Positions 1-64,000 of a DNA stretch of 64,000 bases are shown here, piece by piece (positions within the stretch are counted from its first letter, which is position 1; every line of letters begins with the position of its first letter). The DNA lies in the NCBI GenBank assembly GCA_028687375.1, contig JAQUAG010000003.1, positions 91,122 to 155,121 of the forward strand, in the 5' to 3' direction. The notes beneath the pieces were generated by a model, which was given only the letters and a program-made list of their open reading frames with translations, made no database searches and was not told the DNA's origin. A program made the translations under genes and the position numbers. This DNA is from Arcobacteraceae bacterium (GTDB lineage Bacteria; Campylobacterota; Campylobacteria; Campylobacterales; Arcobacteraceae).

Positions 1-1
1 T

Positions 2-2020
2 TCATCAAATACTGTAACAATTGGAGGAATTAATGCTCCAACAGCTATTAGTATTTCAGGTGGAGAATATAAAATTGGAACTGGTAGTTGGACGAGTATA
101 GCTGGAACTATTTCAAATGGTCAAACTGTTCAAGTAAGACATACAAGTTCATCTTCTTTTGATACTACAACAATAACAACAGTGACAATTGGGCAAACTA
201 GTAAAACATTTAGTTCAAAAACTTTAGTTGCTGATAATTCACCTGATAATTTTAGTTTTACTGATCAGACTGATGTAGCAAAAAGTTCTCTCATTACATC
301 AAATAGTGTAACAATTGGAGGAATTAATACTCCAACAGCTATTAGTATTTCAGGTGGAGAATATAAAATTGGAACTGGTAGTTGGACGAGTATAGCTGGA
401 ACTATTTCAAATGGTCAAACTATTCAAGTAAGACATACAAGTTCATCTTCATATAGTACTCCTACACAAACAACACTAACTATGGGTGGAGTAAGTAGTA
501 TCTTTAATGTTACAACATTACAAGATCCTAATCTCTCAACTGATACTACACCCGATAACTTTAGCTTTACAGCCCAAACAAATGTGGTCAAAAGTTCTCT
601 GATTTCATCAAATATTGCTACAATTTCTGGAATTAATGTATCAATATCAGTTAGCATTTCAGGTGGAGAATACAAAATTGGTAGCGGAAATTGGACAACT
701 ACAGCTGGAACTATTTCAAATGGTCAAACTATTCAAGTAAGACATACAAGCTCATCAAATTTTAGTACAACTACAACTACAACCCTAACTGTAGGAGGTA
801 TAGGTAAAACTTTTAGTTCAACAACTGCAGCTATAGATATTACACCTACTGCATTTACCTTAAATGATCAAACAAATGTAGAAAAAAACTCTACGATTAC
901 ATCAAATATTTTAACAATTGTAGGAATTAATGCGCCATCAACTGTGACTATTTTGGATGGAGAATATAAAATTGGAACTGGTAATTGGACAAGTGCCAAT
1001 GGAACAATTGAAAATAATCAAACTATTCAAGTAAGACATACAAGCTCACTTTCTTACTTAACAGCTGTAACAACTACCTTAACAATTGGTGGAGTAAGTG
1101 ATACTTTTATCTCTACAACAAGAAGTGTTGATGTTACACCAAATACTTTTAATTTTACAACTCAAAATGATGTAAATCTAAGTGATACAATCACTTCAAA
1201 TGACCTCAATATCACTGGAATAGAGATACCAGTATCTATCTCAATTAGTGGTGGAGAGTATAGTATTGATAGTGGTAATTGGACAAATTTAGATAGTAAT
1301 ATATCAAATGGACAATTAGTAAAAGTAAAACATACAAGCGCAAACTCTTACGATACAAATATGACAACAACACTTACTATTGGTGGTGTATCTGGAACAT
1401 TTACATCAAAAACTAGAATCATGGATATAACCCCAGAACCTTTTACTTTTACAAGTCAATCTAATGTCACTAAAAATACTCCAATTAGTTCAACTGCAAC
1501 GACAATAACTGGGCTAGAAGGTGCTACATCTGTTTCAATAAGTAGTGGTAGTGAATATAGTATTGATGATGCTACTTGGACAAATGTAACTGGAACAATT
1601 ACAGATGGACAAACAATAAAAGTAAGACATACAAGTTCATCTTCTTTTGATACTACAACAATTACAACACTAACTATTGGTGGTGTATCTGGAACATTTA
1701 CAACGACTACAGAAGCTATAGATACAACACCAAACTCTTTTACTTTTACTGATAACCCAAGTGTAACTAAAAATACAACAGCCACATCAGATTCAATCAC
1801 AATAACAGGTATCAACTCTCCAGCATCAATATCTGTAGTTGGTGGATATTACAGTATCAATAACAACGATGCAAACTGGACAAATGCAACTGGAACAATT
1901 AGCAATAACCAAACCGTTAGAGTAAGACATACTACAGCAACTACAAGCCTTGCACAGACAAATACAACCCTTACTATTGGTGGAGTAAGTGATACCTTTA
2001 CAACCACTACAGATAATGCT
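2..2020 (+). repeat. Tandem array of ~294-bp coding repeats
   Basis: Full units start near 239, 548, 842, 1136, 1430 and 1727. A partial unit runs off the left edge. Spacing is 294-309 bp (98-103 codons). The partial unit (8-164) and the first full unit (302-458) differ at only about three positions, so they were duplicated or converted recently. Later units are more diverged. The stretch 133-170 is also nearly identical to 1620-1657 in a different unit, which suggests mosaic exchange between repeats. Confidence 0.9.
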
Positions 2021-3739
2021 TATTTTCAAGCTTATCTTATCAGTGGAAAAGCTATAGGAGGTGTTCAATTTAGCTGTGGTGCTGAAAATGGAACCACTCA
2101 AAGTGATGGAAGTTTTACCTATTTTTGTAGTGGAAGTGATATAACATTTAAACTCAATAATCTTGTTTTAGGAAAAATAAATACTGATAATATAAATTTT
2201 GATAAGAATATTACACTTCAAGGGATTTCAGGATTAGCAAGAGATACTATTACAAGTAGTAAGCTTTCTAAAATTATCCAATTTTTACATTCGTTAGATG
2301 AGGATAAAGATAGTACAAATGGGATTACAATAGATAGCAAATATCTTGATGGAAATGGGACAAAAATTGAATTAGATGGAGCTATAGAAAGCTTTACAGA
2401 TGACCAACTTGCTAGTGAACTCATTAGAATCGGAAGATACCCTAAAATAAAATTTGAAGCTATGAAAGATATGTTGAAAAATTTAAAAACTAACGGGGCA
2501 ACTATACAAGATTTTGCTGTATATCCTGAAGTAAATGCCACAAATGTTGGTCCGTATACAGTAGTAAAAATTGGTTTTGGGGAATCTATGGATGCTACTA
2601 CAATCAAAACTGCTAATATTACAGGTATCTCATTTTCTGCATGTGATTATAATGATACAATGATGTTAGCAACTTGTAAAGCACCAACAGCAGGACTTGC
2701 AATAAATACTTCTTATACTGTTTCAGTAAGTCCTAACATCAAAAATATTTCTGGTGTAGCTATTACAAGATATAACTTTTCTTTTACAACTGGTACAAAA
2801 AATATCGTTCCAAAACTTAAAACTGGTCAAACTGGAAGTTATAATGAACTTGGTGAAAGTAATGCAACAATATATGATGATGGGCATTATGCTACTACAA
2901 TAGGGACAACTAGAAGTTTTACAAGAGCAAGTGAAATTGTGACAGATGCTGGTACTACACTTTCTTGGATAGATGATACTACTGCTACAAGTATCACAAG
3001 AAATTGGACTAATGCTCAAAGCTATTGTACAAGCTTAACTACTGGAAGCAAAACTTGGCGACTTCCAACAATGAAAGAGTTTAGTTTGATTGCTGATAAA
3101 AGTAAAGGGGCGACTGATTCTCCTGCAATCTTTAGTACATTTGCAAATGTTGCACATGTAGAAAACACAAGTGCTTATTGGACATCAAATTTAGATCCAG
3201 ATGATGTTAATCTCTCATATGCTTTCTTATTTTATGATGGGATAGACCAAGGAGCTGCAGCTGATCATAATACTAGTTTACTATTAAATATTAGATGTGT
3301 AAGTGGCACTCCAACTACAAGTGGTGGATTTGTAAGAGATGATGTTAAAGAGATAGTTATGGATACTTCAAGTGGTCTTATGTGGCAAGATAATGAGACA
3401 ACAAGTTTAAAATGGTCTGATAGTACGGATATAAATAATCCAGATAGTATTAAATATTGTGAAAATCTTACATTAGCTGGATTTACAGATTGGAGAGTTC
3501 CAAACTATAATGAACTCTTAAGTACACTTGAGATGAAAAACTATGATATCACTGCTACACAGCCAGTATATATTTCACCTGCATTTAAATATAAAGGTGC
3601 AACAAGTTATTGGACTTCAACTACCTATACTCCAGATAAAACAAAAGCTTGGACAGTAAACTTTGATACAACTGGAGCAATTTCAGATGTAAATGATAAA
3701 ATTTATTCAAGTAACTTAAGATGTGTAAGGGGTAATTAA
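2..3739 (+). CDS. Large repetitive surface protein, C-terminal part (tandem ~98-aa repeats, Ig-like module, two DUF1566/Lcl_C modules); 5' end outside window
   Basis: The frame is open from base 2 with no stop upstream, so the gene begins before the window and the GTG at 182 is not its start. About 1245 residues are visible. The first ~670 are one partial and six full repeats of ~98 residues, each containing blocks like GGEYKIGTGSWTS, NGQTIQVRHTSS and LTIGGVS. A linker follows, then a stretch resembling a bacterial Ig-like (Big_5/SbsA) domain (about bases 2520-2800). Last come two DUF1566/Lcl_C-type modules, each with a WR(L/V)P block, a YWTS block and an ending RCV(S/R)G. Ser/Thr/Asn-rich composition and absence of membrane helices point to an exported adhesin-like protein. 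The signal peptide would be outside the window. Ligand and export route are unknown. Confidence 0.85.
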   Translation, partial: SSNTVTIGGINAPTAISISGGEYKIGTGSWTSIAGTISNGQTVQVRHTSSSSFDTTTITTVTIGQTSKTFSSKTLVADNSPDNFSFTDQTDVAKSSLITSNSVTIGGINTPTAISISGGEYKIGTGSWTSIAGTISNGQTIQVRHTSSSSYSTPTQTTLTMGGVSSIFNVTTLQDPNLSTDTTPDNFSFTAQTNVVKSSLISSNIATISGINVSISVSISGGEYKIGSGNWTTTAGTISNGQTIQVRHTSSSNFSTTTTTTLTVGGIGKTFSSTTAAIDITPTAFTLNDQTNVEKNSTITSNILTIVGINAPSTVTILDGEYKIGTGNWTSANGTIENNQTIQVRHTSSLSYLTAVTTTLTIGGVSDTFISTTRSVDVTPNTFNFTTQNDVNLSDTITSNDLNITGIEIPVSISISGGEYSIDSGNWTNLDSNISNGQLVKVKHTSANSYDTNMTTTLTIGGVSGTFTSKTRIMDITPEPFTFTSQSNVTKNTPISSTATTITGLEGATSVSISSGSEYSIDDATWTNVTGTITDGQTIKVRHTSSSSFDTTTITTLTIGGVSGTFTTTTEAIDTTPNSFTFTDNPSVTKNTTATSDSITITGINSPASISVVGGYYSINNNDANWTNATGTISNNQTVRVRHTTATTSLAQTNTTLTIGGVSDTFTTTTDNAYFQAYLISGKAIGGVQFSCGAENGTTQSDGSFTYFCSGSDITFKLNNLVLGKINTDNINFDKNITLQGISGLARDTITSSKLSKIIQFLHSLDEDKDSTNGITIDSKYLDGNGTKIELDGAIESFTDDQLASELIRIGRYPKIKFEAMKDMLKNLKTNGATIQDFAVYPEVNATNVGPYTVVKIGFGESMDATTIKTANITGISFSACDYNDTMMLATCKAPTAGLAINTSYTVSVSPNIKNISGVAITRYNFSFTTGTKNIVPKLKTGQTGSYNELGESNATIYDDGHYATTIGTTRSFTRASEIVTDAGTTLSWIDDTTATSITRNWTNAQSYCTSLTTGSKTWRLPTMKEFSLIADKSKGATDSPAIFSTFANVAHVENTSAYWTSNLDPDDVNLSYAFLFYDGIDQGAAADHNTSLLLNIRCVSGTPTTSGGFVRDDVKEIVMDTSSGLMWQDNETTSLKWSDSTDINNPDSIKYCENLTLAGFTDWRVPNYNELLSTLEMKNYDITATQPVYISPAFKYKGATSYWTSTTYTPDKTKAWTVNFDTTGAISDVNDKIYSSNLRCVRGN

Positions 3740-3747
3740 AAATATAA

Positions 3748-3784
3748 AAGGGAGACTTTACGAAAAAATTGTAAAGTCTCCCTT
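3748..3784. terminator. Bidirectional intrinsic terminator
   Basis: A perfect 14-bp stem, AAGGGAGACTTTAC (3748-3761) with its complement (3771-3784), encloses a 9-nt loop. It lies between the convergent surface-protein and dbpA genes. A/T-rich sequence flanks both sides, so it can end transcription from either direction. Confidence 0.85.
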
Positions 3785-3824
3785 CTCTTATTATGAAGAT
3801 AAATACTTCAATGTAAACTTTTTA

Positions 3825-5195
3825 CTACTTCAAATAAACTCTAAAAAATTTCCCTTTGATTTTACTATTTCCAAGGTCATTAGCAGCTTTTTTAGCAATT
3901 TTTGGATCAAGTGCAACATATGCACAAAGATCTTTTATATCTATTTTTCCGATTTGATTTTTATCAAGTCCAATTCCAGCAGTCAAGGCTCCTAGAATAT
4001 CTCCACGGCTAAGTTTTTGTTTTTTCCCACCGTTTATAAAAATCGATTTAAAAAGTGGATTATCATCATATTTTGTATCTATTTTAGCTGGAATTTCCTC
4101 TAAATTGTGATGTGATTCGTATGTCAAATCTTCAAAAAGCCCTACATCTCCACCATCTATTAAAGAGACTGCGTGACCAGTTTTTCCAGCTCGTGCCGTT
4201 CTTCCAATTCTGTGTGTATAAACTTCTAAATCTTTAGGTAAACTATAATTTATTACAAGTTCAACATCATCAATGTCAAGTCCTCTTGAAGCTACATCAG
4301 TTGCTATTAAAATTTTATAGCTTTTGTTAGCAAAAAGGGTCATAGTTTCATCTCTATCTTTTTGCTCCAAATCACTATGAAGTACCAAAGCATAAATATC
4401 ATATCGTTCAAGTTCATCTGCAAGATTATCGCAATCTATTTTCATATTGCAAAATATTATCGTTGAGCTTGGTTGATAATGGTCAAGTATTTTTAAAATA
4501 TTTTCTACTTTTCGTGAACCCTCTGTCTCATAAAAAACTTGAGATATTTTATCTTCTGTATGTACTGATTCAACCTCAATACTCACTGGGTTTATCATAA
4601 TATCTCGTGAAAGTTTTTCTATATTTGAAGGATACGTCGCTGAAAAAAGCATAGTTTGACGATTTTTAGGTAAATAATCAATTATTTTATTGATATCTTC
4701 AGAAAATCCCATATCAAGCATCCTATCTGCTTCATCAAGAACTAAAGTATTGATAAGATTTGGATTGAAATTTTTATTTTCTAAATGTTTTAAAATTCTC
4801 CCAGGAGTTCCTACAATAATATGTGCTTTATGACTTAAAGAGTGCATTTGTGGGTTGTATGGAACGCCACCACAAAGGGTAAGTATTTTGATATTGTGTT
4901 TGAATTTTGCAAGAACTTTGAGCTCTTCGCTGATTTGATTTGCTAACTCTCTTGTTGGAGCTAGTATCATCGTTTGTATATCAAAAGTTGCCGTATTGAG
5001 TTTATTTAAAATTGGCAATGAAAAAGCGATTGTTTTTCCACTTCCTGTTTTTGCTTTCCCAATGATATCTTTTCCATCAAGAGAAAACGGCAAAGATTTT
5101 TCTTGTATCTCTGTCATATTTGAAAATCCAAATTTTAAAAGAGTAGAGAGTAAGTCTTGATTTAAGTTGGTTAAGGTTTTAAAACTATTATTCAA
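3825..5195 (-). CDS. dbpA: DEAD-box ATP-dependent RNA helicase, DbpA type
   Basis: 456 residues, the length of E. coli DbpA. A Q-motif region (~residues 23-36) is followed by motif I AKTGSGKT (48-55), PTRELANQ (80-87), DEAD (154-157), SAT, and motif VI HRIGRTARAG. The last ~75 residues (SRGDILGALTAGIG onward) match the DbpA RNA-binding domain, which in E. coli recognises 23S rRNA hairpin 92 and acts in 50S subunit assembly. The start overlaps the end of the upstream PSD-like gene by 8 nt, so it is probably the last gene of the prmA-ftsH operon. The terminator at 3748-3784 follows. Confidence 0.9.
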   Translation of the reverse strand: MNNSFKTLTNLNQDLLSTLLKFGFSNMTEIQEKSLPFSLDGKDIIGKAKTGSGKTIAFSLPILNKLNTATFDIQTMILAPTRELANQISEELKVLAKFKHNIKILTLCGGVPYNPQMHSLSHKAHIIVGTPGRILKHLENKNFNPNLINTLVLDEADRMLDMGFSEDINKIIDYLPKNRQTMLFSATYPSNIEKLSRDIMINPVSIEVESVHTEDKISQVFYETEGSRKVENILKILDHYQPSSTIIFCNMKIDCDNLADELERYDIYALVLHSDLEQKDRDETMTLFANKSYKILIATDVASRGLDIDDVELVINYSLPKDLEVYTHRIGRTARAGKTGHAVSLIDGGDVGLFEDLTYESHHNLEEIPAKIDTKYDDNPLFKSIFINGGKKQKLSRGDILGALTAGIGLDKNQIGKIDIKDLCAYVALDPKIAKKAANDLGNSKIKGKFFRVYLK

Positions 5196-5823
5196 TTTTA
5201 CCAGCTATCACAGATATTCCACCTGTAACTTTGTCACCTATATAACTTTTGATTTCATACGTTGTAGGAATTTCTAAAATAATCGTCCCTTGAACAAAAA
5301 CTCCAATAGGTTCTCTTGTAATTAACTCTTTATTAGTAGCATAAAGTTCAATTTTTGAACCACAAAATCCACTGATTAGTTCCATTTTAACAACATCTTC
5401 ACTACTATCTTTCAAACTAACTATCGCTTTACTATTTAATGCTTTACTTTTAAAAGTCCAACTTGAAAGATTTAAACCATTAACTATTGAGTCTATAGTA
5501 TAAAGTCCACTGATTGGAGTTCTTAAAATATGATTTCCACAAAGATTTACATCGATATAAACTCTTTGTTTCCCTTCACTTTTATCAATACTTGCGATCT
5601 TCCCATCAATTGGAGAATAAATCGTATCGCTTAAATTTGCTGGGTTATTGATAATTGAAAGATTATTTCTATATATCCAAAGTAGTGCAAGAGTTACTAG
5701 AATTCCAACTTTTGTAAAAAAAGAAAACCCTAGCACAAACAGTACTAGAGTTACACCCAAAGCCATCGCTATTTTAGAGTAGCCCTCTTTTAAAATAAAT
5801 TGATTATAAATTATTTTTTCCAT
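5188..5823 (-). CDS. Phosphatidylserine-decarboxylase-related membrane protein, probably non-catalytic
   Basis: Two hydrophobic segments near the N terminus (MALGVTLVLFVLGFSFF and VGILVTLALLWIY) precede a soluble domain with PSD-like blocks: SPIDGKIASID, then NHILRTPISG, then a C-terminal beta region. Active PSDs self-cleave at a (L/F)GS(T) motif to form a pyruvoyl group. The matching place here reads VQGT, so the serine is missing. The ATG at 5823 is preferred because a GGGGGGAG stretch lies upstream; an in-frame start at 5892 would extend the overlap with ftsH. Campylobacter jejuni has a PSD-related membrane protein next to ftsH (from memory), so the neighbourhood is probably conserved. Function is unknown. 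Confidence 0.7.
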   Translation of the reverse strand: MEKIIYNQFILKEGYSKIAMALGVTLVLFVLGFSFFTKVGILVTLALLWIYRNNLSIINNPANLSDTIYSPIDGKIASIDKSEGKQRVYIDVNLCGNHILRTPISGLYTIDSIVNGLNLSSWTFKSKALNSKAIVSLKDSSEDVVKMELISGFCGSKIELYATNKELITREPIGVFVQGTIILEIPTTYEIKSYIGDKVTGGISVIAGKIE

Positions 5824-7756
5824 CTTGATGCAGGTCTCCCCCCTCATAAATCTCTTTACCAGTTTGTTGGATAAGTTCTTGTACTCTCGCACCTGAAATC
5901 ACCTCAATATCAAGAAGTTCTTTCGTGATAAGTTCAACAGATTCTTTATAATCAGTTAAAGTTTGTACAACATGTTCATATCTTTGTGCTAATGTGTTTT
6001 TGATATGTTCATCAAGATTTTCAGCTAATTTATCACTATAGTCTTTACTTGTTTGTCCACCACCTAAAAACTGATTAGTTTGTCTTGAAAGTACCATAAG
6101 TCCAGCTACATCACTCATCCCATAAACACTTGCCATAGATTTAATAATTTCAGTTGCTCTTTCAAGGTCATTTCCAGCACCAGTACTAATTTCACCGATA
6201 AATACTTGCTCAGCAGCACGTCCTCCTAGAAGAACATCCACTTCAGCGATAAGCTCATGTTTTTGCATAAGATATTTGTTCTCTTCTGGTGTATTTAATG
6301 TATATCCAAGCGCTGCTAATCCTCTTGGAACAATCGACACTTTATTTACTTTTTTAGCACCTTTAGTAACTTCAGCCATAACTGCATGCCCAGATTCGTG
6401 ATAAGCAACTATCTCTCTTTCTTTTGGAGAGATTCTTCTACTTTTCTTTTCAAGTCCAGCAATTTGTCTCTCAACAGCCTCTTTAAAATGTGAAGGAGAA
6501 ACTTCATCTTTATTTCCTCTTCCAGCAAGGAGTGCAGCTTCATTGATGATATTAGCTAAATCTGCCCCAGCAAGACCAGCCGTCATAACAGCTATCTCTC
6601 TTAGATCTACACCACGAGCTACTTTTACACCTTTGATATGAACATTAAGTATCTCAACTCTCCCTTCTAAATCAGGTTTATCAACTAAAACTTGTCTATC
6701 AAATCTTCCTGGTCTTAAAAGTGCAGGATCAAGGATTTCAGGTCTATTTGTTGCTGCTAGAACTATTACAGGAGCACCAGCACTATTAAATCCATCCATT
6801 TCTGCAAGGAGTTGGTTCAGTGTTTGTTCTCTCTCATCATTTCCACCAATTCCACCACTTGCTCTACTTTTTCCAATAGCATCAATCTCATCGATGAAAA
6901 TAATTGCAGGTGCAACCTTTTTTGCTTGTTCAAAAAGGTCTCTTACACGACTAGCCCCAACTCCAACAAACATCTCAATAAAACTAGAACCAGTTACACT
7001 TAAAAACTCAACATCTGCTTCACCAGCAACTGCTTTTGCTAAAAGTGTTTTTCCTGTTCCTGGAGGTCCTACTAAAAGAACACCTTTTGGTATCTGAGCT
7101 CCAAGATTAACATATCTATCTGGTGATTTCAAAAAGTCAACAATCTCTCTAACTTCCTCTTTAGCTTCTTTGTTCCCAGCCATATCTTCAAATTTTACTT
7201 TTGGCTTTTCACTATTTATCATCTTTTTAGATCCACCCATTCCAAGGATTCCGCCACCCATAGATTTTGCCATTCGTTTTGCCAAAAATGACCAAATAAG
7301 GAAAAATATTAAAATAGGTAAAACCCATCCAAAAAGCATATCTCCTAAAAGATTCTCTTCACTAAATGCACCATAAGCTATCTTTTTTTCTTCAAGTGTA
7401 GGAACAAGAGTTTCATCAGGGACAACTCTTCTCACTTTATATGCTACTTGCTCACCAGTTGTTAGTTTACCAGTTGCTTTAATTGTTGTTGGTCCAATAC
7501 CAACATAATCGATACTACCACTATTTATAAGTGTTTTCAAATCAGAATACGAGATTGTTTTTTGTTGTTGTCCATAAGTTCCATTTGCAGCATTTGCATT
7601 CATATCATCCTGTGGGAACAATGTTTTAAATACCATAATTGAAACGATTGAAAATATTACAAAAACTAAAATAGGATTATTAAAAAATCCTTTATCCTCA
7701 TTATTGTTATTATTTTGATTATTGTTATTTTGATTGTTATTTTGCTGTTTTGCCAT
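5804..7756 (-). CDS. ftsH: ATP-dependent zinc metalloprotease FtsH
   Basis: 650 residues. An Asn/Gln-rich cytoplasmic tail (residues ~4-19) is followed by TM1 (~28-46), a periplasmic loop and TM2 (~137-158). The AAA+ domain has Walker A GPPGTGKT (230-237), Walker B IIFIDEID and an SRH region with LLRPGRFDR. The M41 protease domain has zinc motif HESGH (453-457). FtsH degrades membrane and regulatory proteins. The ATG at 7756 is chosen: AAAAGGA lies ~10 nt upstream and it sits just after the prmA stop. A start at 7792 would add 12 unlikely residues inside prmA. Confidence 0.95.
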   Translation of the reverse strand: MAKQQNNNQNNNNQNNNNNEDKGFFNNPILVFVIFSIVSIMVFKTLFPQDDMNANAANGTYGQQQKTISYSDLKTLINSGSIDYVGIGPTTIKATGKLTTGEQVAYKVRRVVPDETLVPTLEEKKIAYGAFSEENLLGDMLFGWVLPILIFFLIWSFLAKRMAKSMGGGILGMGGSKKMINSEKPKVKFEDMAGNKEAKEEVREIVDFLKSPDRYVNLGAQIPKGVLLVGPPGTGKTLLAKAVAGEADVEFLSVTGSSFIEMFVGVGASRVRDLFEQAKKVAPAIIFIDEIDAIGKSRASGGIGGNDEREQTLNQLLAEMDGFNSAGAPVIVLAATNRPEILDPALLRPGRFDRQVLVDKPDLEGRVEILNVHIKGVKVARGVDLREIAVMTAGLAGADLANIINEAALLAGRGNKDEVSPSHFKEAVERQIAGLEKKSRRISPKEREIVAYHESGHAVMAEVTKGAKKVNKVSIVPRGLAALGYTLNTPEENKYLMQKHELIAEVDVLLGGRAAEQVFIGEISTGAGNDLERATEIIKSMASVYGMSDVAGLMVLSRQTNQFLGGGQTSKDYSDKLAENLDEHIKNTLAQRYEHVVQTLTDYKESVELITKELLDIEVISGARVQELIQQTGKEIYEGGDLHQDGKNNL

Positions 7757-7758
7757 TC

Positions 7759-8589
7759 TTAATTTTTTCCTTTTAATACAAGAGTTCGCCACTCATTTTT
7801 TGCAATTCTTTCAATGATTTCAAACTCTTCAAATTTTTTGAGCACTTTATCTTCATAGTTTTCAAGTATCCCTGAAAGTATCAATATACCATCATCTTTT
7901 AAAACTTTTTTTAAGTCTTTGTGTATCATAATAAGAACATCTGCGACGATATTTGCTACTACAAAATCGTATTTTTCTTGTGAAACTACTGCACTTCCTG
8001 TCCATACATTTTTTGGTGTTACTCCATTTGAAGCGAAGTTTATCACTGCATTTTCAGTAGCTTGTGGGTCAGTATCGCAAATATCACAAACCGCTCCTAG
8101 TTTTGAAGCTGCAATTGAAAGTATCCCACTTCCAGCACCTACATCAATAAGGGTATTGCCACTTTTGACATATTTGCTAATAGCATCAAGGCAACTACTT
8201 GTAGTTTCGTGGTGACCACTTCCAAAAGCAAGTGCTGGATCGATTAAGATATTTACTTTATCCTCTTTTGGTTCATACCAACTTGGATGGATATAAAATT
8301 TTCCACACACAACTGGCTCGATACTATCTTTGTATTTTTGTATCCAATTTTGATTTTCAATCTTTTCTAATGTTGTTTCACAAGCTACATCTTCACCAAG
8401 AGTAGTTGTAAGTTCATGCGTAAAGTATTCAACACCCGCCATTATCTCATCAAGCTCATCTTCACTTCTAATGATAATGCTTCCATCTAGCTCTTCAAGA
8501 GCATCTTCACTTAAGCTCATAATCAAATCTAAAAACAATTCATAATATTTACTTGGTGTGATTTTTAATTCATAATAATATTCGTTCAA
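7759..8589 (-). CDS. prmA: Ribosomal protein L11 methyltransferase
   Basis: The SAM-binding core has motif I DVGAGSGILSIAASKLGA and motif IV VANIVADVLI, with GSGHHETT before motif I, as in PrmA. The enzyme methylates L11. The first ATG of the frame (8616) has no ribosome site. A TTG at 8589 is preceded by AGAGGAT at the right spacing and gives an N terminus MNEYYYELKI, which looks like PrmA relatives, so the TTG start is preferred. The stop is followed within 2 nt by the ftsH start. Confidence 0.9.
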   Translation of the reverse strand: MNEYYYELKITPSKYYELFLDLIMSLSEDALEELDGSIIIRSEDELDEIMAGVEYFTHELTTTLGEDVACETTLEKIENQNWIQKYKDSIEPVVCGKFYIHPSWYEPKEDKVNILIDPALAFGSGHHETTSSCLDAISKYVKSGNTLIDVGAGSGILSIAASKLGAVCDICDTDPQATENAVINFASNGVTPKNVWTGSAVVSQEKYDFVVANIVADVLIMIHKDLKKVLKDDGILILSGILENYEDKVLKKFEEFEIIERIAKNEWRTLVLKGKN

Positions 8590-8618
8590 ATTTATATCCT
8601 CTTTTATTAATGGCATTG

Positions 8619-8624
8619 ATTATA
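8619..8624 (-). promoter_or_regulatory. -10 box, probable prmA-ftsH-psd-dbpA promoter
   Basis: TATAAT on the minus strand lies 30 nt upstream of the preferred TTG start of prmA. The region upstream is T-rich (a run of T's around 8627-8632), typical of Campylobacterota sigma70 promoters, which often lack a clear -35. Confidence 0.5.
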
Positions 8625-8651
8625 GCCAAAAAAGACTTAATAAAATTTAGC

Positions 8652-9479
8652 CTATAAAAGAATTCGTTTTGTGACTTCAATATCGTCAAGGATTTGAAGT
8701 TTAAGTTGTTCCATATCATCATATTTTTGATTTTCTCTAATTTTTTCTATAAATTCTATCTCAATATGGGAGTTTATCTCTTTTAAATCATTCTCTAAAA
8801 TATGTGTTTCTATAGCGTATTTTCCATCTGTTGAAACTCGATGACCGATAAATGTGACACTTTTATATCTTACCTCATCTACTCTAGAAAATGTTGCATA
8901 GATACCGCTACTTGGAACCAAAAACTCTTCACACTCTATATTTATAGTTGGGACAAATTGTTTTTTTCCCAATCCTTGCCCTTTTACATGAAGCCCATTA
9001 ATTGTGTAGTTTTTCCCTAAAAATTGATTTGCTTTTGGGATATCTCCTGTACTTATAAAATCTCTTATCACTCTGCTATGAACTGCGATTTCTCCAAAGA
9101 AAAATTCATTTACAACCTCGACAACACCACTAAAAAGAGATTTTAGTATCGCTATTGAACCGCTTGCATTGACTCCAAATTTAAAATCAAATCCAACAAC
9201 TATTTTTTCTAACTTTGGAAATTCTTCATTTAATAATGCAACAAATTGAGGAGGTGTTAGATGTTTAATATCATCTAATGGATAATAAAAAAGAGGATAA
9301 GAGCTATATTTCGCCCTATTTTTTTTTGGGGTAAGATTTGCATAACCTGTTTCGATAACTACAATACCACCACCCTCATCAAGTCGTCTAAAAAGCTCTT
9401 GATGGGCAAGATGCATCCCATCAAATCCACCAATTGCTATACTTGTGATGTTACTTTTTAAAGTAAAACAACTCTTCAA
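8652..9479 (-). CDS. ribF: Bifunctional riboflavin kinase/FAD synthetase
   Basis: 275 residues. The N-terminal FAD synthetase (nucleotidyltransferase) domain has AIGGFDGMHLAHQELF, matching the (G)xFDGxHxGH signature. The C-terminal flavokinase domain has GLGKKQFVPTINIE. It turns riboflavin into FMN and FAD. The start is a TTG inside the end of tlyA, with GAGGG just upstream. The 29-nt overlap suggests coupled translation. tlyA-ribF adjacency is also known in Campylobacter. Confidence 0.9.
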   Translation of the reverse strand: MKSCFTLKSNITSIAIGGFDGMHLAHQELFRRLDEGGGIVVIETGYANLTPKKNRAKYSSYPLFYYPLDDIKHLTPPQFVALLNEEFPKLEKIVVGFDFKFGVNASGSIAILKSLFSGVVEVVNEFFFGEIAVHSRVIRDFISTGDIPKANQFLGKNYTINGLHVKGQGLGKKQFVPTINIECEEFLVPSSGIYATFSRVDEVRYKSVTFIGHRVSTDGKYAIETHILENDLKEINSHIEIEFIEKIRENQKYDDMEQLKLQILDDIEVTKRILL

Positions 9480-10158
9480 TATTTCCCTCTTTACCTGCTA
9501 CTTTACTAAGACTCGCATGGACAAAATTTAAGCCTAGTTTGAAAGCTTCACTTATAAATCTATCTCTTGCAACTCTTATTGCTAGTGGGTCTTGTACCAC
9601 ACCATTGCTATTTCTTTTAACACTTTGTCCCACTTCATATTGTGGTTTGAAAAGTATAATCACATCTTTATGCGCTAACCTTGCGATATCATCCAAAATA
9701 TTTAAAATACTGATAAACGATACATCGCAAGTCACCACATCATATGTAGTATTTGGCTTGAAATCTCTTATATCTGTTTTTTCAAAAACTGTTAGTTTTT
9801 TATCATCTCGTATAGTTTCGTGAAGTTGGTTTGTCCCAACATCAACACAAGTAACAGATGCAATATCATTTCTTAAAAGTATTTGGGTAAATCCACCTGT
9901 GCTACTTCCTATATCAAGTGCTGTTTTATCTTTTAATTCCACATCGATTTCAAATAAAAAGTATTTGAGTTTGTAAGCGGCTCGGCTCACAAAAAACTCA
10001 TCTTGAAGAATCTCTATCTCCATCCCCTCTTCATAATGAAACGATGTTTTAGTGATAACTACACCATCAACTTTGATTTTTTTATTTCTAATAAGCTCAC
10101 TTGCTTTATTACGACTTTGTATTTGCGGATGGTTGGTTAAGTGTATATCTAATCTCAT
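9451..10158 (-). CDS. tlyA: TlyA-family rRNA 2'-O-methyltransferase
   Basis: 235 residues. An N-terminal S4 RNA-binding domain (MRLDIHLTNHPQIQSRNKAS, KIKVDG) is followed by an FtsJ/RrmJ-type methyltransferase domain with ALDIGSSTGGFTQILL. TlyA enzymes 2'-O-methylate cytidines in 16S and/or 23S rRNA and affect capreomycin sensitivity. The start has no purine-rich ribosome site and sits 7 nt after a TATAAT box, so the mRNA may be leaderless. Confidence 0.9.
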   Translation of the reverse strand: MRLDIHLTNHPQIQSRNKASELIRNKKIKVDGVVITKTSFHYEEGMEIEILQDEFFVSRAAYKLKYFLFEIDVELKDKTALDIGSSTGGFTQILLRNDIASVTCVDVGTNQLHETIRDDKKLTVFEKTDIRDFKPNTTYDVVTCDVSFISILNILDDIARLAHKDVIILFKPQYEVGQSVKRNSNGVVQDPLAIRVARDRFISEAFKLGLNFVHASLSKVAGKEGNIEELFYFKK

Positions 10159-10165
10159 AAGGGGA

Positions 10166-10171
10166 ATTATA
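10166..10171 (-). promoter_or_regulatory. -10 box of tlyA, implying a leaderless transcript
   Basis: TATAAT on the minus strand is followed by TCCCCTT and then directly by the tlyA ATG. The usual 6-8 nt spacing would put the transcription start at or next to the start codon. Confidence 0.5.
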
Positions 10172-10303
10172 GTTGAAGTTTATAGAAAAAGAGATTTAAT
10201 GAAACCTTGAGGAAGTTTTGAAAATAAAATAACAAAATGACATATTTTTAAAGCAAAATTTATTTTTTTGATAGACTTTCTTAAAAAATGTGGAGAGTAT
10301 AAA

Positions 10304-10855
10304 ATGGAGATGATTTTAAATGAAAATATAGAAACCAAAATATATGAGATACGAGGGATGAAGGTGATGCTTGATAGTGACTTGGCGAAGCTTTATGAAG
10401 TGGAGACAAAAAGGATAAATGAAGCTGTTAAAAACAATCCTGAAAAATTTCCTTTTGATTTTTATTTTGAATTGACAAACGAAGAGGATAAAATCTTAAG
10501 GTCGAAATTTTCGACCTTTAAGGATAGCTTAAATAATAGAAAATATTTACCTAAAGTATTTACAGAGCAAGGTGTATATATGTTGGCTACAGTTTTAAAA
10601 AGTGATATTGCTACAACTACAACTATTATGATTATGCGAACATTTACAAAAATGAGGGAATTTGCTCTCACTTATAGCGACATCATCAAGCGACTGAGTG
10701 AAATCGAAAAAACAATAAAAATAGACCAACAACAAATGAACTACAACACAGAAAGAATTGATGATGCTTTTGCACTTCTTACGGAAATTCTGAACGACAC
10801 AAAGAGGACAAACAAAAACCTCATAGGCTTCCGCCCAAAAAGTGAAGAGCTCTAA
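10304..10855 (+). CDS. ORF6N-domain DNA-binding protein
   Basis: The N-terminal ~110 residues match the ORF6N domain: KIYEIRGMKVMLDSDLAKLY, then NPEKFPFDFYFELT, then TEQGVYMLATVL. The C terminus is a short charged, helical region. ORF6N proteins are common in prophages and as lone chromosomal genes; their role is thought to be DNA binding. The ATG at 10304 is chosen because GGAGAG lies just upstream; a TTG at 10268 has none. No other phage gene is nearby, so this looks like a solitary acquired gene. Confidence 0.8.
   Translation: MEMILNENIETKIYEIRGMKVMLDSDLAKLYEVETKRINEAVKNNPEKFPFDFYFELTNEEDKILRSKFSTFKDSLNNRKYLPKVFTEQGVYMLATVLKSDIATTTTIMIMRTFTKMREFALTYSDIIKRLSEIEKTIKIDQQQMNYNTERIDDAFALLTEILNDTKRTNKNLIGFRPKSEEL
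10495..10522. repeat. Near-perfect inverted repeat inside the ORF6N gene
   Basis: GGTCGAAA and TTTCGACC (10500-10507 and 10509-10516) flank one central base. CTTAA/TTAAG arms extend the pairing with one bulge. The repeat lies in codons of the KILRSKFSTFKD segment and could form an mRNA hairpin or act as a binding site. Confidence 0.6.
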
Positions 10856-10933
10856 AAGATTATAAGTTTTGAAAGAAATCAACCTCTAATATCCATTTTG
10901 TTACAATTTATAAAATTGAAAATAGGATAAATA

Positions 10934-11479
10934 TTGCAATTTATACAAAAAGAATTTAGTTCAACAATTGAAGTGAAAAAGTCAAAATTTATAGCCCATC
11001 TTTGCCCCTACGATGAATTTGATGCGATGATGGAGAGGCTTAAAAATGAACATCCAAAAGCGAGGCACTATGTTTATGCTTACCGCTTTTTAAATGAATT
11101 TGACCAAATAGTGGAAAACTCTAGCGATGATGGGGAGCCAAAAGGGACAAGTGGACGACCTTGCCTAAAGGTACTCAATGGTGCAGAGATTATCAATAGT
11201 GCAGTTGTTGTTGTGCGATATTTTGGTGGAACGATGCTTGGAACTGGTGGGCTTGTAAAAGCTTATAGTGATGCTGTTAATGCTGTAGTTGAGATAAGTG
11301 AATTTATCAACTATGAAAAGCTTGAAGAGAAAATAATCACAGTTTCATACACAGATTTAGCAAAAGTGGAGCATACTTTAAAAGCACTTGATATACATAT
11401 AAAAGAGAAAGAGTTTGGAAATGATGTAGTTCTAACACTTCAAGCTACAAAAGAGAAACTAGAACAATTTCAGTATTAA
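10934..11479 (+). CDS. YigZ/IMPACT-family protein (UPF0029)
   Basis: 181 residues with the IMPACT signature: KSKFIAHLCP, KARHYVYAYR, DDGEPKGTSGRP and VVRYFGGTMLGTGGL. The family is linked to translation control in eukaryotes; the bacterial role is poorly defined. The start is TTG at 10934, preceded by AGGAT at suitable spacing. It lies 20 nt upstream of the DUF423 gene in the same direction. Confidence 0.85.
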   Translation: MQFIQKEFSSTIEVKKSKFIAHLCPYDEFDAMMERLKNEHPKARHYVYAYRFLNEFDQIVENSSDDGEPKGTSGRPCLKVLNGAEIINSAVVVVRYFGGTMLGTGGLVKAYSDAVNAVVEISEFINYEKLEEKIITVSYTDLAKVEHTLKALDIHIKEKEFGNDVVLTLQATKEKLEQFQY

Positions 11480-11499
11480 AAAACAAAAAAGGAGTTATT

Positions 11500-11886
11500 T
11501 TGATAACAAAAAATGTAAAAATATTTTTACAAATTGCCTCACTTATGATGGTATTAAATATTGCAATCGGAGCTTTTGGAGCTCATGGACTTCGACCATA
11601 TCTTGATGAGTATGGAACAATTATTTATAATAAAGGGGTTGCATACTCTTTTTATAACACTTTAGGGTTATTTGCTATTGCATTTATGAGCTATCTTCTT
11701 CCAGAATCTACAAAGCTTATAAAAGGGTATTATTTTATCTTAGCTGGAATTTTGATATTTTCATTTTCACTTTATATTTTATCTTTAACAAAAATACTAT
11801 GGCTTGGTGCTATTACTCCAATTGGTGGAACTGCTATGATTATTGGATGGATTTTGGTGTTTTTAGGGCTTAAAATTAAAGGATAA
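11500..11886 (+). CDS. DUF423 inner-membrane protein
   Basis: 128 residues with four hydrophobic helices and the typical opening IAIGAFGAHGLRPYL and closing GGTAMIIGWILVFLGL of the DUF423 (YgdD-like) family. The start is TTG, with a consensus AAAGGAG seven nt upstream. No biochemical function is known for the family. Confidence 0.85.
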   Translation: MITKNVKIFLQIASLMMVLNIAIGAFGAHGLRPYLDEYGTIIYNKGVAYSFYNTLGLFAIAFMSYLLPESTKLIKGYYFILAGILIFSFSLYILSLTKILWLGAITPIGGTAMIIGWILVFLGLKIKG

Positions 11887-11919
11887 ATTATCGAAATTAT
11901 AGTATCTGTTATTATTTTA

Positions 11920-12156
11920 TTGATAATTGGGTTTGTTATATATCAAAGTACAAAAACAAACTTCCAAATCAAATCTAGTGGCATTAAGAAATCTGAAATA
12001 ATTAATGAGTATAAAAATAAACTTGATGCATTGGAAACGAAAGAGGAAAAAGTGGTATACCTTAAAACTATCAATCAAGAACTCTCTCGTAATATATTTT
12101 TTGAACAAAATGAGATACGAGAAATCATTCAAGACTTTGTAAAAAGAATAATTTGA
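11920..12156 (+). CDS. Small membrane-anchored protein, unknown function; start uncertain
   Basis: 78 residues from the TTG at 11920: a hydrophobic start (IIGFVIYQS) then a charged helical tail. The frame continues without stop back to the DUF423 stop at 11884-11886. The only good ribosome site, AAAGGA at the end of DUF423, points to an ATT or ATC at 11887-11892 rather than to this TTG. Starting there would give a full transmembrane helix (IIEIIVSVIILLIIGFVIY). No family was recognised. Confidence 0.5.
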   Translation: MIIGFVIYQSTKTNFQIKSSGIKKSEIINEYKNKLDALETKEEKVVYLKTINQELSRNIFFEQNEIREIIQDFVKRII

Positions 12157-12167
12157 AATATCAAAAG

Positions 12168-14357
12168 CTAGCTTACATAACCTATTTTAATAGTTGTTTC
12201 AAGCCCTTTATATTTTTGATTTTCATAGATAAATGATTTATTTTGGACATATATATCACCATTGAGTGAGATATTGATTTTATTTTTAATAAAATACAAT
12301 CCAAGCCCTTTACCTTTGGACTGATGATATGTTGTAAAATAAGGTTCAAAAATCTTATCGATATTTTTTTCACTCACTCCACCAGCATTATCATAAATTG
12401 TAAAAATAATATTTTTTCGTTTTTTATTAATATTAAAAACTATCAATTTAAAGTTTTCATCTGGCAAATGTTGTAAGGCTTCGACACTATTTTGTATAAT
12501 CTCTTGAATTGAATCAAATAATATCTTTGAAATAAATGTATTATCCCAAGAGTTATCATCATTAAAATGAAACATAATATTTGATATCTCAAAATCACTT
12601 TTAAAATATGATTGAAGAGATAGGACTAAGTCTTTTAAACTTATCTCTTCATGTATCTCTAAATTACTCTCAATTTTATGATTAAAAGTATCGAGCATCA
12701 AAGATATATCATTTGTTATCTTTACTATCTTTTCTGAATATTTATACAACTCATCTTTATCAATTGTATCCATTTCAAATTTCAACGACATAGTACTTGC
12801 AAATGTACTTATAAGACTAAGTGGTTGTCTCCAGTGATGTGCAATATTTGTAATCATTTCACTCAAAGCTTTAACTTTCATATCATTTGCAACTCTATCA
12901 TCCATAGCTTTTAAATCTGTAATATTTGTAAATACAGCAATTGCATTTGTATTCGTTTCATCCAAAAACTTTGCATACACAAAATAGAGATATTCTTGTT
13001 CATCTTTCATCATCAACACTTTATTAACTTGATCACTATTTTCTTGTAAATAGTCCACCCAATGGATACCATTATTATTTTTTTGAAGATATCCCTCTTT
13101 TTCAACAAATAAATCACAAATACATTCATATTTACTTTTAAATTGTTCAATATTTTCAATCTCAAAAAATCTAAATAATTCATTATTCGCCATAATCATC
13201 ACATGTGTTTTTACATTTGTTACAACTACTATATTTCCCATACTATCAAGTATTTTTTGTAAAAAATCATTCTTTAAAAGTGCCTCTTTTTGAGCAATCT
13301 CTTTTTGAACTATCTCTCTTTTTAATGTTCTCGTATAGTAAGCTACTAGTACTATTATTAATAAAATAGCCATGATAATAATAGCAATAATTATTTTAAT
13401 ATGAATATCCAAACTCAAACTAATTATCGGTGGAGCATTGTATTTATAGATAAAATCTTTTGCATTAAAATCACTTTTAACAAGCCCAAGGACTTTAAAG
13501 ACACTCCCCATCTCAGAAAGCTTTGCATAATCTAAAATCCCAAAATTACCATCATTATCATATGAAATCTTTTTTAGTACCTCACCCTCTTCTATCAAAT
13601 CATACAGTGTTTTATTTTGAGAATTATATTTTTCATAAGTTACCCTTGCGCTCTCTTCAATATGTGTATAAGCATATTGCCAACCTTTTAAAGTTGCTTC
13701 ATAAAAATCTCTTACTAGCTTTGGATTTTTTTGTAAAAAGATAGTATTAACAGTTAATAAATCATCATAAAAATCAAATCCATAATCTTTTGGTTGTAAA
13801 ATCTTATATTTGATACCAAGCTTATCTAATTGAAGTGGTTCATTTGAGATATAGCAAGCCATAGCATCTGTTTTACCATCTATTAAATCTTGTACATTAA
13901 AACTATGTGGTATAAAATTAACATTTGAAGCATCTAATTGAAATGAATTTAACATAGCTAAAACAGAAGCACTATCTTTTGCATCACTTGTCACCATCAC
14001 TTTTTTACCAAATAGATCTTTTGGAGTATTTACCCCTGACTTTTCTAAAACCATAAGAACCATTGGTGAGTGTTGATATGAAGTTCCAAGGATAACAATA
14101 TCACTACCATTCATCTTATCAATCAATGCACTTGATTTTCTAATTGTAAAATCACTATTAGTTTTCATAGATTTTTCAGAATACTCTTTTATCTCTACAT
14201 CTAAACCAACATCGTTATAATAACCTTTCTCTTTTGCCATATAGTATCCAGCAAATTGAAATTGATTGAGCCATGAGAGTTGTACAGAAACTTTTTGAGT
14301 TGTTTCACCCAAAAGTGTAGAAAATAAAAATATACACAATAAAACTATTTTTTTCAT
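12168..14357 (-). CDS. Hybrid sensor histidine kinase with periplasmic NMT1/THI5-like substrate-binding domain
   Basis: 729 residues. A signal peptide (~1-18) leads into a periplasmic domain resembling NMT1/THI5-like ABC solute-binding proteins (QLSWLNQFQFAGYYMAKEKG). Then come one TM helix (~320-345), a PAS-like region, a HisKA H-box IAHHWRQPL (His near residue 505) and a HATPase with N-box IQNSVEAL, DNAGG and GKGLGLYF. It probably reads a small, perhaps thiamine- or pyrimidine-like, ligand; the ligand is inference. No response regulator is adjacent, so the partner is elsewhere. Confidence 0.85.
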   Translation of the reverse strand: MKKIVLLCIFLFSTLLGETTQKVSVQLSWLNQFQFAGYYMAKEKGYYNDVGLDVEIKEYSEKSMKTNSDFTIRKSSALIDKMNGSDIVILGTSYQHSPMVLMVLEKSGVNTPKDLFGKKVMVTSDAKDSASVLAMLNSFQLDASNVNFIPHSFNVQDLIDGKTDAMACYISNEPLQLDKLGIKYKILQPKDYGFDFYDDLLTVNTIFLQKNPKLVRDFYEATLKGWQYAYTHIEESARVTYEKYNSQNKTLYDLIEEGEVLKKISYDNDGNFGILDYAKLSEMGSVFKVLGLVKSDFNAKDFIYKYNAPPIISLSLDIHIKIIIAIIIMAILLIIVLVAYYTRTLKREIVQKEIAQKEALLKNDFLQKILDSMGNIVVVTNVKTHVMIMANNELFRFFEIENIEQFKSKYECICDLFVEKEGYLQKNNNGIHWVDYLQENSDQVNKVLMMKDEQEYLYFVYAKFLDETNTNAIAVFTNITDLKAMDDRVANDMKVKALSEMITNIAHHWRQPLSLISTFASTMSLKFEMDTIDKDELYKYSEKIVKITNDISLMLDTFNHKIESNLEIHEEISLKDLVLSLQSYFKSDFEISNIMFHFNDDNSWDNTFISKILFDSIQEIIQNSVEALQHLPDENFKLIVFNINKKRKNIIFTIYDNAGGVSEKNIDKIFEPYFTTYHQSKGKGLGLYFIKNKINISLNGDIYVQNKSFIYENQKYKGLETTIKIGYVS

Positions 14358-14512
14358 TCGTTGTATCCCCTTTCACAGTAGAGATATCCATATAATTATT
14401 AAACGCCAGCTATTTTTAACAAATTGTATAACTTATAGACTTAATAAAATAATATTTTGTGGTTCATTTTGTAACCAATAATAATTTGAAAAAATTGTGT
14501 TACTTTTAATCT

Positions 14513-15034
14513 CTACTTTTCAAGTAAAGCATCACGAGCTTGAGTGATTTTTATAAATCTCTCATGAGTTCCACCCACATCGGGATGAGCAATTTTAGCA
14601 ATCAATCGATAAGCTGATTTTATTTGAGATACTTTAAGGACTCCCTCTAGTGGCAAATACAATAGTTCTCTGTGTTCTCTCTCTTTTACTTGCTCTAAAT
14701 TGGTTTTGGATTCTCTTTTTTGTTTGTTGTATCTTTTGATATCTTCGTATAGTTGTTCTTGTGATTTTCGTTGCTTTTCAAAAGACTCTTTGAGCAATAA
14801 ACTTTGTTCCTTTTCCCATTTTTCCTCAGACATCACAACACAAGCAGCAAAACTAATCTCTCCAGTATTTTTGAGTTCATCTAAACTAAATGGACCCACC
14901 ATCTCATACGGCTCTTCTAACCAACCATTTTTAAACTCATCATCAATTCGACCAATCGTTACAAAATCACAAACACCAAGGTTGCTATTCCAAATAATAA
15001 AGTCAACTTCGAGATACTCTGTAAAATCTTGCAT
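14513..15034 (-). CDS. Protein with C-terminal DnaJ (J) domain
   Basis: 173 residues. The N-terminal ~75 residues are unrecognised. A charged coiled-coil stretch (~80-120) leads to a short J-domain with the Hsp70-stimulating HPD motif (IAKIAHPDVGGTHERF). J-domains activate DnaK; here it is at the C terminus, and the unknown N-terminal part presumably picks the client. AAGGGG sits upstream of the ATG. Confidence 0.75.
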   Translation of the reverse strand: MQDFTEYLEVDFIIWNSNLGVCDFVTIGRIDDEFKNGWLEEPYEMVGPFSLDELKNTGEISFAACVVMSEEKWEKEQSLLLKESFEKQRKSQEQLYEDIKRYNKQKRESKTNLEQVKEREHRELLYLPLEGVLKVSQIKSAYRLIAKIAHPDVGGTHERFIKITQARDALLEK

Positions 15035-15124
15035 ATATTAGCCCCTTTTGGATGGTATATGCAAGATGTGTGCTATTGGGAGATAAATGACTTTAGAATT
15101 TAGTTTATGAGTTATCTATATTAG

Positions 15125-15130
15125 ATTATA
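15125..15130 (-). promoter_or_regulatory. -10 box upstream of the J-domain gene
   Basis: TATAAT on the minus strand, about 90 nt before the J-domain protein ATG. It sits directly beside the hairpin that closes the preceding gene. Confidence 0.4.
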
Positions 15131-15162
15131 CTTTGGAGTAAGACTAGATAATTACTCAAAGT
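15130..15162 (-). terminator. Hairpin at the end of the purH unit
   Basis: ACTTTGAGTAA and TTACTCCAAAGT pair with one bulge around a ~10-nt loop. The upstream arm includes the stop codon of the 91-residue gene. No T-run follows, so termination is uncertain. Confidence 0.4.
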
Positions 15163-15427
15163 TTTTATGGTCTTCAAAATCAGTTTTTAATCGTTGTTTA
15201 TCTTTTTGAAATAATGATTTTTTTAGCTCATCAATATGTGTCAATCCATAAAAAAGTAACACACCACTCGCGGTATAAGAATCTGTTGTTTTAAAATATT
15301 GTGTTTCAACAAAATTATTTTCAACAGAGGGTTCTTGTTTTTGATTATAAAGCATTATATTATAGGAACTATTGGTATCTGCAAGTACAACTTGTACCAA
15401 TACCAATAAACCTATAAAAAGTTTCAT
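15152..15427 (-). CDS. Small secreted protein, unknown function
   Basis: 91 residues with a likely signal peptide (MKLFIGLLVLVQVVLA, cleavage near residue 16). The mature part is polar, with one weakly hydrophobic stretch (SGVLLFYGLTHI) and a charged C terminus. It starts 3 nt after the purH stop, so it is likely co-transcribed with purH. No family recognised. Confidence 0.6.
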   Translation of the reverse strand: MKLFIGLLVLVQVVLADTNSSYNIMLYNQKQEPSVENNFVETQYFKTTDSYTASGVLLFYGLTHIDELKKSLFQKDKQRLKTDFEDHKNFE

Positions 15428-15430
15428 TTT

Positions 15431-16963
15431 CTAATGTAAAAAGTGTCTAACACCCGTAAAATAAAGTGCCATCCCATATTCATTTGCAGCAGCGATAACT
15501 TCATCATCTCTTACGCTTCCACCTGGTTCAATTACACATTTTACACCAGCCTCACTTGCTGCATCTATACTATCTCTAAATGGAAAAAATGCTTCACTTG
15601 CTAGTACTGAACCAGTTGTATCAAGTCCCATATCAGCTGCTTTTCGTAAAGCTGCTTTTGCTGCATCTACTCTACTTGTCATCCCCATCCCAACAGCTAC
15701 CATTGCAGAATCTTTTACATAAACTACACAGTTTGATTTTGTTAAAGATGCTATTTTATAAGCTATCTCCATATCTTTTAACTCTTGTTCTGTTCCGCTT
15801 CTTGAAGTTTTAAGCTCGCTATTCTTAACTTCATCTGCTCCAACTACATCGCTATCTTGGAAAACAAATCCACCATCTACGATTTTGAAGTTGATAGCGT
15901 CATTTGCCATTTCAAGTTTTGTTGTACCTTGAGAGAATAGTTTGATTCTTTGTTTTCTACTAAGTTCTACGATTGCTTCTTCTGTGAAATCAGCTGCATA
16001 TACAACCTCTAAAAATATCTCATTCATTTTAATAGCAAGGTCAAGTTCAACGATACCATTAACTGCAACAACTCCACCAAATGCACTTACAGGGTCACAT
16101 TTCAAAGCTTCTGTGTAAGATTCTAAAAGTGTATCTTTTATCGCAAATCCACAAGGATTTCCATGCTTAACGATACAAACTGCATTATCAGAACCAAAAG
16201 CCGATGCTATTTTAGCAGCTCCTGAGATATCTCCCATATTGTTGAAACTTGCTTCACCTTTTAGAGTTTTAAATTTTGTTGAAAGATGATTGTCAAATTC
16301 GTACAATGCACCTTTTTGGTGTGGATTTTCACCATATCTTGTATCAAATACTTTAGTTCCAACGATAAATTGTTTAGTTCCAAAACCATTATTAAATCGT
16401 TTATTCATATAGTTTGCTATCATTGCATCATATGAAGCTGTATGTTCATACGCTTTTATCATCATATCTCTTCTAAACTCAACAGTATTCGTATTATTTT
16501 TAAGATTAGAAAGAACTAAATCATAATCAGCAACATCAGTTACAATGATAACAGAGTCAAAGTTTTTAGCAGCTGACCTTACCATCGCTGGTCCACCGAT
16601 ATCTATATTTTCGATAATCTCTTCAAAATCATCTGTTTTTTCAATAGTTGCTTTAAATGGATACAAATTCACACAAACCAAATCAATCCCCTCAACACCT
16701 AACTCACGAGCTTGGTCAAGATGAGATTGTTTATCTCTTCTATGAAGAATTCCACCATGAATGTATGGGTTAAGAGTTTTCACTCTCCCTTCAAAACATT
16801 CTGGAAATTTTGTAACTTCGTTTGCTTCAATAACTGCAATTCCAGCTTCTTGTAAAGCTTTGTATGTTCCACCTGTTGAGATGATTTCATACCCTAAACT
16901 TACTAACTCTTTTGAAAAATTCACAACACCACTTTTATCACTTACACTTATTAATGCTCTCAA
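15431..16963 (-). CDS. purH: Bifunctional AICAR formyltransferase/IMP cyclohydrolase
   Basis: 510 residues, usual family length. The N-terminal MGS-like cyclohydrolase domain begins [18 protein letters not shown], with STGGTYKAL. The C-terminal AICARFT domain has [23 protein letters not shown] and [12 protein letters not shown]. It catalyses the last two steps of de novo IMP synthesis. The ATG is preceded by a ~100-nt leader containing a 30-nt palindrome, with a TATAAT box further upstream. Confidence 0.95.
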
Positions 16964-16994
16964 ATTCGATCCCTTATTTTTAGTTTATTTTTTC

Positions 16995-17024
16995 CTAGTT
17001 CCAAAGCTGGAGCTTGGGAACTAG
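16995..17024. repeat. 30-nt palindrome in the purH leader, REP-like
   Basis: Outer arms CTAGTTCC/GGAACTAG and inner arms AAGCT/AGCTT are separated by one mismatch and close on a GG loop. Read through, it gives the peptide VPKLELGN, which I recall recurring in spurious ORFs of many unrelated genomes that carry a dispersed GTTCCCAAGCTCCAGCTTGG-type repeat. Confidence 0.65.
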
Positions 17025-17063
17025 TTAAGGGTTTTTAGAGATACCCCTATTTTTGTGACGGCG

Positions 17064-17069
17064 ATTATA
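17064..17069 (-). promoter_or_regulatory. -10 box of purH
   Basis: TATAAT on the minus strand preceded by TTTTTG, about 100 nt upstream of the purH ATG. The palindrome at 16995-17024 would lie in the 5' untranslated leader. Confidence 0.5.
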
Positions 17070-17108
17070 CAAAAAGAGTGGTTACAACCCACTAAATTTG
17101 AATATAAT

Positions 17109-18728
17109 CTACTTTATCAACTCTTTATTATTTGCTAAAATAACATCATCTTTTAGATTAAAGTTGACATCTAAAAGGGCATAATCCCCATCATATTTCA
17201 CCACTTTATCAAGATTTTTATACTCATTCATAGGACTTTTGAGATATTTTTCAAAAGATTCTTTATCCACTTTTATATTCATAGTAAATGTGATGTAATT
17301 TAACAGTTCAGCTGATTTATTTAAAATATTATAGTTATTCTCTTTGAGTACAAAGTTAGCATCTAGCTTGAGTTCTTTGATTAAAAACTTCATCTTTGAA
17401 AATTTTAAATCACTAAATTCCATCCCATAATTCATCTCTCCACCATAGTTTGCTATTTCTATAATATGTTTTAAAAGTGGAGAAAATCCATCTAATTCCC
17501 AAGATGAAAATTGCTCTGTATTATCCATAATATATTTTATTGGCGCTAGCTTTACATTTGTCAATGAAGCGTGAATATCAGCTATTTTCGCATCTATATT
17601 ATAATTTGCTGTATGAAGTAAAAAGTCATCCACTTTTGTATTTGTTTTAATCGAAACATCATTTGAATCTGAAAATACATCGATATTAGAACTATTTTTC
17701 TTCCCTTTTAATTCAACATTTGCTAATTTAAAATTATCTTTAGTGTATATTATTCTGTACTCTAAATTTCTTTCAGTGTTACTATGTCTAACTTCAAATG
17801 TTTTATTTCCTAAAGAGTTGTACTTTATACCATCTATAATTCTTGAATTAAGATATATTTCAAAACTATCGATATGTTTTTCATTTTGTAAAATCTCATT
17901 TGCAATCGTTTTAATACATAAAATATTTTTGCACTCAGCTGTTTCCTCACTAATCTTTTTAGCTAAAAAAACTGTATAGTCATCTGGATTGTTAAAATTG
18001 TATTTTGTGTAGTACAAGAAATCATCTGCATTTGACGTAAACTTAAAGTTATAATCATCTTTATACTGAAAGTTATACTCGGCATTATTAGAAATTATCC
18101 CTACATTTTTATCTTCACTTGCTGTTTGAAGAAGGTATTTTTCAAGTGAAAATTTATTTACATCACCTAGTTTTATAATAGGCTTGATAAAATTCAATGC
18201 CATATTGGTCCCAACTTCTTCACTTTTAATATCAATATTATTAAAGTCAATCTCTTTGAGTTTCCCTCGTAGATTGAATACAAATGCAGCTCCAAATTTT
18301 TTAAGAAGCTCTTTGAGTTCCAAAAGTTTTATTTGATTTTTAGGAAAATCATTTGGCTCTATATAAACACTTACACTAAGAGGTTGCCAAATTTTTGTAG
18401 CAATATTCCCACTAAACTTCAACCCAAGAACATCATCATTCTCAGGCATAATACTTTCTAATAAAGTTTTATCAATTTTCACAGCTCCACTTAAAAAAGT
18501 TAAAAACTTCTCTTTATCATTCACTGTAAGAGAGTATTCTCTTTGTGAACTAAAATATCCTTTTTTCTCTTCAACTTTAAGCTCCATCCCTTTTATAGAT
18601 AAAGCTTCTTTTTGAGAGTCTATTTTTGGATTTACAACAACAGTTGAAATAATAAATGGCCATACCAATAGTGCAACAATAAGAACGCCAAAGCCTATTA
18701 AAACTTTCTTCCTATCAATCCTATGCAT
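17109..18728 (-). CDS. Large membrane-anchored periplasmic protein, unknown function
   Basis: 539 residues. A single N-terminal helix (VLIGFGVLIVALLVWPFII) anchors a long, mainly beta-type soluble part with many alternating polar/hydrophobic strands. The layout recalls DUF945/YdgA- or AsmA-like proteins, but no decisive motif was seen. The ATG overlaps the stop of the upstream Suv3-like helicase by 8 nt, so the two are translated from one mRNA. Confidence 0.6.
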   Translation of the reverse strand: MHRIDRKKVLIGFGVLIVALLVWPFIISTVVVNPKIDSQKEALSIKGMELKVEEKKGYFSSQREYSLTVNDKEKFLTFLSGAVKIDKTLLESIMPENDDVLGLKFSGNIATKIWQPLSVSVYIEPNDFPKNQIKLLELKELLKKFGAAFVFNLRGKLKEIDFNNIDIKSEEVGTNMALNFIKPIIKLGDVNKFSLEKYLLQTASEDKNVGIISNNAEYNFQYKDDYNFKFTSNADDFLYYTKYNFNNPDDYTVFLAKKISEETAECKNILCIKTIANEILQNEKHIDSFEIYLNSRIIDGIKYNSLGNKTFEVRHSNTERNLEYRIIYTKDNFKLANVELKGKKNSSNIDVFSDSNDVSIKTNTKVDDFLLHTANYNIDAKIADIHASLTNVKLAPIKYIMDNTEQFSSWELDGFSPLLKHIIEIANYGGEMNYGMEFSDLKFSKMKFLIKELKLDANFVLKENNYNILNKSAELLNYITFTMNIKVDKESFEKYLKSPMNEYKNLDKVVKYDGDYALLDVNFNLKDDVILANNKELIK

Positions 18729-20379
18729 AATCTTCCTTTTTCTTTATTTTATGTTTTTTTATACTGTTTTGTTTAGTTTCTTGCTTTTTATCGTCCCTAA
18801 AACTTTTGCTTTTAACACCTTGTTTATCATCTTTATTTTTAGAAAAAGCTCTTTTTTTATCATCTCTAAAACTATCTTTACCTTTTCTAAAATCATCTTT
18901 TTTTATCTGTTGATCTTTTAAATTTAACTTTAATGAATCTTCACAATATTTATTTACTAAAATTCTATATTTATACGCTTTTTCAATGTCATAAAAAATA
19001 TCTGGTAATTTATATGAAAGCCATAGATATAGTGATATTTTCTTTACTTCATCTTCAGCTTTTAACAAATCCAACTCACTTTTTGCTAAATTTTTGATAT
19101 TTATCGACAATCTATAATCACATGGTTTTTTATTTATAATTGCATTCACATAGAAGAAATAAGCATCTTTTAAAAGTGGTGATTTTGTATTTGTAGGTGC
19201 TTGTGCGAGGAGATATTTATCTTCTAATTTTAAAGTTTCCCTTTTATCTAACAAATAAGCCAACTCAATCATATTAAATATATTTGTAGCGATAAATGGA
19301 CCTGTAAATTTCATATTTTTTGAGAAAAAATACAATATTTTTGTTAAATCTTTTGTATTAAGATGGGAAGCAAAAGCCATTATTTGTTCAAGTGTAGCTT
19401 TTACCTTAAATGGTGGTTTGATAGTTCGAAGTGGTGAGTGAAACATCTCATCAATATGATTTAAAACAGATTTACTTGTAGCTCCAACATATCCAACTTC
19501 ATGATGTCCATATCTTCCAGCACGACCTGAAATTTGGATAACTTCATTTGGTGTTAATTTTCTTTGGCTTACCCCATCAAACTTTGTATCGGTTGTAAAA
19601 AGGATAATTTTAATAGGGAGATTCAATCCCATAGCAATTGCATCAGTTGCTATTAAAATATCTGTTTTCCCTTCTCTAAATCTTTTCGCTTCCTCTTTTC
19701 GCACCTCTGGACTCAGATTTCCATATAAAACTGAAACTTTAAAAAACTTAGAGAGTTTTGCTTTCATATTTAAAACATCTTTTCTACTAAAAGCTATCAG
19801 TGCTGTCCCTTTGGTTATCTCTCTAAAAGGGATTGGATGTTCCAATACTTGAAGTGGATTTTTCCTTTTAAACTTGATAATCTCAAGCTCTTCTCCAAGA
19901 TATTCAGCTATTTTTTTAATTGATTCAAGAGCATTTACACTTCCAGTCATAATAATCTTACTAGCAGGTGCGCCTAAAATAGCATTAACCCAAGCCCAAC
20001 CTCTATCATCATCTTCTAGCATTTGTACTTCATCGATGATACAAACATCTGTTTCCATCTCAAAATTTACCATCTCTATAGTGCTACAAATATGTGTTGA
20101 ATCTTCGTTAAAAATCTCCTCTTCACCAGTAATTAAACTTGAGTTAATTTTGTTTTCTTGTAAAAATTCGTAATTTTCTAGTGCTAAAAGTCGTAATGGT
20201 GCTAAATATATTCCGCAGTCAGCTTTTATAAGTTCTTGCATCGCAGAGTATGTCTTACCACTATTTGTAGGTCCAACAAAAAAATAGAGTTTTCTATTCA
20301 TACCTCTTGCTGTTGGAAAAGTAGTTTTCAAATCACAATTAAGTAGTTGATTGAGTTGTTCTTTAAAGCTTAAATTCAT
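18721..20379 (-). CDS. Suv3-like DExH RNA helicase with basic C-terminal tail
   Basis: 552 residues. Walker A is GPTNSGKT (36-43), the form typical of mitochondrial degradosome helicase Suv3. The DExH box reads DEVQ (116-119). The helicase C-domain has LIATDAIAMGLNLP and QISGRAGRYG. A Suv3-type helical region follows, then a low-complexity Lys/Asp/Arg/Ser tail of ~60 residues, a likely RNA-contact segment. In mitochondria Suv3 works with PNPase or an RNase II-type enzyme in RNA decay; that role here is inference. Confidence 0.8.
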   Translation of the reverse strand: MNLSFKEQLNQLLNCDLKTTFPTARGMNRKLYFFVGPTNSGKTYSAMQELIKADCGIYLAPLRLLALENYEFLQENKINSSLITGEEEIFNEDSTHICSTIEMVNFEMETDVCIIDEVQMLEDDDRGWAWVNAILGAPASKIIMTGSVNALESIKKIAEYLGEELEIIKFKRKNPLQVLEHPIPFREITKGTALIAFSRKDVLNMKAKLSKFFKVSVLYGNLSPEVRKEEAKRFREGKTDILIATDAIAMGLNLPIKIILFTTDTKFDGVSQRKLTPNEVIQISGRAGRYGHHEVGYVGATSKSVLNHIDEMFHSPLRTIKPPFKVKATLEQIMAFASHLNTKDLTKILYFFSKNMKFTGPFIATNIFNMIELAYLLDKRETLKLEDKYLLAQAPTNTKSPLLKDAYFFYVNAIINKKPCDYRLSINIKNLAKSELDLLKAEDEVKKISLYLWLSYKLPDIFYDIEKAYKYRILVNKYCEDSLKLNLKDQQIKKDDFRKGKDSFRDDKKRAFSKNKDDKQGVKSKSFRDDKKQETKQNSIKKHKIKKKEDYA

Positions 20380-20538
20380 AGTGGAATATTATCCAAAAAA
20401 TAGGATTTTTTATACAATTTTTTTCATAAATTTTCATATTTTTTTTAACTTAAATATCACTTAATTTACATCATTCTAAAAACAGAAGAATCCCTTAAAT
20501 ATGGGGTTTTAATATTTATGTCTTAAGCATTTATTAAG

Positions 20539-20544
20539 TATAAT
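20539..20544 (+). promoter_or_regulatory. -10 box of the ffh-rpsP unit
   Basis: TATAAT lies in the 218-nt gap between the divergent Suv3-like and ffh genes, 54 nt before the ffh GTG. The rest of the gap is AT-rich, with no further gene or strong hairpin seen. Confidence 0.55.
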
Positions 20545-20597
20545 TCTTATATCATCCCGAAATTATTACAAAATCACAAAAAAAGTAGGACAAAATA

Positions 20598-21953
20598 GTG
20601 TTTGATTCATTAACTAGCTCGTTTAAATCTGTTATCGGAAAAATAAGATATCAAGACGATACTAAAGCATTGACAAATGCTATTGGTGAACTGAAAAAAT
20701 CTCTTCTAAAATACGATGTTCATCACAAAACTACAAAAGAATTATGTGAAAGAGTTGAGCTTAAAACGAAACAAAATGGTATTGGGCAAGATTCATTTTT
20801 AAAAGCATTAAGAGAGAGCTTATCTGAAATATTAGTAGTGAAAGGGAACCAAGGTTTTGTTTATAGCGGAACTTCACCACTTACTACTATTTTAATGACA
20901 GGGCTTCAAGGAAGTGGGAAAACTACAACTACAGGGAAACTTGCAAACTATCTAAAACTTAGAAATAAAAAAGTTTTAATAGCAGCAGGAGATTTACAAA
21001 GACTTGCAGCTGTTGAGCAATTGAAACAAATTGGTGCTCAAATTGGTGTTGAAGTATTTTTTGATGATAGTGAAAAAGACCCAATCAACATAGTAAAAAA
21101 AGCAAAACAAAAAGCAATCGATGGACTGTATGATGTTCTTTTAGTTGATACTGCTGGTCGACTTGCAATTGATGAAGAACTTATGGTTCAACTTAAAAAT
21201 ATCAAAGATACAGTAAATCCAACTGAAATCTTTTATGTAGCTGACTCACTAACAGGTCATGATGCAACAAAAACTGCGATTACTTTCCAAGAAAAGATTG
21301 GAATTGATGGAGTTATCCTAACAAAATTTGATGGTGATACAAAAGGTGGAGTTGCTTTATCTTTATCACATCAAACAAAAGTGCCACTTAGATTTGTTGG
21401 AGTTGGTGAAAAAATGGAAAATCTGGAAGTATTTATTCCAGATAGAATCGTTTCAAGACTTATGGGTGCTGGAGATATCGAAGGACTTGCTGAAAAAACA
21501 TCACTTTTGATTGATGATAAAAAAGCAAAAGAAGTTACTAAAAAAATCAAAAAAGGTGAATTTAACTTCAATGACTTTTTAGAACAACTTGAGATGATAA
21601 AAAAACTAGGAAGTATGAAATCTATTATCGGAATGATTCCAGGTATGAGTGGAATGGCAAGCCAGATAAAAGATATGGATTTTGATAACTCTGTTGAACT
21701 AAAAAGAATCAAAGCACTTATTGGTTCGATGACTTTAAAAGAGAGAGAAAATCCAGATTTACTCAATCCAAGTAGAAAGAAAAGAATTTCAAAAGGTTCA
21801 GGTCTTAGTGAAGTTCAAGTAAATAAGATTTTAAAACAATTCCATAATGCTTCAAAAATGGCAAAGAAGATGTCATCAAAAGGTGGAATGAAAGATATGC
21901 AAAGAATGATGTCTCAAATGAATGCTCAAGGGATGCCACAAATTCCAAGATAA
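20598..21953 (+). CDS. ffh: Signal recognition particle protein (SRP54 homologue)
   Basis: 451 residues. The N domain is followed by a GTPase G domain (GLQGSGKTTTTGKLA, DTAGRLAIDEEL, TKFDGDTKGG) and a methionine-rich M domain ending MKDMQRMMSQMNAQGMPQ, which binds signal sequences and 4.5S RNA. It targets nascent membrane proteins to FtsY/SecYEG. The start is GTG with AAGTAGGA at good spacing. rpsP follows. Confidence 0.95.
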   Translation: MFDSLTSSFKSVIGKIRYQDDTKALTNAIGELKKSLLKYDVHHKTTKELCERVELKTKQNGIGQDSFLKALRESLSEILVVKGNQGFVYSGTSPLTTILMTGLQGSGKTTTTGKLANYLKLRNKKVLIAAGDLQRLAAVEQLKQIGAQIGVEVFFDDSEKDPINIVKKAKQKAIDGLYDVLLVDTAGRLAIDEELMVQLKNIKDTVNPTEIFYVADSLTGHDATKTAITFQEKIGIDGVILTKFDGDTKGGVALSLSHQTKVPLRFVGVGEKMENLEVFIPDRIVSRLMGAGDIEGLAEKTSLLIDDKKAKEVTKKIKKGEFNFNDFLEQLEMIKKLGSMKSIIGMIPGMSGMASQIKDMDFDNSVELKRIKALIGSMTLKERENPDLLNPSRKKRISKGSGLSEVQVNKILKQFHNASKMAKKMSSKGGMKDMQRMMSQMNAQGMPQIPR

Positions 21954-21966
21954 ACGCTCTTTTGGT

Positions 21967-22005
21967 GTTAAGTGCTAAGGTGAATTTTTCCCTTTAGCAC
22001 TTAAC
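21967..22005 (+). other. Long hairpin between ffh and rpsP
   Basis: GTTAAGTGCTAAGG (21967-21980) pairs with CCCTTTAGCACTTAAC (21990-22005), with one extra base. No U-run follows, so a processing or stability element is at least as likely as a terminator. Confidence 0.6.
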
Positions 22006-22045
22006 ATAAAAGTTAATAAAAAAAACAAATAAAAAAGGATAGACA

Positions 22046-22276
22046 ATGACAGTTATTAGACTTACAAGAATGGGAAGAAACAAAAAACCGTTTTACAGAA
22101 TGGTAGTTACAGATAGTAGAAAAAGAAGAGATTCAGGATGGATTGAATCAATTGGTTATTTCAACCCAATCGTTGAGCCAAAAGTATTAAAATTTGATCA
22201 AGAAAGATTAGATTACTGGTTAAGCGTTGGTGCTAAAATGAGCGAAAAAGTTGCAAAACTTACAACTGCAAAATAG
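22046..22276 (+). CDS. rpsP: 30S ribosomal protein S16
   Basis: 76 residues starting [20 protein letters not shown] with [16 protein letters not shown], the S16 signature. AAAAAAGGA lies upstream of the ATG. It is followed after 9 nt by the KH-domain gene, the common order rpsP-khpA-rimM. Confidence 0.97.
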
Positions 22277-22285
22277 TAGCATCTT

Positions 22286-22525
22286 ATGATTACTGATTTT
22301 ATAAAATCATATACAGAACTTATAGTTTCAAATCCAGAATCTATAGAAGTTGATCTTCATGAAGTTGGTGACAATTTTTATGAGATAACTATCTATTGTG
22401 AAGAGGAAGACCTTGGTAAAATTATAGGGAAAAGTGGAAATATGATTAATGCTTTAAAAACTATTGTAAATGGTTGTAAAGCAAAAGATGGAAAATCGTA
22501 TAAAATTCAGGTAATCAAATTATAA
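22286..22525 (+). CDS. khpA: KH-domain RNA-binding protein
   Basis: 79 residues, a single KH domain with the GxxG loop in GKIIGKSGNMINALK. KhpA/YlqC proteins bind RNA, often with KhpB. It lies 9 nt after rpsP and is closed by a strong terminator. Confidence 0.85.
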   Translation: MITDFIKSYTELIVSNPESIEVDLHEVGDNFYEITIYCEEEDLGKIIGKSGNMINALKTIVNGCKAKDGKSYKIQVIKL

Positions 22526-22553
22526 GCACAAAACTTATAAAAATCAATCAATT

Positions 22554-22588
22554 AAAACCGCCTCATATTTGTATGTGGCGGTTTTTTT
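22554..22588 (+). terminator. Intrinsic terminator after khpA
   Basis: AAAACCGCC (22554-22562) pairs with GGCGGTTTT (22577-22585). A CATA/TATG inner stem adds to it and a run of T's follows. It separates khpA from rimM, which begins 22 nt later. Confidence 0.9.
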
Positions 22589-22609
22589 ATTTATAACGAG
22601 GTTATCTAT

Positions 22610-23140
22610 ATGGAAAAAATTTATGTTGCAAAACTAGGGAAAAGTGTTGGATTAAAAGGTCAAATGAGGGTATTTATAGACTCTGACTTTCCAGAACAAT
22701 TCAAAAAAGGGGTAAGCTTTACAACAAATAAAAACAAAACTCTAACTGTAGAATCAATCAATCAATCATTTGATACTGTTAAATTTGTAGGTATTGACAC
22801 CATTGAAGATACAAAAAGCTATATCAATTCACTTCTTTACACTACAGAAGAGGAGAGTAAAAAGAATTGTAAACTTGATAAAAAACAATTTTTTTGGTTT
22901 GAAATTGAGCAGTGTAGCGTTGTTGAAAATGGGATAGTTTTAGGGAAAGTAGTTGAGATTAATAGATACCCAACTGATGATTATATGACTATTGAAACAG
23001 ATAAATTATTGCTAGAAAAAGATCCAAAAACTCCAAAAAGTTTTTTACTTCCCTACAATGACAACTATGTACAAAATGTAGATATTGAAAAGAAAATCAT
23101 CACTATTATAAATGGATTTGATATTTTAGCTGCTAGCTAA
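22610..23140 (+). CDS. rimM: Ribosome maturation factor RimM
   Basis: 176 residues. The N-terminal barrel begins IYVAKLGKSVGLKGQMRVFIDSD's first part, and the PRC-barrel C domain ends FLLPYNDNYVQNVD-IEKKIITI. RimM assists 30S head assembly around S19. It is normally followed by trmD and rplS; here a convergent gene follows directly, so the usual operon is cut short. Any read-through from khpA must pass the terminator just upstream. Confidence 0.9.
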   Translation: MEKIYVAKLGKSVGLKGQMRVFIDSDFPEQFKKGVSFTTNKNKTLTVESINQSFDTVKFVGIDTIEDTKSYINSLLYTTEEESKKNCKLDKKQFFWFEIEQCSVVENGIVLGKVVEINRYPTDDYMTIETDKLLLEKDPKTPKSFLLPYNDNYVQNVDIEKKIITIINGFDILAAS

Positions 23141-23171
23141 TTATCAAATCTTTCTGGAATTGCTAAAAAGC

Positions 23172-25163
23172 TTATAGTTTACTACACATATCTTTATAAA
23201 GATTATCAGCTTTATCGACTGCTTTACACTTATCAATCATATCTTTATAAAGATTAGTCTGTTTTTTAATTTTATAGAGTTGTGCTTTTTGATAATAAAT
23301 CTGCACTAAATCATTTGGTCTTATTCTTCTTGGATTTTTTAATCCCTCATCAAGTAATCGTAAAGCTCCATTATAATCATCATTTAATTTTCTCTCACTT
23401 GCTAGTTGCATCTCAACATAAGGGCTATAAACAAACACTTTCATATCATATTGTGTAGCATACAATTTTTTTAAAATGCCAATAGCTTCTCCATCTTTTT
23501 TCTCTTTTAAAAGGTATAAATAATATTGATAGTAAAAATCTATAATTGGAGGATTATTTTTATTCTCTTCAATAAAATTTGGATGAGCTTTAGCATACAT
23601 AAAAAATTTATCCATACTAAAACTATTATTCAAAGCTCCATAAAGTAAAAATCTATCTAAAAACTCTATACTTTTGATCTTATCATCATTGAGCATATCT
23701 ATACTTTTTGTTAAATCAATTCCCTTATCATAAGCTTGTAACATATAAGATATTTTTTCTAAGAGAACATAAGCTAATCCATTTTTACTATCTTTAAGAG
23801 CATCATTTACGGGATTGAAACTATCTATACTTGGATCTTCAAGCATACAATTAAGTACACCAATTGTTTCATTAGATTCCTTGACTATTTTTTTGATTGA
23901 AAAACTATCAAGTGTTTTAAAGAGTTCATTTATCTCTTTGCATTTGTCATTTTCTAAATAATACTTTATCATTTGAGCATCAATCATTGCAAAAATAGAT
24001 TTTATATCTTTATAACCAAATCGATTTGCTGTAGAAATTTTAATATTTTTATATACATTTTTAAATTTTGCAATTGAGGTATAATCATGTTTAGCTGCAA
24101 AATTCAAAAGCTCTTGAAGCAATGCTTTATCTTGCATCGCCTCATCTTGTCTATATTTTGCGATAATAATACTAGGTGTTATTTTCCCCTCTCTTAAAAG
24201 TATCTCATCAAGCGCAATTTTTGATTCTTGTTTGTAATTATTGGCTGATGAGGAGCTAATTAAGTCTTTATAATACTCTTTTGCTTCCAAGATATATTCT
24301 AAAGATGTTGTATCAATAGTCATATATGTATTTGCCAATCTAAATTTAAAATCGGCGATACTTCCTTTATCAGTTGATTTATCCAAAAGTGCATTTAAAA
24401 TTTTAATAGCTAAAAAAGGCATTTTTGCTTTGATTAATTTATCAACTTTTATAAGTGCTAGATAACTATCATTTGCATAATAATCTATATTTTTTTCAAG
24501 TACTTTACTTGCAAGATCATAAGCTTTCTCTTTCTCTCCACTTAAAATATACACATCATACAATTCATCTGCTACAACTGTTGCTATTTTTAGATTATCC
24601 GTTTTCAGCAAAATACCATAAAGTGTATTGATTGCTTTGGAATATTTTTTCCCTTGTGTATCAATATAAGCTTCTGATATTTTTCCATATGCAAGAGAAA
24701 GTGGGTCTTTAAAGATATTTTTTATTGATTCTGCATAATATTTAGCCTCTTTTATCTTATTTATTTGAACAAAAAGTTTTACAAGTAAAACATTTGCTTC
24801 AAGTAAATCTCCTTCATTGATAACTGATGTATTGATAGCTTTTTCTAAAACTGTTGCACCTTCTGTTAAGTTCTTTTTTGTTCCTGTTTTATACAATATT
24901 TCACTGTAAAGAAGCTCAACTGTTGATTTTAAAATATTGATTTTATTGCTTTCTCTAAAAGCAACCATCTTTTCAAGTGCATCATCAATTTTTCCATCTT
25001 TTACAAGTCTATCTATCGCTTTTAACTTATCATTTCCAAGGATAATTTTCTCTTTTTGACTATGTTCTATCTGCTCTTTTTTTCCATCAATAAAACTATA
25101 ATAAAAATCTTTTTTTGCATAAAGAGTTGAAGTAATCACTAAAAAAATTAAAATATATTTCAT
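23172..25163 (-). CDS. Secreted TPR-like helical repeat protein, candidate flagellar motor scaffold (PflA type)
   Basis: 663 residues. A signal peptide (MKYILIFLVITSTLYA) is followed by repeated ~34-residue helical pairs through the whole length, typical of TPR solenoids. It lies 9 nt after flhB and is the last gene of the flagellar island. Campylobacter motors contain the periplasmic TPR protein PflA. Position, export signal and fold agree with that role, but identity was not verified and the length is shorter than C. jejuni PflA. A general TPR lipoprotein-assembly role is the alternative. Confidence 0.55.
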   Translation of the reverse strand: MKYILIFLVITSTLYAKKDFYYSFIDGKKEQIEHSQKEKIILGNDKLKAIDRLVKDGKIDDALEKMVAFRESNKINILKSTVELLYSEILYKTGTKKNLTEGATVLEKAINTSVINEGDLLEANVLLVKLFVQINKIKEAKYYAESIKNIFKDPLSLAYGKISEAYIDTQGKKYSKAINTLYGILLKTDNLKIATVVADELYDVYILSGEKEKAYDLASKVLEKNIDYYANDSYLALIKVDKLIKAKMPFLAIKILNALLDKSTDKGSIADFKFRLANTYMTIDTTSLEYILEAKEYYKDLISSSSANNYKQESKIALDEILLREGKITPSIIIAKYRQDEAMQDKALLQELLNFAAKHDYTSIAKFKNVYKNIKISTANRFGYKDIKSIFAMIDAQMIKYYLENDKCKEINELFKTLDSFSIKKIVKESNETIGVLNCMLEDPSIDSFNPVNDALKDSKNGLAYVLLEKISYMLQAYDKGIDLTKSIDMLNDDKIKSIEFLDRFLLYGALNNSFSMDKFFMYAKAHPNFIEENKNNPPIIDFYYQYYLYLLKEKKDGEAIGILKKLYATQYDMKVFVYSPYVEMQLASERKLNDDYNGALRLLDEGLKNPRRIRPNDLVQIYYQKAQLYKIKKQTNLYKDMIDKCKAVDKADNLYKDMCSKL

Positions 25164-25172
25164 ACCCTTTTG

Positions 25173-26228
25173 TTACCTTTTCCCTTTTTTATTTAATTCA
25201 TATATGTAAGTAAATATTTCAGCTATCGCTTTATAAAACTCGTTTGGAATCTCTCTTTCAATCTCTACTTGATCATATAAAGCACGTGCTAATGCTGGAT
25301 TTTCTATGATTGGCACTTTGTATTCTCTCGCCACATCTTTTATCTTTAAAGCCAAGAAATCAATCCCTTTTCCAACAACTTGTGGTGCATTTTGTTTCTC
25401 TTTATCATATTTTAAAGCTACTGCATAGTGAGTTGGATTTGTTATCACAACATCTGCACTTTGCACATCTTTCATCATCCTTTGTCTGGACATTTTTATC
25501 TGAATCGAACGAATTCTCCCTTTAACTTGAGGATCCCCTTCCATCTGTTTGTATTCCTCTTTTATCTCTTGTTTGGACATTTTTAATTGTTCAAAATAAT
25601 AGTGTCTTGTGAAAAGAAAATCAATTATAGCAAAAATGATGATAATTAACAAAATTGCACCAATAAAATATGAAGTTAATTGTAAAATCAAATTCATCGA
25701 AGCACCAATTCCCATATCCATCATAGCAATAATATCATTCCAAACAAGTGCAAAGATAACAATCATAACAACAATAATGATAGAAAGTTTCGCTGTTAAT
25801 TTTAATGCTTCAAGGAGTTTTTTAAGACTAAAAATATTTTTTATACCATTAATAGGGTCTATTTTTGAAAAATCTATTTTCAGTGGTGTCATTATAAACC
25901 CAAACTGCATCACATTTGCTGCTATGGCTAAAATAACTGTAAGAGCAAAAATCGGAGAGAGTGCATAAAGAAGTGTTGTTCCAACTGTATGTGTAATCGT
26001 AATAAAAATAGCTGGATTTATATCATGTCCAATAAAGCTAAAAATATAAAGCATCATCATTTTTATCTGTTCAAACATAAATGAAGAGAAAAATAAAATA
26101 TAAATAGAAGCAAAAGTTAAAACAGCCGCACCAGAAACTTCCATAGATTTTGGAACATTTCCTTCATTTATGGCATCCTGTTTCTTCTTGCCGGTGGCGT
26201 CTTCTGTTTTTTCTTGATCATCTGCCAA
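25173..26228 (-). CDS. flhB: Flagellar export gate protein FlhB
   Basis: 351 residues. The N terminus is cytoplasmic (EKTEDATGKKKQDAINEG), followed by four TM helices and a cytoplasmic domain with the autocleavage motif NPTH (264-267). FlhB is part of the type III export gate and switches export from rod/hook to filament substrates together with FliK. Ordered fliR-flhB with 10 nt between them. Confidence 0.95.
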   Translation of the reverse strand: MADDQEKTEDATGKKKQDAINEGNVPKSMEVSGAAVLTFASIYILFFSSFMFEQIKMMMLYIFSFIGHDINPAIFITITHTVGTTLLYALSPIFALTVILAIAANVMQFGFIMTPLKIDFSKIDPINGIKNIFSLKKLLEALKLTAKLSIIIVVMIVIFALVWNDIIAMMDMGIGASMNLILQLTSYFIGAILLIIIIFAIIDFLFTRHYYFEQLKMSKQEIKEEYKQMEGDPQVKGRIRSIQIKMSRQRMMKDVQSADVVITNPTHYAVALKYDKEKQNAPQVVGKGIDFLALKIKDVAREYKVPIIENPALARALYDQVEIEREIPNEFYKAIAEIFTYIYELNKKGKR

Positions 26229-26238
26229 TTACTAATCC

Positions 26239-26994
26239 TTAATTAAACTTATCTATAAAATATTGTTCAAAACTTGTTGCAAATATATCAAGCCCAAGCA
26301 TCATAAAGATAAAAATAAGTGTAAACTTTATTTGAAAAGTAAGAACAAATGGTGAAAAAGCTGGCATTGATTTTGTCCCATATCCATAGTAAACATCAAG
26401 TATAAAAGCTATAAAAAACAATGGAAATGAAAATGAAAATGCAAAAATAAACATATGGTTTATCTCTTTGATTGCCATTGATAAAATGTCATAGTTGAAA
26501 AGATTAAACTCTCCAAGTGTTATCATCCCTATACTTTTTGCAAGCATTAAAATGGTCACTTCATACATCCCTGATTGAAAATAAAGGACAAGAACAACCA
26601 TATATAAAAATCGGCTCATCACCCCTTGTTGTGTTCCTGTAGTTGGATCAAACATATTTGCCATTGATAATGTTGTTGCATATCCTATCAAATCACCAAT
26701 AATCTGAACAGCTGAAAAAATAATTTGTACAAGCATCGATGCCACAAATCCTAATAACATCTCTCCTAATAAACTTTGTAAAAAAACAACATCATTTGGG
26801 ACATTAACAGCTGCTCTATCAACTAAAGGAAATAAAAAGATAGAGAAATAAAATGCAATTCCAACTCGAATACTAGCTGGAACACTCACATGTCCAAAAA
26901 CAGGCATCAAAGCAACAAAAGCTAAAATTCGACCAAACAAAAGTAAAAATGTATACGTTGTATTTTGGTCAATTAACTGTACTAAACTTTCCAT
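26239..26994 (-). CDS. fliR: Flagellar export gate protein FliR
   Basis: 251 residues with about six hydrophobic helices and FliR-type blocks (RILAFVALMPVFG, QIIGDLIGYATTLSMANMFD). It forms the FliPQR export channel. fliP and fliQ are not in this window. The gene sits between fliK and flhB with very short spacers. Confidence 0.92.
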   Translation of the reverse strand: MESLVQLIDQNTTYTFLLLFGRILAFVALMPVFGHVSVPASIRVGIAFYFSIFLFPLVDRAAVNVPNDVVFLQSLLGEMLLGFVASMLVQIIFSAVQIIGDLIGYATTLSMANMFDPTTGTQQGVMSRFLYMVVLVLYFQSGMYEVTILMLAKSIGMITLGEFNLFNYDILSMAIKEINHMFIFAFSFSFPLFFIAFILDVYYGYGTKSMPAFSPFVLTFQIKFTLIFIFMMLGLDIFATSFEQYFIDKFN

Positions 26995-27002
26995 CTATTT
27001 AC

Positions 27003-29126
27003 TTACATATAATTTTTTGTAGTTTCTATATTTGTCGATTCTACCTCTTCAATCTCAGTTATTATTTGGTTCCTAGTTCCACCTGTATTTCTCCCTTGAT
27101 TCCTATTTTCTTGATTTTCTCTAAATTGCTCAAATTCTTGATTTGAGTTGTCATTTTGCATCCCAAAATCAAGTGATATATTTGCTTCACTTTGATTAAA
27201 GACTTTCACTAAAGCATTTTGAAGAGTTGATTTATTATCATTAAATGTATCAAGCGTTCCATTTTGTGACATATTTAAACTAATACTTAAACTATTTTCA
27301 CTTTTGTTATTTCTCATCATAATAGTGATACTTCCAAGGTTAAGTGGATCAAGATTAATTTTAAAAGCAGTCACTGGTGGTTTATAGTTCAAATACATAT
27401 TTCGAGCAACATCTGACATAAAGCTTCCCATCGCTTGTTTTGAAGCTATCACTTTTGTGGTAAATGTTTCAACTAAACTTCTTTCAACAGTTACTACTAC
27501 ATCTTTTGCCGTTTTATTTGTATCTTTTTCAGCTGTTTTTATTTCAGATACTTTGTCTTCAATTTGATTGTTACTCTCTTTCTGCAAAAAGATTCTATTT
27601 AAAAAAGATTGTTGACTTTTTATCTCTAGTTCATTTGATTTTAAATTCGACTGTTTGAGTGTTGTTAATGGTGATTCCTCTTCACTATGAACTTCTATTT
27701 TATTTGCTTTCAAATCTAAAGTTTCTGCTGCTTTTTTAACTGTTTTAACTGTATTTTCTCCAGTAGTTAAAATCTCTTTTGTCTCATGTAATTTTTGTTT
27801 TGAAAGAAGTTCAGCTTGAACTTTTTGATTTGATAAAAATACATTTGCCCCAAATTGACCTTTTGGATCCTCAAGTGTTGCTAGTTTTACTTTTTGATCA
27901 ACCTCTTTTTGAACTTTTGTTTTCCCTGTAATACTATCTGATAAAGAGGAGAGTATTTTATCCTCTTTTGTTACATCTTTTTTAGTTTGAATTACTTTTT
28001 CAAGTGTAGTTTTACTCTCAACTTTAATTCCATTTGTAAGCTCTAAAAAAAGTTTTCCAATTCCATCTTCACTTTTAATAACATTTTTAACTTCACTTTG
28101 CTTAGGTTCATTTGTTTTTTCAATATCTGCTGAATCTACAGAAATAGTATCTAAAAGTGATTTTACAATATCACTTGGATTTTGTTTTATCTCCTCTTTT
28201 TGCATAGGTGATTTTGTATTTTGAAGAGATGATATTTTCTCTTCTTTTGAAAGTTCCCCTGTTTTTTTACCAGTTACTAAAATTGTTGCATCTTCTTTGA
28301 TGAGAACTTTTTCTGTTTTTAGAGATTCTGTTTTTAATGTCGTAGTTGATTTGTCATCTGATTTTTTTATTTCGCTAGCTATTGTTGAAGTTGGTATATT
28401 TACTATACTTTTATTATTTTCTTTTGTTTTTAAATCTTTTGAACTCTTCTCATCAATTTTTAAAGGTTCTTTTTTAATATCTTGCATCACTTTATCAAGT
28501 AGTGCCCAAAGTGCTTTACTTGGTTTTTCTACAACAGTATCTTTCTCTAACGTCGTAGGTACTTTAACTTCTAATATTTTCTCTGTTGATTGTTTTATCT
28601 CTTTAGTTGTTTCATTTGTTATTTTTTCAACCACAGATATCGTATTTTGTAATATTGTTTCAGTTGAATTTTTTACTCCAGTTGTTAATTTTTGAGTTCC
28701 TAACTCATCTTTTTTCACTACATCAACACCTACTTTTTGTTCAGGTATTATCTTTATAGGCTCTACTTTAGCTTTCTCTTGTAAAGAACTATTTTTATCA
28801 ACTGTAATAACTTTTGTTTGTACGGTTGATGGATTTTCTGATTTTGTATTTTCACTATTTTGTTGAGATATTATTGTTGACTTTTGTTTGAGGATTTCAG
28901 GTTGAATTTCTTTATTTACAAGAGTTTTTGTAGTTGTATTACTATCTGTACTAACTTGTCTTGATTCAACTATTTTACTATCAACTTTAACTTTTGTATC
29001 TTTGAGTAAACTATCAAAAAGTGACATTCCCTCTTTTTTTGTTTCAACAGTTGATTTTGTGACACTCCCTTTGTTGTCAGTTTGTGTAGTTTGAAAAAGT
29101 TCGCTGTTTAAAATATCACTAGCCAT
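27003..29126 (-). CDS. fliK: Flagellar hook-length control protein FliK (candidate)
   Basis: 707 residues. About 550 residues are low-complexity, Lys/Ser/Thr/Glu-rich and probably disordered, as in FliK rulers. The C-terminal ~110 residues carry the FliK_C-like motif INLDPLNLGSITIMM followed by an amphipathic region. FliK measures the hook and triggers the FlhB switch. Its place beside fliR-flhB supports the call. Length and sequence of the ruler part are poorly conserved in this family. Confidence 0.75.
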   Translation of the reverse strand: MASDILNSELFQTTQTDNKGSVTKSTVETKKEGMSLFDSLLKDTKVKVDSKIVESRQVSTDSNTTTKTLVNKEIQPEILKQKSTIISQQNSENTKSENPSTVQTKVITVDKNSSLQEKAKVEPIKIIPEQKVGVDVVKKDELGTQKLTTGVKNSTETILQNTISVVEKITNETTKEIKQSTEKILEVKVPTTLEKDTVVEKPSKALWALLDKVMQDIKKEPLKIDEKSSKDLKTKENNKSIVNIPTSTIASEIKKSDDKSTTTLKTESLKTEKVLIKEDATILVTGKKTGELSKEEKISSLQNTKSPMQKEEIKQNPSDIVKSLLDTISVDSADIEKTNEPKQSEVKNVIKSEDGIGKLFLELTNGIKVESKTTLEKVIQTKKDVTKEDKILSSLSDSITGKTKVQKEVDQKVKLATLEDPKGQFGANVFLSNQKVQAELLSKQKLHETKEILTTGENTVKTVKKAAETLDLKANKIEVHSEEESPLTTLKQSNLKSNELEIKSQQSFLNRIFLQKESNNQIEDKVSEIKTAEKDTNKTAKDVVVTVERSLVETFTTKVIASKQAMGSFMSDVARNMYLNYKPPVTAFKINLDPLNLGSITIMMRNNKSENSLSISLNMSQNGTLDTFNDNKSTLQNALVKVFNQSEANISLDFGMQNDNSNQEFEQFRENQENRNQGRNTGGTRNQIITEIEEVESTNIETTKNYM

Positions 29127-29145
29127 AATTATTTAACTTTCAATC

Positions 29146-29613
29146 TTATGATTTTAAAATATCTATTGTTTTAGTATCGATAGATTTTTGTGTTTGAAAT
29201 GAAGATAAATTTGCTTCGTAACTTCTCATAGCTTCCATTAAATCAGTCATCTCAACCACTGGATTGATATCTGGATACGCTACATATCCATCTTTATTTG
29301 CATCTGGATGTTCTGGTTCATATCGTAAAATTGGTTTATTTTTAGCATCCACTATCTCTTTGATACCAACACCAATATTTGGAGTTTGAAAGCTTTCTTT
29401 ATTTTTTGTCGCTGTTGTTGGATTTTGTTTCTCTAGTTCTTTTTGCTTATCAAGTAAAATTTCTTGAAATATAACATTTTGTTTTTGGTAAGGACCACCA
29501 TCTTTTCCATGAGTTGTTTGTGCATTTGCAATATTTGCACTTACTACATTGATTCTTGTTCTTTGTGCTGCCATTCCAGATGTAGCTACATTATATCCAT
29601 CAAATAAACCCAT
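29146..29613 (-). CDS. flgC: Flagellar proximal rod protein FlgC
   Basis: 155 residues. The N-terminal rod motif is SGMAAQRTRINVVSANIANAQT; the C-terminal flg_bbr block has MEAMRSYEANLSSFQ. It forms part of the rod. flgB, normally just upstream of flgC, is absent here. AAAGGGG precedes the ATG. Confidence 0.95.
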   Translation of the reverse strand: MGLFDGYNVATSGMAAQRTRINVVSANIANAQTTHGKDGGPYQKQNVIFQEILLDKQKELEKQNPTTATKNKESFQTPNIGVGIKEIVDAKNKPILRYEPEHPDANKDGYVAYPDINPVVEMTDLMEAMRSYEANLSSFQTQKSIDTKTIDILKS

Positions 29614-29653
29614 TTTATCCCCTTTGTATTTTGTTTCTATCTAATATTGTGCT

Positions 29654-29716
29654 TTAAAATATTTTAGAGTGATGCAGGACTAAGTAACTCAAATCACGCT
29701 AAGATACTTTAGAGTG
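29654..29716 (-). repeat. Imperfect direct repeats between fliE and flgC
   Basis: On the minus strand CACTCTAAAATATTTTAA and CACTCTAAAGTATCTTAG match at 15 of 18 positions. They lie at 29654-29671 and 29699-29716, 45 bp apart, in the 118-nt gap upstream of flgC. This is the largest spacer in the export/rod part of the island and a possible regulator site. Confidence 0.45.
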
Positions 29717-29731
29717 CAAACTAGCAATATT

Positions 29732-30043
29732 TTAAACTTGCATTCTCATTACTTCTTTGTAAGCATTCAGTGCTTTATTTTTCACTTCAAGTGCTAATTT
29801 TAAACTAAGTTCCGCTTCTTCAATTTGTTGCACTGCTTTTTGTAAATTTTCAACTTTACCTGTTGCTATTTGTTCCATTGCGTTGTAAGCAGTCACTTGT
29901 GTTTTATTTACCTCACCAATAGATTTAGTAAGTATCGAACCGAAACTTTCCCCTTCTTGCTCATCTGCTGCATTGAGTACTGGAGAAAAAAGTTTATCTG
30001 TTTCAAGTCCTTTGATTGAACTCATTATTTCGCCAAGTTTCAT
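29732..30043 (-). CDS. fliE: Flagellar hook-basal body protein FliE
   Basis: 103 residues. The conserved FliE C-terminal part reads VQQIEEAELSLKLALEVKNKALNAYKEVMRMQV within its longer helix. FliE joins the MS ring/export gate to the rod. The ATG has AAAAAGGAG upstream. flgC follows after 118 nt. Confidence 0.93.
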   Translation of the reverse strand: MKLGEIMSSIKGLETDKLFSPVLNAADEQEGESFGSILTKSIGEVNKTQVTAYNAMEQIATGKVENLQKAVQQIEEAELSLKLALEVKNKALNAYKEVMRMQV

Positions 30044-30062
30044 CTATAACTCCTTTTTAAAA

Positions 30063-30395
30063 TCATACTTCATTTAGTGTTTTTTGAGACTTTATTTTTG
30101 TTTGTTGTAAACTTAAATCATTAAGTAAACCATTTATTCTTGAGGAAACTTCCCCCAATTCAATCGATTCTTTTTTATGATCAAAATCATAGAGTAAAAT
30201 AATAAGGGCAATCATCATATGAGCAATCCCTTTAAAAGCTATTGTTGAGAAAATCACTCCAAATAACATCTCAATAGGAGTGTACAAATCAGCATTTATA
30301 GTAAAAAAAATCACCACAGCAAAAAATGCTGTCGCTACATATGTATCGATAATTTTACTTCTTAGTACTTTATTTGAAAATTCTTCAACTAACAC
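30063..30395 (-). CDS. Small two-helix membrane protein in flagellar island, unknown
   Basis: 110 residues. Two hydrophobic segments (YVATAFFAVVIFFTI and MLFGVIFSTIAFKGIAHMM-type) are followed by a charged cytoplasmic-type tail. It directly follows flhG (start abuts its stop) and precedes fliE. In many polar flagellates this slot holds fliA; this protein shows no sigma-factor features. Not recognised. Confidence 0.6.
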   Translation of the reverse strand: MLVEEFSNKVLRSKIIDTYVATAFFAVVIFFTINADLYTPIEMLFGVIFSTIAFKGIAHMMIALIILLYDFDHKKESIELGEVSSRINGLLNDLSLQQTKIKSQKTLNEV

Positions 30396-31223
30396 TTACG
30401 ATATCTCTTTTACTAAACTATTTACTATATTATTCAAGTCAAAACTTGAAGCACTACTATCAAACTCTTTTACAAACAATTTTCGAAGTCTTCCTGTTGT
30501 AGCAATATTCAAATCAACAGAAATATTTCCAATATATTTTACCATAAAAAGTTTGTTTAATTTATTTTTTGTAGCTAAATCTTTTAAAGATTTTGTAATT
30601 GTTTCTCCAATTTTATAGTTTGGGGTTTGATTGAAAAGTAAAAAAAGTTTTTCTTTTGTTTGACTGAGCATTTTTATAAGTGCATAGACATCAGTTAAAG
30701 CACTTGGATCGGTTGTAGTAACCGCTATAATCTCATCTGAAACTTCTAAAAACTCTTGTACATATTCATTAAGTCCAGCACCAGTATCCAATAATATAAC
30801 ATCATAAGTATCAAGAGCCACTATATCTTTTATAATTCTTGAATAAACAAAAGAGGACTTATTCTGTCCATATTGGTAACCACTTTTACCAGCACATAAT
30901 GAGATGTTTTTATATGGTGTATCTAAAATAACCTCATCTAAAGTAAGACCTCTTTCAATATAATCATAAAAACTTGCATTTGGTTTCACATTAAAAAGAA
31001 TTTGCATATTTGCTAAACCAATATCAGCATCAAAAACTAACACTTTTTTTCCGTATAAAGCAAGTAAATAGGCCATATTTGCACTAATTGTAGATTTTCC
31101 CACTCCACCTTTACCTGAAGTAATAGCAATCACTTTCGTTTTTGAACTCTTTTTACTATTTAATTTATACTCATTTGTAAGATGAATCAGCTGCGCAGCT
31201 TGAGTTGAAATGGTGTCAAACAT
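30396..31223 (-). CDS. flhG: MinD-like ATPase FlhG, flagellar number regulator
   Basis: 275 residues. The deviant Walker A is GKGGVGKST, with VFDADIGLANMQILF and LDTGAGLNEYVQ as in MinD/FlhG. It restrains flagellar number and, in Campylobacter, also influences division placement. It starts 1 nt after the flhF stop, the conserved flhF-flhG pair. Confidence 0.92.
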   Translation of the reverse strand: MFDTISTQAAQLIHLTNEYKLNSKKSSKTKVIAITSGKGGVGKSTISANMAYLLALYGKKVLVFDADIGLANMQILFNVKPNASFYDYIERGLTLDEVILDTPYKNISLCAGKSGYQYGQNKSSFVYSRIIKDIVALDTYDVILLDTGAGLNEYVQEFLEVSDEIIAVTTTDPSALTDVYALIKMLSQTKEKLFLLFNQTPNYKIGETITKSLKDLATKNKLNKLFMVKYIGNISVDLNIATTGRLRKLFVKEFDSSASSFDLNNIVNSLVKEIS

Positions 31224-31224
31224 C

Positions 31225-32382
31225 TTATTTTTTTAGCTTCTTTGGTATTTTTTGTTCCATAAAACAATCAATAAGATAAGTGTCTTCTGCTGTTATCAAA
31301 TCATCTGGTACATTTTGACCAATGGAAAGATAACTGATTGATTTTTTAATTTTATAGGCAAATGAGATAATATTTCCAAAACTTCTCGTTTCATCTAATT
31401 TAGTAAATAAAATATTATTAATGCCCAATATCGAATACTGGTCATATATTTCAAAGAGATCATTCTTTTTCACATTTGCAGGAAGTACCAAAATTTTTTC
31501 TATCTCAATCTCTTGTAACCTATTTTGATACTCATTAATCGACTCTATTTTTTCAATATCATACTGGCTACTTCCAGCTGTATCAATTAAAATATAGTGG
31601 CAATCTTGCAATCTTAAAATTGCTTCAACTAAGTCTTCACTTTTTTTCACTATCTCAAGTGGTAACCTCATAATATTTGCATAAGCCTTAAGTTGCTCAA
31701 TAGCACCAACTCTAAATGAATCTAAAGTGATAATCCCAACTTTATATTCCATTCCCATTTTATATGCATATCTTGCCGCTAATTTTGCTATTGTTGTCGT
31801 TTTTCCTACCCCAGTAGGTCCTACAAACATCATAACTTTTCGCTGATGTACTCTCATTGGAACTTCAAATTTTATAGGTATCATTCTTCTTAAAATAAGT
31901 TTAAAAAAGTCATTTATCTTCTGCTCATTTGATTTCATTGATAAAGGAAGTTGAGTAATTGTCTTTTTTAAAATAGTATAAGTCATCTCTTCATCAAAAT
32001 CATTTTTTTCAAATAATTTATATATATCGATAAATTCAGAAGGAACAACTAAGTCATAAAGTTTACTCTTTGGTTCCCAAAGAGTTTTTTGAACTTTTTT
32101 TATCTCCTCTTGCATTTGTAAAATCTCAGCTCTAAAATCATAAAACTGAGGACTTAAATCTATTTTATCATTTGTAGTTGGTTTTACTTGAACTTTATGT
32201 CTAAATTGATCCTCATCTTTGTCTTCTTCAAGTGCGATAAGAATCTCATACATATCTTTCCCGTTTGTTCTTTTGTCAGATATCTTTTTTGTACTAATTA
32301 CAATCCCATCATCACCACATTCTTTAAGTGCATTTTGTAAAGCTTGTGTAGGAGTTTCACCTAAAAAAGAGAGTGTTTTCAT
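31225..32382 (-). CDS. flhF: SRP-like GTPase FlhF, flagellar placement
   Basis: 385 residues. A divergent basic N-terminal region is followed by an NG GTPase domain with GPTGVGKTTTIAKLAA, IDTAGSSQYD and TKLDETRSFG. FlhF places the flagellum at the pole and in Campylobacter affects flagellar gene expression. It lies 3 nt after the FlgA-like gene. Confidence 0.93.
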   Translation of the reverse strand: MKTLSFLGETPTQALQNALKECGDDGIVISTKKISDKRTNGKDMYEILIALEEDKDEDQFRHKVQVKPTTNDKIDLSPQFYDFRAEILQMQEEIKKVQKTLWEPKSKLYDLVVPSEFIDIYKLFEKNDFDEEMTYTILKKTITQLPLSMKSNEQKINDFFKLILRRMIPIKFEVPMRVHQRKVMMFVGPTGVGKTTTIAKLAARYAYKMGMEYKVGIITLDSFRVGAIEQLKAYANIMRLPLEIVKKSEDLVEAILRLQDCHYILIDTAGSSQYDIEKIESINEYQNRLQEIEIEKILVLPANVKKNDLFEIYDQYSILGINNILFTKLDETRSFGNIISFAYKIKKSISYLSIGQNVPDDLITAEDTYLIDCFMEQKIPKKLKK

Positions 32383-32385
32383 ATT

Positions 32386-32763
32386 TTACATTCCATTCTT
32401 GTCTATTTTTTCAATTGTTCCATCTTGGGTTTTTACTTTGATATATTTATCTGTTTCCCCAATAAATTCACCACTTCTTTCGATTACGATATTTCCAAAA
32501 TCAAATTTTATTTTATAATTTGGTGCTACTTCAACATCTTTTGTACATATTGGAGTATTTTTTATAATATGTCTTTTGGCGATATATTCATCTTCTAATA
32601 GTTTCAACTTATCAAATTTTGTACAATAAGTTCGCTTATCACTATTTATATCTTGAAGTTCGTCAAAATTTAAATATTCTTTATATTTTATATCTTTAGG
32701 GGAAACTAATGCACTTTCACCAAAAAGATATGTAGCTAGAAACAAAAAGAAAATAGCTCTCAT
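32386..32763 (-). CDS. Short secreted protein, FlgA-like candidate (P-ring assembly)
   Basis: 125 residues with a signal peptide (MRAIFFLFLATYLFGESA). The C-terminal half resembles the FlgA/SAF pattern: KRHIIKNTPICTKDVEV, then IKFDFGNIVIERSGEFIG, then DKYIKVKTQDGTIEK. FlgA is a periplasmic chaperone for FlgI. At 125 residues it is much shorter than most FlgA proteins, so this is a tentative call supported by position. Confidence 0.5.
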   Translation of the reverse strand: MRAIFFLFLATYLFGESALVSPKDIKYKEYLNFDELQDINSDKRTYCTKFDKLKLLEDEYIAKRHIIKNTPICTKDVEVAPNYKIKFDFGNIVIERSGEFIGETDKYIKVKTQDGTIEKIDKNGM

Positions 32764-33140
32764 TAAGCTCTTACCTCAAATAGCATACCACCATTTTGCT
32801 CTGTAATCTCATCAATTATCTGTCTATACATCTCTTTAACAGGAAGTACAATTGAAGCTAATTTTCCATTCAATTCATAAAGTTCTCTCAAATGAAATTC
32901 TAATAAATTCACATCATCTCTAAAAAGATTTATATCAACTCCATTACTCATCTCTTCTACTAAAATTTGATTAAGACGTTTTTGTGATTCACCTATTTGC
33001 GTCATCAAATCAAGTTTCATATCGTTTCTTTCAAGAAGCTTTTCATGATTTGCATTTTTAACATCTTGAATATCTTCTTTAATAGCATCTTTAAGTGCTA
33101 CTGCTAAATTAATCATATGATTTACTTGACTTTTTATCAT
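32763..33140 (-). CDS. Helical protein, FlgN-like chaperone candidate
   Basis: 125 residues, almost entirely charged helix (IKSQVNHMINLAVALKDAI, LERNDMKLDLMTQIGESQ). Size, helical form and place right after flgJ fit FlgN, the chaperone for the hook-filament junction proteins FlgK and FlgL. Start and stop overlap both neighbours by a few bases, showing tight coupling. No diagnostic motif proves it. Confidence 0.5.
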   Translation of the reverse strand: MIKSQVNHMINLAVALKDAIKEDIQDVKNANHEKLLERNDMKLDLMTQIGESQKRLNQILVEEMSNGVDINLFRDDVNLLEFHLRELYELNGKLASIVLPVKEMYRQIIDEITEQNGGMLFEVRA

Positions 33141-33451
33141 CTGATACCTTTCTCTTTTTCACTTAAAAACTGAAATAACATCGTACTTAAACCTAAACTT
33201 CCAGCACTTTGTTTTGATAAACTTTCAGTATACATCCCTTTTATGATTTCACTTCCAGTTCCTTCACCTGCAACATTTGTATTTTTCAATGAAATATCCA
33301 TAAACTGTTGCATAAAAAAAGCTTCAAAATCGTTGCAAACTTTTTTGAGTTCTTTTCCATTTTTGGTATGTTTAAGGTCATTAACTGCTTTAGTCTCTTT
33401 ATTGCTACTATTTAACATAGAAACATTAAATTCATTCATCCCTGCATCCAT
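33137..33451 (-). CDS. flgJ: Rod-binding protein FlgJ, single-domain form
   Basis: 104 residues. The FlgJ rod-binding domain reads KVCNDFEAFFMQQFMDISL, GTGSEIIKGMYTESLS and LGLSTMLFQFL. The C-terminal muramidase domain of enteric FlgJ is absent, as is usual in Campylobacterota. It scaffolds rod assembly. Confidence 0.85.
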   Translation of the reverse strand: MDAGMNEFNVSMLNSSNKETKAVNDLKHTKNGKELKKVCNDFEAFFMQQFMDISLKNTNVAGEGTGSEIIKGMYTESLSKQSAGSLGLSTMLFQFLSEKEKGIR

Positions 33452-33460
33452 TTTAAACTC

Positions 33461-34258
33461 CTAATTTCCTACTCTATCGAAAAAATTACTCTCTTTTAGT
33501 CCAGATTCTTTTACATTACTCGTTACAAATTTTAATTCAACTCTTCTATTTTCTAGCGTATTATCACTTTTTGGTCTATATGAACCATAAGCAGAAACTT
33601 TTAATCTACTTGGTTCTATTTTATTTTTGATTAACTCTTTTACTATAGAGATTGACCTAAGAGCGGATAAATCCCAACCATCTCTTGGAATCCCACCACC
33701 TTTTATAGTCTCTTCTACACTAGAATGTCCAACAATTTCAATATCCATCTTATCTTCCATTGTTCGAACAACTCTAGCAATCTTTGTTAAAAATTTAGTA
33801 GCTTGATCATTTTGGATTGCATATTCACCATCACCAAACATCAAAGAAGCTGGAATATCCATAGTATACTCATTATTATCTTTTGTAACTACCACAACAT
33901 CAGGTGTTTCTTGTGAATCTGTTGCTTCATTGTAAGCTTGAGCTATCTCATCAAGTGCTTCAATCATTGCTCCATTATCATTTCCAGCCCCTGCATCACC
34001 TTCATTTCCAGCTTCGCTTGCATCCATATTTTCTGCAGCCAACTTCTCTTTCTCTGCAGCAGCCGTATCTTCGGCACCTTCAAGAAATCCCATACTTCTT
34101 TTCATGATTTCAAAATACTCTTCAACTTTTTTCTTATCCATTGTAGCCATAGAAAGGAGCAGGATAAAGAAACAAAGGAGGAGTGACATAAGGTCACCAA
34201 ACTGAACTAGCCAACCTGGTAAACACTTAGGACATTCTGGACATTTATCTTTACCCAT
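33461..34258 (-). CDS. motB: Flagellar stator protein MotB
   Basis: 265 residues. A cytoplasmic CPECPKC cluster (6-12) precedes a TM helix with the proton-carrying Asp22 (QFGDLMSLLLCFF). A flexible Ala/Glu linker leads to an OmpA-like peptidoglycan-binding domain with IEIVGHSSVEE and ENRRVELKF. It anchors the MotA ring to the wall. It starts 3 nt after motA. Confidence 0.95.
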   Translation of the reverse strand: MGKDKCPECPKCLPGWLVQFGDLMSLLLCFFILLLSMATMDKKKVEEYFEIMKRSMGFLEGAEDTAAAEKEKLAAENMDASEAGNEGDAGAGNDNGAMIEALDEIAQAYNEATDSQETPDVVVVTKDNNEYTMDIPASLMFGDGEYAIQNDQATKFLTKIARVVRTMEDKMDIEIVGHSSVEETIKGGGIPRDGWDLSALRSISIVKELIKNKIEPSRLKVSAYGSYRPKSDNTLENRRVELKFVTSNVKESGLKESNFFDRVGN

Positions 34259-34261
34259 TAA

Positions 34262-35011
34262 TTAAACCTGAGGCAGTATAGCATTAAGCTTCATTTTAAT
34301 ATTTCCGATAGATTCCCCACTAGAAATCATAACAGCACCTTGAATCGTAATCTGGTGAGCTATCATCTCAACACTATGTTTATTACCCAACTTTGCTTCA
34401 AAAACGCCTGCAAACCCAGTACCAATCAAAGCACCATACAATGTAGTAAGTAAGGCAACAGCCATCGCTGGTCCAACGGCAGATGGATCTGAAAGATTTG
34501 CAAGCATCGCAACAAGCCCTACAAGTGTCCCAATCATCCCCATCGCTCCAGCCGTTCCACCAATAGATCCAAACATTCCAATCATTGTTTTGTGTCTATT
34601 TTCCATATGCTCTAACTTTGTTTCCATTAAAGCTTCTATAACATCTGGCTTTGTATTATCCACAAGTAAAGCAAACGCTTCTTTAAAAAATGGATTTTTC
34701 TCCTCCATAATTTTTTGTTCAACTGACATAACACCATTTTTTTTAATCTCAGTTGCATAAAAAATAATTTTTTCGATGAGTTCTGGAGTTGATTCAACTT
34801 TTACCATGTTCATACCAACACCACAAGCTTTTCCAAATTGCTTTAAATCTGATCCTTCGTATTGAGCCATTGTAACAGCAATAGCACCACCAAAAACGAT
34901 AATAACAGAAGGGATATCTATATAAGCACCGAATCCAGCACCACCAAGGATAATAGCTAGTGCTACGAGTCCCCAAAGACCAGCTAATCCACCTGCGGTT
35001 GTTTTATCCAT
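34262..35011 (-). CDS. motA: Flagellar stator protein MotA
   Basis: 249 residues with four TM helices (for example LWGLVALAIILGGAGFGAYI and GAMGMIGTLVGLVAMLANL). The cytoplasmic loop carries charged residues that contact FliG. With MotB it makes the proton channel that drives rotation. Confidence 0.95.
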   Translation of the reverse strand: MDKTTAGGLAGLWGLVALAIILGGAGFGAYIDIPSVIIVFGGAIAVTMAQYEGSDLKQFGKACGVGMNMVKVESTPELIEKIIFYATEIKKNGVMSVEQKIMEEKNPFFKEAFALLVDNTKPDVIEALMETKLEHMENRHKTMIGMFGSIGGTAGAMGMIGTLVGLVAMLANLSDPSAVGPAMAVALLTTLYGALIGTGFAGVFEAKLGNKHSVEMIAHQITIQGAVMISSGESIGNIKMKLNAILPQV

Positions 35012-35023
35012 ACCTTTTTGCCT

Positions 35024-35905
35024 CTATAACTCTAATTTTTTTTCACCGATATTTTTGATTTTTACACCAAATCTACCTTCAACAATAACCGCTTCACCTT
35101 CACCAACCTTAACTCCATTAATAAGAATATCTAGTGGTTCATTTACCATCTGTTCTAATTCAATGATATGACCAACATCCCAATTTACTATATCTTTTAA
35201 GAGAAATGTTTTTAAACCAAGCCTTACACTAAATCTCAATTTTACACCAAAAAGAAGTTTAAGGTTTTCTGTCGATTCATCACCTAAAAGTGCCAATACT
35301 GAAGCAGCAGCCCCCTTAGGTGCTGGACTATTTTTACCTTTTGTGGGTAATTCATCTTCCTCTTCTTCATCAATAATCTCTTCACCATTAACAATTTTTT
35401 CAACAAAAGGGAGTAAATTTTTATCAAATTGTAAAAATAAACTCACTAAATCTTTATTAAAATTAAAATCAAATCTGTATAAATTATTTAATTCTGGTAA
35501 TGAAGTAATTTGTTTTATCGAAGCATCTTTTTGAGAGAACGATACCCCTTTTAAGTCTGTAAAATCTTGAGCATTAATGGTAGTTGATAAACTACCAGAG
35601 ATAGTACTAATAATCTCTTTGGCAGCATCAAGTATCTCATCGTCAATTGAAGCTTTTAACTCACCAATGCCACCAAGCATAAAGTATTCAAATTTTGTAG
35701 AGATTAGCGTTGGTAAATAATATGTTATTTCACTTTTTACTCCACTTTTAGAATCCATAGCTACAACAACAACGATAGATTGTTCTGTATCTATTTCACT
35801 TTTAGAAGCTAACTTAACACCTTCTATAGAAGAGCTTATAGATAATAAACTTTCAAAAGTATTTTTAAATTCATTATTTATAATATTTGATATATCAGAT
35901 GCCAC
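35024..35905 (-). CDS. fliY: Flagellar switch protein FliY (FliN/CheC-like)
   Basis: 293 residues. The N-terminal ~170 residues look CheC-like. An acidic/Pro linker (EEEEEDELPTKGKNSPAPKG) leads to a C-terminal SpoA (FliN) domain: FGVKLRFSVRLGLKTFLLKD and VDxxxNGVKVGEGEAVIVEG-type blocks. It belongs to the C-ring and may dephosphorylate CheY, as in other FliY proteins. A separate FliN is encoded at 43078-43365; both are typical of this phylum. Confidence 0.82.
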   Translation of the reverse strand: MASDISNIINNEFKNTFESLLSISSSIEGVKLASKSEIDTEQSIVVVVAMDSKSGVKSEITYYLPTLISTKFEYFMLGGIGELKASIDDEILDAAKEIISTISGSLSTTINAQDFTDLKGVSFSQKDASIKQITSLPELNNLYRFDFNFNKDLVSLFLQFDKNLLPFVEKIVNGEEIIDEEEEDELPTKGKNSPAPKGAAASVLALLGDESTENLKLLFGVKLRFSVRLGLKTFLLKDIVNWDVGHIIELEQMVNEPLDILINGVKVGEGEAVIVEGRFGVKIKNIGEKKLEL

Positions 35906-35919
35906 TTTTTACCTCAGTG

Positions 35920-36237
35920 TTAATTTTTTTGTAATTCGTTATCAAGAGACTCTTGAAGATGAGCTTTAAGCCTCATTATTTGGTCTGTTGGAAATTGATA
36001 ATCAACACCTTCTTTTGAAACTCGCACAAAAAACTCTTTAGACTCTGTATCAAATCCAAATTTTACATTATCAAGTAAAACCTCTTTTTGATCCTTTGCT
36101 TTTAGTTGGTTGTCGGCATTTTTATATTGTTCATCCGGCTGAATAGTATGTTCTTTATCGACTGAAGCTATTTTACTTAACTTTTCAACATGCTCTACTT
36201 TTGACTGATCCATGATTTCTAATCTACCTAATTGCAT
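35920..36237 (-). CDS. FlaG-family protein (candidate)
   Basis: 105 residues from the ATG at 36237, chosen because AGGAGG lies just upstream; the ATG at 36267 has no such site. The N-terminal half is polar. The C-terminal part, VKFGFDTESKEFFVRVSKE then YQFPTDQIMRLKAHLQ, matches the FlaG pattern. FlaG influences filament length in Campylobacter. The short family makes the call moderate. Confidence 0.6.
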   Translation of the reverse strand: MQLGRLEIMDQSKVEHVEKLSKIASVDKEHTIQPDEQYKNADNQLKAKDQKEVLLDNVKFGFDTESKEFFVRVSKEGVDYQFPTDQIMRLKAHLQESLDNELQKN

Positions 36238-36320
36238 TTTGTCCTCCTCATAGTTTTTAAATTTCACTAGATTATATCAAAATATAAATAAATCACACTG
36301 TAAATGAAGATAAAATATTT

Positions 36321-38360
36321 TTAAAGTGATTCTAAAAAGTCATCAATATTTTTTACTTCAAAATCTATAAAAAATCCATCATATTTTTTAGTAAATAATT
36401 GTGATGCTGAATTAAATTTTAGATTTTGTAATAATTGTACACCACTTAAAAATTTAGCATTATTATCGTTATATTCAAATTGCAATTCACCTATTGTAGC
36501 CATTGCATTACTCTCATCACCCATACTTAGATATGCAGCTGATAACAAATCAAGTGTATATATGTCATTTAAATTATATTGCTTTTGTAAAGATTCCATT
36601 ATCCTCGCTGTTGCTTTTGGAAATCCATCATAAAGTTGCACTATCGCTTTTGTTCGAAGATAAGATGGTGTTCTCTCATTTTTAATATTAAAATCTATTT
36701 TTTTATAAATTCCTAATGATTTTACAATTTCAATATAGTATTGAGTTATAAGTGGCGGACCTTTTAAAAAATAATCATTATAACTTTTTGGTAAAGTATC
36801 TTGTAATCTTGCGATATATTTATATTTAGATTCACTTGGTTTTTGCACCAAACTCCTAAAAAGATAGACCATTGGATCTTTTATATCCGCACCTAAAAGT
36901 GGTTCATTACCTTTCATTGTTTTATTCTTTTTCATACTATCAAGGAAATCTAAACCACGAAGAAATATCGATTCTCTATCATAATTAGAGACATTTTTTC
37001 CATCCAAATTAAATTTATTATCATAAACAACTTTGTAAATATATTTTCCAAGATATTTATAACTTCCATCATTACTTAAAAGATTGGCTTTTAATTTTTC
37101 TCCATCTTGTTTTGATAATTGTATCTCACCTCGTGTAGCACAAATCATTGCCATAGCTGCATATAATTTATTTGAACGACTTAAATCATATGCTCGTTTA
37201 AAATATTTATAACCATTTCTAAAATCAAAATTATGTGCATAACTAAGCCCTAAGTTATAATACTCATACGATTTAACATTTGTTTTAGCATCAACCATTT
37301 TTTGTAATTTAATAGTTCTAGTAATGGGATCTTCTTTTGATACATCAACAAACTGTTTATTATACTCTATCATCAAATCAAGTGATTCAATATTATCTTT
37401 ATTTTTAAGAACAAACCCTAGTGTTGAATCGGTATAAATCTCTTTTTTATCGACAAATATAAATGGTGCAAAATAAAAAATCATATCAATAGAACGATTC
37501 GGTGAAAATTCAGTAACTCTTTTAAAATATTCTCCACTATCATATTTCTTTGGATTGAAAAATATTTTTATAGGAAGTTTTTTACTCGCATCAAAACTAC
37601 TTCCTTTTTTTTGAATTATCCCTATGTCATCTTTTATTTTTGATAGATTATTTAATTTCAAATCTGCAAAAGTTTTTAACCATAAAATTGTATTTATCAT
37701 CTCATCATTACTATAAGTTTGAAGCGAAGTATCAAGATAAATATTTGCCTTATCTAACTCATTTGTTTTGATATAAAGCAATGCAAGTTTTAAAGGATCT
37801 TTTTCTTGCAAAGAGAGTGAAATTTTGATAGCTGTTGGATAATCTTTAAGGACAATATAGGCATCAATTAAAAGTCTTTTTACATTTTCTGTGTATTGTT
37901 TTGGCGTTATTGTTTTAGATGTTTTGATAATATTTGCAATATAGTTTCTATCTTTTGTGATGAGATAAAGATAAAAAGTAGCACTAATATAAGAAAAAGT
38001 ATCCTCTTTTGCTGTCTCTTTTAAATCATAAATTTTTTTAAGATACAAAAACGCATTATTCATAGATTTTAATTTATAGTATGCTATTCCAATATTTAAA
38101 AATGAAGGAATTTTAAGTACTTTAGCTGTTCTTTTAAATAAACTAATAGCTTGTAAATACTCCTCATTTTCAAGGTGCATAACTGCATTATTAAAATCTA
38201 CCTCGAGAGAAACTGATTGTTCAATATGTAATAACTCTTTATTTTTAAACAGTAAATTTGATTGTGATTCATACACTTGCCCATCTTTTGCATTTAGATT
38301 TGGGTATAAAATAAAAAGCAAAATAGAGAGCAATACAAACTTATTTTCTATTTTCTTCAC
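36321..38360 (-). CDS. Exported TPR-repeat protein, candidate flagellar motor scaffold (PflB type)
   Basis: 679 residues. An N-terminal hydrophobic segment (FVLLSILLFILYPNLNA) acts as signal or anchor. TPR-like helical pairs follow (LENEEYLQAISLFKRT, LNIGIAYYKLKSMNNAFLYL, YNLGLSYAHNFDFRNGYKYF). It sits among motA/motB/fliY and flgE. Campylobacter motors have PflB, a TPR ring that recruits stators; context fits, identity is inferred. Confidence 0.55.
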   Translation of the reverse strand: MKKIENKFVLLSILLFILYPNLNAKDGQVYESQSNLLFKNKELLHIEQSVSLEVDFNNAVMHLENEEYLQAISLFKRTAKVLKIPSFLNIGIAYYKLKSMNNAFLYLKKIYDLKETAKEDTFSYISATFYLYLITKDRNYIANIIKTSKTITPKQYTENVKRLLIDAYIVLKDYPTAIKISLSLQEKDPLKLALLYIKTNELDKANIYLDTSLQTYSNDEMINTILWLKTFADLKLNNLSKIKDDIGIIQKKGSSFDASKKLPIKIFFNPKKYDSGEYFKRVTEFSPNRSIDMIFYFAPFIFVDKKEIYTDSTLGFVLKNKDNIESLDLMIEYNKQFVDVSKEDPITRTIKLQKMVDAKTNVKSYEYYNLGLSYAHNFDFRNGYKYFKRAYDLSRSNKLYAAMAMICATRGEIQLSKQDGEKLKANLLSNDGSYKYLGKYIYKVVYDNKFNLDGKNVSNYDRESIFLRGLDFLDSMKKNKTMKGNEPLLGADIKDPMVYLFRSLVQKPSESKYKYIARLQDTLPKSYNDYFLKGPPLITQYYIEIVKSLGIYKKIDFNIKNERTPSYLRTKAIVQLYDGFPKATARIMESLQKQYNLNDIYTLDLLSAAYLSMGDESNAMATIGELQFEYNDNNAKFLSGVQLLQNLKFNSASQLFTKKYDGFFIDFEVKNIDDFLESL

Positions 38361-38388
38361 TTTTCATATTCTCGTTTTTATTTAATTT

Positions 38389-38715
38389 TTAAATAATTCC
38401 AACAGAAGAGTAGAGTTCATCTACTCTTTTTTGGAGCAACTCATTTCTATGTCGCAATTCATTTCTTTTCTGTTTCTCTTTTTGTACTTCTTCTCTAGCT
38501 TTTGTAAGTCTCTCATCCAAATCTTTTATTGTTTGAAGAGAATCTTGTAATTGGGACTCATATTTTTTGACATCTTTATCTCTACTCTCGGTTTTGTATT
38601 CAGCTAAGTCTTTCTCTTCTTTTATTTTTCTATACATTGATTTATACACATTCATACTTCCAAAGAAATAAAGAGCGAGTATCCCTAAAATTGAAATAAG
38701 TAAAATATTATCCAA
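38389..38715 (-). CDS. Membrane-anchored coiled-coil protein, unknown
   Basis: 108 residues. One N-terminal TM helix (ILLISILGILALYFFGSM) is followed by ~75 residues of strongly charged coiled coil (KYESQLQDSLQTIKDLDERL). It lies 14 nt after flgE and upstream of the TPR gene, so a flagellar role is likely by position only. Confidence 0.6.
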   Translation of the reverse strand: MDNILLISILGILALYFFGSMNVYKSMYRKIKEEKDLAEYKTESRDKDVKKYESQLQDSLQTIKDLDERLTKAREEVQKEKQKRNELRHRNELLQKRVDELYSSVGII

Positions 38716-38729
38716 ATTTTAAACTCCAC

Positions 38730-40724
38730 CTATCGTTTTAACTGAATAAGTGTATTTAAAATAGTATCAGCTGTTGTTATTGATTTTGAATTTGCTTCAA
38801 ATGCTCTTTGGAATACCATTAAATTTACTAAAGATTCACTTAAATCTGCTGTACTTAATTCTAATGTATTTGCTTTTATTTCTGCTGTTTTATCATTATT
38901 TAAATTGTAAATTGGTTCACCACTTGCTAATGTTGAACTTAGAAGATTATTTCCAACTGGTTCCAATCCTCTATTTGTAATAAATCTTGCAATTGCAATT
39001 TGTCCAACGGCAAACATAGCACCATCTTGCGTCATAGTTATAAGTCCAGTACTATCAACAGCGAAATCACCAAATGCACTATCTGATATCCCAAGGGTAT
39101 CAAGTCTCAACTGCATACTCCCTTTTGAAGCTGTTTGATCAATTCTAGTTTTTATCTCTATAAACTCAGCACCTGCCCCTTCTCTTCCACTATAATCTGC
39201 ATTTCGTTTAATATCTCCAGTTGCTATCACTGGAGTAGTACCAGCCGTAGTTCTTTTTAAATCTCCACTAAACTCTACATCAAAATTACTATCTAAAGTT
39301 CTAACAACAAGATTACCATTAATGTTGTACGCTTTTACATATGTTGGTAAAGTATTTGTTGCTACAGTATAGGGTGCGAGATTGTTAATTTGAAGTACAA
39401 TATCATCTACACTTGTAGCATTTGTAATAGTTAAAGGTGCTGTAGGAACTAGGACAGTTGCTTCTAATGCATTACTATAAATATCTATTTGATAAGTAAA
39501 ATCATTTTCAGCAGTAGTTGTTGACAGTAATATATCACTTGAAGTTGTATAAACATCTGTTTGTTTTCCAGAAATTGCTTCATTTAAAGCACTTTTAATG
39601 GTTTCTAAAGCACCAACACCTTTTCCAGAATCAGCTGGATAATCAACTGCAAATGTTCCAGGTTTCTCTGTTGCATTATTACTCACCATTGCTACACTTG
39701 AAATTGTAAAAGCTTTTCCAGGGATAATTGATTCAATTTTAAGTGTCCCTTTTAAAACATCTAAATCATCAGTACTTGGATTATAAGGTGCTGTACTTTC
39801 TGCTACATAAGCTTTCAGCCCTGGTTGAGCAGAAATCATATCAGCAAAAGCTTTCATAGTTTTAATATATCCAGCTTCTTGAGCTGTAAGTGTAGCTGTT
39901 GCATCAGCAGGTAAAAACTTTTGAGAGACTCTACTCCCATCAATATATACATATACTTCATCTCCATCAGCAGCCATTACACCAGTATCCCAAGTTGCTG
40001 GTAATGCTCCTGTACTATTCCCTGGTAAATCTATATGAGAAATTTGTGCTTTTGCACTTGAGCTTGAACTATCTGGATTTGATTTGAGATTTTGTAAGGC
40101 TGTTGTATAAGCTTTTACAAGCTCTTCAATATCAGAGACTTTTCCTGATTTTGTTTTTAATCCATACCCTGAAAATATCGTAGGATCATCACTTTGAGCA
40201 GTAGTTCCATAATCTGTTGCTTTTGCTGTGATAGTTTCAACTGCATTTGAATAATTTATAATTTTTGAAGATAATAACTTTGTGTAATCATTTGTAAAAG
40301 TACTAACATTTGGATTTGATGTTGTTACTACTGGTTCATTACCCATAGCCCAACCTTGTACCTCATTTCCTAGAGTATCTTGTAAAGTTCCACTATCTCC
40401 CATACGAAAGTTTCCAGCCCTCGTATAAAAAGTTTCAGCCGTACCTCCACCTCGTGTATTTGATACTGCAAAAAATCCATCCCCTGAGAGTGCAACATCA
40501 TAATTCACTCCAGTTGTCTTTAAATTGCCTTGTGTATACATTTTTTCAGCATCAAGTACTTGTGTACCTTTACCAATATTATTTTGATACATTTGATCAG
40601 CAAAAGAGATTCTGCTTGATTTAAAACCGATTGTATTTACATTTGCTATATTATTTGATTCATTATCGAGTGCTGTTTGCGCTCCAGCAAGTCCTGATAT
40701 ACCAGTCCATAAAGATCCGATCAT
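38730..40724 (-). CDS. flgE: Flagellar hook protein FlgE
   Basis: 664 residues. The N-terminal rod motif is GISGLAGAQTALDNESNNIANVNT in register with FADQMYQ. The C-terminal flg_bbr is LSESLVNLMVFQRAFEANSK. A large variable middle is typical of Campylobacterota hook proteins, which are longer than the ~400 residues of enteric FlgE. A paralogue lies directly upstream in transcription. Confidence 0.88.
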   Translation of the reverse strand: MIGSLWTGISGLAGAQTALDNESNNIANVNTIGFKSSRISFADQMYQNNIGKGTQVLDAEKMYTQGNLKTTGVNYDVALSGDGFFAVSNTRGGGTAETFYTRAGNFRMGDSGTLQDTLGNEVQGWAMGNEPVVTTSNPNVSTFTNDYTKLLSSKIINYSNAVETITAKATDYGTTAQSDDPTIFSGYGLKTKSGKVSDIEELVKAYTTALQNLKSNPDSSSSSAKAQISHIDLPGNSTGALPATWDTGVMAADGDEVYVYIDGSRVSQKFLPADATATLTAQEAGYIKTMKAFADMISAQPGLKAYVAESTAPYNPSTDDLDVLKGTLKIESIIPGKAFTISSVAMVSNNATEKPGTFAVDYPADSGKGVGALETIKSALNEAISGKQTDVYTTSSDILLSTTTAENDFTYQIDIYSNALEATVLVPTAPLTITNATSVDDIVLQINNLAPYTVATNTLPTYVKAYNINGNLVVRTLDSNFDVEFSGDLKRTTAGTTPVIATGDIKRNADYSGREGAGAEFIEIKTRIDQTASKGSMQLRLDTLGISDSAFGDFAVDSTGLITMTQDGAMFAVGQIAIARFITNRGLEPVGNNLLSSTLASGEPIYNLNNDKTAEIKANTLELSTADLSESLVNLMVFQRAFEANSKSITTADTILNTLIQLKR

Positions 40725-40758
40725 GATAAATCCTTTGTGTTATTAATTATCTTTTTGT

Positions 40759-40781
40759 CATTTAAAATTAAATTTTAAATG
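40759..40781. repeat. 23-nt perfect AT palindrome upstream of flgE
   Basis: Arms CATTTAAAATT and AATTTTAAATG flank one central A, in the 124-nt gap between the two flgE paralogues. It could be an operator, or a weak hairpin ending part of the upstream transcript. Confidence 0.55.
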
Positions 40782-40848
40782 TCCAAATATAAACTTTTTA
40801 ATACTAAAAATTTATATTTAAACATTTAAAAAACGATTAACAATTAAA

Positions 40849-42318
40849 TTATTTTTTAAGTGCTAATGCTGTTTTTAAAAATTCATCACTTGTTGTTACA
40901 GATTTACTATTTGCTTCAAATGCTCTTTGAAATACCATCAAATTAACTAATCCTTCGCTTAACTCTGAGTTACTAAGTTCCAATGTTTTACTTAAAAGTT
41001 TATTTTCTGTTGTTGCAAATATCATATTTCCTGAAGCAACTGTTGCTGAATACAAATTTCCACCTTGTGGTTCTAATCCCAATTCATTTGAAAATACTGC
41101 TGTTACAATTTTACCAACTGCAAATCTATTGTCCCCTTGCTTAAGATACATCACTCCATTATCAAATTCTGCCGTTCCAAAAGGGCTTTCTGAAATTTTC
41201 AAAGTATCTAGTTTCATCTGTAATTCACTCGTTGTTTTTGTAGCCAAATCTGATGCATCAACAACGGTTGATAATTTTAAATATTTTCCATCAGCTTTCT
41301 CTATTGCACTTTTCAAAGCCAATTCTATAGATTCAACTTTAGCCCTTCCACTTCCTGTCGCTGCTGCTGTTGTATTTATAGATGGAGGTGGATAAACAGA
41401 AGTTGCACCATTTATAATATTTGCATCACTTACAATTACTTCACTTCCTGGTATTAAAGAAGTTACTGTCATATTCCCAGTACTATCAACCGATGCTTCA
41501 AGTCCTGTTCCTTTTGAAATAGTATCTGCAAAATTTTGCAATGTCTGTAAAGCACTAGTTTCAAATTGTTGTTTGTATGTATTACCACCTATTGTAATTT
41601 CTAAACTATCCAATGAATTATTTAATTTACTCATATCAAAAGGTATTGTTGATACTTGTTGTGTTGCTGCAACTCCATCCGTAGGATAGGTACTATATAC
41701 TGTAAGTTCATTTTTGTAAGCAGTTGATAATGCTTCTATATCATTTATTTTAGATTCTCTTGTCTTATAATTGTTACCTTTTAGGCTATCGGCATCATCC
41801 TTTGCAGAAGTTGAATAATCTGTTGCTTTAGAATTTATCGTTTCAACTATATCACCATTTTGTGTTTTTACTATTTGTGAACCCAAAAATTTTGAATATA
41901 AATTTGTAAAAACTGAATTTGCATCACTTGATAAAATAGCAGTTGATTGCGCTGGAATACCTTGCACTTGATAACCATTAGGAAGTTTTAATGTTCCATC
42001 TTCAGCCATATGAAAATTTCCAGCTCTAGTATACTGAACCTCTTCTGTATTCCCTTTGACCATAAAGAAGCCTTTCCCCTCTATAGCCATATCATAACTT
42101 CCATTTGTAACTTTTAGATTTCCTTGTATAAAATCTTTATTAATTGTGCTAACACTAACACCTTTTCCAATAGCACTTTGATACATTTGATCTGCAAATG
42201 AGATATTATCAGACTTAAATGCAATTGTATTGACATTCGCAATATTATTTGATTCTGTATTTAAAGCGGTTTGAAATCCATTTAATCCAGTGATACCACT
42301 GTATAGTGCATCCATCAT
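40849..42318 (-). CDS. Second flagellar hook-type protein, FlgE paralogue
   Basis: 489 residues. The ends are nearly the same as FlgE downstream: GLNGFQTALNTESNNIANVN, FADQMYQSAIGKG, and LSEGLVNLMVFQRAFEANSK. The middle differs and is shorter. C. jejuni also has two FlgE-like proteins, but at separate loci. Either this or its neighbour could be the main hook subunit; the larger was called FlgE by likeness to long hook proteins. Confidence 0.82.
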   Translation of the reverse strand: MMDALYSGITGLNGFQTALNTESNNIANVNTIAFKSDNISFADQMYQSAIGKGVSVSTINKDFIQGNLKVTNGSYDMAIEGKGFFMVKGNTEEVQYTRAGNFHMAEDGTLKLPNGYQVQGIPAQSTAILSSDANSVFTNLYSKFLGSQIVKTQNGDIVETINSKATDYSTSAKDDADSLKGNNYKTRESKINDIEALSTAYKNELTVYSTYPTDGVAATQQVSTIPFDMSKLNNSLDSLEITIGGNTYKQQFETSALQTLQNFADTISKGTGLEASVDSTGNMTVTSLIPGSEVIVSDANIINGATSVYPPPSINTTAAATGSGRAKVESIELALKSAIEKADGKYLKLSTVVDASDLATKTTSELQMKLDTLKISESPFGTAEFDNGVMYLKQGDNRFAVGKIVTAVFSNELGLEPQGGNLYSATVASGNMIFATTENKLLSKTLELSNSELSEGLVNLMVFQRAFEANSKSVTTSDEFLKTALALKK

Positions 42319-42333
42319 TTTATAAAAACCTTT

Positions 42334-43017
42334 CTACCAAATTCTGTCAATACTTGAAACTAATATTTTTGATGCCGTATCTGCATATTGTGCAACTGCC
42401 CCATCCGTAACATATTTTGCAATTGTAGTAGCATCTGTGATTGTTTTCCCATCTGCATCAAGTAAAGTGATATTTCCACTACTATCAGTTACAAATCGTC
42501 CATCTTCCATTTTAACTTGTATACCAGTACTTTTCCCATCTGAATCTAATATATATCCATTTGTATCATACTTCATATATGTTTTATCTACCGTATTGTA
42601 GAGAGTATCCACATATCCAGTCCCAGCAACTGCATTTACATACAACTCACCATCAACATTTTCAACAGTTTGTACCTTATACGATTTAGTAACTCCATCA
42701 GCATCTACAGAACCATCTTCTACAAATCTACCGACCAAATTAGCTGCTGTTGATAAAGCTGAATTTCCATAAGCTGCTTGCAATGAAGCCATCGCAGTTG
42801 ACATATCACTATTTGATTGAATTGTTGACATTTTAAGTTGACTATCCATAATAGCGGTTGTATCTTGTGGCTTAGTTGGATCTTGCTGTTTCATCTGCTC
42901 CAATAAAAGCTTTAGAAAATCATCATTTGTTAGTTTATCATTTGAAACGGCCGTTGTATAGGTATTTCCATCAACACCTACTGAACTACTTACTACTGCA
43001 TCAGCTACTGCTCCCAT
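42334..43017 (-). CDS. flgD: Hook cap protein FlgD
   Basis: 227 residues. The conserved N-terminal block is DDFLKLLLEQMKQQDPTKP, followed by DSQLKMSTIQS. The C-terminal part is divergent and short of a clear FlgD Ig domain. FlgD caps the growing hook. GGAGGA is upstream of the ATG; flgE-type genes follow. Confidence 0.88.
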   Translation of the reverse strand: MGAVADAVVSSSVGVDGNTYTTAVSNDKLTNDDFLKLLLEQMKQQDPTKPQDTTAIMDSQLKMSTIQSNSDMSTAMASLQAAYGNSALSTAANLVGRFVEDGSVDADGVTKSYKVQTVENVDGELYVNAVAGTGYVDTLYNTVDKTYMKYDTNGYILDSDGKSTGIQVKMEDGRFVTDSSGNITLLDADGKTITDATTIAKYVTDGAVAQYADTASKILVSSIDRIW

Positions 43018-43033
43018 AATATCCTCCTTAATT

Positions 43034-43054
43034 TTGTTTCATAAAATGGAAGAA
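43034..43054 (-). other. Short hairpin between fliN and flgD
   Basis: AAATGGA and TCCATTT (7-bp stem, 7-nt loop) in the 60-nt spacer. On the minus strand it is followed by A/T-rich sequence, so partial termination is possible. Confidence 0.35.
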
Positions 43055-43077
43055 ACCTCCATTTCATCTTTTTATTT

Positions 43078-43365
43078 TTAGATAACCTGCTCATTGAAAA
43101 AGTATCCAACAACATTATCGGTGTCCATTGCATCTTGAATACGAACAGCTAATTTTTCATCAATAACAATAATATCACCTGTTCCAATAATCCTAGAATT
43201 TACATAAATATCTCCACCTGCACCTGCAAGCTTATCTAATGCTATAATATCACCCTCTCCAAGACTAAGAAACTTTCTAATATCAATATCTGTACTTCCC
43301 AAAAGTACATCAACTGATATTTGTGCATCAACCAAGCTACTATAATTCTGTTCCGTTATGTTCAT
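43078..43365 (-). CDS. fliN: Flagellar switch protein FliN
   Basis: 95 residues from the ATG at 43365: a single SpoA domain (ISVDVLLGSTDIDIRKFLSL, GEGDIIALDKLAGAGGDIY, VNSRIIGTGDIIVIDEK). It forms the base of the C-ring. A longer frame from 43437 would begin before the likely -10 box at 43395-43400, so the shorter start is preferred. First gene of the flagellar island. Confidence 0.85.
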   Translation of the reverse strand: MNITEQNYSSLVDAQISVDVLLGSTDIDIRKFLSLGEGDIIALDKLAGAGGDIYVNSRIIGTGDIIVIDEKLAVRIQDAMDTDNVVGYFFNEQVI

Positions 43366-43394
43366 CTTTAATACTTTTTTTCTGAATTTGAGAT

Positions 43395-43400
43395 ATTGTA
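43395..43400 (-). promoter_or_regulatory. Possible -10 box for the flagellar island
   Basis: TACAAT on the minus strand, 30 nt upstream of the fliN ATG, preceded by TTTTTTGG. It looks like a sigma70-type site. No GG-N10-GC (sigma54) was seen here by eye. Confidence 0.35.
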
Positions 43401-43501
43401 CCAAAAAAGTACTAATTTTTACACTAAAAAATAACATTTTGTATAAGTTTTTGAAGAAAAATTGTCAAATCCTACTAAGAATAAATTAAACATAAAATAG
43501 A

Positions 43502-43648
43502 TAAAATCCCGAACTTTTTAGAAAACTATTCTACTAAGAACTCACATATAGCAATTCTTACAAAGGGCTGTAGGGAAACTTACGAATGGCTATAGAGGTA
43601 AAAGCCCCTAAAATAATCTGAGCAAAAAGCTCACAAGAAGGAAAAAAC
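43502..43648 (+). promoter_or_regulatory. rpsB promoter and structured leader (possible S2 autoregulation)
   Basis: A TAAAAT box at 43502-43507 is followed by ~135 nt of leader. GGGCT (43565-43569) can pair with AGCCC (43603-43607) around an internal GGCTATAG region. A second hairpin, TGAGC/GCTCA (43619-43633), lies just before the ribosome site AAGAAGGA. rpsB leaders in other proteobacteria bind S2 to repress rpsB-tsf; whether this one does is inferred. Confidence 0.45.
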
Positions 43649-44431
43649 ATGGTTACAATGAAAGATTTATTAGAGTGTGGTGTACACTTCGGTCACCAAA
43701 CAAGAAGATGGAATCCAAAAATGAAAAAATTTATTTTTGGTGTTAGAAAAAATATCTATATTATAGATTTACAAAAAACATTAAGATACTTTAGATATAC
43801 ATACAATGTAGTAAGAGATGCAGCTGCTAAAGGTGAGACGATGATATTCGTTGGAACTAAAAAACAAGCTGATGAAGCAGTAAAAGAAGCAGCGATTGCT
43901 TGTAATATGCCATATGTAAATCACAGATGGTTAGGTGGAATGCTTACAAACTACCCTACAATCAAAAAATCAATTAGAAAACTTGAAATTATCAAAAAAA
44001 TGAGAGAAGAAGGTCAATTAGATCTTTTAACTAAAAAAGAAGCGTTAATGCTTTCAAGAAAAGAAGAAAAATTAGAAGCGTACCTTGGTGGTATCAAAGA
44101 TATGAAACAACTTCCAGATATGATGTTTGTTATCGATGCTGTTAAAGAAAAAATTGCTATCTTAGAAGCTAGAAGACTTGGAATTAAAGTTATTGCTCCA
44201 CTTGATACTAACTGTGATCCAGATCTTGTTGATTTCCCAATCCCAGGAAACGATGATGCAATCAGATCAGTACAACTTTTCTGTAATGAAATGGCAGCTG
44301 CTATGAATGAAGGTAGAAATGCTTATTTAGAAAATGCTAGCGAAACTGAAACTGAAGTTTCAAGTGAAGAGATAGCTGATGTTACAACTGAAATCCAAAT
44401 GGAAGCTTCAGAATTCGCGGATAAGGAATAA
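43649..44431 (+). CDS. rpsB: 30S ribosomal protein S2
   Basis: 260 residues. It shows [36 protein letters not shown] and [19 protein letters not shown], typical S2 blocks, plus an acidic C-terminal tail. Followed by tsf after 2 nt, the universal pair. Confidence 0.97.
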
Positions 44432-44433
44432 TC

Positions 44434-45483
44434 ATGGCTGGTGCAACTCCTCAACTTATTAAAGAATTAAGAGAACTTTCTGGTGCAGGTATGCTTGATT
44501 GCAAAAATGCACTTAATGAATGTAATGGAAATATTGAAGATTCTATGAAATTCTTAAGAGAATCAGGTCTTTCTAAAGCTGCTAAAAAAAGTGGAAATGT
44601 TGCTGCTGAAGGTCTTATTACAATTTTAGTAAATGAGAATAATACAAAAGTAACAATGACTGAAGTCAATTCACAAACAGATTTCGTTGCTAAAAATGAT
44701 CAATTTATCGGATTAACTCAAGAGATTACTGCTCATGTTCAATCAGAGGGTGTAAGTGAAACTGCGCAATTGTTAGAAACTACTATCAATGGTACAAACT
44801 TTAGTGAATACTTAAATGGTAAAATTGCAATCATTGGTGAAAATATCGTTGCTAGAAAAATGGTAACTATCTCTTCAGACAATGGTGTAGTAAATGGTTA
44901 TGTACATGGTGGGAAAGTTGGAGTTATTTTAGCTGCAACTTGTGCACCAGAAGCAAAAGAAAAAACTATCGATATCCTTAAAAAAGTTGCTATGCATGCA
45001 GCATCTATGAAACCAACAGTTATCTCTTATAAAGATTTATCTGCTGATTTTATCGAGTCTGAAAACAAAGCAATTATTGCTGATATTGAAAAAGAAAATG
45101 AAGAGCTTTACAGACTTAAAAAACCTCTTAAAAATATTCCTGAATATGTTTCAAGAGTACAATTAACTGATGATGCTATTGAAGCAGCTCGTGCTAAAAT
45201 GAAAGCTGAATTAATTGCAGAAGGTAAACCTGAAAAAATTATTGACAATATCTTAGTTGGAAAAGTAGCTAGATGGATTGAAGATAATACTCAATTAGAT
45301 AAAGCAAATGCATTACTTTCTCAAACTTACGTTATGGATGATAAATTGACTGTTGAAGAGGCTATTAAAGCTGTTGATGCATCAATTGAATTAGTTGAAT
45401 ACGTTAGATTTGAACTTGGTGATGGAATAGAAAAAAAAGAGGAAGATTTTGCAGCTGAAGTGGCAGCTCAAATGGCAAAATAA
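44434..45483 (+). CDS. tsf: Elongation factor Ts
   Basis: 349 residues. The N-terminal UBA-like part (KELRELSGAGMLDCKNAL) is followed by the TDFVAKNDQF block that contacts EF-Tu, and dimerisation repeats. It exchanges GDP for GTP on EF-Tu. Confidence 0.97.
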   Translation: MAGATPQLIKELRELSGAGMLDCKNALNECNGNIEDSMKFLRESGLSKAAKKSGNVAAEGLITILVNENNTKVTMTEVNSQTDFVAKNDQFIGLTQEITAHVQSEGVSETAQLLETTINGTNFSEYLNGKIAIIGENIVARKMVTISSDNGVVNGYVHGGKVGVILAATCAPEAKEKTIDILKKVAMHAASMKPTVISYKDLSADFIESENKAIIADIEKENEELYRLKKPLKNIPEYVSRVQLTDDAIEAARAKMKAELIAEGKPEKIIDNILVGKVARWIEDNTQLDKANALLSQTYVMDDKLTVEEAIKAVDASIELVEYVRFELGDGIEKKEEDFAAEVAAQMAK

Positions 45484-45515
45484 TTTTGCAAATTTGCTTG
45501 TGATTGTTAAAAATT

Positions 45516-46211
45516 ATGAATACCATAGAAACTAACAATCCAACACCTCAAACTCTCCAAAATAAATCCCTTTTGCTTAACGCAAAGGGGATTTCTCACA
45601 ACTTTGACTACCCTTTATTTGACAATATTGACCTTGCACTCCATAAGAGTGAAACTATTGCAATAATTGGTGCAAGCGGTTGTGGAAAATCAACACTTTT
45701 AAATATTCTTTCTTCACTTTTAATCCCAAATCACGGGGAAGTTTTTTATGAAAATACAAATATATGTACCCTTTCACAAAAAAAACTTTTAGAGTTAAGA
45801 CGAAATATTTTTGGTATTATATTTCAAGCGCATTATCTTTTTCGTGGTTTTTCAGCAACTGAAAATCTTCAAATTGCAGAATTTTTAAGTGGTAATACAA
45901 TTGACAAAGACTTACTTAAAAGACTCAAAATAGACCATATTCTTCACCAAGGGATTGGTGAACTAAGTGGTGGACAACAACAAAGACTTTCGATTGCAAG
46001 AATTCTTACAAAAAAACCAAAAATCATATTTGCAGATGAACCAACAGGAAACCTTGATAAAACAACAGCAAAAGAGGTTATGGATGTATTATTTGAATAC
46101 GTTGCTTATGAAAAAGCTGGTATGATTCTAGTGACACATGAAGAAGATTTGGCATTTTTATGTGATAAAGTTTACAAAATAAATGATTTAAAACTAGAAA
46201 GAGTTAAATAA
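45516..46211 (+). CDS. ABC transporter ATP-binding protein (LolD/FtsE-like)
   Basis: 231 residues from the ATG at 45516. Walker A is GASGCGKST, the signature LSGGQQQRLSIAR, Walker B IIFADEPTGNLD. The Q-loop context IIFQAHYLFRGFSATEN resembles the LolD/MacB group. No permease gene is adjacent. C. jejuni carries an ABC ATPase in the same place after tsf (from memory). No clear Shine-Dalgarno precedes it. Confidence 0.8.
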   Translation: MNTIETNNPTPQTLQNKSLLLNAKGISHNFDYPLFDNIDLALHKSETIAIIGASGCGKSTLLNILSSLLIPNHGEVFYENTNICTLSQKKLLELRRNIFGIIFQAHYLFRGFSATENLQIAEFLSGNTIDKDLLKRLKIDHILHQGIGELSGGQQQRLSIARILTKKPKIIFADEPTGNLDKTTAKEVMDVLFEYVAYEKAGMILVTHEEDLAFLCDKVYKINDLKLERVK

Positions 46212-47002
46212 TGAAAACAATAGCCCTACTATCTCATACACAAATAATTAATAAAATTTTTACCCTCATCTCTAATAAACTAATGGTTCATCTTAAAATA
46301 TATAAATCAATTGATACGATTGATAAAGATGTTGATTTAATAGTAGTAGATGATCTTTTTTTAGATGATAATATTATTAAATTAAGAGCTTATTGTGATA
46401 CTTTAGTGCTTTTGAAAAATGATAAATCAGGAGATAGTCGATTTGACTTTATTATTGAAAAACCATTTTTACCATCTACATTAAATAGTAATCTTGAAAC
46501 AATTCTTAAATCAATTAATGACAAAGTTGTAACAAAACCAGTAGAAAATCAAAAAGTTTATACGAGTGAAGAGCCTACAGATGAAGAGTTCACTGATGAT
46601 TTAGCAAAATTTATTGATAGTATGGTCAATGAGATTGATGAAGAAGCTTTTGATGATAATAATCTTACTGTCAAAAAAGAGGAACTTGGACATGGTGGAG
46701 TTTTAGATAAAGATGAACTGTCAAAACTCTACGATATGATTAATGATGATAAACAAGAAAACTATCCAAAGAATGTTGAGAAAGAGGATGATTGGGTAGA
46801 ACTTTCAGATATTATAGATAAAGCAATTGATGATGTTTCAACTTATCAATTTAAAGAAAATCAACCAATAAAACTCATTCTAAATCAATATTCAATTGAT
46901 GAGTTGACACCCCTTCTAAATAAATTAAATCAAAATATCATTGATAAATTATCACAAGGTGATGAAATTACACTACAATTAAGGTTAAACAACAATGGAT
47001 AA
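46211..47002 (+). CDS. Highly acidic protein, unknown function
   Basis: 263 residues, very rich in Asp/Glu (EEPTDEEFTDDLAKFIDSM, then DDDKQE-type runs). It has an N-terminal receiver-like or Rossmann-like stretch (IALLSHTQII, VDLIVVDDLFLDDN). C. jejuni has a 'highly acidic protein' gene between the tsf cluster and gmk, so the locus is conserved. Its start overlaps the ABC gene by 1 nt and its end overlaps gmk by 8 nt. Confidence 0.75.
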   Translation: MKTIALLSHTQIINKIFTLISNKLMVHLKIYKSIDTIDKDVDLIVVDDLFLDDNIIKLRAYCDTLVLLKNDKSGDSRFDFIIEKPFLPSTLNSNLETILKSINDKVVTKPVENQKVYTSEEPTDEEFTDDLAKFIDSMVNEIDEEAFDDNNLTVKKEELGHGGVLDKDELSKLYDMINDDKQENYPKNVEKEDDWVELSDIIDKAIDDVSTYQFKENQPIKLILNQYSIDELTPLLNKLNQNIIDKLSQGDEITLQLRLNNNG

Positions 47003-47624
47003 AGAGCTACAAAAAGGGGCAATTCTTATTATTTCAGGACCTAGCGGTTGCGGTAAAAGTTCTTTATTAAAAAGATTTTACGAACACTTTTCAAATTATT
47101 ATTTTTCAATATCAACAACAACAAGAGCACCTAGAACTGGTGAAGTTAATGGTGTTGATTATTTTTTTACTACACCAGAAGAGTTTGAAAAAGATATTGA
47201 AAATGGAAACTTTTTAGAATATGCAAAAGTACATAACAACTATTATGGAACATCTTTAAAACCTATCAATCAAGCTCTAAGTGAAGGTAAGTTGGTAATA
47301 TTTGACATTGATGTACAAGGGCATGATTTAGTTCGTGCAAAACTCAATAATATCACAACTTCTGTATTTATAACCACTCCAACACTAAAAGAGTTAGAAA
47401 GAAGACTCTTACTTAGAAATACAGATAATAAAGAGATTATAGAAAATCGAATTAAAAATGCAAAAATTGAGATTCATAGTCTTGATAAATATGATTATCT
47501 TATTTTAAATGACAACTTAGAAGAAGCTAGCAAAAAGTTAGTTGCTATTGGAAATATTGCTCTTATTAAAGCATCACTTTTTACAAAAGAAAATATTATA
47601 AATATTTGGTTAGGTGAGGAGTAA
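46995..47624 (+). CDS. gmk: Guanylate kinase
   Basis: 209 residues. The P-loop is GPSGCGKSSLLKR, with STTTRAPRTGEVNGVDYFF and YYGTSLKPI as in GMP kinases. It makes GDP from GMP. It closes the rpsB-tsf-ABC-acidic-gmk unit. Confidence 0.95.
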   Translation: MDKELQKGAILIISGPSGCGKSSLLKRFYEHFSNYYFSISTTTRAPRTGEVNGVDYFFTTPEEFEKDIENGNFLEYAKVHNNYYGTSLKPINQALSEGKLVIFDIDVQGHDLVRAKLNNITTSVFITTPTLKELERRLLLRNTDNKEIIENRIKNAKIEIHSLDKYDYLILNDNLEEASKKLVAIGNIALIKASLFTKENIINIWLGEE

Positions 47625-47691
47625 AACTCCAAATTACATCTAGAAAATTCTAAATTTTTTAGTTATAAAAAGTAAAAATAACTTTGAAAGG

Positions 47692-49320
47692 TTAAGCTAT
47701 CTCATCTATAGAAACAGCTTTTCCAAAATGCCAACCCTGCGCATAAGTTATACCTAAAGATTTAATCTTTTCATAGATACTCTCTTTACTTACAAACTCA
47801 GCAACCGTTTCAACTCCAGTTCGCTTCGCATAACTTGCAATTGTATCAACTATTATCTCTTGATTGATATCTGTATCGACACTTTTTATAAGGGAACCAT
47901 CAATTTTTACAAAATCAACTTTCAATGCTTCAAGCATATTAAAATTTGAATATCCTGCACCGAAGTCATCAACACCAACTTTACAACCATATTTATGAAC
48001 CATATCTATAAATTTTCTTACAAGTTCAAAGTCTTCTATCTCTTCTGTTTCAAGTAACTCAAAATGCAAAAATTCGCTAATATCTTGATGTTCCTCTAAA
48101 AGTTTTACTATATATTCTAAAGTCTCTTTATTTCTTATATCATCAAAAGAGATATTAACCGCAACTGTTGTGTGTTTTAATTTTATAAAATCGATACACT
48201 CATTGAGCATCAGTTTTAAAATTCGTGATGATAACTTGGCTTTTTTTGCAATTGGTAAAAATTTATACGGAGGGATTACTTCACCACTATCTTCAATATA
48301 TCGAATAAGTGCCTCATATTTATAGATACTTTGTGTATCTGATTTTACTATTGGTTGGAAAAATGCTTTGAAATGTCCATCAAAAAGACCATCTTTTAAC
48401 TTTTTAACCCATGAGAAATTCTCTTCAAAATTCTTTTGAGTATCATGAATTGTCTCATCGTATTGCATAACTTGAATAAATTTCTTTTTTGCCATATTCA
48501 AAACTCGTTGTGCATTTTCAAAAGTTCTATGATTTGATGATTTAGCCACTCCTATTGTTATCCCAATATTGATGTTACTTCCATTGTCAAAAGAGATTCC
48601 TGATTGATCTAGTTTATGGATAAAATCAATACATTCAAGCCTAAGTTCATCTTGAGTCATATCTGAATTTTTAACATTTACTACAAATTTATCAGCTCCA
48701 ACCCTATACAAATCATATCCTGGTCTTGGGAAAAACTCTTGTAAAATAGACTTAAATTGCACAAGGAGTTTATCCCCATTATCTTCCCCATATAACTCAT
48801 TTAAAATTGAAAAATCATCAATATCAATAAGTGCTATAATTGAAGGGAGAGTCTGTTTAAGTTCTTTTATTAGTGCATTTCTATTCCCAAGATGAGTTAA
48901 ATTATCTCGATATAAATCTTGCAGCTCATGATATAAAAGTGATTGTTTCATGACACTAAATAACTTTTTAATATCTATTGGTTTAAGTACATATTTATCA
49001 ATTCCAAGTTCAATCGCTTCAAGTAAATAAGAGGAGTTTGAAAATGCTGTTGCTACAATTATTGGGATATTTGGATTAATCTCTTTGATTTTTCTAGCCA
49101 TCTCTAAACCATTAAGTTCAGGCATATTTACATCTGTAACAATAAGGTCTATATCATCTTGATATTTTAAAAATGTTTCAAAACCAATTTTTCCATTTTG
49201 AGCTAGATGAACCTCTTTTGTAAACTGTTTAATAACTTCACCAGTAACATTTCTTAGGTCGTCTTCATCTTCACAATACAAAACAGTAATATCTTTTAAA
49301 TTTACAACACTTGAATCCAT
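47692..49320 (-). CDS. Response regulator with degenerate GGDEF and intact EAL domain
   Basis: 542 residues. The REC domain has phospho-acceptor D63 (LIVTDVNMPEL) and K113. The GGDEF domain has GADKF (208-212) in place of GGDEF, so cyclase activity is unlikely. The EAL domain keeps E336-A-L, VDDFGAGYSNF, KIDGSLI and ETVAEFV, so it is probably a cyclic-di-GMP phosphodiesterase under two-component control. No kinase is adjacent. Confidence 0.88.
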   Translation of the reverse strand: MDSSVVNLKDITVLYCEDEDDLRNVTGEVIKQFTKEVHLAQNGKIGFETFLKYQDDIDLIVTDVNMPELNGLEMARKIKEINPNIPIIVATAFSNSSYLLEAIELGIDKYVLKPIDIKKLFSVMKQSLLYHELQDLYRDNLTHLGNRNALIKELKQTLPSIIALIDIDDFSILNELYGEDNGDKLLVQFKSILQEFFPRPGYDLYRVGADKFVVNVKNSDMTQDELRLECIDFIHKLDQSGISFDNGSNINIGITIGVAKSSNHRTFENAQRVLNMAKKKFIQVMQYDETIHDTQKNFEENFSWVKKLKDGLFDGHFKAFFQPIVKSDTQSIYKYEALIRYIEDSGEVIPPYKFLPIAKKAKLSSRILKLMLNECIDFIKLKHTTVAVNISFDDIRNKETLEYIVKLLEEHQDISEFLHFELLETEEIEDFELVRKFIDMVHKYGCKVGVDDFGAGYSNFNMLEALKVDFVKIDGSLIKSVDTDINQEIIVDTIASYAKRTGVETVAEFVSKESIYEKIKSLGITYAQGWHFGKAVSIDEIA

Positions 49321-49369
49321 TGATTAAACTCTTTCTTATATTAGGGAATACCCTTTAATTTTAATTGGT

Positions 49370-49375
49370 TATAAT
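49370..49375 (+). promoter_or_regulatory. -10 box of the asparaginase-like/ccoI/ccoS unit
   Basis: TATAAT, 30 nt upstream of the TTG start at 49405, in the 84-nt gap after the divergent REC-GGDEF-EAL gene. Confidence 0.5.
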
Positions 49376-49404
49376 ATCCTAAAATTATAAAAGAGAAAAT
49401 TAAT

Positions 49405-49908
49405 TTGAGCAAAAATATAAAAATAATAAATGTTGGTGGGACTTTTAATAAAGTTTACATCCCAACTACAGGGGAACTTATTGTTCCTAAAGATAGTGTT
49501 GCAATTGAAGAGATTTTAGAAGAAACTTATAAAACAAATCCACCTCCTCAAATTGAGGGATTGATTTATAAAGATAGTCTTGCTATGGATAAAAATGATA
49601 GAAAGTTACTATTGAATAAGATTTTGTCTTCTAAAGAAAAAAGAATTATCATCGTTCATGGTACAGATACTATGAAAAAATCTGCTAAAGTTTTATCAAA
49701 ATTTGTCACAAAGCAAACAATAGTTTTTGTAGGTGCTATGAAGCCTTTTAGTTACGAAAAAGTTGAAGCATCAACCACATTGGGAATGGCTTTAGGTTTT
49801 TTACAAAGTATCTCAGAAAAAGGTGTATTTATATGTATGAATGGACTTATTAAAAAATACAATAAAATAAAAAAAGATTATAAAAAAGGTGTATTTATAT
49901 GTCAGTAG
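49405..49908 (+). CDS. Half-length asparaginase/glutaminase-like protein
   Basis: 167 residues, only the N-terminal domain of the ~320-residue asparaginase family. NVGGTFNKVY holds the first catalytic-type Thr. HGTDTMKKSAK holds the second Thr-Asp pair. GAMKPF follows. The C-terminal domain is missing and the protein ends YKKGVFICQ, which looks like a natural family end. Activity is uncertain. The start is TTG and the end overlaps ccoI by 10 nt. Confidence 0.7.
   Translation: MSKNIKIINVGGTFNKVYIPTTGELIVPKDSVAIEEILEETYKTNPPPQIEGLIYKDSLAMDKNDRKLLLNKILSSKEKRIIIVHGTDTMKKSAKVLSKFVTKQTIVFVGAMKPFSYEKVEASTTLGMALGFLQSISEKGVFICMNGLIKKYNKIKKDYKKGVFICQ
49817..49902 (+). repeat. Pair of identical 20-nt direct repeats, 66 nt apart
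   Basis: AAAAAGGTGTATTTATATGT occurs at 49817-49836 and 49883-49902, in frame in the asparaginase-like gene (KGVFIC both times). The second copy contains both the ribosome site (AAAGGTG) and the ATG of ccoI. Confidence 0.85.
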
Positions 49909-52292
49909 TAAAATGCAGTCACTGTCAATTAGAATTTGATGAAAAGGTGATGATCAAAGAGGAGGAAAATCCCTCTTTACATTTCTGTTGTAATGGTTGC
50001 CAAGGGGTTTACCATATTTTACAAGATGATGGGTTATCAAGTTTTTACGACAAACTTGGAAAAAATACACTCTCTCAACCACTAGCTCTTGGAAATGATA
50101 GTTCAACTTTTGATATGGATAGTTTCAAACAACGTTATATTAGAAAAACATCTGAAGGATTTAATAGGGTTGATTTAATTATTGAAGGGATTCATTGTGC
50201 TGCTTGTATTTGGCTCAATGAAAAAATTTTAGATGAGACAGCAGGGATTGTTGAAGCTAATATCAACTTTACAAATAACAAAGCAAAAATAGTTTGGGAT
50301 GAGGATATTATCTTACTATCTGCTATCATTGATAAGATTAGAAGCATCGGCTACAATGCTTATCCTTATGAAAAAACACAAAATGACAAACAATCTAAAA
50401 AAAATAATCGGGACTATTTTTTACGAATGAGTGTTGCCATCTTTGCTTCTATGAATATTATGATGATTGGTGTTGCTAAATATACTGGATTTTTTACAGG
50501 AATGAGTGATAGTATGACTCAAATGGTCCATTTTGCTGAATGGATTTTTGCCACACCAGTATTATTTTATAGTGGTTGGATATTTTTTAGAGGTGCTTAT
50601 TTTGGTCTTAGAAATAAAATTATCAATATGGACTTTTTGGTTATTACGGGTGCAAGTTTAACCTATATTTACTCTTTGTATGTCCTTTTTGGTGGAGTTG
50701 GAAATAGTTATTTTGATAGTGTTGCTATGATACTTACTTTTGTTTTAGTTGGTAAATATCTTGAAGTTTTAGGGAAAAAAAGTGCAATTGATACGATGGA
50801 TAAAATAAAATCTTACATCCCTTTGGAAGCGACTATTATAGAGAATGAAAGTAAAAAAATAGTATCTCTTGATGCCATTCTTGTTGGTGATATTATAGAG
50901 GTTAAAAATGGTGAAAAAGCCTCCGTTGATGGGGAAGTTATCAGTGGTGAAAGCTCTTTTGATGAGAGTAGTATCAGTGGTGAATCTTTACCTGTAGGGA
51001 AAAAACTTGGAAGTAAAATCTATAGTGGAACGATTAATTTAGATAAAGTGATACGCTACAAAGCTACAAAAAACTATGCAAATTCAACACTCAATAACAT
51101 TGTAGAACTTCTCGAAGATTCACTCAATTCAAAACCAAAAATTGAAGAGATGACAAATAACCTCTCAAAATATTTTTCTATCACTATTTTACTCCTCTCA
51201 TTTATCACTTTTGTAAGCTGGTATATTATGGGACTCTCTTTTGAAAAAGCACTCATTATCACGATTTCTGTGATAGTTATCGCTTGTCCTTGTGCCTTAG
51301 CACTGGCAACTCCAATAGCTAGTCTTGTGGGGATTAGTTGGCTTGGTCGGGAGGGGATACTTTTTAAAGAGGCAAAATTTATAGAAACATTTGCAAAAGC
51401 TACAACTGTAATATTTGATAAAACTGGAACTTTAACTTATGGAAAACTAAAAGTGATTTCAAAAGAGATTGAACTCTCAAGCGATGAATTAAATCTTCTT
51501 TATAGTTTAGTAGATAGCTCAACACATCCAATTAGTAAAGCTGTTAAATTATTTTTAGTTGAAAACTATCCAAATCTTACCCATATAAATCTTGAAAATA
51601 TTGAACAAATTCCAGCTGTTGGAGTAAATGCTCATTATCAAAACAAAAAATTATTTGGTGGAAAGTCAGATGAATCTTCACTTTTTACAAGCTATGTGTT
51701 TAAGATAGATGGAATTATTTTGGCTTCATTTTCTCTAGAAGATGAACTAAGAATTGATGCTCGCACAACAATTGATTATCTCCAAAAAGAGGGCATTAAA
51801 ACAATTATTTGTAGTGGTGATAATGAAACAGTTGTTTCCAAAATGGCAAATAGTTTAGGGATTAAAGAGTATTATTGGGAAGTGACTCCAAAAGGAAAAG
51901 CTGATCTTGTGACAACTTTACGAGATAAAGGGGAAATTGTTGTGATGGTTGGAGATGGGATAAATGACTCTTTAGCACTTAGTCGAGCTGATATCTCTAT
52001 AGCTATGGGAAATGGTGCTGATATCTCTTTGGCTGTTAGTGATATTGTTATCTTAAATGATAAACTAGAGGGGATTATTAAAAGTTTTTATATAAGTAAG
52101 CGAACATTTAAGTTTATAAAACAAAATCTTTTGATCTCACTTCTTTATAATCTCATCACTTTACCACTTGCTATTTTTGGATATGTTATCCCGCTTATTG
52201 CTGCACTTTCTATGAGTTTAAGTTCGCTTTTAGTAGTTGGAAATAGTATGAGAATACAACAAAAACAAATTAAAATAGATGGGGAAAAATAA
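49899..52292 (+). CDS. ccoI: Copper-translocating P1B-type ATPase for cbb3 oxidase assembly
   Basis: 797 residues. The N-terminal Cys-rich region (VKCSHCQLEFDE, FCCNGCQGVY) precedes an HMA-type domain with HCAAC. About eight TM helices include the metal-site motif CPC (VIACPCALALATP). The phosphorylation site is DKTGTLT and the hinge GDGINDS. The next gene is ccoS, so the FixI/CcoI role, supplying Cu to cbb3 oxidase, is favoured over general CopA detoxification. The start overlaps the upstream gene. Confidence 0.9.
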   Translation: MSVVKCSHCQLEFDEKVMIKEEENPSLHFCCNGCQGVYHILQDDGLSSFYDKLGKNTLSQPLALGNDSSTFDMDSFKQRYIRKTSEGFNRVDLIIEGIHCAACIWLNEKILDETAGIVEANINFTNNKAKIVWDEDIILLSAIIDKIRSIGYNAYPYEKTQNDKQSKKNNRDYFLRMSVAIFASMNIMMIGVAKYTGFFTGMSDSMTQMVHFAEWIFATPVLFYSGWIFFRGAYFGLRNKIINMDFLVITGASLTYIYSLYVLFGGVGNSYFDSVAMILTFVLVGKYLEVLGKKSAIDTMDKIKSYIPLEATIIENESKKIVSLDAILVGDIIEVKNGEKASVDGEVISGESSFDESSISGESLPVGKKLGSKIYSGTINLDKVIRYKATKNYANSTLNNIVELLEDSLNSKPKIEEMTNNLSKYFSITILLLSFITFVSWYIMGLSFEKALIITISVIVIACPCALALATPIASLVGISWLGREGILFKEAKFIETFAKATTVIFDKTGTLTYGKLKVISKEIELSSDELNLLYSLVDSSTHPISKAVKLFLVENYPNLTHINLENIEQIPAVGVNAHYQNKKLFGGKSDESSLFTSYVFKIDGIILASFSLEDELRIDARTTIDYLQKEGIKTIICSGDNETVVSKMANSLGIKEYYWEVTPKGKADLVTTLRDKGEIVVMVGDGINDSLALSRADISIAMGNGADISLAVSDIVILNDKLEGIIKSFYISKRTFKFIKQNLLISLLYNLITLPLAIFGYVIPLIAALSMSLSSLLVVGNSMRIQQKQIKIDGEK

Positions 52293-52525
52293 TGAATGAT
52301 GGAATTTTATGGCTAGAGTTAGCAGTTGGAATAATTGTGAGTTTTTCACTTCTTGGAATTTTTATTTGGGCAGTGAAACAAGGACAATTTGATGATGGGA
52401 AAAAAATGATGAATGGACTTTTATTTGATTCGACTGAAGATTTACAAGATGCTATAAGAAAAGAACAAAAGATCAAAGAGTTAAAAGAGAATAAACTAAA
52501 GTCAAAGAATTTAAAAGAGGAATAA
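52292..52525 (+). CDS. ccoS: cbb3-type cytochrome oxidase assembly protein CcoS
   Basis: 77 residues. One TM helix (WLELAVGIIVSFSLLGIFIWA) is followed by the CcoS block VKQGQFDDGKKMMNGLLFD and a charged tail. It is needed for heme/Cu insertion into cbb3 oxidase. The start overlaps the ccoI stop by 1 nt (TAATG). The oxidase subunits ccoNOQP are not in this window. Confidence 0.9.
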   Translation: MNDGILWLELAVGIIVSFSLLGIFIWAVKQGQFDDGKKMMNGLLFDSTEDLQDAIRKEQKIKELKENKLKSKNLKEE

Positions 52526-52681
52526 TACAACTTTACAATTTCTTCCTCTATCTCTATTGGTAACATTATTGTCATAAAATATAGAGAAGTTACAAAAAGT
52601 TTACAAACCTTTAAGTACCAAAGTTATAAAATTAGGTATAACAGTTATCTTTTAAGATGCTAAGTACAATAAGGAATCATT

Positions 52682-54232
52682 ATGCCACACAACATTCTGC
52701 TAAAAGTCTTACCGTTTACTTTTATTTTGTTACTTGCAATAGTAACATCTATATTTTATAATCAGCACAAAAAAACTGTCCTTATTGAATCAAACAAACA
52801 AATTGATATGATTTTAAAAACAAATAAAGCACTCCATCATTATGTAGAAAATATTCAAAAACCAGTCATTTACCAATTAAAAGAGGAGGGAAAGCTGTAT
52901 CAAGATTTCTTTGACCCTAGACTACTCTCGTTTACATATATCGCAAGAAATATACATGAACAATATGCTAAAACAGAGGAAAAAGCTGGTAATACACCTT
53001 ATAGTTATAAACTAGCAACAACAAACCCAAGAAACCCAATCAATAAAGCAACTCCCTTTGAAGAGGATATTTTAAATAAATTTCAAAAAAAAGAATTGAA
53101 AAATTTTGAAACTTTTATTACTGAAAATAATCAAAAATATTATTATAAAGCTATGCCAATAGACCCAAATAAAGAATCATGTATGAAGTGCCATAGCACT
53201 CCAGATGTTGCACCAAAAGAGTTAATAGCGTTATATGGCTCGACAGCTGCTTTTGGAGAAAAAGTTGGTGATATTCGAGCTATGATATCATTAAAAATAC
53301 CAGTTTCTTCTATTATTAATAATTCCTTACGAGAGTTTTATGTAAGTATCTTAGTTATAGCAATACTCTTTTTAACTTTTTATTTTATCCTTGTTTCTTT
53401 ATTGAAAAAAGATGCCAGTTTACAAAAGACAATGACAAAACTAGAAGAAAGCAATCTTTTACTATCACAAAGTATTGAAGAGATAAATGAAAAAAGTATC
53501 CAACTACATCGTAAAGATGAGCTTTTAGCAGAACAATCTAAAATGTCAGCATTAGGTGAGATGTTAGGGAATATAGCTCATCAATGGAGGCAACCACTCT
53601 CTGTAATAGCATCAGCAGCAACTGGTTTGCAAGTACAAAAAGAGTGTAATACATTAACTGATGAGAAATTTGACACAGCTTGTGAACTCATAAATAAAAA
53701 TACACAATATCTCTCTCACGTAATTGATAACTTTACACATTATATTGATAATAATAATCTCAAACAACAATTTAATTTGACTGATATGATAAATGATTTT
53801 GTAGAAATTATTAGTACTGAGATGGATGAGTATAGATTAAATGTGATACTAAATGTTGAAGATAACCTCCAACTCGATAGCTTTCCAAGTGAATTAATAC
53901 AATGTTTTGTTAATATGTTCAATAACTCAAAAGAGGCTTTTCAAACATTTGACGTTGATTCAAAATATATTTTTATGAGTGCATTTAAAAAAGATGATAA
54001 AACAACTATTATTTTTAAAGATAATGCAGGAGGGATACCAAATGAAATTTTACCTAAAATTTTCGAACCTTATTTTACAACGAAACACCAATCACAAGGG
54101 ACAGGTTTAGGACTTCATTTAGTTTACAAACTAATCACTCAAACTATTGAAGGTAGCGTTTGTGTAACGAATGTAGAGTATCTTTACAATGAGAAAAAAT
54201 ATATTGGCGCAGAATTTACAATTACTATCTAG
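52682..54232 (+). CDS. Heme-type sensor histidine kinase (Tll0287/DUF3365-like)
   Basis: 516 residues. TM1 (~8-26) leads to a periplasmic DUF3365/Tll0287-like domain with a c-type heme motif C167-x2-C170-H171, then TM2 (~217-240). The kinase core has H-box IAHQWRQPL (His300), an N-box FNNSKEAF, DNAGG and GTGLGLHL. A covalent heme would let it sense redox state or a gas. It lies downstream of cbb3 assembly genes; the partner regulator is not adjacent. AAGGA precedes the ATG. Confidence 0.88.
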   Translation: MPHNILLKVLPFTFILLLAIVTSIFYNQHKKTVLIESNKQIDMILKTNKALHHYVENIQKPVIYQLKEEGKLYQDFFDPRLLSFTYIARNIHEQYAKTEEKAGNTPYSYKLATTNPRNPINKATPFEEDILNKFQKKELKNFETFITENNQKYYYKAMPIDPNKESCMKCHSTPDVAPKELIALYGSTAAFGEKVGDIRAMISLKIPVSSIINNSLREFYVSILVIAILFLTFYFILVSLLKKDASLQKTMTKLEESNLLLSQSIEEINEKSIQLHRKDELLAEQSKMSALGEMLGNIAHQWRQPLSVIASAATGLQVQKECNTLTDEKFDTACELINKNTQYLSHVIDNFTHYIDNNNLKQQFNLTDMINDFVEIISTEMDEYRLNVILNVEDNLQLDSFPSELIQCFVNMFNNSKEAFQTFDVDSKYIFMSAFKKDDKTTIIFKDNAGGIPNEILPKIFEPYFTTKHQSQGTGLGLHLVYKLITQTIEGSVCVTNVEYLYNEKKYIGAEFTITI

Positions 54233-54274
54233 GTAGTTGTAAATTTTTACTACTTAGATAAATTAAAGCCATAA

Positions 54275-54306
54275 AAAAAGCCTAGCTAAAATTAGCTAGG
54301 CTTTTT
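54275..54306. terminator. Bidirectional terminator
   Basis: AAAAAGCCTAGCTAA (54275-54289) and its complement (54292-54306) flank A/T tails on both sides. It sits between the convergent kinase and cytochrome c genes. Confidence 0.88.
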
Positions 54307-54327
54307 AAATTTTAGTAAAAACTAAAA

Positions 54328-54600
54328 TTATTTTCCAACACCTGTTGATGATAAATCAGCATCGCTATATTTAGCAACTTGACCTTTCATAACACCAGCC
54401 ATAGAACCACCATAAGTTCCAGCTTTGTACCCTTGAAGTGCTTTAGTTACTTCTGCTTTTGACATATCTTTAACGATTTTTGATTTTCCTAATGCAGCTT
54501 TTTCCCAATCTGCACCATGGCAACCTTTACAAGCACCTAAGTTAACTGCACCAAATGCAGCAACACCACAAATTAATGTTCCTAATACGATTTTATTCAT
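54328..54600 (-). CDS. Small periplasmic class I cytochrome c
   Basis: 90 residues. A signal peptide (MNKIVLGTLICGVAAFGAV) is followed by heme motif CKGCH and a Met-ligand region (GSMAGVMKGQVAKYSDAD). It is similar to C. jejuni monoheme cytochrome c553-type proteins that carry electrons to cbb3 oxidase. AGGAGAA is upstream of the ATG; the terminator at 54275-54306 follows. Confidence 0.88.
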   Translation of the reverse strand: MNKIVLGTLICGVAAFGAVNLGACKGCHGADWEKAALGKSKIVKDMSKAEVTKALQGYKAGTYGGSMAGVMKGQVAKYSDADLSSTGVGK

Positions 54601-54680
54601 TCTGTTCTCCTGTTTTTTTATATTGTTTGGAAATGTTACAACTTCTTAACTTTAACTATACTTAGTGTAAAATCAACAAT

Positions 54681-55283
54681 ATGAAAAACACCGTATTATC
54701 AATTGAAAACTTAGTATTTGGCTATAAAAAAACGAAGCTAATCTATGATAATTTTAACCTTGAAATTCAAAAAGGTGAGATTAAAAGTATCATAGGAAGT
54801 AGTGGAAGTGGGAAAAGTACACTTTTTGAACTAATCACTCATAATCTAAAACCGATTAGTGGGATAATAAATAGCAAAAAAATAAGCTCAATTTTTCAGG
54901 ACCCTTATAGTTCCTTTCATCCTACCTATTCACTTATAGAACAAATCAAAGATGCGGTAGATGATTTGAGTGAATTAGATTTTTTACTTGAAAAGTTTTC
55001 ATTAGAACTTTCTATTTTAGAAAAGAAACCTCATCAATTAAGTGGTGGGCAACTACAAAGGTGCAGTATCATTCGGGCTATTTTGATGAAACCTGATTTA
55101 CTCCTTGCAGATGAACCTACAAGTGCATTAGATAATATCATAGCACTTGATGTTATGAAAGTTTTAATCACTTTTACAAATAAATTTGGGATTTTAATCA
55201 TTACCCATGATGAAGATTTAGCAAAATGGTGTAGTGATGAAATTATCAATATAGAAAACAATACAATAACTTACAAGGATTAA
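54681..55283 (+). CDS. ABC transporter ATP-binding protein, oligopeptide/nickel type
   Basis: 200 residues. Walker A is GSSGSGKST, Q-loop IFQDPYSSFHPTYS (the DppF/NikE form), signature LSGGQLQRCSIIR, Walker B LLLADEPTSALD. No permease is adjacent. The ATG has no ribosome site and lies about 7 nt after a TAAAAT box, so its mRNA may be leaderless. Confidence 0.8.
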   Translation: MKNTVLSIENLVFGYKKTKLIYDNFNLEIQKGEIKSIIGSSGSGKSTLFELITHNLKPISGIINSKKISSIFQDPYSSFHPTYSLIEQIKDAVDDLSELDFLLEKFSLELSILEKKPHQLSGGQLQRCSIIRAILMKPDLLLADEPTSALDNIIALDVMKVLITFTNKFGILIITHDEDLAKWCSDEIINIENNTITYKD

Positions 55284-55284
55284 T

Positions 55285-56007
55285 ATGGAGATACTTTTCA
55301 TAATCAAAAAACTCATAGCAAGTATGCTAATGCCTTTGTCTATAGGATTATTTTTATTTATTATAGGATTATATTTTCTTTTTAAAAAGAAAATTCCAAA
55401 AGCTAAAATATATCTTAGTATCTCAATCATTTGGATTATAATTATTTCACATAGTGCATTTGCAAATTTTTTACTTAGTTCTTTAGAAAATGAATATCAA
55501 CCACTCAAAACTATCCCTAAAAATACAAAGTTTATTGTATTTCTTGGTGGAGATATGGAAAATAGAGGCTGGGAAGTTTTACGACTTTATCACGAAATTG
55601 ATGGGGCTAAAATTATAACTTCTGGCTATGAGGGGAGAGGAACTATCCCTGAAGCCAATAGAACTGCAAAGATTTTAGAATCTATTGGAATCAAACATGA
55701 AGATATATTTGTTTATCCAAAACCAAAAGATACAAGAGAAGAAGCAAGAAATATCAAAGATATTCTCAAAAAGCAAAAATTTATCCTTGTAACCTCAGCA
55801 TACCATATGAAACGAGCGATGATGATTTTTGAAAGTGAAGGTTTAAAACCAACTTCTGCACCAACAAATTATCAGATAAAAGAGAGCGATAGTGCTATCT
55901 CTTTACCTGACGCTCATAGTTTAGAAAAAACTGAAAAAGCTTGGCATGAGTACATTGGTATCTTTTGGCTTAAAGTAGTCAACTTTTTAGTTGACCTTCA
56001 AAAATAA
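55285..56007 (+). CDS. DUF218/YdcF-ElyC-family membrane protein
   Basis: 240 residues. Two N-terminal TM helices are followed by a DUF218 domain (FIVFLGGDMENRGWEVLRL, DTREEARNIKD, VTSAYHMKRAMMIFE). ElyC acts in undecaprenyl-phosphate/envelope precursor metabolism in E. coli. Here AAGGA lies 1-2 nt after the ABC stop; the two are co-transcribed. Confidence 0.85.
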   Translation: MEILFIIKKLIASMLMPLSIGLFLFIIGLYFLFKKKIPKAKIYLSISIIWIIIISHSAFANFLLSSLENEYQPLKTIPKNTKFIVFLGGDMENRGWEVLRLYHEIDGAKIITSGYEGRGTIPEANRTAKILESIGIKHEDIFVYPKPKDTREEARNIKDILKKQKFILVTSAYHMKRAMMIFESEGLKPTSAPTNYQIKESDSAISLPDAHSLEKTEKAWHEYIGIFWLKVVNFLVDLQK

Positions 56008-56028
56008 CCACACTGATTGATTTTTATT

Positions 56029-56460
56029 TTATAAATTTGATTTATACTCAATTTTCTTTATCTGAAGATTGTCTAAAGTAAAAATTGTTATCTTGTTTTC
56101 ATTTTTAGGGAAAAGTTCTGCTTGTTGTTTCTCCTCTAACAATATCATTGAATAGGGATATTTTTTGAATTTTGGTCTCATAAACATACTTATGACCAAA
56201 GAGGGTGCTTCACTCAAATCAGCTGCATAAAGTGCCTTATTTGTTTGGAGATAAGTCGGGTTCTTTTCAAGAAATATTCTTACCTTTTCACCATCATCTT
56301 TTGAAAAAACAACTATAAATTGTTTGATATTTTTTGAGACAGACACTTTTTGTTCAAACTGATTTTTAAAAGAAGTTTGAGGAAAAGTATCACCCACTTT
56401 TAGGCTTTCACCTAAAAGGAGTGTTCCCAAAAAAATTATACTAAAAAGTATCCTTTTCAT
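56029..56460 (-). CDS. Secreted thioredoxin-fold-like protein without CxxC
   Basis: 143 residues. A signal peptide (MKRILFSIIFLGTLLLGES) is followed by LKVGDTFPQTSFKNQFEQK, a redoxin/YtfJ-like opening, but no catalytic cysteines. It starts 5 nt after the DsrE-like gene. Function unknown. Confidence 0.6.
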   Translation of the reverse strand: MKRILFSIIFLGTLLLGESLKVGDTFPQTSFKNQFEQKVSVSKNIKQFIVVFSKDDGEKVRIFLEKNPTYLQTNKALYAADLSEAPSLVISMFMRPKFKKYPYSMILLEEKQQAELFPKNENKITIFTLDNLQIKKIEYKSNL

Positions 56461-56465
56461 AAAGA

Positions 56466-56903
56466 TTAGAAACTGATATTGCTATAAGCTGGACTTAGTA
56501 AATCCCCAGCAACAACTGGTGGTTTCGCTACAGTAATTCCATCTATAAGAGCTGTTGCATCTTTAGCTACATTTGGTAAAAAAAGTGGACAAACACTCAC
56601 TTTTGCCCCACCTTTCATAAGTCCCATAAGTGCATTTTTTGGATTGATAGTTGTCCCATCTGCTTTTTTTAAATCAGCTGATTTGTACTCTTTAAGTGCA
56701 AGATTACCAGCATCTGAACAGAGTGTGATATTTACTTGTTTTTTATGCGTTGAGAGTGTCGCACCTGCAAGTACCATCGCCATCATTTGTGTTTGTGTGC
56801 TACTAGAATTAATAATCACATTTAACCCAGTTACCTCATTTGCTAAAATATTTGATTGGAATAAAAATCCACCTATTACTAAACTTGAAACTATTCTTTT
56901 CAT
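56466..56903 (-). CDS. Periplasmic DsrE-like protein
   Basis: 145 residues with a signal peptide (MKRIVSSLVIGGFLFQSNILA). The core is DsrE/DsrF-like (MMAMVLAGATLSTHKKQVNI, TLCSDAGNLALKE, NALMGLMKGGAKVSVCPLFL). DsrE proteins handle sulfur relay or bind small ligands. Two conserved Cys are present; the role here is unknown. AAAAGGAG precedes the ATG. Confidence 0.72.
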   Translation of the reverse strand: MKRIVSSLVIGGFLFQSNILANEVTGLNVIINSSSTQTQMMAMVLAGATLSTHKKQVNITLCSDAGNLALKEYKSADLKKADGTTINPKNALMGLMKGGAKVSVCPLFLPNVAKDATALIDGITVAKPPVVAGDLLSPAYSNISF

Positions 56904-56997
56904 AAAAACTCCTTTTGATTTATAGAAGTGAAACTTATCTTAATTATTATATAAAGTAATGAAATATATTTTATTGATTTCAAATCGTAAGAGAAAT

Positions 56998-57570
56998 TTA
57001 ACTTATTATTGCAAAGTTCTTTTGTAGTCTTACCTCTATCCCTTTAGCAACTAAAGTGCTTTTAAACCCCTCCCCGATTTGAGAAACAATATATTGGTTG
57101 ACACTATACTTTAAAAAAATCTTTGTCAGTTCAATAGTAGGCTTTAAATCTGTACCATAAAGAGGGTTATCTAAAAAGAGTTTCTCTTTGAGTTCCCCCT
57201 TTGAATTAAAAGTAAAAATACAAATATATCTATTTTTTGAATTGAGGTTCTCAAAATGATTTGTATCATTTGAGCACAATCCAACGATAAGGTCTCCCCT
57301 TTGAGATTCAAGTGCTAACTTATTTCCCATCAGCAGTCCCAAAGCTACTTTTTTCCTTGCACTTTTTATTATCCTTGCAAAAGTTGGTCTTGAAATCTCC
57401 ATCTTTTGCGCAGCATCCTCTTGATAGAGTTCTAGTAAATCCATAAGATAGAGTGCTTCTATCTCTTCACTCAAAAGTGTTATCGTTTCGTTTGTCCCAT
57501 TTTCATTTGGGGAAAAAAGTGTACATTTTGGTCTAAAACTCAGTTTTCTTTCATTTTTTGTTCGTGGCAT
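56998..57570 (-). CDS. DUF134 HTH regulator with C-terminal NifX-like domain
   Basis: 190 residues. The N-terminal DUF134 domain (LSEEIEALYLMDLLELYQED, then HTH AAQKMEISRPTFARIIKSAR) is DNA-binding. The C-terminal ~80 residues end VSQIGEGFKSTLVAKGIEV, the NifX/NifB-type dinitrogenase Fe-Mo cofactor fold. It is divergent from the cytochrome bd operon, whose promoter carries two operator-like repeats. It most likely controls that operon in response to a metal or cluster state; ligand and direction are unknown. Confidence 0.78.
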   Translation of the reverse strand: MPRTKNERKLSFRPKCTLFSPNENGTNETITLLSEEIEALYLMDLLELYQEDAAQKMEISRPTFARIIKSARKKVALGLLMGNKLALESQRGDLIVGLCSNDTNHFENLNSKNRYICIFTFNSKGELKEKLFLDNPLYGTDLKPTIELTKIFLKYSVNQYIVSQIGEGFKSTLVAKGIEVRLQKNFAIIS

Positions 57571-57626
57571 ATTTTTTACTTTTAAAATTATTTTTTGAAT
57601 TTTAGCTAATTTTTATTAAAAAATAC

Positions 57627-57670
57627 TTGACATATGTTCATAATAGTTTTACAATTCGGTCATATGTTCA
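57627..57670 (+). promoter_or_regulatory. cyd operon promoter with paired operator-like repeats
   Basis: TTGACA (57627-57632), 17-bp spacer and TACAAT (57650-57655) form a near-consensus sigma70 promoter. The decamer CATATGTTCA lies at 57631-57640, overlapping the -35, and at 57661-57670, around +1. The two copies are exactly 30 bp apart, about three helical turns, as for a protein binding the same face. The divergent DUF134 protein is the nearest candidate. Confidence 0.7.
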
Positions 57671-57683
57671 AAAAGGAAAAGTT

Positions 57684-57905
57684 ATGAATATCATAAAAAA
57701 GACTTATTTATTTTATTTTGAAGGTTTTCAAAATATGACTATTGGAAAAACACTTTGGAAGATAATAGCACTTAAACTTCTAGTGATTTTGGTGTTTTTA
57801 AAACTTTTTGTCCATGATAAAACTTTCAAAAGTGAATATGTATCAAGCGAAGCAAAATCAGATTTTGTTTCAGCAAATCTTATCAAAGGAAAATCAAATG
57901 ATTGA
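57684..57905 (+). CDS. DUF4492 small membrane protein of cytochrome bd operon
   Basis: 73 residues from the ATG at 57684, with AAGGAAAA upstream; a TTG at 57627 sits in the promoter and is rejected. It shows FYFEGFQNMTIGKTLWKIIA then LKLLVILVFLKLF (one TM), the DUF4492 pattern known next to cydA in Campylobacterota and Bacteroidetes. Role unknown; assembly or a minor subunit is possible. The stop overlaps cydA by 8 nt. Confidence 0.72.
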   Translation: MNIIKKTYLFYFEGFQNMTIGKTLWKIIALKLLVILVFLKLFVHDKTFKSEYVSSEAKSDFVSANLIKGKSND

Positions 57906-59427
57906 AGAAACACTTGTTGATTGGAGTAGAGCTCAATTTGCCCTCACTGCAATCTACCACTTTTTATTTGTCCCACTCACTTTGGGGCTTGGGTTTATTG
58001 TTGCTATTATGAAGAGTATCTATGTCAAAACTGGCGATGTGATGTGGAAAAAAATCACTAAATTCTGGATGACCCTTTTTGCTATCAATTTTGCGATTGG
58101 TGTAGCTACTGGGATTATTATGGAGTTTGAGTTTGGTACAAACTGGGCAAATTATAGTTGGTTTGTTGGGGATATTTTCGGTGCTCCTCTAGCAATTGAG
58201 GGGATATTGGCATTTTTCTTAGAGAGTACCTTTTTTGCTGTGATGTTTTTTGGTTGGGATAAAGTAACAAAAGGGTTTCATCTCCTCTCCACTTGGCTTG
58301 TGGCGATTGGGTCAAACCTTTCAGCTCTTTGGATTTTGGTCGCAAATGGTTGGATGCAATACCCTGTTGGGATGGAGTTTAATCCTGATACTGTACGAAA
58401 TGAGATGGCAAATTTTTGGGAAGTTATCCTTTCCCCTGTAGCAATAGCCAAATTTTTACACACTATTGGAAGTGGTTATGTTATCGCATCGCTTTTTGTG
58501 ATAGGGGTGAGTAGTTGGTTTTTACTCAAAAAGAAAGATGTTGTTTTTGCTCGAAAATCGATTATTATCGGGGCTACTTTTGGACTTATCACTTCCCTTT
58601 TTCTTATCCTCAGTGGTGATGAATCAGCTCATCAAGTTGCCCTCAAACAACCTGTAAAATTAGCTGCTATGGAGGGGTTGTATGAGGGTAAAACTGAAGC
58701 TGGAATTGTAGGGATTGGTATCTTAAATCAAAAGAAAACTTTAGATAACAATGAAGAGCCTTATCTTTTTGAACTTGAAGCCCCTTATGCCCTTTCACTT
58801 CTTGGATATCACGATATCCACGCTTTTGTTCCTGGTCTTCAAGATTTAGTCTATGGAAATAAAGAACAAAATATTATGGGTGGAGATGAAAAAATAGCAA
58901 AAGGGAAAATCGCCCTAGAAGCCTTTAGTGCTTATAAAGAAGCTAAAAAAGTTGGTGACACAGAGGCTGCGGAGTTAGCAAGAACAACTCTTCAAGCTAA
59001 TATGGCTTATTTTGGGTATGGGTATTTAGAAAAACCACAAGATATCGTTCCCCCTATTGGTTTAACATTTTATAGTTTCCATATTATGGTTCTTTTAGGG
59101 AGTTGGTTTACATTTCTTTTTGCTATTGTCCTTTATCTTGCAACAAAAAAAGATATCACAAACTATCCACTCATTCTCAAAGCTTCCCTCTGGTCAATTC
59201 CATTTGGCTATATCGCAGCTGAGGCTGGCTGGATAGTAGCTGAAGTTGGGAGACAACCTTGGGCGATACAAGATTTGATGCCTGTGGGAGTAGCAGTTAC
59301 TCATATCTCAAGCACCAATGTGATGATAAGTTTTATCTTGTTTGCAGTTCTTTTTACTGCACTTTTAATTGCCGAGATAAAAATTATGACAAAACAAATA
59401 AGCCTTGGCTTTGACGGAGGTCACTAA
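57898..59427 (+). CDS. cydA: Cytochrome bd ubiquinol oxidase subunit I
   Basis: 509 residues from the ATG at 57898 (AAAGGAAAA upstream); the upstream in-frame starts lie in DUF4492. It shows SRAQFALTAIYHFLFVPLT with the heme-ligand His at ~21, MEFEFGTNWANYSWFVGDIF, and GRQPWAIQDLMPVGVAVT. With CydB it oxidises quinol and reduces O2 with high affinity, without pumping protons. Confidence 0.95.
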   Translation: MIEETLVDWSRAQFALTAIYHFLFVPLTLGLGFIVAIMKSIYVKTGDVMWKKITKFWMTLFAINFAIGVATGIIMEFEFGTNWANYSWFVGDIFGAPLAIEGILAFFLESTFFAVMFFGWDKVTKGFHLLSTWLVAIGSNLSALWILVANGWMQYPVGMEFNPDTVRNEMANFWEVILSPVAIAKFLHTIGSGYVIASLFVIGVSSWFLLKKKDVVFARKSIIIGATFGLITSLFLILSGDESAHQVALKQPVKLAAMEGLYEGKTEAGIVGIGILNQKKTLDNNEEPYLFELEAPYALSLLGYHDIHAFVPGLQDLVYGNKEQNIMGGDEKIAKGKIALEAFSAYKEAKKVGDTEAAELARTTLQANMAYFGYGYLEKPQDIVPPIGLTFYSFHIMVLLGSWFTFLFAIVLYLATKKDITNYPLILKASLWSIPFGYIAAEAGWIVAEVGRQPWAIQDLMPVGVAVTHISSTNVMISFILFAVLFTALLIAEIKIMTKQISLGFDGGH

Positions 59428-60557
59428 TGTTTGAAAATTTAACACTTTTACAATTACAACAATACTGGTGGATTATCATCTCGTTGCTAGGTGGACTTTT
59501 TGTATTTATGATGTTTGTACAAGGGGGACAAACTTTGTTTCGCTCCCTAGCACGAGATGAGATTGAAAAAACGATGCTTATTAATAGCATAGGGAGAAAA
59601 TGGGAGCTAGGATTTACTACATTAGTGCTTTTTGGTGGAGCTTTATTTGCAGCTTTCCCCCTTTTTTATAGTACAAGTTTTGGTGGAGCTTATTGGGTTT
59701 GGATGGCTATTTTGTTTTGTTTTATCATCCAAGCGGTGAGTTATGAGTATAGAACCAAACCAAACAATTTTTTAGGGCAAAAAACTTATGAGCTTTTTTT
59801 AGAAATCAATGGAAATATAGGGGTCTTTTTACTAGGGGTTGCAATAAGTACTTTTTTTAGTGGAAGTGAGTTTTTTGTGGATGAGAGAAATTTCTCTTAT
59901 TGGAAAAATGAGCTTCGAGGTTTAGAAGCACTTATGAATCCTTACAACCTTTTTCTTGGGTTTTCGTTAGTATTTTTATCAAAAATCTTAGGGGCGATGT
60001 ATTTTATCAACAATATCGACCATAAACAGATACAAAAAAGAGCGGTGAGTTCTATCAAAATCAATATGATTTTTTTCTTAGTTTTTTTCTTTGGATTTTT
60101 AGGATGGATTTTCACAAAAGAGGGATTTGAGGTTGATACAATGGGTGTAGTTTCGATTGTACCTTTAAAATATATCCAAAATTTTATCGATATGCCAATT
60201 GTTTTTGGGATGTTTATCTTAGGTGTTGCGATGGTTGTGGTAGCAGTCTATAGAACAATTGAGCAAGAAAAAACTTGTTGTATCAAAACAGGTGGTGTTG
60301 GTGTTGTTATCACTGTAATGGCACTTCTTTTATCAGTAGGATTAAATAATACACCATTTTATCCCTCTACTTATGATTTACAAAGTAGTTTAACGATTAT
60401 GAATAGTTCAGGAAGTCACTACACTTTAGTTACTATGAGTTATGCATCACTCCTTGTACCGTTTGTGTTAGGGTATATTTTTTATGCTTGGAGAGCGATG
60501 GATATAGTGAAAATTACAAAAGAGGAGATGAGTGACACTGATGCTCATCATTACTAG
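59427..60557 (+). CDS. cydB: Cytochrome bd ubiquinol oxidase subunit II
   Basis: 376 residues with about eight TM helices and CydB blocks (WWIIISLLGGLFVFMMFVQG, GQTLFRSLARDEIEK, WIFTKEG). It pairs with CydA; ATG overlaps the cydA stop by 1 nt (TAATG). GGAGGT is upstream. Confidence 0.93.
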   Translation: MFENLTLLQLQQYWWIIISLLGGLFVFMMFVQGGQTLFRSLARDEIEKTMLINSIGRKWELGFTTLVLFGGALFAAFPLFYSTSFGGAYWVWMAILFCFIIQAVSYEYRTKPNNFLGQKTYELFLEINGNIGVFLLGVAISTFFSGSEFFVDERNFSYWKNELRGLEALMNPYNLFLGFSLVFLSKILGAMYFINNIDHKQIQKRAVSSIKINMIFFLVFFFGFLGWIFTKEGFEVDTMGVVSIVPLKYIQNFIDMPIVFGMFILGVAMVVVAVYRTIEQEKTCCIKTGGVGVVITVMALLLSVGLNNTPFYPSTYDLQSSLTIMNSSGSHYTLVTMSYASLLVPFVLGYIFYAWRAMDIVKITKEEMSDTDAHHY

Positions 60558-60570
60558 AAAGGAGAATTAT

Positions 60571-60675
60571 ATGGAATATCTTGAATCATTAGCATGGCTT
60601 GCATTATGGCCAATAGTTTTATATCTTGGGTATAGATTTTCAATTAAAAATAGTCTTAAAGGAGTAGAAAAATGA
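60571..60675 (+). CDS. 34-residue single-helix protein, candidate small oxidase subunit (CydX-like)
   Basis: MEYLESLAWLALWPIVLYL opens the protein, so nearly the whole first half is one TM helix; a short basic tail follows (YRFSIKNSLKGVEK). AGAAAGGAG is ideally placed 6 nt upstream, and the stop TGA overlaps the next ATG. Many bd oxidases need a CydX-type one-helix subunit, encoded just after cydB. Size, topology and place fit; sequence likeness to CydX is weak. Confidence 0.72.
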   Translation: MEYLESLAWLALWPIVLYLGYRFSIKNSLKGVEK

Positions 60676-61142
60676 TAGCGGTACCACTTAAAATGGAGAA
60701 AGTTAATTCTGCTGTTTCCCCACTTTTTGGGAAAGCAAAATATTTTGCGATAGCTAATAAAGGGGAGATTCAGATTTTAAAAAATGTGTGTCACGGTGGC
60801 AATCAAGTTGCGATGTGGCTTCATTCTTTGGGGGTGAAAAAACTCCTTGTTTCTCATATGGGTGCAAATCCATTTGAAAAACTCATCCAATTTGGGATGG
60901 AAAGTTACTTTGTTGGAGAAGAAAGAATTTTATTTAAAGAGGCTCTTTTAGCGTATGCCGATGGAGATTTAATGAGGGTAGATAAAGGAAATTTTGATAC
61001 GATTTTCCCTCCACATTCCCATTCACATGGGGAGAAGCACCATCATCATAGCCACCATAAAGGAAACGATACAACGGATACTTTTTTGATAAGAGGGATA
61101 CACAATCCTCCCCTTATGAACACTTACCATTTTACAAAATAA
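60672..61142 (+). CDS. NifX/NifB-type cofactor-binding domain protein with His-rich tail
   Basis: 156 residues. A dinitrogenase iron-molybdenum cofactor domain (MIAVPLKMEKVNSAVSPLFG, LHSLGVKKLLVSHMGANPFE) spans ~1-110. The tail has a His cluster (HSHSHGEKHHHHSHHKG). No nif genes are nearby. The protein shares its domain with the DUF134 regulator's C terminus. A metal or Fe-S carrier for the oxidase or its regulator is plausible; inference only. Confidence 0.75.
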   Translation: MIAVPLKMEKVNSAVSPLFGKAKYFAIANKGEIQILKNVCHGGNQVAMWLHSLGVKKLLVSHMGANPFEKLIQFGMESYFVGEERILFKEALLAYADGDLMRVDKGNFDTIFPPHSHSHGEKHHHHSHHKGNDTTDTFLIRGIHNPPLMNTYHFTK

Positions 61143-61153
61143 AGGAAAACCAT

Positions 61154-61549
61154 ATGAAACAAATGCTTTTAAAAGAAAAATATCCAATCTATACGATTGA
61201 AATCGACAAAAATGAAACAACTATGAGTTCAGTCGATGCCATCATAGAGTTTTTAAAGAATAAAATTGATACCCACCCGATAGCAAAATTTATCGCTATT
61301 TTTGACCATATGAGCCATACAAAATCGTTTGAGGATGGTGTGATTGTTGATGGTTTACTTGATGCAAAAAATCTTATTTTTTGTTTTGGAAAAGAGATTC
61401 CAACAAGTAAAATATTAGCAGTTCGACCACGAAGTATTGGAGTTTGTGAATTTGAAAATCACTTTGAACTCTCTTTACTTGAAGTTCCAAATGAAAATCT
61501 CCATGCACTTACGCAATCTTGGATAAAAGAGATAATAAATAAAAAATAA
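61154..61549 (+). CDS. Conserved small protein of the cyd operon (possibly DUF6858)
   Basis: 131 residues, soluble, with no signal or helix: FIAIFDHMSHTKSFEDGVIV, DAKNLIFCFGKEIP, RPRSIGVCEFENHFELSLLE. The label DUF6858 is from memory and uncertain. Two Cys and several His might bind a ligand. It lies 11 nt after the NifX-like gene and ends the operon. Confidence 0.6.
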   Translation: MKQMLLKEKYPIYTIEIDKNETTMSSVDAIIEFLKNKIDTHPIAKFIAIFDHMSHTKSFEDGVIVDGLLDAKNLIFCFGKEIPTSKILAVRPRSIGVCEFENHFELSLLEVPNENLHALTQSWIKEIINKK

Positions 61550-61629
61550 CTAAACGGAGTCTATCACTACAGATTTTTAAGTGTGTTAATGATACACTTC
61601 AAATTAACTTAATTTTAGGAAAATAATAT

Positions 61630-62508
61630 ATGACAAAATGTGGCTATGTAAGTACCATCGGAAGACCAAATGCAGGAAAAAGTTCACTTTTAAACTGGCT
61701 TGTTGGTGAAAAAATAAATATGGTATCCCATAAAGCAAATGCCACAAGAAAAAGGTCAAATACGATAGTGATGCACGGAGATGACCAAATTATATTTGTG
61801 GATACACCAGGGCTTCACCATCAAGAAAAACTAATCAACCAATTTATGCTTGAAGAGGCTTTAAAGGCTATTGGTGAGTGTGATTTGATACTTTTTTTAG
61901 CTCCTGTGACTGATAAAATAGTTCATTATGAAAGATTTTTAGAAGAAAATAAAAAAAATACTCCCCATCTTTTACTCCTCACAAAAACAGATTTTGTTAC
62001 AAATGAAGAGGTTGCAAATAAGATAGCTGAGTATGAAAAATATAAAGATACCTATAAAGCTATCATCCCAATTTCAATAAAAAAAGGGAAAAAACAAGCA
62101 AATCTTTTGGATGAAGTGGTTAAGTATCTTCCTGTTGGACCATATTTATTTGATACAGAAATCATGACTACTACAAACTTAAGAGATATTTACAGAGAGT
62201 TCATAAGAGAATCTGTATTTGACAATATTAGTGATGAGATACCTTATGAAGCTGATGTTATTATGAATAAAGTGGAAGAAAAACCAAATGTTGAAGTGAT
62301 AAAAGCAACTATCATTGTTGAAAAACAAACTCAAAAAGGGATGATAATTGGTGAGGGTGGAATTGCTATTAAAAGAATTGGACTTAATGCTAGAAAAAAA
62401 ATAGAAAAGCTTATAGGTAAAAAAGTCTATCTTGAACTTTTTGTTTCAGTCAAAAAAGGTTGGAGCAAAAACAAAGAGGGTCTAAAACAATTAGGATACG
62501 ATTTCTAA
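61630..62508 (+). CDS. era: GTPase Era
   Basis: 292 residues. G1 is GRPNAGKSS, G3 DTPGLH, G4 TKTD. The C-terminal KH domain has IGEGGIAIKRIG. Era binds the 3' end of 16S rRNA during 30S maturation. AGGAAAATAAT is upstream of the ATG. An unrelated-looking membrane protein gene follows. Confidence 0.95.
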   Translation: MTKCGYVSTIGRPNAGKSSLLNWLVGEKINMVSHKANATRKRSNTIVMHGDDQIIFVDTPGLHHQEKLINQFMLEEALKAIGECDLILFLAPVTDKIVHYERFLEENKKNTPHLLLLTKTDFVTNEEVANKIAEYEKYKDTYKAIIPISIKKGKKQANLLDEVVKYLPVGPYLFDTEIMTTTNLRDIYREFIRESVFDNISDEIPYEADVIMNKVEEKPNVEVIKATIIVEKQTQKGMIIGEGGIAIKRIGLNARKKIEKLIGKKVYLELFVSVKKGWSKNKEGLKQLGYDF

Positions 62509-62549
62509 TGAAATCAATATCTTCCATAGTGGTCTTTTAGGCTATCACT

Positions 62550-63419
62550 ATGAGAAGATTTGATGCTTCTAAAAAAGTATTGATACCATTTTCTCATATC
62601 ACCCATATCTCCAAAAAAGTTACAGAACAAATCTCCCCAAAATATCTCCCATCATTTTTAAAAACATTAATTCTTCAAAAGAATATTCTTATCCCTAAAA
62701 ACACTAAGATTTTTTATAGCTTTATTAAAGAAGCGAATATTTATGAGATATATCTCTTTGAAACTACAAATAAGAATCCTATTTTGGAATTTCAACTTTT
62801 TGAAAATCATCCAGATTTTCAAAAGTTAAGAGATAAATATTTTCTTTTTATTACAACCAAATTTTTTGTAGTATTTTTTAATAATCAACCACTTTTTGCT
62901 TTTGAAAATAAAAACTATACACAAGAAGATATTGTCAAATTTATAGAATTTACCCATAAAATTGTCATCTATAAAACAATTATGATAAACGAAAAGGAAC
63001 TAGAATTATTAAAATTAAACACTCAAAAATATAAGAAACTTCCCTTTCAAAAGGTTAATAATTCTTATGAATTTTATTATTATCTTTTTTATCTTCTCAT
63101 TGTAATTCTCTTCTCATTTTATATCTATAGTGAAAATTTATCCCAAAGCAATACTCCAAAGATAATAAAAACAGAGATAAAAGAGAGCTATAAAAGTAAA
63201 GAGATAACCCTTAAAATAGTTTCTTTTATAAAAAATCTAACCACCCATCATATCAAAGTTGAAAAATTAAAATATGATAAAAAATTGCATAGTACAATAA
63301 TTGCAACCAATCAAAATCTTTATAATTTTTTAGCTCATTACAAAAAAAGTCATAAAATTATTAAATTAGAAAAACTGAATGAAAATCTTTTTATGGCGGA
63401 GATTGAAATTGAACTTTAG
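62550..63419 (+). CDS. Bitopic membrane protein, unknown; possible pilus/transformation assembly component
   Basis: 289 residues. A ~170-residue cytoplasmic part is followed by one TM helix (YYLFYLLIVILFSFYIY, ~175-193) and a ~95-residue periplasmic part with an alpha/beta pattern. Layout resembles PilN-like or Campylobacter CtsX-type proteins, but no motif proves it. The next gene overlaps it by 11 nt, so they work together. Confidence 0.55.
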   Translation: MRRFDASKKVLIPFSHITHISKKVTEQISPKYLPSFLKTLILQKNILIPKNTKIFYSFIKEANIYEIYLFETTNKNPILEFQLFENHPDFQKLRDKYFLFITTKFFVVFFNNQPLFAFENKNYTQEDIVKFIEFTHKIVIYKTIMINEKELELLKLNTQKYKKLPFQKVNNSYEFYYYLFYLLIVILFSFYIYSENLSQSNTPKIIKTEIKESYKSKEITLKIVSFIKNLTTHHIKVEKLKYDKKLHSTIIATNQNLYNFLAHYKKSHKIIKLEKLNENLFMAEIEIEL

Positions 63420-64000
63420 TTATGTTTTCTCTTCACTCTCTCTATTTCAAAAGATTGAACTCTATCTTATTCCACCTCTTTTGGCTTTTTTTCTTTTTTC
63501 AAGTGATTTATTTTTAAACTCTCAACCATTAGAAAATATCAAACTAAAGATACAAAAGAATACACCAAAACAAGCAAATAAGATAGAAGTAGTTGCATTT
63601 TATGAAACTATAGCAAAAATTGAAAATGTTAAAATTAATGCACTTAAAATTGAAAAAAACCATACAGTTTTTGTAAAATTTACAGGTGAAATTGATAATC
63701 TTTTAAACTTTATTGGACAAATTGAAAAAAGAGCACCAATAGACTCTTTAGACTTTATTCAATTGGATGATAAAATAGCAATTGATGGGATATTCTCAAT
63801 CAAAAATTTTCATAATACAACAATTACCCCTTTACCTAAAATAACTATCCAAAATCCATTTGAAACCACAATTACACTTTCAAATAAAATACAACAACCA
63901 ACTCTATTAGCAAAACAACCTATCAAAAAATCGATAAAGCCAAAAATAAAAAAAGAGCCTCTAGAAAAAATACCCAAAATATCTCCACCATTACAACTCC
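63409..64000 (+). CDS. PilO-like membrane protein, 5' part; runs off the window
   Basis: The frame is open from TTG at 63409 to the window end (197 codons visible). GGCGGAGA precedes the TTG. It starts NFSYVFSSLSLFQKIE, then a TM helix (LYLIPPLLAFFLFSSDLF). A ferredoxin-like region follows (FVKFTGEIDNLLNFIGQIE, APIDSLDFIQLD), then a Pro/Lys-rich stretch. The pattern resembles PilO of type IV pilus or type II secretion. Only part is visible. Confidence 0.6.
   Translation, partial: MNFSYVFSSLSLFQKIELYLIPPLLAFFLFSSDLFLNSQPLENIKLKIQKNTPKQANKIEVVAFYETIAKIENVKINALKIEKNHTVFVKFTGEIDNLLNFIGQIEKRAPIDSLDFIQLDDKIAIDGIFSIKNFHNTTITPLPKITIQNPFETTITLSNKIQQPTLLAKQPIKKSIKPKIKKEPLEKIPKISPPLQL

Follow-up and report, generated by a model that had tools for sequence, protein, structure and literature searches.

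A predicted DUF134 operator at the cytochrome bd promoter of an Arcobacteraceae bacterium, next to a regulator with a NifX-type domain

By comparing loci that encode the long form of DUF134 regulator, we found a shared intergenic element, a palindrome with the consensus TGAACATATGTTCA, and propose that it is the operator of these proteins. In the window, by which we mean the whole 64,000-nucleotide stretch of DNA analysed here, a pair of such palindromes lies at the promoter of a cytochrome bd (cyd) operon that is divergent from a gene for a DUF134 protein with a C-terminal NifX-type domain. This palindrome pair is what is new, and as a predicted DUF134 operator it is the most useful outcome of the analysis. 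The regulator is probably a local, autoregulated repressor with essentially one target, its NifX-type domain reading the state of a metal or Fe-S cluster. Judged from sequence, such single-target control appears to operate in a group of free-living Campylobacterota.

The original prediction placed seven genes at this locus and all of them exist there, as confirmed by ORF listing and translation, with Pfam families for six and counterparts in relatives for the remaining 34-residue ORF. The regulator (56998–57570, minus strand) is a 190 amino acid protein with a DUF134 (UPF0251-type) helix-turn-helix and a C-terminal NifX/NifB-type domain, an annotation drawn from Pfam, its orthologues and a structural model. 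On the plus strand follow genes for a 73 amino acid DUF4492 small membrane protein (57684–57905; PF14899, E 1e-22), the 509 amino acid cytochrome bd subunit I, CydA (57898–59427; PF01654, Cyt_bd_oxida_I, E 4e-163), subunit II, CydB (59427–60557; PF02322, Cyt_bd_oxida_II, E 8e-70, and TIGR00203 above its cut-off), a 34 amino acid CydY-type single-helix protein (60571–60675), a Nitro_FeMo-Co (NifX/ORP-type) protein with a His-rich C-terminal tail (60672–61142; PF02579, E 4e-12) and a DUF6858 protein (61154–61549; PF21651, E 2e-52). The last of these was formerly described as a small unknown protein.

Residues 6–504 of CydA align with residues 4–500 of PRK15097 (E. coli-type CydA), which is near full length. 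The protein carries H21, H188 and M397 as well as GRQPW at 451, which match the haem ligand and motif positions expected by E. coli numbering, and its sequence is that of the long Q-loop type with canonical ligands. In every related operon examined, cydB was followed by a comparable short ORF that in most cases had a ribosome-binding site, so the 34-residue ORF is not noise. It matched no Pfam family up to E 1, in a type of search that short proteins can escape; an identification as CydX was dropped for want of such a match and in view of its fit to CydY, the single-helix protein with a conserved Trp described from long Q-loop operons of epsilon- and deltaproteobacteria (Allen et al. 2014, PMC4325964). 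Its position after cydB, length and Trp at the start of the helix all agree with that description, and it fits as a putative CydY-type small subunit, with the helix judged from sequence. Since a member of the haem-copper oxidase family also occurs in 13 of 13 long-regulator genomes, cytochrome bd is an auxiliary oxidase in them.

The window regulator passes the DUF134 family (PF02001) with 61.9 bits against a gathering score of 27 (E 9e-17). PF02579 gave no match to this protein up to E 10 in the Pfam HMM search. In a 13-member alignment of orthologues, searched at a lax threshold, PF02579 was matched in nine (best E 6.8e-8) and DUF134 in all 13. Profile–profile comparison aligned the C-terminus of the regulator with the operon NifX-like proteins (E 8e-6, probability 84%). 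The AlphaFold2 model (mean pLDDT 85, pTM 0.54) is helical in its N-terminal domain and alpha/beta in its C-terminal domain; the top PDB matches of the latter are PH0822, TA1041, NifX of the NifEN–NifX complex, TM1816, ORP and NafY. The orthologue matches, the profile–profile alignment and the PDB matches thus show the claim of a NifX-type fold for the regulator to be correct and, with PF02579 in the operon protein, uphold the idea that regulator and operon product have this fold in common.

The operon NifX-like protein passes PF02579 with 46.6 bits (cut-off 26.3) and its family profile matches TM1290, MTH1175 and ORP. TIGR02663, which describes NifX proper, gave no match to it up to E 1, and the NifX proper of the source genome is a different protein. 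Several types are found among the NifX-like proteins of regulator loci, often with His- or Cys-rich tails.

In the window the two palindromes, both akin to the consensus, are spaced 30 bp apart. Copy 1, TTGACATATGTTCA (57627–57640, two mismatches), overlaps the -35 box, and copy 2, CGGTCATATGTTCA (57657–57670, three mismatches), lies just 3' of the -10 box, between it and the DUF4492 gene, the first of the operon. The promoter is a predicted sigma-70 promoter (57627–57655, plus strand; TTGACA-17-TACAAT), recognised only by its match to 11 of 12 consensus positions. Of 46 non-redundant long-regulator loci (90% identity clusters with enough flank), 40 have the element and 29 have it in two copies, when up to four mismatches are allowed and CATATG is kept intact. 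It is kept whether the downstream gene is DUF4492-cydAB, NifX-like or SLAC1. Among deeper-branching, cydA-linked long-regulator loci, a clear operator was not found at two (L171 and L174) and two others (L182 and L204) have weak sites only. A two-copy search with a fixed TATG half-site matched few genomes, the second copy being variable. The originally predicted tie between regulator and oxidase is supported by this conserved putative operator within the cyd promoter.

A 14-mer form of the operator, TTGACATATGTYCA, is essentially unique within a genome and lies at the DUF134 gene. Of 13 genomes with the long regulator, 10 have it at the promoter of that gene; among 11 genomes that lack the long regulator, not one contains it. 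The lone extra copy, in genome G165, lies within a transporter coding sequence and for that reason was rejected as a chance match. Genome-wide scans at up to two mismatches were dominated in several genomes by AT-rich chance matches, with similar counts in the controls, so the size of the regulon was judged from the stricter 14-mer. At 29 further DUF134 loci, mostly from records labelled as phyla other than Campylobacterota, a site with at most two mismatches was present within about 130 bp 5' of the DUF134 match in 20; the background for such sites is 0.0036 per kb in mononucleotide-shuffled sequence. The labels among the 20 include Acidobacteria, Aminicenantes, Verrucomicrobia, Bacteroidales, Latescibacterota, Spirochaetia, Deltaproteobacteria, Solirubrobacteraceae, Planctomycetota and others, all taken from record titles, which for metagenome-assembled genomes may be erroneous.

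Among its partners it is the NifX-like protein, rather than the oxidase, that accompanies the regulator most constantly. Near the long regulator, 33 of the 46 non-redundant loci have a NifX-like gene, 18 have cydA (within 5 kb), 16 have DUF6858 and eight have a SLAC1-family gene, while 39 have one or more of the four; a NifX-like gene is also present in 16 of the 18 cydA loci. The pairing of regulator and NifX-like gene expected by the original prediction therefore recurs, as to a lesser extent does that with cydA, whereas the seven-gene set is no fixed unit: regulator, cydA, NifX-like and DUF6858 genes are all together in only 9/46 loci. The gene order of the window is found in Arcobacter relatives. 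In Sulfurospirillum, whose cultured environmental strain S. diekertiae JPD-1 has the locus (L142), the NifX gene is ahead of DUF4492-cydAB and SLAC1-DUF6858 are on the opposite side, and at one locus (L069) every gene is on one strand. At another (L182), a flavin oxidoreductase gene adjoins that for DUF6858.

Building on these results from sequence, namely gene content, domains, conservation and uniqueness of the operator and pairing with the NifX-like gene, we propose that the helix-turn-helix of the regulator would bind both copies of the palindrome flanking the promoter core, shutting off DUF4492-cydAB-cydY-nifX(His)-DUF6858 and, presumably, its own gene. The repressor sign is one that we infer from geometry only. 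The C-terminal NifX-type domain may sense the state of a metal or metal-sulfur cluster, the likely kind of ligand, and loss (or binding) of that ligand would free the regulator from DNA. The derepressed operon would then make a quinol oxidase that works without copper and consumes O2, while its His-rich NifX-fold product might bind or buffer the same ligand, tuning or resetting the switch. In the original prediction this product would bring or report a metal or cluster signal to the regulator, a putative role; as a whole, that interpretation is partly supported. In diazotrophic members, and the source genome has nifHDK, respiratory protection of nitrogenase would be a plausible use. A wider version, which we regard as speculative and rather unlikely, is that DUF134-NifX proteins are widespread transcription factors whose NifX-type domain directly reads the state of a cofactor made of metal and sulfur (Fe-S, Mo-Fe or Mo-Cu type), and which in Campylobacterota would switch cells from copper-dependent to copper-free respiration with the NifX-fold product as ligand carrier.

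A switch specific to nitrogenase, in which the regulator would sense a cofactor precursor (NifB-co/FeMo-co) and the operon would give respiratory protection, has a precedent in Azotobacter vinelandii, where cytochrome bd (CydAB, under CydR) serves respiratory protection of the enzyme (PMC4465626). The earlier remark that no nitrogenase genes are in view is true of the window; elsewhere, however, the source genome has nifHDK, nifE, nifN and nifX (nifE and nifX scoring slightly below curated cut-offs), and it also encodes, divergently from nifE, a paralogue of the operon NifX-like protein (E 1e-12, from a single comparison). Both points favour such a switch, as does the fact that nifH is enriched among long-regulator genomes: in a sample of 200 genomes across the phylum Campylobacterota nifH was present in 22, the long regulator in 13 and both in 11, with Fisher p values, uncorrected for phylogeny, of 1.3e-10 by genome, 7e-4 by genus and 2e-4 once families f2 and f3 were omitted. 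In a second set of 46 genomes, selected for similarity of the regulator and some of them incomplete metagenome bins, nifH was present in only 19, on which ground strict nitrogenase linkage was rejected; the association is an enrichment and no rule. The 27 genomes without nifH include that of the cultured Malaciobacter halophilus (L155, G214), which has a regulator-DUF4492-cydAB-NifX locus. With nifH missing from so many, a nitrogenase cofactor is unlikely as the general signal, and the operon protein is itself not NifX proper. We therefore consider a nitrogenase-specific switch unlikely.

It is also quite doubtful that the signal is copper/thiomolybdate or sulfide stress, whereby NifX/ORP domains would bind Mo-Cu-S-type clusters in sulfidic habitats and the copper-free bd oxidase would be induced in response to a starved or inhibited copper oxidase. 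This would accord with ORP being among the fold matches of both regulator and operon protein, with the binding of a Mo-Cu cluster by ORP (according to literature cited in PMC6345978), with the haem-copper oxidases of all 13 genomes, with the His-rich tails of the NifX-like partner, and with the SLAC1 anion-channel genes of eight loci and the flavin oxidoreductase beside DUF6858. Activation of the cyd operon by the regulator, instead of repression, seems improbable to us. Divergent arrangements are often found with activators and sites over a -35 box can activate, but the near-consensus -35 and -10 boxes (11/12), together with copy 2 between the -10 box and the first gene, amount to repressor geometry. 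The operator core, GAACATATGTTC, resembles the Gram-positive SOS box, and the same string also occurs in the SOS literature, which might suggest that the palindrome belongs to LexA (SOS box GAAC-N4-GTTC) or to an FNR-like factor, with the neighbouring DUF134 gene incidental. This is very improbable: the LexA DNA-binding domain was found in none of the 13 long-regulator genomes, which leaves a GAAC-N4-GTTC site without the other factor to which it would most readily be assigned, TTGACATATGTYCA is a once-per-genome site that lies at the DUF134 gene, and the operator accompanies DUF134 genes across phyla.

A local repressor with a NifX-type domain, as we prefer to read the window regulator, differs in several respects from known systems. 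The ORP/MrpORP system of Desulfovibrio (PMC6345978, PMC3897727) has the NifX-type cluster-binding fold. In other phyla some DUF134 genes adjoin genes for NifX-like proteins and Mrp/MinD-ferredoxin ATPases, an apparent Fe-S carrier context that is reminiscent of ORP/MrpORP. In contrast, the cyd operon has no Mrp ATPase, its predicted DUF134 control is at a sigma-70-type and not a sigma-54 promoter, and the target is cytochrome bd. The CydR-cydAB locus of Azotobacter vinelandii (PMC4465626) likewise has a regulator adjoining cydAB; CydR, however, is FNR-type, whereas the window regulator combines DUF134 with a NifX-type domain and has a different predicted operator. With the long Q-loop operons of Allen et al. 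(2014, PMC4325964) the locus has cydAB and a small subunit in common, to which it adds DUF4492, the NifX-like protein, DUF6858 and a dedicated regulator.

DUF134/UPF0251 (PF02001), of which the window regulator is a member with a fused C-terminal NifX-type domain, is a widespread family with no assigned function in the literature searched; among titles and abstracts we found no functional study, operator or target for DUF134, UPF0251 or COG1342. The literature search likewise returned no NifX-like protein linked to the control of cytochrome bd. The function of DUF134 is directly testable, given a predicted operator that recurs across phyla, one clear target and a sensor with a cofactor-binding fold. 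If the proposal is true, it would reveal a new way for bacteria to adjust their oxygen consumption, possibly tied to the protection of nitrogenase or other oxygen-sensitive clusters.

As to the last product of the operon, the model of the DUF6858 protein (pLDDT 95) had its best PDB match in 1q9u (E 1.7e-3), which hints at a weak structural resemblance to DUF302.

A palindrome closely resembling TGAACATATGTTCA was located upstream of DUF134 genes in various phyla (DUF134 loci L185-L218 and L006-L017), and a variant of it, TGCACATATGTGCA, accompanies the short DUF134 paralogues of some Campylobacterota (e.g., at G123:C1:185049, in another of the compared genomes). A locus with 83% identity to the window regulator (L140) was found in a record labelled Desulfosporosinus, a bin that is most likely either wrongly labelled or a mixture.

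In Sulfurospirillum-like genomes (loci L063, L066 and L068), a block of regulator, DUF6858 and SLAC1 genes comes right after the apparent end of a nap operon, the genes just before it resembling the last of those for periplasmic nitrate reductase. Close to the nif genes of the window's genome are two neighbouring multi-helix membrane proteins of 464 and 440 amino acids (G000:C46:1013-3726), the second of which had no NCBIfam match. This genome also possesses a second DUF6858 gene, apart from cyd (G000:C34:63172-63558). In a Sulfuricurvum bin, DUF6858 adjoins a flavin-dependent oxidoreductase (L182:10087-11664) which, judged by eye, is sulfide:quinone-reductase-like.
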